Origin: a virus
Strand: one strand, 5' to 3'
Virus record (IMG/VR): IMGVR_UViG_3300006793_000308
Coordinates: 1-22,737 of that record
Length of the DNA: 22,737 bases
The notes beneath the pieces are model-generated. The model had not been told where the DNA came from, searched no databases, and worked only from the letters and a program-made list of their open reading frames with translations. Shown piece after piece: positions 1 to 22,737 of this stretch. Position 1 is the stretch's first letter. Each line of letters begins with the position of its first letter. Position numbers and translations under genes: made by a program.

Positions 1-23
1 AGAATGATGATAGTGGTTTCGCT

Positions 24-383
24 TTAATCGTTAACCTCTATTACTAGTCCTAACACCGTATCATAGATATCTTTTTGGTTGTTATCCTTTGCTATCTTTA
101 GTGCCGTACCTAACTGCTCCACCTTAAAATTGGAATCTAGATAATAAGTGTTAGTATCCTTATCCATCCATCCACCTATACAATCGTGCATACCCTCTTT
201 CAATTCATTCCTTACTAGTAATTGTAGGTAAGGCTCTATAGATGGGTTAGAACCCTTGTATAGGTTCTTAACACCTACTACATACCTACCATCACAACCT
301 CCCTCTATGTCAATAATAAAGTCTTGCTTTGAATTTACCCTATTTATTATGTCTTGAACCTTTGTTAATTTGAAATCTCTCAT
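24..383 (-). CDS. Hypothetical phage early protein, 119 aa
   Basis: Last gene of the leftward small-gene operon inside this window. I do not recognise the family. The protein is soluble, with no membrane segment or signal peptide; it has a Gly/Cys-containing N-terminal third (IEGGCDGRY), a central GGW motif followed by YYLDSN, and a helical C-terminal part (TALKIAKDNNQKDIYDT). The start is chosen because the TAA of the preceding gene ends two bases before this ATG, so the two genes are effectively fused in the operon. An A/T-rich leader without Shine-Dalgarno precedes it. A real gene is supported by the tight packing and by codon use like its neighbours; the function is unknown. Confidence 0.8.
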   Translation of the reverse strand: MRDFKLTKVQDIINRVNSKQDFIIDIEGGCDGRYVVGVKNLYKGSNPSIEPYLQLLVRNELKEGMHDCIGGWMDKDTNTYYLDSNFKVEQLGTALKIAKDNNQKDIYDTVLGLVIEVND

Positions 384-384
384 C

Positions 385-546
385 TTATTTTTTATTTAAA
401 AGTTTATACTCATCTCTTATATGCAGTGTGCCACCCACCTTGACTATACCATTGTCGACAAAGTCACACAACTGACTATCCGTACAATCTACATCGTTGA
501 TGAACTTGCATATATTTCTTTCCTTAGTATCTTCATATATAACCAT
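385..546 (-). CDS. Small hypothetical protein, 53 aa
   Basis: Short leftward frame beginning MVIYEDTKERNICKF and ending EYKLLNKK. It fits exactly between its neighbours: the TAA is followed after one base by the ATG of the next gene. Its ATG follows the leader type used by the whole operon (TTTAAAAATATAG then TTATG). It contains an Asp/Cys-rich middle (DVDCTDSQLCDF) but no recognisable domain. The opposite-strand frame at 421-609 is its shadow. Function unknown; being a gene rests on leader, packing and codon use. Confidence 0.65.
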   Translation of the reverse strand: MVIYEDTKERNICKFINDVDCTDSQLCDFVDNGIVKVGGTLHIRDEYKLLNKK

Positions 547-568
547 AACTATATTTTTAAATTAAAGT

Positions 569-754
569 TTAGTCTAGCTTATTGCCATCTAAATCTGTAT
601 CTCCATTAACATATTTCAAGTACTCATTAATCAACATAGTTGGTGTCTTTTCCCCATTCAAATTCTCGTTCCTCCAACCATAAGCATTCACTAAGTCTCT
701 TAAAAAACCTATCCCATCTAACCCCTTATTTAAATCTTTCATTTTATATTTCAT
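569..754 (-). CDS. Small hypothetical protein, 61 aa
   Basis: Leftward gene starting MKYKMKDLNKGLDG and ending with an acidic tail (GDTDLDGNKLD). The middle (FLRDLVNAYGWRNENL) looks helical. The ATG follows the operon-type leader, with an almost identical sequence also preceding the next gene, so two successive genes carry the duplicated leader TTTAAAAATATAGTTAT. No membrane segment, no known motif. Either the first or the fifth codon (second Met) could initiate. Function unknown. Confidence 0.65.
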   Translation of the reverse strand: MKYKMKDLNKGLDGIGFLRDLVNAYGWRNENLNGEKTPTMLINEYLKYVNGDTDLDGNKLD

Positions 755-767
755 AATAACTATATTT

Positions 768-860
768 TTAAATTAAACAAATTAAGAATAGTATCCCATT
801 CAGCAATACCATCTTTATTAATGCCCTCTGTAGGCTAGTTAATTCCTTGTAGTACCTCAT
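768..860 (-). CDS. Micro membrane protein, 30 aa
   Basis: Thirty-residue leftward frame: a charged N-terminus (MRYYKELTSLQRALIK) followed by a hydrophobic stretch (MVLLNGILFLICLI) long enough for a short transmembrane helix at the extreme C-terminus. Its ATG overlaps the TGA of the upstream micro-gene (ATGA), the usual sign of translational coupling. Below normal gene-caller length. Reality rests on the overlap, the amphipathic-then-hydrophobic layout and its location in an otherwise fully packed operon. Function unknown; small single-span phage proteins can be holin-like, inhibitory or simply membrane-associated. Confidence 0.45.
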   Translation of the reverse strand: MRYYKELTSLQRALIKMVLLNGILFLICLI

Positions 861-955
861 ACAATAACCTTTAAAGTTAAAGCAAACATTACTACCCATA
901 CTGCCGTTAGGCACATATTGATTATGCCTAACACTACCTTATTAAATAATTTCAT
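857..955 (-). CDS. Micro membrane protein, 32 aa
   Basis: Leftward 32-residue frame MKLFNKVVLGIIN... that is almost entirely one hydrophobic segment (about residues 6-32: VVLGIINMCLTAVWVVMFALTLKVIV). The ATG is preceded by the exact operon leader ending ATAGAATTATG. The TGA overlaps the ATG of the next micro-gene by four bases. Together they form a coupled pair of single-span peptides. No homologue is recognised. Predicted to insert in the inner membrane. Confidence 0.5.
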   Translation of the reverse strand: MKLFNKVVLGIINMCLTAVWVVMFALTLKVIV

Positions 956-959
956 AATT

Positions 960-1241
960 CTATCTATTTTCAAATAATCTATAATAATTAGCGAATGTCT
1001 CTATAAGATGCCTCCCATTCCTTGTGTGGAATCCGTAGCTATGTGTGTAAGCCTCATCTATAGGTCTGTTTTCTATTACTAATAAGAGTAAATCTAAGGG
1101 ACTTAAATTTGTTTCCTTTGCCAACTCATTACTAGCGTACTTTAATCCCTTAAAGCTATGTCTAGCTTCGTAACCTTGCTCATTAAAGTAATCTCTGATT
1201 ACCTTTACCGTTAATCTCTTAGTTGTTGTATATACTTTCAT
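960..1241 (-). CDS. Hypothetical phage protein, 93 aa
   Basis: Leftward gene beginning MKVYTTTKRLTVKVIRDYFNEQGYEARHSF. The first 35 residues look like a beta strand followed by a helix. The C-terminal half (SYGFHTRNGRHLIETFANYYRLF) is His/Tyr/Arg-rich. No membrane segment. The start carries the leader ATAGAATTATG and sits directly after the previous stop. The family is not recognised; a small alpha/beta host-modifying or DNA-associated protein is possible but not supported by any motif. Confidence 0.75.
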   Translation of the reverse strand: MKVYTTTKRLTVKVIRDYFNEQGYEARHSFKGLKYASNELAKETNLSPLDLLLLVIENRPIDEAYTHSYGFHTRNGRHLIETFANYYRLFENR

Positions 1242-1245
1242 AATT

Positions 1246-1515
1246 CTATTTGTTTTTATTAATTTTTCTAAATTTCTTTACTACACCTCTAAAGGCTTTC
1301 ATTACCTCTGCTTTTGAACCTTGACATTTTTCGATTGCGAAACTATCATAATATCCATCAGCATTTTCAGTTGGACAACCAACTATTTCTACATCGTAAT
1401 AATCTAATTCATCTAAAATGAATTTCGCTATTCTATCAAACTCCTCTTCATTTTTAGTTGTTAATTCAAGGTTCCAATGTTGGTAGCCTAAATCATTACT
1501 ATAAGTAACTTTCAT
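1246..1515 (-). CDS. Hypothetical phage protein, 89 aa
   Basis: Leftward gene. The longest frame would start at 1557 and overlap the upstream gene, but the ATG at 1515 follows the leader TTTAAAATATAGAATTATG found before many genes here, so I place the start there (MKVTYSNDLGYQHWNLEL). The C-terminus is strongly basic (EVMKAFRGVVKKFRKINKNK), which could favour nucleic-acid contact. A central VEIVGCP and acidic stretches precede it. Function unknown. Confidence 0.7.
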   Translation of the reverse strand: MKVTYSNDLGYQHWNLELTTKNEEEFDRIAKFILDELDYYDVEIVGCPTENADGYYDSFAIEKCQGSKAEVMKAFRGVVKKFRKINKNK

Positions 1516-1543
1516 AATTCTATATTTTAAATTGTTTTTAATT

Positions 1544-1819
1544 CTATAGGAAGTCAATAATGGTAAGTAAATCTAAATTATAAGACTCTCTATAGTCTTT
1601 AGGATTCTCAATCCTATAGTCCTCTAATCCATTATATTGTGCATATATCTTAAGCAATTCCTTTAATGAGATATTGCTATAGAATAACTCTACATCGTGT
1701 AAGTCTCTGAATTGAAAGAACTTACCATCTATATGTGTACCTATACTACTATCTCCTACCTCAATATTTGACATATCTAATTCTATACACATCTGCTTTA
1801 TTTTTCTTATTGTCATCAT
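1544..1819 (-). CDS. Hypothetical phage protein, 91 aa
   Basis: Leftward gene with tandem ATGs (MMTIRKIKQMCIELDMSN...). Mixed alpha/beta character: basic N-terminal helix, a GTHIDGKFFQF strand pair, then a Leu/Asp-rich C-terminus (NLDLLTIIDFL). No membrane segment or known motif. It follows the upstream gene with a 23-base A/T-rich leader. Function unknown; gene status supported by length, position and leader. Confidence 0.7.
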   Translation of the reverse strand: MMTIRKIKQMCIELDMSNIEVGDSSIGTHIDGKFFQFRDLHDVELFYSNISLKELLKIYAQYNGLEDYRIENPKDYRESYNLDLLTIIDFL

Positions 1820-1842
1820 AATAAATTTGTTTTAAATTGTTT

Positions 1843-2100
1843 TTAATTGTAACCTCCAACCATAGTTCTTATGGTGTGCATAGTTACTCTGACCTTATAC
1901 TTATTGTCGATGATAGTGGTTGATGAGGTTGGTGTATCAGCTACCTCCTCCAAATAACCCCCTAGACGATGGTTAAATATTAGGTACTCCAACAAGTTAT
2001 CCTTGCTATCCATTGCCTTACTCTTTGAGGTGTAGTAACCCTCTTCAATAAAAATTCCACTCTTGATATCGAATGCCGTTAGCTTATAAATGTTTTTCAT
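1843..2100 (-). CDS. Hypothetical phage protein, 85 aa, behind T-arm-like RNA element A
   Basis: Leftward gene starting MKNIYKLTAFDIKSGIFIEEGYYTSKSKAMD. The pattern of an N-terminal strand, GYYTSKSKA turn, and helix (KDNLLEYLIF), then two strands, is a small soluble alpha/beta fold, loosely like the protein at 4640-4903, which also begins with aromatic strands and a helix. Its ATG lies 16 bases downstream of the structured RNA element at 2117-2168, so its translation could be affected by that structure. Function unknown. Confidence 0.7.
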   Translation of the reverse strand: MKNIYKLTAFDIKSGIFIEEGYYTSKSKAMDSKDNLLEYLIFNHRLGGYLEEVADTPTSSTTIIDNKYKVRVTMHTIRTMVGGYN

Positions 2101-2116
2101 AATATGTAATTTAAAA

Positions 2117-2168
2117 TTAGTTAGCTAGGAGGGAATCGAACCCTCCCAATGAACCTTTTAGCCTATTG
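2117..2168 (-). ncRNA. T-arm-like RNA element, copy A
   Basis: On the minus strand this segment forms an inner hairpin GGAGGG-TTCGATT-CCCTCC with the loop of a tRNA T-arm (TTCRA core). An outer helix pairs GGCTA with TAGCT, here containing a G-U pair. An 11-base single-stranded insert (AAAGGTTCATT) joins the two on the 5' side, while the 3' strand is continuous, as in a tRNA acceptor/T-arm stack. No D-arm, anticodon arm or CCA is present, so it is not a complete tRNA. It lies between the stop of 2172-2405 and the ATG of 1843-2100. Confidence 0.75.
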
Positions 2169-2171
2169 GTA

Positions 2172-2405
2172 TCATAAATATTGTTTATTAATTGGTGAAC
2201 CTGTTTGTTTCCTCACTTTTTTAAGTAAGGAATTAAGTGAAGACTCATCGTGTGTAAATTGGTCTATAATTCTATTGTAGTAATTTATGTAAGTACTACA
2301 ACCATACACTCTTAAGTGTGCTATAACGTGATTCTTATTGCCATTAATCCAAGTGTTATAATAGTAATCTTCCTCATCACAAAAATATTCTCCAATACTT
2401 TCCAT
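2172..2405 (-). CDS. Hypothetical phage protein, 77 aa
   Basis: Leftward gene MESIGEYFCDEEDYYYNTWINGNK.... The N-terminal quarter is acidic and Tyr-rich, followed by HVIAHLRVYGCSTYINYYNRI and a Lys/Arg-rich C-terminal part (LLKKVRKQTGSPINKQYL). No domain is recognised. Its stop lies three bases from T-arm-like element A. The start follows the standard leader (TTTAAAATAAATAATTATG). Function unknown. Confidence 0.7.
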   Translation of the reverse strand: MESIGEYFCDEEDYYYNTWINGNKNHVIAHLRVYGCSTYINYYNRIIDQFTHDESSLNSLLKKVRKQTGSPINKQYL

Positions 2406-2449
2406 AATTATTTATTTTAAATTGTTGTTATTTCTTTAATTTATCTATT

Positions 2450-3001
2450 CTAGCAGTAAGTATACTCTATCCCTTTTAGTGCTACTAGCAGGCTCTTAAA
2501 ATGACCAACTTGAAGCCTAAGGCAGTCTAGGTCAATATCCTCAACATCAACTGAGCAATAACCCTCTATGTCGTAAAACATTCCATCGTGATACTCAGAG
2601 GTATAGTCTAATAACTCATCCTTTACTTCTATATAGCTATCTATTAACTTATTAAACGTTTCTTCTACAGATGGCTGAATAGGTGTTCTAATCTCTTTCA
2701 AGGTCTGTAAGAGGTTATCAGATACTGCTGATGAATTGAATATAACTAGTATTTCCTCCTTGCTTTTAGCAGTCTCTAACTCAGCTATTACACGCTCTAT
2801 TGACTCCTTTACTTCACGTTGAATTAAGCCACCAAGTACATACTCTCCTCCATCCTTACCCCACATAAACCACTCCTCGTTATTCTTTTCAATATGCCCT
2901 ATGTGGATGTCAAAGTAGTATACCTTTAAAACCTTGTAACTATCTGTTACTATCAAAGCATTCCATTCTTCTTTTATTACTTCTCTCTTGTAAGTTATCA
3001 T
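2450..3001 (-). CDS. Hypothetical phage protein, 183 aa
   Basis: The largest gene of the leftward operon. A longer frame reaches 3097 but overlaps the upstream gene by 77 bases; the ATG at 3001 follows the exact leader TTTAAATAATAGAATTATG and is preferred (MITYKREVIKEEWNAL). Residues 1-70 look beta-rich (VYYFDIHIGHIE, EEWFMWGKDGGEYVLGG), residues 75-130 are helical and charged (KESIERVIAELETAKSKEE), and the C-terminal part is acidic with several Cys (CSVDVEDIDLDCLRL, ending YTYC). No membrane segment. Family not recognised; possibly two-domain. Confidence 0.75.
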   Translation of the reverse strand: MITYKREVIKEEWNALIVTDSYKVLKVYYFDIHIGHIEKNNEEWFMWGKDGGEYVLGGLIQREVKESIERVIAELETAKSKEEILVIFNSSAVSDNLLQTLKEIRTPIQPSVEETFNKLIDSYIEVKDELLDYTSEYHDGMFYDIEGYCSVDVEDIDLDCLRLQVGHFKSLLVALKGIEYTYC

Positions 3002-3020
3002 AATTCTATTATTTAAATTG

Positions 3021-3263
3021 TTAATAATCATATATTGTTCCTCCTCTATTAGCTGACCTATCCTCCCAATTAACAAACTTCTCAACTTCAAAATCACTTG
3101 AAATTGAATAACCTATTGAATGTACATTGTTATCCTTGTCTAATAAGGATAATAAGTCCTTATAAAGTTTAGTACTTTGTGGACGTTTGCAAGTCTTTGT
3201 GTAAGTGTTTATTGTACGTCCCTTATCGTTCTTTACGTAAAAAATGTATGTATTCGTATCCAT
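3021..3263 (-). CDS. Hypothetical phage protein, 80 aa
   Basis: Leftward gene MDTNTYIFYVKNDKGRTINTYTKTCKRPQSTK.... It has an N-terminal strand, a basic segment around residues 15-32, a helix (LYKDLLSLLDKDNN) and a C-terminal acidic/aromatic tail (NWEDRSANRGGTIYDY). It ends 19 bases before the chosen start of the next gene. No known motif; function unknown. Confidence 0.65.
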   Translation of the reverse strand: MDTNTYIFYVKNDKGRTINTYTKTCKRPQSTKLYKDLLSLLDKDNNVHSIGYSISSDFEVEKFVNWEDRSANRGGTIYDY

Positions 3264-3306
3264 ATCTGTTTTGTATTTAATCTTTAACTAATAATAACTC
3301 CTTCCA

Positions 3307-3471
3307 TTAAAAACACTCCGCTCGGCATTTGGTAACATTCAAATCTTTATTTTTTTTTATAAACTCATCAATTCTTTCTTCTTTTATATATCCATCTAAT
3401 TTAGCATCTTTTATTGCTTTTTTAGATTTTTCATCATTCCCAAAAATATGGTATATTCCTTGTATAATCAT
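3307..3471 (-). CDS. Small protein, 54 aa, probably imported cassette
   Basis: Leftward frame read from the ATG at 3471 (MIIQGIYHIFGNDEKSKKAIKDAKLDGYIKE...), chosen over an ATG at 3504 whose extra residues look like leader. It is Lys/Ile-rich and mostly helical. It uses GAA, AAA and AGA almost exclusively, whereas surrounding genes prefer GAG and AAG. It lies beside a long palindrome of a type common between flavobacterial chromosomal genes. The C-terminal residues (CRAECF) run into a sequence (GGTAACATT on the plus strand) resembling the start of that palindrome, so the true end may be abnormal. Function unknown; origin by transfer is an inference. Confidence 0.5.
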   Translation of the reverse strand: MIIQGIYHIFGNDEKSKKAIKDAKLDGYIKEERIDEFIKKNKDLNVTKCRAECF

Positions 3472-3505
3472 TTTTTTAAAGTTTAATAAAACGGTGGGTA
3501 ACAAA

Positions 3506-3611
3506 GTATATAAAACAATGCTAATCAGCGTTTTCGTTTATAATTCTATTTATTATTCAAATTCATTTCTCGTTTCAAAATCGGTCGTATATTTCGCATC
3601 GTTTCATATAC
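3506..3611. repeat. Long imperfect palindrome, attC-like
   Basis: Arms 3506-3521 (GTATATAAAACAATGC) and 3596-3611 (GCATCGTTTCATATAC) pair over 16 positions with only two mismatches. Just outside, GTAAC and CCGTTG add a short AAC/GTT pair after a small internal loop. The overall design (short core boxes, internal loop, long imperfect stem, large unpaired apex) resembles integron attC sites and the related repeats of flavobacterial genomes. The exact R-box consensus is not met, so attC is only a suggestion. Confidence 0.5.
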
Positions 3612-3615
3612 AAAC

Positions 3616-3738
3616 CGTTGTGTGTAATTGTGATTTCAGTTTTTAGGAGTTGGTTTCACATTCCTCAATGCCCACCTATTTTCGCTAGACTGGACTAGTC
3701 CCTCGAAACCACAACTACAAGCCTTTCGGCACACAACG
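3616..3738. repeat. Segment bounded by 9-base inverted repeat, non-phage-like remnant
   Basis: CGTTGTGTG (3616-3624) and CACACAACG (3730-3738) are perfect inverted repeats flanking about 105 bases. On the minus strand the inside contains a GCC-GAAA-GGC hairpin, the palindrome GGACTAGTCC and GGTTTC/GAAACC arms. One minus frame is open from about 3744 down to a TGA at 3636 without any ATG, reading ACSCGFEGLVQSSENRWALR, which looks like the tail end of a coding sequence. I read it as the remains of an imported chromosomal segment, together with the adjacent palindrome. Confidence 0.4.
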
Positions 3739-3759
3739 AGTAATATTTAGCTTATTAGT

Positions 3760-3909
3760 TTAAATCCTTGCCATCTCTAACTGAAAGTCTAGCTTCCTAA
3801 ATGCTTTAGTCATTGAGCAACTATCCTCTTTACAGATAATAATTGCTAACTCTCTTCGCTTATCAGCTACCCTTTGAGCAACTGAACTTCTTAATATTCT
3901 TCGTCTCAT
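3760..3909 (-). CDS. Small basic protein, 49 aa
   Basis: Leftward frame starting MRRRILRSSVAQRVADKRRELAII and ending DFQLEMARI. Strongly basic, Arg-rich N-terminal helix; two Cys in the centre (ICKEDSCS). The ATG has an operon-type leader (AATATAATAGAGTTATG). It could bind nucleic acid by charge, but no motif is defined. The gene is intact and closes the gap between the imported segment and the next small gene. Confidence 0.6.
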   Translation of the reverse strand: MRRRILRSSVAQRVADKRRELAIIICKEDSCSMTKAFRKLDFQLEMARI

Positions 3910-3916
3910 AACTCTA

Positions 3917-4060
3917 TTATATTTTAGTTGTTTCAATTATTTTATTTCCCCTAGCCTCAACAAATGAATACCAATTGTCGAAGTGCTTAGCATCCTTAAA
4001 TTCCTTGCCAAAGGTCTTATAAGTCCCATATTTATTCTTACAAATTATTCTATATTTCAT
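3917..4060 (-). CDS. Small hypothetical protein, 47 aa
   Basis: The frame is open to 4114, but the ATG at 4060 follows the leader ACTAAGATTATG, matching that of the next upstream gene, and avoids overlap with it. Protein MKYRIICKNKYGTYKTFGKEFKDAKHFDNW... looks like a small beta-hairpin plus helix (MKYRII-YGTYKTF-FKDAKHFDNW). This pattern (short strand, turn, aromatic helix, strand) is common among tiny phage accessory proteins. Function unknown. Confidence 0.6.
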   Translation of the reverse strand: MKYRIICKNKYGTYKTFGKEFKDAKHFDNWYSFVEARGNKIIETTKI

Positions 4061-4064
4061 AATC

Positions 4065-4316
4065 TTAGTTGTTAAATGTTGATACTGAATGTATAAGAGT
4101 CTGAGATGGCTCATCTAAGAATTGTATAGAAATTCTCTTGATAGAATTACTCTTGAACCTCCTCACAACTACCCTACACATTAACTTTTTTATAATAGTG
4201 TCTATAGTTACCTTATAGTAACTTGCAAGTGACTTTACTTGAGGTAATTCTTTTAACCCATCGTGAAAATCAAATATCCTTGTTGTATTTACCCAATCTG
4301 TTGTTGTTCTATTCAT
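4065..4316 (-). CDS. Small protein with possible helix-turn-helix, 83 aa
   Basis: The start is placed at 4316 (MNRTTTDWVNTTRIF), because the ATG is preceded by AATTAAGATTATG and the longer frame would overlap the upstream gene. Residues 24-45 (LPQVKSLASYYKVTIDTIIKKL) have the spacing of a helix-turn-helix: helix, a turn around YYKVT, and a second helix. They are followed by a basic stretch (CRVVVRRFKSNSIKR). A DNA-binding role is plausible but unproven. Confidence 0.6.
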   Translation of the reverse strand: MNRTTTDWVNTTRIFDFHDGLKELPQVKSLASYYKVTIDTIIKKLMCRVVVRRFKSNSIKRISIQFLDEPSQTLIHSVSTFNN

Positions 4317-4329
4317 AATCTTAATTATT

Positions 4330-4560
4330 TTAGGCTGACTTAAGCCATTGTTCATAAACGTAGCTATAAGGAGCATCTATCCTCTTCGCTAACTCACTAA
4401 ATATTCTCTCCCTTACAACGCTATCTCCCACACCTATATACTCATAGATATCCTTGTAACTATCTAACGCTACAAATAGACCTTGAAATGTAATCCCATC
4501 ATTTAACCAATCCCCTAAATCATCCGTAGGGAAAGCCTCTTTATACCACTGCTTTATCAT
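4330..4560 (-). CDS. Hypothetical phage protein, 76 aa, behind RNA element B
   Basis: Leftward gene MIKQWYKEAFPTDDLGDWLNDGITFQGLF.... Mostly helical, with DSYKDIYEYIGVGDSVVRERIFSEL and a C-terminal aromatic helix ending YEQWLKSA. No known motif. The ATG is about 20 bases after T-arm-like element B, making it one of three consecutive genes that each sit behind such an element. Function unknown. Confidence 0.7.
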   Translation of the reverse strand: MIKQWYKEAFPTDDLGDWLNDGITFQGLFVALDSYKDIYEYIGVGDSVVRERIFSELAKRIDAPYSYVYEQWLKSA

Positions 4561-4580
4561 AATATTTGTTTTAAAATTCC

Positions 4581-4629
4581 TAGTTAGCTAGGAGGGAATT
4601 GAACCCTCCCAATGAACCATTTAGCTATT
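4581..4629 (-). ncRNA. T-arm-like RNA element, copy B
   Basis: Same architecture as copy A but with informative changes. The loop is TTCAATT instead of TTCGATT (still TTCRA), and the outer helix is AGCTA/TAGCT, an A-U pair where copies C and D have G-C. The inserted strand reads AATGGTTCATT. The paired change preserves the helix, which argues for selection on RNA structure. It lies between the gene at 4640-4903 and the gene at 4330-4560. Confidence 0.75.
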
Positions 4630-4639
4630 CCAAATACCC

Positions 4640-4903
4640 CTAAAATAAAATCTTTTGGTTGACACTTATGTCAATCGTAGACCCATCAGACTTTTGACCA
4701 AAGGCTATGTAATGACCTTTACCCTCATCAATCGTATACTCGTTCAAGTCTGCTCCATCCTCCTTTAAATGCTTCAACTCCCACTTGTAGTGACCTACTG
4801 CATCATCCAATGTCTTGAATACCATTGAGGATGCCATTGAATGACCATCTGTAAACTCTTCCTTTGTTGTAATTACCCATACAAATTCTGTATATTCTTT
4901 CAT
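4640..4903 (-). CDS. Hypothetical phage protein, 87 aa, behind RNA element C
   Basis: Leftward gene MKEYTEFVWVITTKEEFTDGHSMASSMVF.... An N-terminal strand (FVWVITT), a helix (TLDDAVGHYKWELKHLKED) and C-terminal strands (GHYIAFGQKSDGSTIDISVNQKILF) give an alpha/beta layout. The start has the exact leader TTTAAATAATAGAATTATG, and RNA element C lies 26 bases upstream. No family recognised; soluble cytoplasmic protein expected. Confidence 0.75.
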   Translation of the reverse strand: MKEYTEFVWVITTKEEFTDGHSMASSMVFKTLDDAVGHYKWELKHLKEDGADLNEYTIDEGKGHYIAFGQKSDGSTIDISVNQKILF

Positions 4904-4928
4904 AATTCTATTATTTAAATTGTTAATA

Positions 4929-4980
4929 TTAGTTGGCTAGGAGGGAATCGAACCCTCCCAATGAACCTTTTAGCCTATTG
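4929..4980 (-). ncRNA. T-arm-like RNA element, copy C
   Basis: Outer helix GGCTA/TAGCC (all Watson-Crick), inner helix GGAGGG/CCCTCC, T-loop TTCGATT, 11-base insert AAAGGTTCATT. The TAG stop codon of the upstream gene (CAATAG) lies directly against the outer helix, so terminating ribosomes would disturb the structure. Almost identical to copy D over about 50 bases. Confidence 0.75.
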
Positions 4981-5355
4981 TTTCGCTATACCCATCTCTA
5001 CTAGGTGTGGAGCATAGAAGAATGGGTTATTATCATCTACACTTATGATGTCATACCTTTTACCTTTTATAGTTACACAAAATTTAGTACAAGTCCAATC
5101 TAACTCTAAGGGGCAAATGGTAATTTTACCACTTACTACCGTTAACACTTGTAGACTAGCTATAGTTACTTGAGTGTTGTCGCTTGTGGTTGCTTCCCTC
5201 CCACTACAATAATCTTTTTCCATTACATTCATAAACTCCTTGACCAACTCTCTTGTACCAAAAGTACTCTTTAATCTCATTGTAAATCTTGTGTGTAAAC
5301 TAATTGGTGCATACCACCCATCACTTACCTCATAATCTTTTATAAAACTATCCAT
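4975..5355 (-). CDS. Hypothetical phage protein, 126 aa, behind RNA element D
   Basis: First clearly intact gene of the leftward operon: MDSFIKDYEVSDGWYAPISLHTRFTMRLKS.... The N-terminal part contains a helix (TRELVKEFMNVMEKD), the middle is beta-rich (QVTIASLQVLTVVSGKITICPLEL), and the C-terminal third has WTCTKFCVTIKGKRYDIISVDDNN. The Cys and strand pattern suggests a compact beta domain. No family is recognised. Element D precedes the ATG by 20 bases and element C overlaps its stop. Confidence 0.75.
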   Translation of the reverse strand: MDSFIKDYEVSDGWYAPISLHTRFTMRLKSTFGTRELVKEFMNVMEKDYCSGREATTSDNTQVTIASLQVLTVVSGKITICPLELDWTCTKFCVTIKGKRYDIISVDDNNPFFYAPHLVEMGIAKQ

Positions 5356-5374
5356 CTTTCTATTATTTAAATTG

Positions 5375-5425
5375 TTAGTTGGCTAGGAGGGAATCGAACC
5401 CTCCCAATGAACCTTTTAGCCTATT
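5375..5425 (-). ncRNA. T-arm-like RNA element, copy D
   Basis: The most promoter-proximal copy of the element, matching copy C: outer GGCTA/TAGCC, inner GGAGGG/CCCTCC, loop TTCGATT. Upstream (plus coordinates above 5425) no intact gene ends here, so this copy belongs to the leader of the operon's first intact gene. No 5' tRNA half is found within 150 bases, excluding a normal tRNA gene. Confidence 0.7.
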
Positions 5426-5487
5426 ATCAGAATGTCACGACTTGTGTACCTCATCTGTATTGGTTGTTACTTAGAGTGAAATATATG

Positions 5488-5663
5488 TTAACTTGTACGA
5501 GTTATTTGGTTATGCTTACTCCATTTGTACTGTAGGTGTCTTTCCAACCTACCTAACACAGTCACCTTTGTTATAACTGTCTTACCTTGCCTCCAAGCTA
5601 TGTCTTTGTACCAATGCTTATCCCTATGGGAAGTGGTTATGCGTTAAACTGTATGTGACTCAT
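5488..5663 (-). pseudogene. Small gene broken by a one-base shift
   Basis: An ATG at 5663 opens MSHIQFNA and stops at a TAA (5637-5639). The frame one base back continues without a stop for 50 codons (5488-5640), reading ITTSHRDKHWYKDIAWRQ and TKVTVLGRLERHLQYKWSKH, with the AAG/AGG/GTG codon style of this phage. Adding one A at about 5640 joins them into a 58-residue protein. This may be a real inactivating deletion, a sequencing error, or non-AUG initiation. The normal operon leader is missing, and upstream open frames suggest further decay. Function unknown. Confidence 0.4.
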
Positions 5664-5794
5664 AGAGCAATGCAAAGGGGCATCAGATAGTAAGTAGGTA
5701 ATGTGTTTACCTCCTAATAGCTTGTCAGTATGTCAATGAACTTATGTCAGCTCTGCCGAACACTTACAATAGTACTATATACCTAAATACTGAC

Positions 5795-5802
5795 CAAATT
5801 TA
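5795..5802 (-). promoter_or_regulatory. Candidate leftward -7 box (TAAATTTG)
   Basis: On the minus strand TAAATTTG matches the Bacteroidota -7 consensus TAnnTTTG and points toward the leftward operon. No TTTG -33 box is visible 19-21 bases upstream. Instead the upstream positions are filled by two TTTACGAAAAC repeats, which could be activator or operator sites. Confidence 0.35.
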
Positions 5803-5904
5803 TTTACGAAAACTTTTACGAAAACTTTCTCAAGTGGAGCTAAGGTGCTGAAGATGAGTGTAGTTATAGGTAATAAATTATTTACGAAAACTTTTACGAA
5901 ACTT
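5803..5904. repeat. TTTACGAAAAC repeats (two pairs)
   Basis: TTTACGAAAAC occurs at 5803-5813 and 5815-5825, and again at 5881-5891 with a near copy at 5893-5902. Within each pair the period is 12 bases, about one helical turn, and the pairs are 78 bases apart. Paired helically phased sites fit binding by a dimeric regulator or replication initiator. Confidence 0.6.
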
Positions 5905-5975
5905 CTTGGTTTTAGAGATTTATGACTGACAAGAGCCTAAAAAAGACTGACATTGTGGCAGAAAACACTAAACGA

Positions 5976-6047
5976 TTACATTCGGATAAGGTAAAGTGCT
6001 GAGAGTCATAGGGGTTATGGATTTCAGTTTTATCCGTTTACATTCGG
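5976..6047. repeat. TTACATTCGG direct repeat with inverted CGGATAA/TTATCCG
   Basis: TTACATTCGG is present at 5976-5985 and 6038-6047. CGGATAA at 5983-5989 is inverted as TTATCCG at 6030-6036, so the two copies enclose a potential stem with a 40-base loop. Function unknown; a protein-binding site is one possibility. Confidence 0.4.
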
Positions 6048-6253
6048 CTATAGGACACTCCCTCTGATAGTAGGGGCTGTAGAGTAGTGTGTGATACCAA
6101 GTACTAGAGGATGTTGTTGTGATGTTGGTCACATAAGGTAGTTTAAACTGAGGTATAAATAATATGTTATAGGTAGGTGTTATTGCATAGTCCTTAATTG
6201 CTCCACCACAGAGCGAGAACCCCACCAATAACAAGGGATTAAGCAATAAATCA

Positions 6254-6296
6254 GTGATAACGTTTATTAAATGACCATTTCACTGACGTTATTACC
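6254..6296. repeat. Inverted repeat GTGATAACGT / ACGTTATTAC
   Basis: GTGATAACGT near 6254 pairs with ACGTTATTAC near 6287-6296 with one wobble, and CAGTG/CACTG adds a nested smaller pairing. It lies in the non-coding region. It could be an operator or origin element; nothing more specific can be said. Confidence 0.35.
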
Positions 6297-6814
6297 CCTT
6301 ATTGATACAAGGTGTTACATTTCCCTACCCCACTAGTAGTGGTAGGAGGAGGAGGTTGTCCATATAAAAAATAGGTAGAGAAAAAAGTTCAAATGCCACA
6401 CATAAAAAGTAAAATGATAACCCCCTACCCCCTAAAAAAAATCCGTTTTCCTTTTCAAGAATCGCTCCTGTTAGTTATAATAGTCCCTAATGCCTCCATT
6501 TTTACAAAAATTTTTAAAAGGTGCCCTAAGCCCTTACAGTACCTACTACTCAAGCAATCCTCCCCTCAACCCCTCCAGACAAACCTCTAACATCCATACT
6601 AAATAAGACACTTTAACACATTTTGATACCTACAGCACCCTTTCCCCTAAAGGATTCCTTAAAACCCCTTCAGAACCTCTCTCAGCCATACTTAAGCAAT
6701 CTTACTTAAGCAATAAAAAGTTTATAGTACACAAGGAAAGGTTTCCCTGAGGCAGTTATTTCAGTAAAGTAAGAGGTGTGTATATCTGAAGGTAATATTT
6801 AGCAGCTTGTTATC

Positions 6815-6844
6815 TATTTAACAGGTATGTTAATTATTTAACAG
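6815..6844. repeat. TATTTAACAG direct repeat
   Basis: Two exact copies of TATTTAACAG (6815-6824 and 6835-6844) have a 20-base period, about two helical turns. They lie 30 bases before the 11-base tandem array, suggesting one composite protein-binding locus. Confidence 0.5.
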
Positions 6845-6874
6845 TCTGTAAAGGTAGTGGATTTAGTAATATAT

Positions 6875-6923
6875 ATTTAGACGAGATTTAGACGAGATTT
6901 AGACGAGATTTAGACGAGATTTA
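6875..6923. repeat. Four tandem 11-bp iterons ATTTAGACGAG
   Basis: Four perfect consecutive copies of ATTTAGACGAG cover 6875-6918, followed by a partial ATTTA. The 11-base unit places each site on the same DNA face. Tandem iterons of this kind bind replication initiators or repressors; the candidate proteins here are the HTH protein at 8535 or early-operon products, but no link is shown. Confidence 0.8.
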
Positions 6924-7138
6924 AGAGGTAGTAGTACTATAATGTTACAGCACAAGACTTACTTAAACTTATTCCTCTACTACTAATGTTCTGCAAATCC
7001 TCTGAAAGTGTTGATGTCAAAGAGATTGAACTGATTAAGAAACTATCAATCAAGAGTACTTTTATTTATCTATTAAGTTTGAATTAAAGCCGACCCCTCC
7101 TTCTTTCTCTCTCTCTCTTTCCTTAAGCAATAGTTATT

Positions 7139-7220
7139 TACTTACTTAGGTACTTACTTAGTTGTTTACTTATCTCTTTACTTAATCGGCTATACTTACT
7201 TAAGTATCACCTTATACTTA
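7139..7220. repeat. TACTTA-rich AT tract
   Basis: TACTTA occurs nine times in 82 bases, at 7139, 7143, 7151, 7155, 7167, 7179, 7193, 7197 and 7215. It is preceded by a CT-rich polypyrimidine run. Easily melted, repeat-rich DNA next to iterons is typical of a DNA-unwinding element, but simple-sequence drift is an alternative. Confidence 0.45.
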
Positions 7221-7228
7221 CTTCTTTA

Positions 7229-7327
7229 TTGACTTGAAAGGATTCTCTTAGATACAGCTTCGCTGAACCGAAAAGAATATTTATTAAAAAATACTCTACT
7301 CAGTCAGCGAAGTGAGTTGACTTGAAA
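7229..7327. repeat. Direct repeat TTGACTTGAAA flanking an inverted repeat
   Basis: TTGACTTGAAA at 7229-7239 and 7317-7327 brackets the inverted pair CTTCGCTGA (7258-7266) and TCAGCGAAG (7304-7312). The block lies 500 bases upstream of the serine recombinase and has the compound layout of a resolvase or recombinase recognition site, though no crossover sequence can be assigned. Confidence 0.45.
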
Positions 7328-7581
7328 TGGAACTCCGTCAACAGACTACCTTTAGTGGTAGTAGAAAGTACTAAGGAAGTACTAACCCCTCGCCTATGTA
7401 ACCCTGCGAACCAAGCCTGAAGCCTCAAAACAGTTTGGGTGCGTCATTTTCCCATTTGTCTACATAGTAACTTATTTATAGACGCTCTGATTACCTTGAG
7501 TTGTTTTGGTCAGATAAGATAACACCATTTTTGATTTATACGTGGAACTTTCAAAACCACCTTATTTTTATGCGATATATA

Positions 7582-7647
7582 ACAGAAGTGGTTTAAGTAA
7601 GGCTACCTACTACTTATGCTTCGGTAGCCTGTACTTAAGGTTTCTGT
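7582..7647. repeat. Long imperfect hairpin upstream of the recombinase
   Basis: Arms 7582-7607 and 7623-7647 pair through ACAGAA/TTCTGT, TTAAGTA/TACTTAA and GGCTACC/GGTAGCC with small mismatches, leaving a 15-base loop. There is no T-run after it, so it is not a standard terminator. A second inverted pair ACGTATTG/CAATACGT follows at about 7663-7696. Either could be a recombinase, operator or leader-RNA structure. Confidence 0.55.
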
Positions 7648-7763
7648 TGTATGTTAAAGAACGTATTGCAAATATAAGGATTTTTTCAATACGTAGAAAA
7701 AGTGTCTACTTTTATTTGCTGGTACAAATATACGAAAAATATTTTAATATTAAAAAACGGTGA

Positions 7764-7795
7764 TTTGTATATGTAAAATATTTTACTTATCTTTG
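7764..7795 (+). promoter_or_regulatory. Promoter for the recombinase gene
   Basis: TTTG (7764-7767), a 20-base spacer and TATCTTTG (7788-7795) match the Bacteroidota sigma consensus TTTG-N19-21-TAnnTTTG. The start of transcription would be around 7802, about 24 bases before the ATG. This is the best-formed rightward promoter in the region. Confidence 0.75.
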
Positions 7796-7825
7796 CAGAG
7801 TAATAATTAAATAAAAGGTTTTAAA

Positions 7826-8527
7826 ATGGAAAAATACATCGCATACTACAGAGTTTCAACAGAAGAGCAAGGCAACTCAGGATTAGGTTTAAATGCACAG
7901 AGGGATGCTGTACTGGCTTACATCAATGAGTCTGGGGAGTTAAAGGGGGAGTTTCAGGACATTGAGTCTGGGACTTCTGAGTCAAGGTTAGGTATGACAT
8001 CTGCCATTGACGCTTGTAAGAGGCATAACGCAGTACTGGTTGTAAAGGAGATGTCTAGGATATCTCGTGGTGGTTACAAGTTCAGACAGCAGTTAGAGGT
8101 GGCAGGTATCAACTTTATAGAGTGTATGTCACCCCACGACCCAGAGGTTGTAAAGGACATCAAGTTCTCACTTGCTAAGGAGGAGAGGGCTAAGATATCA
8201 CTAAGGACTTCAGATGCCTTGTCTCAGATAAAGGGTAAGCTTATGACAGGGGAGGTTCACATATCGAAGAGTGGTAAGATAGTAACCTCTTTAGGTAAGC
8301 CAGAGAACCTTACTGACAAGTCACGTAAGAGGTCTATAGAGGTACGTAAGGAGAAGGCTATGAACAACCCTAATAATAAGAGGGCTGGTGCATTCATACT
8401 TGCGTTATCTGACAGTTACAACTTCAAGGAGATAACAATAAAGTTGAACGAGGCTGGGTTTAAGACCAGTAGGGGTAATAATTTTTCAGAGGTACAGGCA
8501 AAGAGATTGTATAACAGGTATAAATAA
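7826..8527 (+). CDS. Serine recombinase (resolvase/invertase family), 233 aa
   Basis: The N-terminal catalytic domain begins YYRVSTEEQGNSGLGL, with the nucleophile Ser11 and Arg9, followed by the LNAQR segment. The usual 'DRLSR' motif reads MSRISRG (residues 76-82), keeping both Arg but replacing Asp by Ser. LAKEERAKISLRT (117-128) is the conserved E-R...R region at the start of the dimer helix. Residues 195-233 (FKEITIKLNEAGFKTSRGNNFSEV...) match the short helix-turn-helix of the Recombinase domain. At 233 aa it is a small serine recombinase, not a large integrase with zinc-ribbon and coiled coil. It would make synaptic double-strand exchanges at short sites; candidate sites lie in the repeats upstream. 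Whether it integrates, inverts or resolves is not decided by the sequence. Confidence 0.92.
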   Translation: MEKYIAYYRVSTEEQGNSGLGLNAQRDAVLAYINESGELKGEFQDIESGTSESRLGMTSAIDACKRHNAVLVVKEMSRISRGGYKFRQQLEVAGINFIECMSPHDPEVVKDIKFSLAKEERAKISLRTSDALSQIKGKLMTGEVHISKSGKIVTSLGKPENLTDKSRKRSIEVRKEKAMNNPNNKRAGAFILALSDSYNFKEITIKLNEAGFKTSRGNNFSEVQAKRLYNRYK

Positions 8528-8534
8528 TTAAATT

Positions 8535-8732
8535 ATGAGAGAAGAGATTAAACAGGAGAGGACATCAAGGCTAGTATTAAGTGTACTAGAGAGACTATCA
8601 AAGCCAAAGCTTTCTAAGGAGCTTGGTATAAGCAGACCTACCTTAGACTCAAGGTTAAGGGGTAGCTCCAAGTGGAAGGTGCTGGAGATGAAGTGGATTA
8701 GCACCCTATACAGAAAATCATTATATTTGTAG
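8535..8732 (+). CDS. Small helix-turn-helix regulator, 65 aa
   Basis: MREEIKQERTSRLVLSVLERLSKPKLSKELGISRPTLDSRLRG...: residues 22-43 form a clear helix-turn-helix (KPKLSKELGI turn SRPTLDSRL), the rest a short N-terminal helix and a basic/aromatic C-terminus. It starts seven bases after the recombinase stop, so the two are co-transcribed. Likely a DNA-binding regulator of the recombinase or of the divergent repeat region, by analogy with phage Cro-like and excisionase-like proteins. The C-terminal codons overlap the next promoter's -7 box. Confidence 0.75.
   Translation: MREEIKQERTSRLVLSVLERLSKPKLSKELGISRPTLDSRLRGSSKWKVLEMKWISTLYRKSLYL
8722..8729 (+). promoter_or_regulatory. Candidate -7 box TATATTTG
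   Basis: TATATTTG fits TAnnTTTG and is 28 bases ahead of the ATG of the following gene; no convincing -33 TTTG is seen. It overlaps the last codons of the HTH gene. Confidence 0.45.
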
Positions 8733-8756
8733 TATATAAATTAAAATACAATTAAA

Positions 8757-9005
8757 ATGGAAACAGAAGTAAGGAGAAAGATATTTGATTTAGACAATTT
8801 TTTATTAAACCTTGGTTATACGATAGAGGATAGACCGATAATGATTGATGACGTAGTACAGACCTACAAGGACTTCCTATCTCACACCTCAGAACCATTG
8901 CTTAGTAGGGTAAAAGATTATGTCAACAGACACAGTTTAGTTACTGAGGATGAGAAAGTTAAGTCTTTTATTGATGCGTGTCACAGGTTAAATTTTGAAA
9001 AGTAA
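8757..9005 (+). CDS. Hypothetical phage protein, 82 aa
   Basis: METEVRRKIFDLDNFLLNLGYTIEDRPIMIDDVV...: predominantly helical, charged, no membrane segment. Helices at about residues 1-18, 28-42 and 48-80 (LLSRVKDYVNRHSL, VKSFIDACHRLNFEK). No known motif. It has its own -7 box and is followed by another promoter, so it may be expressed independently of its neighbours. Function unknown. Confidence 0.7.
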   Translation: METEVRRKIFDLDNFLLNLGYTIEDRPIMIDDVVQTYKDFLSHTSEPLLSRVKDYVNRHSLVTEDEKVKSFIDACHRLNFEK

Positions 9006-9024
9006 AATATTTTTCGTATATTTG
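8994..9024 (+). promoter_or_regulatory. Promoter ahead of gene 9057
   Basis: TTTG (8994-8997), 19-base spacer, TATATTTG (9017-9024): both boxes and the spacing fit the Bacteroidota consensus. The -33 box lies inside the end of the preceding gene. The predicted 5' leader is about 25 bases. Confidence 0.75.
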
Positions 9025-9056
9025 CAAATATAATTAATAACTTAAAACAATTTTAG

Positions 9057-9338
9057 ATGGGAATCAAGAAATCAATTTCAGAATTTAGAAACGTTACTAT
9101 TGAATTTAATGATGAAGCACCTATAGACTCTTACAAGGGGGCTATAGAGTTTGCTGCTGACAATGAGGGTAAGTATGCTAAGTTGGGTGCTACAGGTGTA
9201 CCAGACGTAAATGCCTTGTCAGTAATTGTTGGTGGTACTAATCCTTATCAGGTTCACGTATTTGTTGTGACTACTGATATGGCTAACAGTACCTATGACT
9301 TTACTTATGTAGAGACAAAACCAAACGCTGACTCTTAG
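9057..9338 (+). CDS. Hypothetical beta-rich protein, 93 aa, single-gene transcription unit
   Basis: MGIKKSISEFRNVTIEFNDEAPIDSYKGAIEF...: alternating short strands and Gly/Asn turns (ALSVIVGGTNPYQVHVFVVTTDM, TYDFTYVET), no Cys, no membrane segment. Bounded by a strong promoter and a clear terminator, so it appears to be a monocistronic, probably highly expressed gene. That pattern and the composition would suit an abundant structural or decorating protein, but this is inference; the family is not recognised. Confidence 0.75.
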   Translation: MGIKKSISEFRNVTIEFNDEAPIDSYKGAIEFAADNEGKYAKLGATGVPDVNALSVIVGGTNPYQVHVFVVTTDMANSTYDFTYVETKPNADS

Positions 9339-9364
9339 GTATTACTTAATTTTTTATTTGTACT

Positions 9365-9391
9365 AAAGACCTCTTAACAGGGGTCTTTTTT
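9365..9391 (+). terminator. Rho-independent terminator
   Basis: AAAGACC (9365-9371) pairs with GGTCTTT (9382-9388), with a 10-base loop, and runs into a T stretch. It directly follows gene 9057-9338 and overlaps the upstream part of the next promoter. Confidence 0.85.
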
Positions 9392-9410
9392 AGTTTCCCT
9401 TATTTTTTTG

Positions 9411-9418
9411 TATATTTG
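9411..9418 (+). promoter_or_regulatory. Candidate -7 box TATATTTG
   Basis: TATATTTG follows a T-rich tract 25 bases ahead of the ATG at 9444. The -33 position is occupied by the terminator's T-run rather than a clear TTTG. It is placed to restart transcription immediately after the terminator. Confidence 0.55.
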
Positions 9419-9443
9419 TAAGTAAGTTTAATACAATTATATT

Positions 9444-10061
9444 ATGAGAGAGTTAAAGGAGGGCACTATAGCGTGGCATCAGGCAAGGATTGATGAGATA
9501 CGTGCCAGACATAGTAAGAGGGCAAAGGCTCAACACGCTAAGAGGAGGGATGAGAAGGAGAAGAAGTTTAATAAGGGCTACAACAACAACGTAGTAAAGA
9601 ATACTAAAGACCCAAAGTCTAGGTATAACTCAAGGATTGACTATGACTTCTTGATGTATATCAGGATTGTCTTCAAGTGGGCTACTGAGAACTACCCAGA
9701 CCTTTCAAGACCAGAGATTGAGATACTACTATACCTGTATGGCTTAGGGGCGTTCTCTAAGAAACAGTTTAATGACTACCACAAGCTAGTATCATTGTTT
9801 GCTATAAAGAGCTTAAATCACTTCGTAAACAAGGGATATGTACAGCTATGGAGACCTAGGAAGGGTAAGGAGTACGCCTTGTATACCTTAACCCAGAAGG
9901 CAAAGCTGTTGTGTAATAAGATGCACAAGTACTCGTGTGGGTTGTCGGAAATACCGACTAACCCTATATCTAATAATATGTACAGGAAGGATGCACCGAG
10001 GATAAATAACTATTACTTAGATATGATAAAGAGGATGAATAAAAATAAGGCACCAAAGTAA
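9444..10061 (+). CDS. Winged-helix-like DNA-binding protein, 205 aa
   Basis: Residues 1-60 are highly basic and probably disordered (RARHSKRAKAQHAKRRDEKEKK). From about residue 68 a MarR-like winged-helix pattern follows: FLMYIRIVFKWATENYPDLSRPEIEILLYLY (helices 1-2), FSKKQFNDYHK and ALKSLNHFVNKGYV (helix-turn-helix region), then the wing RPRKGKEYALYTLT. The C-terminal part has CNKMHKYSCGLSEIP and an Asn/Tyr-rich end. Similar proteins occur beside structural genes in Bacteroidota phages; a role in late gene control or genome packaging is possible. Helix assignment is by eye. Confidence 0.6.
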   Translation: MRELKEGTIAWHQARIDEIRARHSKRAKAQHAKRRDEKEKKFNKGYNNNVVKNTKDPKSRYNSRIDYDFLMYIRIVFKWATENYPDLSRPEIEILLYLYGLGAFSKKQFNDYHKLVSLFAIKSLNHFVNKGYVQLWRPRKGKEYALYTLTQKAKLLCNKMHKYSCGLSEIPTNPISNNMYRKDAPRINNYYLDMIKRMNKNKAPK

Positions 10062-10069
10062 TTTTTTCT

Positions 10070-10077
10070 TATATTTG
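10070..10077 (+). promoter_or_regulatory. -7 box of the candidate small RNA
   Basis: TATATTTG with predicted transcription start near 10084. No -33 TTTG is evident. It drives the short interval that ends in a terminator at 10167. Confidence 0.5.
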
Positions 10078-10083
10078 TGGGAC

Positions 10084-10167
10084 ATAAAAACATTGCGTCA
10101 GAATGCTGGGCATCGCTACCGAGTAAAAGGACGGCAAAAGGGTAGTCAGAGATGGCTACCTTTTTTT
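10084..10167 (+). ncRNA. Candidate terminated small RNA with alternative hairpins
   Basis: A -7 box lies just upstream and the RNA ends in a hairpin GGGTAG (10140-10145) / CTACC (10156-10160) followed by seven T. Upstream, GCG-bulge-ATGC-TGG-GCAT-CGC (10095-10116) forms a stable stem. GCTACC at 10115-10120 could pair with the same GGGTAG, forming an anti-terminator that excludes the terminator. The RNA holds no significant reading frame. It may be a phage sRNA or an attenuated leader; the 3' arm overlaps the last codons of the convergent gene. Confidence 0.5.
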
Positions 10168-10449
10168 ATTTTTCTTACCTCCCCTAGCATTCTTATCCCC
10201 ATTAGAGTCTGATTTAGAGCCCCTATTGACAGATGTCTTCTTAAACCTTATGCCATTATTAGTATGTGAAGCGTCCTTACCAGCAACATTCTTACCAGCA
10301 GCCTTTGCTTTACGTCTGGCTCTATTAGCCTCCACCCTTTTCTTTATCTGCTCACTACGAGCATTTATCTTCTTATCTGTCTGAGCCTTCTTTTTCCTTG
10401 CCTTAGGATTAGCTGCGTAGTACTTAGCACTTTTACTTCTTGCTGTCAT
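10156..10449 (-). CDS. Small, very basic conserved phage protein, 97 aa
   Basis: The start is at 10449 (MTARSKSAKYYAANPKARKK) rather than 10491, because the longer frame runs through the promoter. The protein is Lys/Arg/Ala/Gly-rich throughout, with an ARSKSAKYY-NPKARKKK N-terminus, a helical QIKKRVEANRARRKAK centre, a GKDASH motif and a C-terminal NARGGKKNKKR. Proteins with this N-terminus and 'D-SH' motif recur in unrelated tailed phages, usually near structural genes, with no established function that I know of. It is the only leftward gene in the right half, convergent with 9444-10061 and divergent from 10512. Nucleic-acid or virion binding is likely from charge. Confidence 0.8.
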   Translation of the reverse strand: MTARSKSAKYYAANPKARKKKAQTDKKINARSEQIKKRVEANRARRKAKAAGKNVAGKDASHTNNGIRFKKTSVNRGSKSDSNGDKNARGGKKNKKR

Positions 10450-10472
10450 ATTTAGTGTTATGATTAATTTCG

Positions 10473-10488
10473 TATATTTGCAAAGATA
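10473..10488. promoter_or_regulatory. Back-to-back divergent -7 boxes
   Basis: TATATTTG on the plus strand (10473-10480) abuts CAAAGATA (10481-10488), which is TATCTTTG on the minus strand. The two -7 boxes for the divergent genes at 10512 (+) and 10449 (-) thus form one 16-base near-palindrome. RNA polymerase can occupy only one direction at a time. Neither has a good -33 TTTG. Confidence 0.6.
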
Positions 10489-10511
10489 CAAATTTTTTAT
10501 TGTACATAATT

Positions 10512-10670
10512 ATGGCTATATTCAAGGAAGGTGTTTCGGACAGTTCAAACTTTTTTAATCTAAACGGATTAGACTACCAGAAGGGTATCTGGGAGGTCTA
10601 CTACGACAGTAAGGCGAAGAGTACAAATATTCACTTCCTATGTTTTAGGTTAATTACAAAAGGGATATAG
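10512..10670 (+). CDS. Small hypothetical protein, 52 aa
   Basis: MAIFKEGVSDSSNFFNLNGLDYQKGIWEVYY... ends CFRLITKGI. Soluble-looking, aromatic, with a likely beta-hairpin (GIWEVYYDSKAKSTNIHFLCF). It has its own ATG 24 bases after the divergent promoter and lies four bases before the next gene, so the two are co-transcribed. Too short for standard calling; the family is not recognised. Possibly a partner of the following cell-wall enzyme candidate. Confidence 0.65.
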   Translation: MAIFKEGVSDSSNFFNLNGLDYQKGIWEVYYDSKAKSTNIHFLCFRLITKGI

Positions 10671-10674
10671 GGTT

Positions 10675-11265
10675 ATGGTAAGGTATACCAATGTAAGGGG
10701 TTATAAGGACAGGGAGCTTATAGATAGGGTTAAGCACTTAAAGAGTTTCTCTCACATACCAGATAACTATTGGTTACTTGGTGTACAGTCTAACGAGGAC
10801 AGCTTCAATAAATTTGACGATAAGTTCTATCTATTTAAGGGAGAGGACTTTATAAAGGTATTCTCTGGCACTACAAATGCTGGGAAGGCTGGTCTCAAGA
10901 ATTATGAGCGTTACAATAAAAATGGTACATTTGTAATCAAGACAGACGAGTGGTATTATGACCTATGGAAGTTTGGGTACCACAGGGGTAAGATGGAGGC
11001 TTTGAGGCAGGTCTCAGCTATCAAGGGTTATAGGGATAACAACAAGAATGATAAGGCAGAGGAGATAGGAAGGGTGGTAAGTGGTTACTATGGGATTAAC
11101 TTTCATACTGTCACTTATGGAAGACCTAAAAGCTTTTGGAGGAGGTTTATCGGTGGTTGGAGTGTAGGGTGTCAGGTGGCAAATGACTACACCGACTACA
11201 GGTCTGTAATAGACTTGGTAAAGGGACAAGATAGGGTAACATACTGTATAATAAAAGAATTTTAA
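10675..11265 (+). CDS. YkuD-like cell-wall enzyme candidate (possible endolysin), 196 aa
   Basis: The C-terminal half has His144 in YYGINFHTVTYG and Cys166 in IGGWSVGCQVANDY, the spacing and context (H ... S-x-G-C) of L,D-transpeptidase/YkuD-type catalytic sites, in the variant ending GCQ instead of GCIR. Before this, residues 50-100 (YLFKGEDFIKVFSGTT, GTFVIKTDEWYYDLWKFGYHRG) contain strands that would complete the fold. No signal peptide or membrane segment, so export would need a holin. In phages such folds are found in peptidoglycan-modifying enzymes; here it may be the endolysin, as no other lysozyme or amidase is in the window. Catalytic assignment is by motif only. Confidence 0.5.
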   Translation: MVRYTNVRGYKDRELIDRVKHLKSFSHIPDNYWLLGVQSNEDSFNKFDDKFYLFKGEDFIKVFSGTTNAGKAGLKNYERYNKNGTFVIKTDEWYYDLWKFGYHRGKMEALRQVSAIKGYRDNNKNDKAEEIGRVVSGYYGINFHTVTYGRPKSFWRRFIGGWSVGCQVANDYTDYRSVIDLVKGQDRVTYCIIKEF

Positions 11266-11272
11266 GATAAAG

Positions 11273-12616
11273 ATGGGAAGAATAAATCAAAAACCAATAG
11301 ATACTATATTAAACGCAGACGACAAGTTTCTAATATCGGACAGCGTAGATGGTGGAACTAAGAACATCCTTACTACACAGGTTGAGGAGTATATACTTGG
11401 AATACAAGGTGATAGAAAGATACCAGTTGAGTCTCAAGTAAACTTTGTGACATCAGAGCCTGTAATATCTGAGACTAAGAGGTATATAAACACTGCCAGT
11501 GGTACATCCCTGAGTGGTGTAACGGTAAAGGAGGGTTACATATATGAGGCACGAGATGCTGAGTGGCACGAGATACAACCTACCGAAGGTTTTGCTGTAT
11601 GGGATAAGGAATTAGACTTACAATTATATTTTGATGGCTCAGATTGGGTCGATAACAAAGGAGACCAAGGTATTCAGGGTATTCAAGGTATTCAGGGTGT
11701 TCAAGGTATTCAAGGTATTCAGGGTATTCAGGGTATTCAAGGAGATGGTACTGGTTTAGTGTCTTATGAAACTGTAAGTGAACTGCCAATAGGGGGAGTT
11801 GATAATATTAGTTATAAGGTAACTAACGACCCAATAAGCAGCAATAATGGATACTACCACTGGGACGGTGTTTCGTCATATGTAAAAGACGCAAGTTTAG
11901 CAAATGGCGAAGTTGAAAGTGGAAATATAGAAGCAGTTGAGGGTGGAAAAATTTATGATTTTATAAAAGCTTTTTCTATAAAAATAGAGAGAGATTTTCC
12001 ATTAGCATCTAATACACCCACAGGTACTCTGTGTTACCTACAGTCAAATGGGTCAATGGAAATTGCAGACGCAACAAATGGAAGTGTTGCAGACAGCTTG
12101 TTATGTATAGCTGGTGGTGCAAGTCAGTCAACCGTTACTGTGTTATTGGAGGGTATAGTTACAACAACAGGTTTAGCGACAGGTTACGCATACTACATAG
12201 ATGAAGGTGGTGGTATAACACATAATGTTAGTTCATTCAATACTTCAAGTCAAGTAAGACTAATTGGGTATGCCCTTTCGTCAACGGAGTTGTACTTTAA
12301 GCCTGTAAAACAATCAAATAATCAAATAGCCTTTGGTAGTTTAATACAACCATCTGTACAAACACCTGTAAGTGGTGGTGAAGTTTATGACGCAATAAAG
12401 GATAGTGCTGATATAGTTTCAAAACCTTCAACACCTTCCTCAAGTGGGGTGACAGGTCAACTAGCTTATGACACAATAATTAAAGACTATGAAGACAGGG
12501 TATTTTCAGATGGTGGTGTTACTGAAGCGTCAAGCTGTATACCATTTGTTGAAGATTACTTGTATTTGTGTGTAGCAACTGATAGTTGGAGAAGGACTTT
12601 ATTAACAACTTGGTAA
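11273..12616 (+). CDS. Collagen-repeat tail fibre protein, 447 aa
   Basis: The N-terminus (INQKPIDTILNADDKFLISDS) resembles the virion-attachment part of tail fibres. Residues 133-156 are eight consecutive Gly-Ile-Gln-type triplets (one GVQ), a collagen-like trimerising stalk. Thereafter come beta-rich Gly/Thr/Ser segments and repeated motifs of the form V-GG-x-YD-I (GGKIYDFIK near 225, GGEVYDAIK near 368, GQLAYDTI near 398). The last 45 residues carry DRVFSDGGVTEASSC, a module also seen in the small protein at 12917. Codon use changes within the gene: Glu is 9 GAG to 2 GAA before the repeats and 11 GAA to 4 GAG after them. Likely a trimeric fibre for host recognition. Confidence 0.8.
   Translation: MGRINQKPIDTILNADDKFLISDSVDGGTKNILTTQVEEYILGIQGDRKIPVESQVNFVTSEPVISETKRYINTASGTSLSGVTVKEGYIYEARDAEWHEIQPTEGFAVWDKELDLQLYFDGSDWVDNKGDQGIQGIQGIQGVQGIQGIQGIQGIQGDGTGLVSYETVSELPIGGVDNISYKVTNDPISSNNGYYHWDGVSSYVKDASLANGEVESGNIEAVEGGKIYDFIKAFSIKIERDFPLASNTPTGTLCYLQSNGSMEIADATNGSVADSLLCIAGGASQSTVTVLLEGIVTTTGLATGYAYYIDEGGGITHNVSSFNTSSQVRLIGYALSSTELYFKPVKQSNNQIAFGSLIQPSVQTPVSGGEVYDAIKDSADIVSKPSTPSSSGVTGQLAYDTIIKDYEDRVFSDGGVTEASSCIPFVEDYLYLCVATDSWRRTLLTTW
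11669..11740 (+). repeat. Eight tandem 9-bp repeats (GGTATTCAR)
   Basis: Eight in-frame copies of GGTATTCAA/G (one GGTGTTCAA) encode the Gly-Ile-Gln stalk. The 9-base unit lets copy number change without frameshift, and the similarity makes it a recombination target. Confidence 0.9.
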
Positions 12617-12649
12617 AAATAATATTAACAATAAACAAGAAAAGAAAAT

Positions 12650-12913
12650 ATGGCAACAAAAGTAGGATTAGAAAACAATCTATTAATTATAGATGATGGA
12701 GTAAAAAGGCAGTACCTAAATTCTGCGTGGTGTAGTATAAGTTTTGATACTGATTCAGTAGTAATTTTAAATAATGTTAGTTTAAATTTGCACGTACACG
12801 ACTACAAGGTTAGGTCAAATAAAATTTTATTTACTGACTTTCAAGATTTAGACTCTACAGCATACGCTAGTGAGTCTGCAATAGCAACTTATTTAAGTGA
12901 TAAAATAGGATAA
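12650..12913 (+). CDS. Small tail-associated protein, 87 aa
   Basis: MATKVGLENNLLIIDDGVKRQYLNSAWCSI... beta-rich (VVILNNVSLNLHVHDYKV, NKILFTDFQDL) and ending with a short helix (SESAIATYLSDKIG). The GAA/AAA codon style matches the tail block. Located between two fibre-related genes and following the fibre by 33 bases, it is probably a fibre-tip, hinge or virion accessory protein; no known domain is identified. Confidence 0.6.
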   Translation: MATKVGLENNLLIIDDGVKRQYLNSAWCSISFDTDSVVILNNVSLNLHVHDYKVRSNKILFTDFQDLDSTAYASESAIATYLSDKIG

Positions 12914-12916
12914 GCT

Positions 12917-13078
12917 ATGAATTTAGTTATATTAGCAAGGAGGAGGAGGAGGGGGAGAGCTTTAACAGCCTTGACCATATTTTACAATGACAGAGTTGTA
13001 GCTGATGGTGGTGTTGTTGAGTCTTTAGAGTGTGTAGATAAGACTATTACTGATTTGAATTGGGATTACTATGTGTAA
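12917..13078 (+). CDS. Small protein with Arg-rich start and tail-fibre C-terminal module, 53 aa
   Basis: ATG three bases after the previous stop. The N-terminus contains ARRRRRGRALTAL, encoded by a pure purine run, followed by a module (FYNDRVVADGGVVESLECV) matching the C-terminus of the 447-aa fibre (DRVFSDGGVTEASSC). This DGGV-E-C module is common at the ends of Bacteroidota phage tail proteins. It may be a stand-alone fibre-tip protein, or the surviving end of a fibre after recombination. Below usual length cut-offs. Confidence 0.6.
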   Translation: MNLVILARRRRRGRALTALTIFYNDRVVADGGVVESLECVDKTITDLNWDYYV

Positions 13079-13116
13079 CAATAGAATAATAATAATTAAT
13101 AAAAAATAAAACAACA

Positions 13117-14436
13117 ATGGCAACACCAAGTTTAGCAATGATACCAACTAGCTATAAAGCTACAAAATTATACAGCGTTTTACCTACTGACGGAGTAGGA
13201 GATTTTGATGTAACAAGACCATCAATAGCAACAAGAGTAAATAAAAGTGGGTTAATAAAAGAAGTGGCAGCAAATGTACCTCGTTTAGATTATTTAGACG
13301 GAGGATGCCCAAGTCTATTAACCGAAAACCAATCTACAAATTTAGAAGAATGGAGTCAAGATGCTAGCAGGCGTGGCATGACAAGGGTAACAATAGATAG
13401 CAATACATCAATAGCTCCTGATGGAGGGTTAACTGCTGATGGTCTTGTGTCCTCTGTCGATAATAATTCTCATAGATTGGGAGGGTATTATCCGAGTTCA
13501 TTATCTGCTGATGCAACCTTTACTTATTCGGCTTTTTATAAAAAAGGGTTTTCAAGATATATTAAACTTAGGATAACAGACGATACGGCTAATACTGGGG
13601 GGAATGCTAATAGATATGAATGGCTTTTCGATTTAGAGTTAGGAGTTTATGTTGATGAAAGACAAAGATATGGAACGAGCTTATACCCACATTATAAAAT
13701 AGAAGATTATGGAGATGGCTGGTATAGGATATCTTGTGGATTCACAAAAAACGGAGATAACACAAGGCTAGATGTTTCTTCATTCATTATGCGTTCAGAT
13801 AATATTATTCAGGAGAGTTTTGCTGGAGATGCTACAACAATAGATACTTATATTTGGGGTATACAATTAGAAGAACAATCACAGAGTACAAGTTACATAA
13901 AAACAAGCGGCTCAGTAATTACAAGAAATGCCGATGTAATAAATGGAGCTGGAGATAGTTCAACTTTTAATAGTTCGGAAGGAACTTTGTATTTTGAAGG
14001 AAGTGCTTTGGCTGGTGATTTGACATATAGATATATATCAATAAATGACGGAACGGCTGGCAACGTAATTAGATTAGGTTATAGAGCTTCATCGAATGGT
14101 GTTATCTTTCATAGTGACCCTTCTGATTTATTTACTACATCCAGCTTAAATTTATATATATTAAATAATAATGTTATTTCTGCCAAATTGGATTATATAA
14201 ATACAGATATAACACAAATAAACAAAATAGCTGCTAAATGGAAATTGAATGACTTTGCTTTATGGGTAAATGGTGTTGAAGTTGCTACTGACAATAATGG
14301 AAACACTCCGACAGGTTTAAATTCTTTGAATTTTGATATAGCAAATATGTTACATTTCTACGGAAAAACAAAAGACCTACGAGTTTATAACACTGCTCTA
14401 TCAGATGCAGAATTAATCGAATTAACAACTTTATAA
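13117..14436 (+). CDS. Tail fibre / receptor-binding protein with LamG-like end, 439 aa
   Basis: The N-terminal 70 residues (DFDVTRPSIATRVNKSGLI, VPRLDYLDGGCPSLLTENQSTNL) are the typical opening of a family of phage tail proteins in which the R-x-S-x-AT-RVN and PRLDY-GG-CPSLL-E motifs precede beta-sandwich domains. Residues 80-260 form one beta-sandwich (YSAFYKKG, EDYGDGWYRISCGF). Residues 275-439 (GTLYFEGSALAG, WKLNDFALWVNGVEV, KTKDLRVYNTALSDAEL) look like a concanavalin/LamG carbohydrate-binding domain. It would bind surface glycans of the host. GAA-dominated codon use supports a different history from the head genes. Confidence 0.82.
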   Translation: MATPSLAMIPTSYKATKLYSVLPTDGVGDFDVTRPSIATRVNKSGLIKEVAANVPRLDYLDGGCPSLLTENQSTNLEEWSQDASRRGMTRVTIDSNTSIAPDGGLTADGLVSSVDNNSHRLGGYYPSSLSADATFTYSAFYKKGFSRYIKLRITDDTANTGGNANRYEWLFDLELGVYVDERQRYGTSLYPHYKIEDYGDGWYRISCGFTKNGDNTRLDVSSFIMRSDNIIQESFAGDATTIDTYIWGIQLEEQSQSTSYIKTSGSVITRNADVINGAGDSSTFNSSEGTLYFEGSALAGDLTYRYISINDGTAGNVIRLGYRASSNGVIFHSDPSDLFTTSSLNLYILNNNVISAKLDYINTDITQINKIAAKWKLNDFALWVNGVEVATDNNGNTPTGLNSLNFDIANMLHFYGKTKDLRVYNTALSDAELIELTTL

Positions 14437-14445
14437 AATATAATT

Positions 14446-14742
14446 ATGACAGTAAAACAATATAGTTTCCCAAGTGAAGAAATCGCAAAAGAAATGATTT
14501 TAGAATTGGTAAGTGAAGATAATGAATTGCCATTCAACAAAATAACAGTAACCGAAAAAACGCATGGAATAGCTATTTTAGGTTTCCAGCATAAGTACGA
14601 ATTAAACGTTGATACAGAAGAAAGCGTTTTAATACAAGAAGCTACAACATACGATGTTGATGTAATGTGGAAAGGCAGAAGTGGCTACGGCTGGAGTGCT
14701 TACGAAGTTCATCCAAAAACACCAAACCATAAATTCGCATAA
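14446..14742 (+). CDS. Small tail-module protein, 98 aa
   Basis: MTVKQYSFPSEEIAKEMILELVSEDNEL...: an N-terminal helix, strands (KITVTEKTHGIAILGFQHKYEL), and C-terminal VDVMWKGRSGYGWSAYEVHPKTPNHKFA. All 12 Glu codons are GAA, in contrast to the head genes. Position after the receptor-binding gene and overlap-free coupling (the next ATG follows the stop directly) suggest a tail-fibre accessory or chaperone, but no family is recognised. Confidence 0.65.
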   Translation: MTVKQYSFPSEEIAKEMILELVSEDNELPFNKITVTEKTHGIAILGFQHKYELNVDTEESVLIQEATTYDVDVMWKGRSGYGWSAYEVHPKTPNHKFA

Positions 14743-14937
14743 ATGATAAAAAACATTTACAAATCGTACATTACAACAATATTTGGTGTGTTATTCCTGA
14801 CAGCAGGGTTAGCATATCCATTTGTTGCAGATAACGCACAAAAGGAAATAATAGTAACTTTAATTGCAGCAGGTGGTATTCTTATGTTTTCAAGCGATGC
14901 ACAAATAAAAAGAATAATAGATAGGTTAACAAAGTAA
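14743..14937 (+). CDS. Two-span membrane protein, holin candidate, 64 aa
   Basis: Two hydrophobic segments, about residues 9-29 (YITTIFGVLFLTAGLAYPFVA) and 35-51 (EIIVTLIAAGGILMFSS), with basic ends (MIKNIYK at the start, IKRIIDRLTK at the end). The size, two spans and charged C-terminus suit class II holins. It starts on the base after the previous stop. Holin function is inferred from topology and the neighbouring lysis-type genes. Confidence 0.55.
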   Translation: MIKNIYKSYITTIFGVLFLTAGLAYPFVADNAQKEIIVTLIAAGGILMFSSDAQIKRIIDRLTK

Positions 14938-14972
14938 AAAGTAAGAATAACACCCACAACGGATAAATAAAT

Positions 14973-15341
14973 ATGGAAGAACGAGTATCCTATAATAATC
15001 ATCATGACGAGATTATTAAGATTAAGACTGAATTTAGCGAATACAAAAAAACAACCAATCAACGATTAGATGAGATTTTAGAAAAACTAAAGCCACAATT
15101 CAGCAACTATCAGATAACAACATTCTTGTTAAGTATATTTACAATAATGGGGAGTATTATGCTCTATATCACTTCAATTAAAAGTGATACGAGACAAAAT
15201 TCCACAAAGATTGAATCTCTTGAACTAGTAGACCAACATTTACACGCAGTAGATGAAAAAAGAGAGTTACAGTTTGATAACATTATGATTATGCTAACTC
15301 AGATACAAGTAGAACTTAAACAACAACAGAAAGGACAATAA
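14973..15341 (+). CDS. Single-span coiled-coil membrane protein, 122 aa
   Basis: The N-terminal 45 residues are charged and helical (DEIIKIKTEFSEYKKTTNQR), then one transmembrane segment at about 48-67 (ITTFLLSIFTIMGSIMLYIT), then a helical, charged C-terminal half (STKIESLELVDQHLHAVDEK ... ELKQQQKGQ). Such layout resembles phage membrane proteins of the lysis cassette (antiholin or inner-membrane spanin-like), but also tail-length or anchoring proteins. The last gene with the GAA/AAA codon style. Confidence 0.6.
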   Translation: MEERVSYNNHHDEIIKIKTEFSEYKKTTNQRLDEILEKLKPQFSNYQITTFLLSIFTIMGSIMLYITSIKSDTRQNSTKIESLELVDQHLHAVDEKRELQFDNIMIMLTQIQVELKQQQKGQ

Positions 15342-15355
15342 TAAGAACTACTAAT

Positions 15356-15697
15356 ATGAAGATACCCTTAATTAAGTATAATGATAAAGTATTAAATAAT
15401 CTAAGCTGGTTTTTAAAGATAGGAGGTATAACCTTATTTCCTTTTATAATCTTAAGGGATAAGTACAAGGGAGATAAGACAATACTTAACCACGAGTCTA
15501 TACATATAGAGCAACAGAAGGAGTTACTAGTAATTATCTTCTACCTGTGGTATGTGTTAGAGTGGTTAGTAAGACTATTCTTGAAGGGGAACGCATATCG
15601 CAATATCAGTTTTGAGAGGGAGGCTTACCAGAACGAGTGTGACGTAGATTACATAAAGAACAGGAAGAGGTTTAGTTTCCTTAAGTACTTAAAATAA
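15356..15697 (+). CDS. HESIH motif membrane-associated putative metallopeptidase, 113 aa
   Basis: H46-E47-S48-I49-H50 is a HExxH zinc-binding motif; E87 or E89 in FEREAY would be the third ligand. Two hydrophobic segments lie at about 16-33 (SWFLKIGGITLFPFIIL) and 57-76 (LLVIIFYLWYVLEWLVRLFL). Close relatives of similar length are frequent in Flavobacteriia and their phages without assigned function, to my knowledge. All seven Glu codons are GAG, marking the right edge of the tail-module codon block. Position between membrane proteins suggests a role in lysis or envelope remodelling; enzymatic activity is not shown. Confidence 0.65.
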   Translation: MKIPLIKYNDKVLNNLSWFLKIGGITLFPFIILRDKYKGDKTILNHESIHIEQQKELLVIIFYLWYVLEWLVRLFLKGNAYRNISFEREAYQNECDVDYIKNRKRFSFLKYLK

Positions 15698-15707
15698 ATC
15701 AAATGGG

Positions 15708-16271
15708 ATGATAACAAAGAACCAAGTAATATTCGTTTTAAGCGTACTTCTTTTTATTTTGGTATCATTACACCTTAATAAGGACGAAGTTGTAAAGGAG
15801 GTCATAAAAACAGTTGTTAAGTACGATACTATAACTAATGTGGTAGACAACACAAAGCCTACTAAAATAGTTATAAAGGAGATTAAAGTACCTATCACAA
15901 AATATGATACCATCACTGATACTGTTATTGATACTATCTACAAGGATAAGAAGGTCAAGGAGTACACCTACACAAACACCTTTGAGAATGGTAGGTTGAA
16001 GAGTGTTATACTAGCTGACCATATCTACAATAGAGATATTGAGTTCACAAGTTTTAACAAGGAGAGTACAACTAATACAACAACGACAATAGTTCAGTCT
16101 AACCTATTTGTAGGGATGACTACCTCCCTAAACCTTGACAAGACTGTAGACAATGCCGTTATAAGTGGTTACTACGTCAGGAAGAATAAGTGGCTTATAA
16201 ATGCTGGGTTAGGTTACTCAGTAACGAGCAATAAACCAATTGTTAGTATGGGGTTTGCCTTAAAGTTTTAA
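15708..16271 (+). CDS. Envelope-spanning protein, unimolecular spanin candidate, 187 aa
   Basis: N-terminal hydrophobic anchor at 7-23 (VIFVLSVLLFILVSLHL), a long Lys/Thr/Val-rich periplasmic stretch with repeated YDTIT-type segments (VKYDTITNVV, TKYDTITDTVID), then four beta-strand-like segments at the C-terminus (NLFVGMTTSLNL, AVISGYYVR, WLINAGLGYSV, PIVSMGFALKF) ending in Phe. A terminal Phe on an amphipathic strand is the usual outer-membrane barrel signal. The layout could link inner and outer membranes. No lipobox is seen. Spanin function is inference. Confidence 0.55.
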   Translation: MITKNQVIFVLSVLLFILVSLHLNKDEVVKEVIKTVVKYDTITNVVDNTKPTKIVIKEIKVPITKYDTITDTVIDTIYKDKKVKEYTYTNTFENGRLKSVILADHIYNRDIEFTSFNKESTTNTTTTIVQSNLFVGMTTSLNLDKTVDNAVISGYYVRKNKWLINAGLGYSVTSNKPIVSMGFALKF

Positions 16272-16299
16272 CCTAAAATCACCTATAGTTAAAATTTAT

Positions 16300-16307
16300 T
16301 ATTTTTG
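16300..16307 (+). promoter_or_regulatory. -7 box TATTTTTG ahead of the packaging operon
   Basis: TATTTTTG matches TAnnTTTG and lies 24 bases before the ATG of 16332-16583 in the gap after the lysis-type genes. No clear -33 TTTG. Confidence 0.55.
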
Positions 16308-16331
16308 TAGTAATTATAAATACAATTAATT

Positions 16332-16583
16332 ATGAATACAGACATTAGAAAAATATCCGTTGGGAAGGACTTTCCTGACGGTGCTATCCATTACCAAGTA
16401 GACAAGACAATTAGACTTCAGGGTGTACCCTACATAGTATCTAAGATATCAATAAACCAGATGTATAAAGAGTTTGGTAAGATAGCTTATGACATCTTCC
16501 TAGCAAATGATGAGGGGACTGTCCTATGGAAGACTGTGTATGACGTACCAACTGTTATAGAGAATAACATAGACTTTGACTAA
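16332..16583 (+). CDS. Conserved phage protein upstream of terminase, 83 aa
   Basis: MNTDIRKISVGKDFPDGAIHYQVDKTIRLQG...: N-terminal VGKDFPDGAIHYQV motif, central helix (QMYKEFGKIAYDIFLAN) and C-terminal strands (GTVLWKTVYDVPTVIENNIDFD). Proteins with this opening are, as I recall, found next to packaging genes in Bacteroidota phages, function unknown. The stop overlaps the next ATG (TAATG), so translation is coupled to the GroES-like gene and expression to TerL. A packaging or assembly accessory is likely. Confidence 0.7.
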   Translation: MNTDIRKISVGKDFPDGAIHYQVDKTIRLQGVPYIVSKISINQMYKEFGKIAYDIFLANDEGTVLWKTVYDVPTVIENNIDFD

Positions 16584-17167
16584 TGCGTTCTATAAACTAC
16601 TTAATAGTGGAGTTAGAGGACGCTTATAATAATGAGGTAGTCCTCAACTCTGGGGACTCCTTAATTGTGAACTCTACTATAGAATCTGTAGCACATATTA
16701 ACAGGGTCGCTACAGTAAAGTCTGCCCCTAGCTTTACTATACTAAGGCAGGGAGATAAGGTTGTAATACACCACAACATATTCAGGCTACGAAATAGTAC
16801 TAAGGGTAACACTGTAGATAGCGACTTCTATATAGGAGACAACAAATACTTTGTGCCGTTGACAGAGGTATTTATGTACAAGCGTGGTGATAGTGACTGG
16901 GTATCCATAGACCCATACTGCTTTATAAAACCAATTATTAAGGAGGAGGAGGACAGTAAAGGTTTTAACCTCTTAAGCTCTGAGAGCTCTTTTAAGGGAC
17001 GTTTAGATAAGGTTGGCATAGTAGCATACCCAAGTAAAGAACTAACGTCTCAGGGCGTTAAAAAGGGTGACAAGGTAAGATTCTCTAAAAACTCAGAGTA
17101 TGAGTTTGAGGTTGAAGGTGAGTTGTACTATAAGATGTCCACTAAAGATGTACTAGCTGTAATATGA
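16583..17167 (+). CDS. GroES-like co-chaperonin, 194 aa
   Basis: Opens INYLIVELEDAYNNEVVL, like the first strand of GroES, and ends VKKGDKVRFSKNSEYEFEVEG then YYKMSTKDVLAVI, the GroES signature (GDKV-FSKY-...EY---DILAVI). An internal segment (LRQGDKVVIHHNIFRLRNST...YFVPLTEVFMYK) repeats the GD-V motif, making the protein about twice the 97-aa cellular GroES, with an insertion or duplicated half. It would cap host GroEL, possibly for capsid protein folding, as known for T4 gp31. It overlaps TerL by four bases (ATGA). Confidence 0.7.
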   Translation: MRSINYLIVELEDAYNNEVVLNSGDSLIVNSTIESVAHINRVATVKSAPSFTILRQGDKVVIHHNIFRLRNSTKGNTVDSDFYIGDNKYFVPLTEVFMYKRGDSDWVSIDPYCFIKPIIKEEEDSKGFNLLSSESSFKGRLDKVGIVAYPSKELTSQGVKKGDKVRFSKNSEYEFEVEGELYYKMSTKDVLAVI

Positions 17168-19809
17168 AGGGATTATATAATGAAATAGAGTTAGCATTAA
17201 ACACCTTAATAGAAGGGCTGAACTACAGCTTTATAGATGGGGACACATTAGACGAGATAGACCCAGAGAAGATGAAGACATTAGCCAGTGCTAAGACAAG
17301 TGCTTTATTAGGGGCTAAGAAGATTATTGACAAGTGGATTGACTCCCCAAACAAACCCTCTGACACAAAGATTAAGTCTTACATTGATAAGATTGTAAAG
17401 GCTGGAAATAGTTCTGTAGAGGTACTTAGGAAGGCGTTGAGTAAGGAGATTGATTTTAAGGGTGTTGAGGCACACAAGCATACAGCAGCCTTGATGTCTA
17501 AGCCTATTATACTTGAGGCTATCTTTGACATAGACAATAGTATGAAGGAGTTGAGGGATAAGCTAGAGTCTGGAGACCTTACATTTAAGGAGAAGGAGTT
17601 TAGGTTAGGCTACCCAGAGCTTTATGGTAAAGGGGAGTTTACAAGGGGTGTTGTATACCACAAGAAAAGATTAAATGATGATGGGGATGTACTACTAGAC
17701 CCATTATGTTCTGAGGGTGAGAGGATAGTTATAGATGACTTAGGTATTATACTACCAGAGGTTCCTAAGAATAAGAAGGACATACTATACTACAACCACA
17801 AGAAGGCAGACCAATACTGGAGAAGGGCTCAACTACCAAATATTACAACGTCAAGCGTAGATAACTACCACGAATTTATACTAGAGGAGTTTAGGAGAAG
17901 GAGAGAGGGTGTATGGTTCTATAATATGGGTAAGCCTACCTACCTCACAGGAAGTCATTACTTTGCACTACAGTACTGTAAGATGATTGATGACGGTGGT
18001 TATATGGACTTTAGAATATCACAGCAGAAGTTATTCTACTTTATGGATGCCTGTATCATTGATAACAGGAGCTTAGGGATGTTGTTTGGTAAGGGAAGGA
18101 GGACAGGTTTCACATACTGTGCTATAACACAAGTACTGAACAGGGCTACAACAACAAAGAACACAAAGCACGGACTAATGAGTAAGTCAGGTACGGATGC
18201 TGAAGAGGCATTTGCTAAGGAGTCTTATATGTTCTTAAACCTACCATTCTGGTTTAGACCAGTGGTGAAGGGGAAGTTAGATTCACCTAAGGAGCTTTAC
18301 TTTGGACAGCCATCTGATAACAGTAAGCAGACCAAGCAGACTAAGAACATAAATATGGATGAGTACCTCAATACCAGTATGGATTGGAGGAACACAAAGA
18401 ACGGTAGTTATGATAGTATCAAGTTAGATACTTATATATTAGACGAGATATTCAAGATAGAGTCACCAAACGATGTTATCGTACACTTAAGTATGGTTGC
18501 TCCAACAATGATGCCTAATGGTCGTGTTGTTGGTAAGATGTTAGCTGGTTCTACTATGGGTTTATTTAAGAAGGGTGGAGAACAAGGTCTGGAGCTTATA
18601 TTAGGCTCTCTATTATCCACAAGGGATGAGAGCACAAAGAAGACAATAACAGGTCTATACTTTCACTTCTTACCTGCCCACGAGAATATGGAGGAGTTTA
18701 CAGACAGGTATGGAAAATGTTGGATTAACAAGCCAGAGAAGCCTGTAGTAAATGTATTTGGAGACCCTATAACAGAAGGTGCCTTAAACTACTTACTAGC
18801 CATAGAGGCACAGAAAAAGAAACAGAGTGATACAGCATACAACGAGCAGATAAGGACATACCCTAGAAGTTTAGACCACCTTATGAGGGATGACTCTAAA
18901 GAGTGTGTGTTCAATATGGAGAAGATATATGAGCAACTAGACTTTAACAAGACATTATCACAGGAGGAGTTATACACTGTAGGTAATTTTGAGTGGGAGG
19001 ACATAAAGGACGGTAAGGTAGAGTTTAGACCTAGAAGTGACGGTAGGTTTAAGATTGCTTGGATGCCTTCAGTGGCAGATGGTACAGAGGCTTTACAGAA
19101 CAGGGTTAAGGAGGTTAATGGTAAGTACTTCCCCTTAAATACAGAGTGCGTAAGATTTGGCTGTGACCCTTACTCATATAAGTCTACACACGGAAAGGGT
19201 TCTAAAGGGGGTCTACACGGAAAGACTATATTCTTACCTGAGGGAGGAGCTCCATCCAACAAGTTTGTACTAGAGTACCTTGCCAGACCAACAGATGATA
19301 CAGTATTCTTTGAGGATATTATAAAGTGTGTGAAGTTCTATGGGGCACCTATATTGGTTGAGTCTAACAGGTTAGACCTTTTAAGACATATGAATAATAG
19401 GGGTTACAGAGGATTTGCAATGAATAGATTGGACAGGGTAAAGCTTAACGATAATGAGAAGAAGTATGGTGGACAGATGATGTCAGGTAAGGACATCCTT
19501 GACTCACATATGAGCTCTATAGGTACTTGGGTAGAGAACTACGTAGGTAATTATACCGATGAAGAGAAGCTGGTAAGACCTTTAGGGGAGATGGGTAGTA
19601 TGCCATTTACAGAGACCTTACAGGACTGGCTAAGGTTTGACCCAGATAAAAGGACTGAGTATGATGCTACTATATCAAGTGGTTTAGCTATTATGGCTTG
19701 TCAGAAGGACAAGTATAGGGGTAAGAAGGTAGAAAAGAAAAAGATAGACCTTTCTACAATACTAACAAGGTATAGTACTAAGGGTAATATAGGCTCAAAA
19801 TTAACGTAA
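17164..19809 (+). CDS. terL: Terminase large subunit (packaging ATPase-nuclease), 881 aa
   Basis: Walker A-type loop at residues 308-317 (FGKGRRTGFT, the arginine-rich variant), Walker B at 424-428 (YILDE, Asp427-Glu428), and a C-terminal RNase H-like nuclease with Asp668 in RFGCDPY and Glu733 in PILVESNR. An N-terminal extension of about 300 residues precedes the ATPase, giving the long terminases seen in crAss-like and Cellulophaga phages. It drives DNA into the prohead and cuts the concatemer. ATGA overlap with the GroES-like gene; the portal follows after 38 bases with its own promoter box. No separate small terminase is recognised. Confidence 0.95.
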   Translation: MKGLYNEIELALNTLIEGLNYSFIDGDTLDEIDPEKMKTLASAKTSALLGAKKIIDKWIDSPNKPSDTKIKSYIDKIVKAGNSSVEVLRKALSKEIDFKGVEAHKHTAALMSKPIILEAIFDIDNSMKELRDKLESGDLTFKEKEFRLGYPELYGKGEFTRGVVYHKKRLNDDGDVLLDPLCSEGERIVIDDLGIILPEVPKNKKDILYYNHKKADQYWRRAQLPNITTSSVDNYHEFILEEFRRRREGVWFYNMGKPTYLTGSHYFALQYCKMIDDGGYMDFRISQQKLFYFMDACIIDNRSLGMLFGKGRRTGFTYCAITQVLNRATTTKNTKHGLMSKSGTDAEEAFAKESYMFLNLPFWFRPVVKGKLDSPKELYFGQPSDNSKQTKQTKNINMDEYLNTSMDWRNTKNGSYDSIKLDTYILDEIFKIESPNDVIVHLSMVAPTMMPNGRVVGKMLAGSTMGLFKKGGEQGLELILGSLLSTRDESTKKTITGLYFHFLPAHENMEEFTDRYGKCWINKPEKPVVNVFGDPITEGALNYLLAIEAQKKKQSDTAYNEQIRTYPRSLDHLMRDDSKECVFNMEKIYEQLDFNKTLSQEELYTVGNFEWEDIKDGKVEFRPRSDGRFKIAWMPSVADGTEALQNRVKEVNGKYFPLNTECVRFGCDPYSYKSTHGKGSKGGLHGKTIFLPEGGAPSNKFVLEYLARPTDDTVFFEDIIKCVKFYGAPILVESNRLDLLRHMNNRGYRGFAMNRLDRVKLNDNEKKYGGQMMSGKDILDSHMSSIGTWVENYVGNYTDEEKLVRPLGEMGSMPFTETLQDWLRFDPDKRTEYDATISSGLAIMACQKDKYRGKKVEKKKIDLSTILTRYSTKGNIGSKLT

Positions 19810-19822
19810 AGGTTATTTTGAT

Positions 19823-19830
19823 TATTTTTG
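19823..19830 (+). promoter_or_regulatory. -7 box TATTTTTG ahead of the portal gene
   Basis: TATTTTTG in the short gap after terL, 17 bases before the portal ATG, fits TAnnTTTG. It would allow expression of head genes independent of terL. Confidence 0.5.
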
Positions 19831-19847
19831 TAAAATAAAGAGACATT

Positions 19848-22292
19848 ATGGCATTTAATAAGAATAAAACATTTTCTAAAGCAGGTTTTCCTAATCCTAT
19901 GGCTTCTGATGAGGAAAAAAACAAAGAGGATTATGGACTACAGTTTGGTAAGCAGATAGAGTTTGAATGGTTCAACCGTGCTCAGTCAGGTAGTTGTAGC
20001 TACTACACTAAGAGGGATAAGTACCATAATCTAAGGTTATATGCTAGGGGAGAGCAAGACACAAGTATCTACAAAACACTAATGAATGTAGACGGAGACA
20101 GCTCATACTCAAACTATGACTTTAGACCACTACAGGTTATACCTAAGTTTGTAAAGCTTATTGTAAATCAAATGACTGAGAGGCTGTTTGATGTTAAGGC
20201 TGAGGCTGTAGACAACTACTCAACAGACTTAAAGGAGGGCTACAGGAGAAATTTAGAGGACTTCTTGATGGCTAAACCAGCTATAGAGAAGGCAAAGGAA
20301 CACTTAGGTGTAGATATATCCCCACAAGGTTCAGAGGACTACCCAGAGACTCAGGAGGAGATAGACTTACATATGAAACTAAAGTATAAACCAGCTATAG
20401 AGATTGCCTCTGAGGAAGCTATTAAGTATACCTTAGACTTAAATGATTATGACGAGACACAGAGCAGGGTTATAGAGGACATAACAACTATTGGTTTAGC
20501 CTGTATAAAGCATAAGACAGACCCAAACAAGGGGATACAGGTAGAGTATGTAGACCCAGCTAGTACAGTACATTCTTACCCTACACATAGGGACTTCAAG
20601 GACGTAAACTATTACGGAGAGGTTAAACGTATAACCATTAATGAACTGAAAAGGATATCTGGAGATAAGTTTAATGATGAGGAACTGAAGGAGATAGGTA
20701 CTGCTACAACTGAGTGGACTAGATACCACGGATTTAGTTCAAGTGATGGATACAGGGAAGATGACCTACAAGGGCTAATGGTTGATGTCTTATTCTTCAC
20801 CTTCAAGTCTACTAACACCCTATCATACAAGAAGAAGTATAACAAGGGTGGTGGGTTTAAGATGACTAAGAAGCAGAGTACCTTTAAGAAGAACCCTAGA
20901 CAGGTTGGTGGGTATGACGCAACTAAGAAGACTATAGACGTATGGTATGAGGGAGCATTAATATTAGGTACTGACAAGGTATTTAATTATAAGTTATGTG
21001 AGAATATGATAAGACCTTCAGGGTTTTTAAATATTACGGCACCTAACTATATATTCTATGCTCCAGAGATATATCAGAATAGAACTAAGAGTTTGGTTGA
21101 AAGGATTATACCTTATGTTGATGAGATGCAACAGATACATATTAAGCTACAACAGATTATTGCTAAGGCTAGACCTAACGGTATCTATATAGATGTAGCT
21201 GGTCTTAATGAGATTAATATGGGTGACGGTAACTCTTTAACACCACTTGAAGCAATAAAAATTTATGATGAGACTGGTAATGTATTAGGTACTTCACTTA
21301 CACAAGAGGGGGACTACAACTATGGTAGGGAGCCTATAAGGGAATTAAAGAATGGTGTTATTGATGGGTTGGATAGACTAATTGGTGCCTACAACCACTA
21401 CCTAAACCTGTTAAGGGATGCTATAGGTATACCACAAGGTACTGACGCAAGTACTCCTCACCCAGATATGGCAGTAGGTGTACAACAGAACTTAGCTATC
21501 AACTCTAACACAGCGACAAGACATATACTAGATGGTGGGCTTAATATAACAGAGAGGTTAGGTAAGGGATTAGCCTTGAGGATAAAGGATATATTCTTAT
21601 ACTCAGACTTAAAGAAGACTTATATGAATGCGATAGGTAAGGCAAACCTAAACACCCTTAAAGCATTAAAGAACTACCACCTACACGACTTAGGTATTAA
21701 CATAGAGTTAAAGCCAGATACAGAGGAGAAGCAGTACCTAGAGTCTAATATAGCAATGGCATTACAGAGGGAGCTTATAACACTTGACGATGCTATAGAT
21801 ATTAGAAAGATAGGTAACATAAAACTAGCTAATGAGGTTCTAAAGATAAGAAGGATTAGTAGAGAGAAGAAGAAGCTACAGCACGAGAAGGAGATGGAGG
21901 CTCAGAGAGCAGAGGGACAGGCTATGGTTGCTGAGAGAGCTGCTCAAGCTAAGAACCAAGAGGTTCAGATGAAGATACAGGCAGAGTTAGCAGTTGTCCA
22001 AGCAAAATCTCAGGCTAAGATGCAAGAGCTAGAGAAGGAGGCAGAGGTTAAGTCCTTACTTATGGAGAAGGAGTTTAACTATAATATGAGTCTACAAGGG
22101 CAACAGGTTCAACAGGAGGTAAACAAGAATAAGTACCTAGAGGACAGAAAGGACAGTAGACAAGATAAGAACAATACTCAAGCATCAGAGCTTATTCAGC
22201 AAAGAACTTTTAACCAACCTGCTAAAAGATTTGAGAGTAGTGAAGACAATTTATCTGGTTCAGTGGATTTATCCGAGCTAGAGCCTAGTTAA
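19848..22292 (+). CDS. Portal protein, 814 aa
   Basis: An N-terminal linker, then YHNLRLYARGEQDTSIYK and DFRPLQVIPKFVKLIVNQMTERLF, characteristic of large portal proteins of Bacteroidota phages. The core spans about residues 65-650, including RDAIGIPQGTDAS. Residues about 668-775 are a long Gln/Glu/Lys/Ala coiled coil (AERAAQAKNQEVQMKIQAEL), longer than in classical portals. The last 20 residues (SSEDNLSG, then SVDLSELEPS) are acidic. It forms the dodecameric vertex for packaging and tail attachment. The order TerL-portal-scaffold/capsid fits a head module. Confidence 0.92.
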   Translation: MAFNKNKTFSKAGFPNPMASDEEKNKEDYGLQFGKQIEFEWFNRAQSGSCSYYTKRDKYHNLRLYARGEQDTSIYKTLMNVDGDSSYSNYDFRPLQVIPKFVKLIVNQMTERLFDVKAEAVDNYSTDLKEGYRRNLEDFLMAKPAIEKAKEHLGVDISPQGSEDYPETQEEIDLHMKLKYKPAIEIASEEAIKYTLDLNDYDETQSRVIEDITTIGLACIKHKTDPNKGIQVEYVDPASTVHSYPTHRDFKDVNYYGEVKRITINELKRISGDKFNDEELKEIGTATTEWTRYHGFSSSDGYREDDLQGLMVDVLFFTFKSTNTLSYKKKYNKGGGFKMTKKQSTFKKNPRQVGGYDATKKTIDVWYEGALILGTDKVFNYKLCENMIRPSGFLNITAPNYIFYAPEIYQNRTKSLVERIIPYVDEMQQIHIKLQQIIAKARPNGIYIDVAGLNEINMGDGNSLTPLEAIKIYDETGNVLGTSLTQEGDYNYGREPIRELKNGVIDGLDRLIGAYNHYLNLLRDAIGIPQGTDASTPHPDMAVGVQQNLAINSNTATRHILDGGLNITERLGKGLALRIKDIFLYSDLKKTYMNAIGKANLNTLKALKNYHLHDLGINIELKPDTEEKQYLESNIAMALQRELITLDDAIDIRKIGNIKLANEVLKIRRISREKKKLQHEKEMEAQRAEGQAMVAERAAQAKNQEVQMKIQAELAVVQAKSQAKMQELEKEAEVKSLLMEKEFNYNMSLQGQQVQQEVNKNKYLEDRKDSRQDKNNTQASELIQQRTFNQPAKRFESSEDNLSGSVDLSELEPS

Positions 22293-22317
22293 AAAACAGA
22301 TATAAGTAATTTTTATA

Positions 22318-22325
22318 TATATTTG
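22318..22325 (+). promoter_or_regulatory. -7 box TATATTTG after the portal gene
   Basis: TATATTTG followed by GCAG lies 27 bases before the next ATG, in the gap after the portal stop. It matches the strong -7 form used ahead of 9057 and 10512. Confidence 0.6.
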
Positions 22326-22352
22326 CAGTATTAATAAATAAAATCTATTATA

Positions 22353-22737
22353 ATGGGACTAAGTATGAAAAACTTTTCTTCTAGCGAGGAAGAGTCAGCA
22401 CAAAGTTTAGATTTAAGTTCTTTAGAGACAAATTCTAAATTTAACGCAACCACTTCAGAGGATGGACAGCCACCTGCTGAGGGAGAAAATACAGAGGCTA
22501 TAAAGCCTACAGAAAACATTAATACAGGGGAAGGGTCTAACAACTCAGAACCCAGTAATATATCAGAGGGTGGAGAGCCTTCTGAAAGTTCTTTGAATAC
22601 TAATAACGAGCCTGAGCAACCTAATGCTATTGAGTTCACCGATGAGCAGTTATTTAAGAACCTAAGCGAGAAGCTAGGTAGGGAGATAACAACTTACGAT
22701 GATTTATCACAAAATACTTTAGAGCTAGACGAGGAAG
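22353..22737 (+). CDS. Acidic Ser/Glu-rich protein, possible scaffold, partial (C-terminus beyond window)
   Basis: Opens MGLSMKNFSSSEEESAQSLD and stays open for 128 codons to the end of the window. Residues 6-80 are low-complexity, rich in Ser, Glu, Asn and Pro (no order expected). From about 88 a more folded part begins (IEFTDEQLFKNLSEKLGREI, TTYDDLSQNTLELDEE). Position directly after the portal and the acidic composition suit a scaffold or capsid-assembly protein. The motif SLDLSSLE near residue 18 is also at the portal C-terminus. Confidence 0.65.
   Translation, partial: MGLSMKNFSSSEEESAQSLDLSSLETNSKFNATTSEDGQPPAEGENTEAIKPTENINTGEGSNNSEPSNISEGGEPSESSLNTNNEPEQPNAIEFTDEQLFKNLSEKLGREITTYDDLSQNTLELDEE

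Follow-up and report, generated by a model that had tools for sequence, protein, structure and literature searches.

Four short repeats lie on the minus strand of the window, that is, the whole 22,737-nt stretch of viral DNA analyzed here (IMG/VR record IMGVR_UViG_3300006793_000308), at the places and in the orientation that a first-pass annotation had claimed for four near-identical copies (Table 1). Element A is located 7 nt past the stop codon of ORF 2405-2172 and ahead of the ATG of ORF 2100-1843; element B falls between ORF 4903-4640 and ORF 4560-4330, 12 nt past the stop codon; and the first two bases of element C, which precedes ORF 4903-4640, are overlapped by the stop codon of ORF 5355-4975. 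Element D resides in the leader of this latter ORF, and no same-strand ORF of at least 60 codons ends within the 200 nt upstream of it, which makes D a leader element rather than one at a stop-to-start junction. The proposal that every copy sits between a stop codon and the next ATG thus holds for A, B, and C, where the stop is close or overlapping, but not for D. An ATG begins 21-30 nt downstream of each copy. Relatives of the terminase encoded in the window were found on short contigs, none of which carries an element.

Each copy comprises an outer stem of 5-6 bp, an insert on the 5' side with GGTTC in it, and a 6-bp T-arm with the loop TTCRATT. The T-stem reads GGAGGG/CCCTCC throughout and is capped by TTCGATT in A, C, and D and by TTCAATT in B, in agreement with the first-pass annotation. 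Its series of outer pairs is likewise read off the sequence: G-C in C and D (GGCTA/TAGCC), A-U in B (TAGCTA/TAGCTA), and G-U in A (GGCTA/TAGCT). The 11-base insert described on the 5' side is present, at 12 nt, or at 11 nt when 7 bp are assigned to the T-stem; it is not bare, however, as it contains AAxGGTT, a conserved D-loop-like part. The GG of the element D insert would correspond to G18/G19 of a tRNA. Position 74 is A, not C, in all four copies.

Table 1. Coordinates of the four minus-strand elements and of the parts of element D within the window.
Feature	Position	Strand	Description, scores, or basis
Element A	2122-2164 (core 2123-2163)	minus	mini-tRNA-like RNA; R1 34.8 bits, E 2.2e-7; R2 52.0 bits
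Element B	4585-4627	minus	mini-tRNA-like RNA; R1 35.7 bits, E 1.1e-7; R2 51.0 bits
Element C	4934-4976 (core 4935-4975)	minus	mini-tRNA-like RNA; R1 38.1 bits, E 2e-8; R2 54.7 bits
Element D	5380-5422 (core 5381-5421)	minus	mini-tRNA-like RNA; R1 38.1 bits, E 2e-8; R2 54.7 bits
D, acceptor-like stem, 5' strand GGCTA	5417-5421	minus	sequence
D, D-loop-like insert AAAGGTTCATTG	5405-5416	minus	
D, T-stem, 5' strand GGAGGG	5399-5404	minus	
D, T-loop TTCGATT	5392-5398	minus	
D, T-stem, 3' strand CCCTCC	5386-5391	minus	
D, acceptor-like stem, 3' strand TAGCC	5381-5385	minus	followed by A (position 73) and ACTAA

These repeats are members of a widespread family of ~42-nt RNA structures that mimic the top half of a tRNA and are apparently absent from earlier descriptions. 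Located between phage genes, they probably act as signals for the cleavage or protection of viral mRNAs. Pattern and model searches revealed 221 distinct sites, distributed over viral contigs and prophages of Bacteroidota, with up to eight elements per record, and further copies in the annotated mycobacteriophages Cuke, Rope, and Predator. Further copies, which the first-pass annotation required in related phages, occur in many unrelated bacterial viruses. The R1 covariance model, built only from other viruses, recovered all four window copies. A structural descriptor yielded 179 matches in 862 kb of related loci, a count inflated by selection because these loci had been fetched by the insert and loop pattern, versus none in two shuffled copies thereof, a zero that this selection does not affect; on an earlier set, it matched once in three shuffled copies of 329 kb. 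In a phylum-wide sample, 2 of 395 Bacteroidota genomes had a match, a lower bound since only the best candidates per genome were scored, and in line with a prophage-borne feature. The Winogradskyella phage Peternella, which carries a related transposase, has no element, indicating that the trait is not universal even in relatives. BLAST of one element against phages returned only short T-arm matches, some of them inside tRNAs. No description of these repeats was found in the open-access literature, a scope outside which most mycobacteriophage cluster papers fall, so that an earlier mention is possible. Five early T-arm pattern matches (L001, L006, L008, L009, and L010) turned out to represent genuine tRNAs, singly or in clusters, and were excluded from the alignments; L002 8775 and L084 matched a pattern with an unconvincing structure and were not counted as evidence.

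Covariation in the larger alignments, likewise required by the first-pass annotation, was overwhelming, with scores of 0.88 and 0.94 for sets of 44 and 117 distinct copies, respectively, versus 0.16 upon shuffling, and with 187 (44 copies) and 542 (117 copies) double-changed cells versus 51 and 148 in the shuffled counterparts. Pairing is maintained across 78 distinct acceptor cores and 77 distinct T-stems; such free variation indicates that the general tRNA shape is kept, not the sequence. In family members, an acceptor-like stem of 5-7 bp is joined by a D-loop-like linker (AAYGGTT) to a T-stem of 6-7 bp, which sometimes has a one-base 3' bulge and is capped by a near-invariant T-loop; D-stem and anticodon arm are both missing. 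Total pairing amounts to 11-13 bp in 207 of the 213 parsed copies (mode 12), which places the helix end ~12 bp from the T-loop, as in tRNAs. The sequence signature of the tRNA elbow, a T-loop TTCRANY together with a D-loop GG, is present as well: GG occurs in the insert of every parsed copy (213/213), and the loop reads TTCGATT in 194 of the 213. Together with the further copies and the covariation, these counts strongly support the structured RNA of T-arm and acceptor-like helix put forward in the first-pass annotation, and the placement of the insert GG for a candidate docking on the T-loop is strongly supported by the sequences.

ARAGORN called no tRNA in the window, nor at any of the minimal elements of the scanned loci, and Rfam 15 gave no match above the gathering cut-off for the window and eight element loci, which rules out an ordinary tRNA or tmRNA. 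The best sub-threshold matches were to tmRNA and plastid UTR models, the window T-arms reaching 14.5 bits with the tmRNA model (RF00023; cut-off 47 bits). Hankyphage p00 and a Porphyromonas phage also carry longer tRNA-like forms, which include a D-arm, in their early regions; the hankyphage form received a tRNA-Arg call in one record and none in another, which has a GCAA tetraloop.

The genomic position is similarly consistent. Elements lie on the same strand as the flanking genes, as tRNA-like signals in sense orientation at gene borders, in most cases close to a stop codon and with 13-50 nt left before the next ATG; a same-strand stop codon occurs within 200 nt upstream at 205 of 221 sites and an ATG downstream at 212 of 221. 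Of those 205 sites, 15 have their upstream stop codon within the element itself, at a depth of 7-8 nt. In one locus (L235), elements occupy successive gene junctions. A Mu-like transposase gene follows 15 sites, and the aligned transposases are only 18-23% identical to the first, an alignment too diverse to serve for locus search. The copies of Cuke, Rope, and Predator are located in annotated gaps and, at 19 of 20 sites, a hairpin, mostly of 7-9 bp, begins no more than 7 nt from residue 73. If the RNA were cut there, the new 5' end would carry a protective hairpin, although other uses of this hairpin are possible.

The 3' ends of most copies resemble those of precursor tRNAs. Many copies end in R73-C74 followed by a base other than C (108 of 111 non-redundant copies with C74 have non-C at position 75), and CCA is encoded in only 4 of 213 parsed copies. 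Most tRNA genes of one host with such a prophage end in N73-C74-(A/T), with CCA encoded in few. The 3' flank is mostly A-rich, ACAA being commonest. Bacterial RNase Z is hindered by C74-C75, and the frequency of C74 among the elements counts against cutting by this enzyme. RNase P accepts substrates made of acceptor stem and T-arm, measuring 12 bp from the T-loop, and the GGU of its RNA pairs with substrate residues (PMC11143913). The RNase P RNAs of hosts with such prophages have GGU at the expected place.

On balance, we lean towards the elements being pre-tRNA mimics through which RNase P and/or RNase Z of the host would punctuate polycistronic phage mRNA. With its likeness to the acceptor/elbow half of a precursor tRNA, such a cis-acting RNA between phage genes would recruit the tRNA-maturation enzymes of the host, with RNase P cutting on the 5' side and RNase Z, or an equivalent, after residue 73; the cuts, close to stop codons, would divide the polycistronic mRNA into shorter ones, each with defined ends. 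We infer recognition by RNase P/Z, cleavage, and an effect on expression, and such processing fits where the elements lie, the resemblance of most of their 3' ends to those of precursor tRNAs, and the mycobacteriophage hairpin. Against it count the A at position 74 of the window copies and the T-stem of 6-7 bp, sometimes bulged, whereas that of real tRNAs has 5 bp. Furthermore, punctuation between genes cannot be the sole role of element D, which has no close upstream gene. With somewhat more reserve, we consider it plausible that these anticodon-less minimal mimics serve across phages as repeated operon punctuation processed by host RNase P and RNase Z, in which case tRNA punctuation, known from mitochondria, would also operate in phages of at least Bacteroidota and Actinomycetota.

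A less probable alternative, still to be taken seriously, is that the elements stay uncut as stable cis-regulatory or insulating structures, with an elbow-recognizing host or phage protein that governs, from one gene to its neighbor, how translation restarts, ribosomes slide, or mRNA decays. The tight placement between stop and start codons and the conservation of the elbow while the stems are free would suit such a role, and in most copies the 5' half would probably be covered, and its pairing opened, by a terminating ribosome. The stop codons inside the element point the same way, since a 5' cut would take the stop off at those 15 sites, which counts against such a cut. However, the flanking genes are diverse, no candidate binding protein stood out nearby in an unsystematic look, and a simple insulator needs no pre-tRNA-like R73-C74 end outside the helix. 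That released or exposed mimics act in trans, for instance as decoys for tRNA-binding host enzymes or defenses, is improbable: strong mimicry of the tRNA top half and several copies per genome would be in keeping with it, but orientation is fixed, placement is bound to gene junctions, a trans-acting RNA has no need of the successive junctions seen in L235, and the missing anticodon arm makes anticodon nucleases unlikely targets. We likewise give little credence to a role in intrinsic termination or in 3'-end protection of the upstream mRNA; GC-rich stems do occur shortly past stop codons, and a T-run follows a few copies (L023, L031, and L035), yet most, including those of the window, have an A-rich 3' flank with no T-run, and a terminator would not require the D-loop/T-loop motif. 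Finally, an origin as duplicated 3' fragments of tRNAs or as a mobile DNA repeat devoid of RNA function, suggested by the near-identity of the four window copies, is contradicted by covariation, which rules out isolated tRNA debris, by maintained pairing among more than 70 distinct sequences per stem, by a position kept ahead of very diverged transposases, and by the fixed orientation, and is thus scarcely credible.

If the elements are indeed processed, many phages, well-annotated mycobacteriophages included, would cut their operon mRNAs by means of a 42-nt tRNA mimic, which would explain intergenic gaps of ~80-100 nt annotated as empty or as gene parts. Bacteria would have a natural minimal substrate for RNase P/RNase Z, complete with its own D-loop/T-loop elbow, tRNA punctuation could be tested in phages that are easy to grow, and a compact, portable processing element would become available. 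Even uncut, they constitute a large structured-RNA family missing from Rfam 15.

Among known RNAs, the tRNA-like domain of tmRNA (RF00023) also combines a T-arm and an acceptor stem with a stemless D-loop analogue, but the phage elements have no mRNA-like domain, mostly encode no CCA, are much smaller, and occur in many copies per genome. YrlA and other bacterial Y RNAs are longer, single RNAs linked to Rsr, a Ro protein; they contain a tRNA-like module and similarly mimic the tRNA elbow in bacteria and phages, whereas the elements described here are short and repeated at operon junctions. In mitochondrial tRNA punctuation, tRNA structures between genes also direct the cutting of polycistronic RNA; those marks are functional tRNAs, unlike the anticodon-less phage elements. 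The RNA of bacterial RNase P cleaves minimal model substrates consisting of acceptor stem, T-stem, and T-loop, for example AT1 (PMC11143913); these have the same helix stack and T-loop as the phage elements but are laboratory constructs, whereas the phage elements are natural, contain the GG linker, and mostly lack CCA. The t-elements of plant mitochondria, tRNA-like signals at mRNA ends on which both RNase P and RNase Z act as cutting enzymes (PMC11658184), are also cis elements at gene borders with no role in translation, and the same mode of action is proposed here. Nevertheless, t-elements belong to plant organelles and have homology to entire tRNA genes (PMC11658184), whereas the phage elements span ~42 nt with neither D-stem nor anticodon arm, differ among themselves in both stems, and recur in several copies within phage operons.

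TANNTTTGCA promoter-like motifs are over-represented in the window (8 seen against 1.3 expected), which points to a Bacteroidota host for this complete IMG/VR virus record (22,737 bases), which encodes a terminase and a portal of phage type. All four minus-strand T-arm-like elements reported in the first-pass annotation (A-D) are present, and the outer pair indeed varies between copies as G-C, A-U or G-U. Each copy can be parsed into a 5-6 bp outer stem, the 5' insert AAxGGTTCATTG and a TTCRATT loop on a T-stem of 6 bp (GGAGGG/CCCTCC); T-stem and loop agree with the original reading, whereas the insert, formerly counted as 11 nt, can be read as 12. Thermodynamic folding of single copies recovered the T-arm every time, with A and B favoring other outer helices, and comparative evidence therefore weighs more here than folding energy.

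A search for the exact T-arm sequence in viral contigs, part of whose returns were real tRNAs, revealed the same T-arm in unrelated contigs inside a different, fully paired outer stem with a GG-containing insert, and searching insert plus loop added members with other T-stems. Covariance model R1, trained on eleven copies, all from other viruses, recovered the four window copies (E 2e-8 to 2e-7); the further copies in other phages that the first-pass annotation had proposed to seek thus exist. A second model, R2, trained on a wider collection including the window, yielded 107 matches in one batch and 187 in another, and 221 distinct sites were gathered in total. The covariation first noted among four copies persists in larger alignments, which were fitted to the model and so lean towards structure: in the set of 44 distinct copies both partners had changed in 10 of 12 pairs, double-changed cells numbered 187 (51 when shuffled) and the covariation score was 0.88 versus 0.16, the corresponding values for 117 distinct copies being 542 (148) and 0.94 versus 0.16. 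Sliding the partner column by one to three lowered the score below 0.2, and an alignment built from sequence alone (A3) gave the same answer.

Anatomy was scored in 213 copies parsed without the model. All contain GG in the insert, which starts with AACGGT or AATGGT in 176; the loop is TTCGATT in 194, this constancy of insert and loop being partly imposed by the search patterns, which left the stems free. Helices sum to 11-13 bp in 207 copies. Acceptor cores come in 78 distinct forms and T-stems in 77: what is conserved is shape, not stem sequence. The first residue past the helix is mostly A. The next is C in two of every three non-redundant copies, and only 3 of the 111 copies with that C have a second one; the search patterns included none of these residues. 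Among the tRNA genes of an Epilithonimonas genome with such a prophage, N73-C and then A or T is likewise the usual ending, with CCA encoded in few; by this likeness, the elements' 3' end would resemble that of host precursor tRNAs, except in the window copies, which carry A at 74.

The elements mostly lie at gene junctions. At 205/221 sites an ORF on the element's own strand, 60 codons or longer, ends no more than 200 nt upstream, 76% of these stops falling from 25 nt before to 10 nt inside the element; in 15 cases the stop codon reaches 7-8 nt into it. Downstream, an ATG-started ORF follows within 200 nt at 212/221 sites (median 29 nt). Some loci carry an element at each of many successive junctions, eight in the case of L235. 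A Mu-like transposase (phrog_310) comes after the element at 15 sites, and of eleven such proteins aligned, ten are just 18-23% identical to the first; other flanking genes are varied, encoding a methyltransferase, an ATPase, a tail assembly chaperone and a major head protein.

One pattern matched 28 stretches in viral contigs, whereas bacterial genomes totalling 257 Gb gave only 8, seven being from Bacteroidota. Model matches in bacterial genomes were likewise scarce (19/296 in one family, 7/393 in one order, 2/395 across the phylum), and most were grouped in the manner of prophages. Among the multi-copy sets are some from annotated mycobacteriophages, namely Cuke (L207), Fowlmouth, Indlulamithi, Rope and Predator, where elements mostly start ~8-14 nt past the annotated stop codon and a second linker form, CTGGCAGAC, occurs. 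A hairpin, mostly of 7-9 bp, lies 3' of the element at 19/20 folded mycobacteriophage sites (shuffles preserved base composition only), its first pair 0-7 nt past residue 73; usually a purine-rich AGGATGG-type sequence and then the start codon follow. The hairpin is a second part of these junctions, kept in shape and not in sequence: in L338, L339 and L340 nearly all elements have a hairpin of this variable kind on their 3' side, ahead of the ribosome-binding site. The annotated Cuke genes SEA_CUKE_43 and 44 (L338, 4430-4711 and 4662-4994) overlap elements; these genes may be annotated with wrong starts or may not exist.

Longer tRNA-like structures that include a D-arm occur at early gene junctions of two phages, hankyphage p00 and a Mu-like phage of Porphyromonas; their anticodon arms are degenerate or replaced by a tetraloop. 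ARAGORN called tRNA-Arg in one p00 record and made no call in another, where a GCAA tetraloop takes the place of the anticodon loop. These longer forms suggest that tRNA and minimal element may be linked by a graded series.

Coordinates of elements and other features (window unless stated)
Feature	Location	Strand	Remarks
Element A core	2123-2163	minus	
Element B core	4585-4627	minus	
Element C core	4935-4975	minus	
Element D core	5381-5421	minus	
Longer tRNA-like structures	L163 1767-1848, L165 2464-2545, L164 2426-2493 (loci outside window)		hankyphage p00 / Porphyromonas Mu-like phage
Candidate structured RNA	3616-3740	minus	long closing helix CGUUGUGUG...CACACAACG, inner branches
Tandem repeat	6875-6923		ATTTAGACGAG x4.5, in ORF-poor 5430-7540
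Tandem repeat	5803-5828		TTTACGAAAACT, in ORF-poor 5430-7540
TANNTTTGCA motifs	7667-7676, 7788-7797, 9017-9032, 10473-10488, 12783-12792, 22318-22327		

Elsewhere in the window, a candidate structured RNA (-42.6 kcal/mol, z -3.5; equally stable shuffles 0/200) had no Rfam match and, as far as seen, is unconnected with the tRNA-like elements. The ~2 kb without a convincing ORF that separate the minus-strand genes from the plus-strand module are possibly an origin or control region. Two TANNTTTGCA pairs overlap head to head, and these motifs are likely Bacteroidota-type promoters, some divergent. A nine-base tandem repeat (11666-11742) encodes a collagen-like Gly-Ile-Gln repeat within a 447-aa ORF (11273-12616).

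The conserved set comprises the elbow, the helix length of 12 bp and, in the majority of copies, R73-C74, the features that tRNA-maturation enzymes read. Model substrates made of acceptor and T-arm are cut by RNase P, which stacks on the elbow, is thought to measure 12 bp, and interacts with substrate residues through a GGU of its RNA (PMC11143913); in the host RNase P RNAs aligned, GGU stands where expected. RNase P and RNase Z would act on the pre-tRNA-like features of the element, which would punctuate phage mRNA. Given the conservation of enzyme-read features, the substrate range of RNase P and the t-element precedent, punctuation is the best explanation. Against it stand stop codons within some elements, the lack of C74 in the window copies and the position of element D in a leader; the main rival holds that the element stays uncleaved, as a protein-bound or ribosome-sensitive structure. 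No Rfam 15 family scored at or above its cut-off, and no description of the element was found in the literature searched, which covered mycobacteriophages in part. The RNA family itself appears new; by its proposed function it would join the tRNA-like processing signals already known. The action proposed for mRNA punctuation in these phages is that of plant mitochondrial t-elements, tRNA-like sequences able to define mRNA ends via RNase P and RNase Z without a role in translation (PMC11658184).
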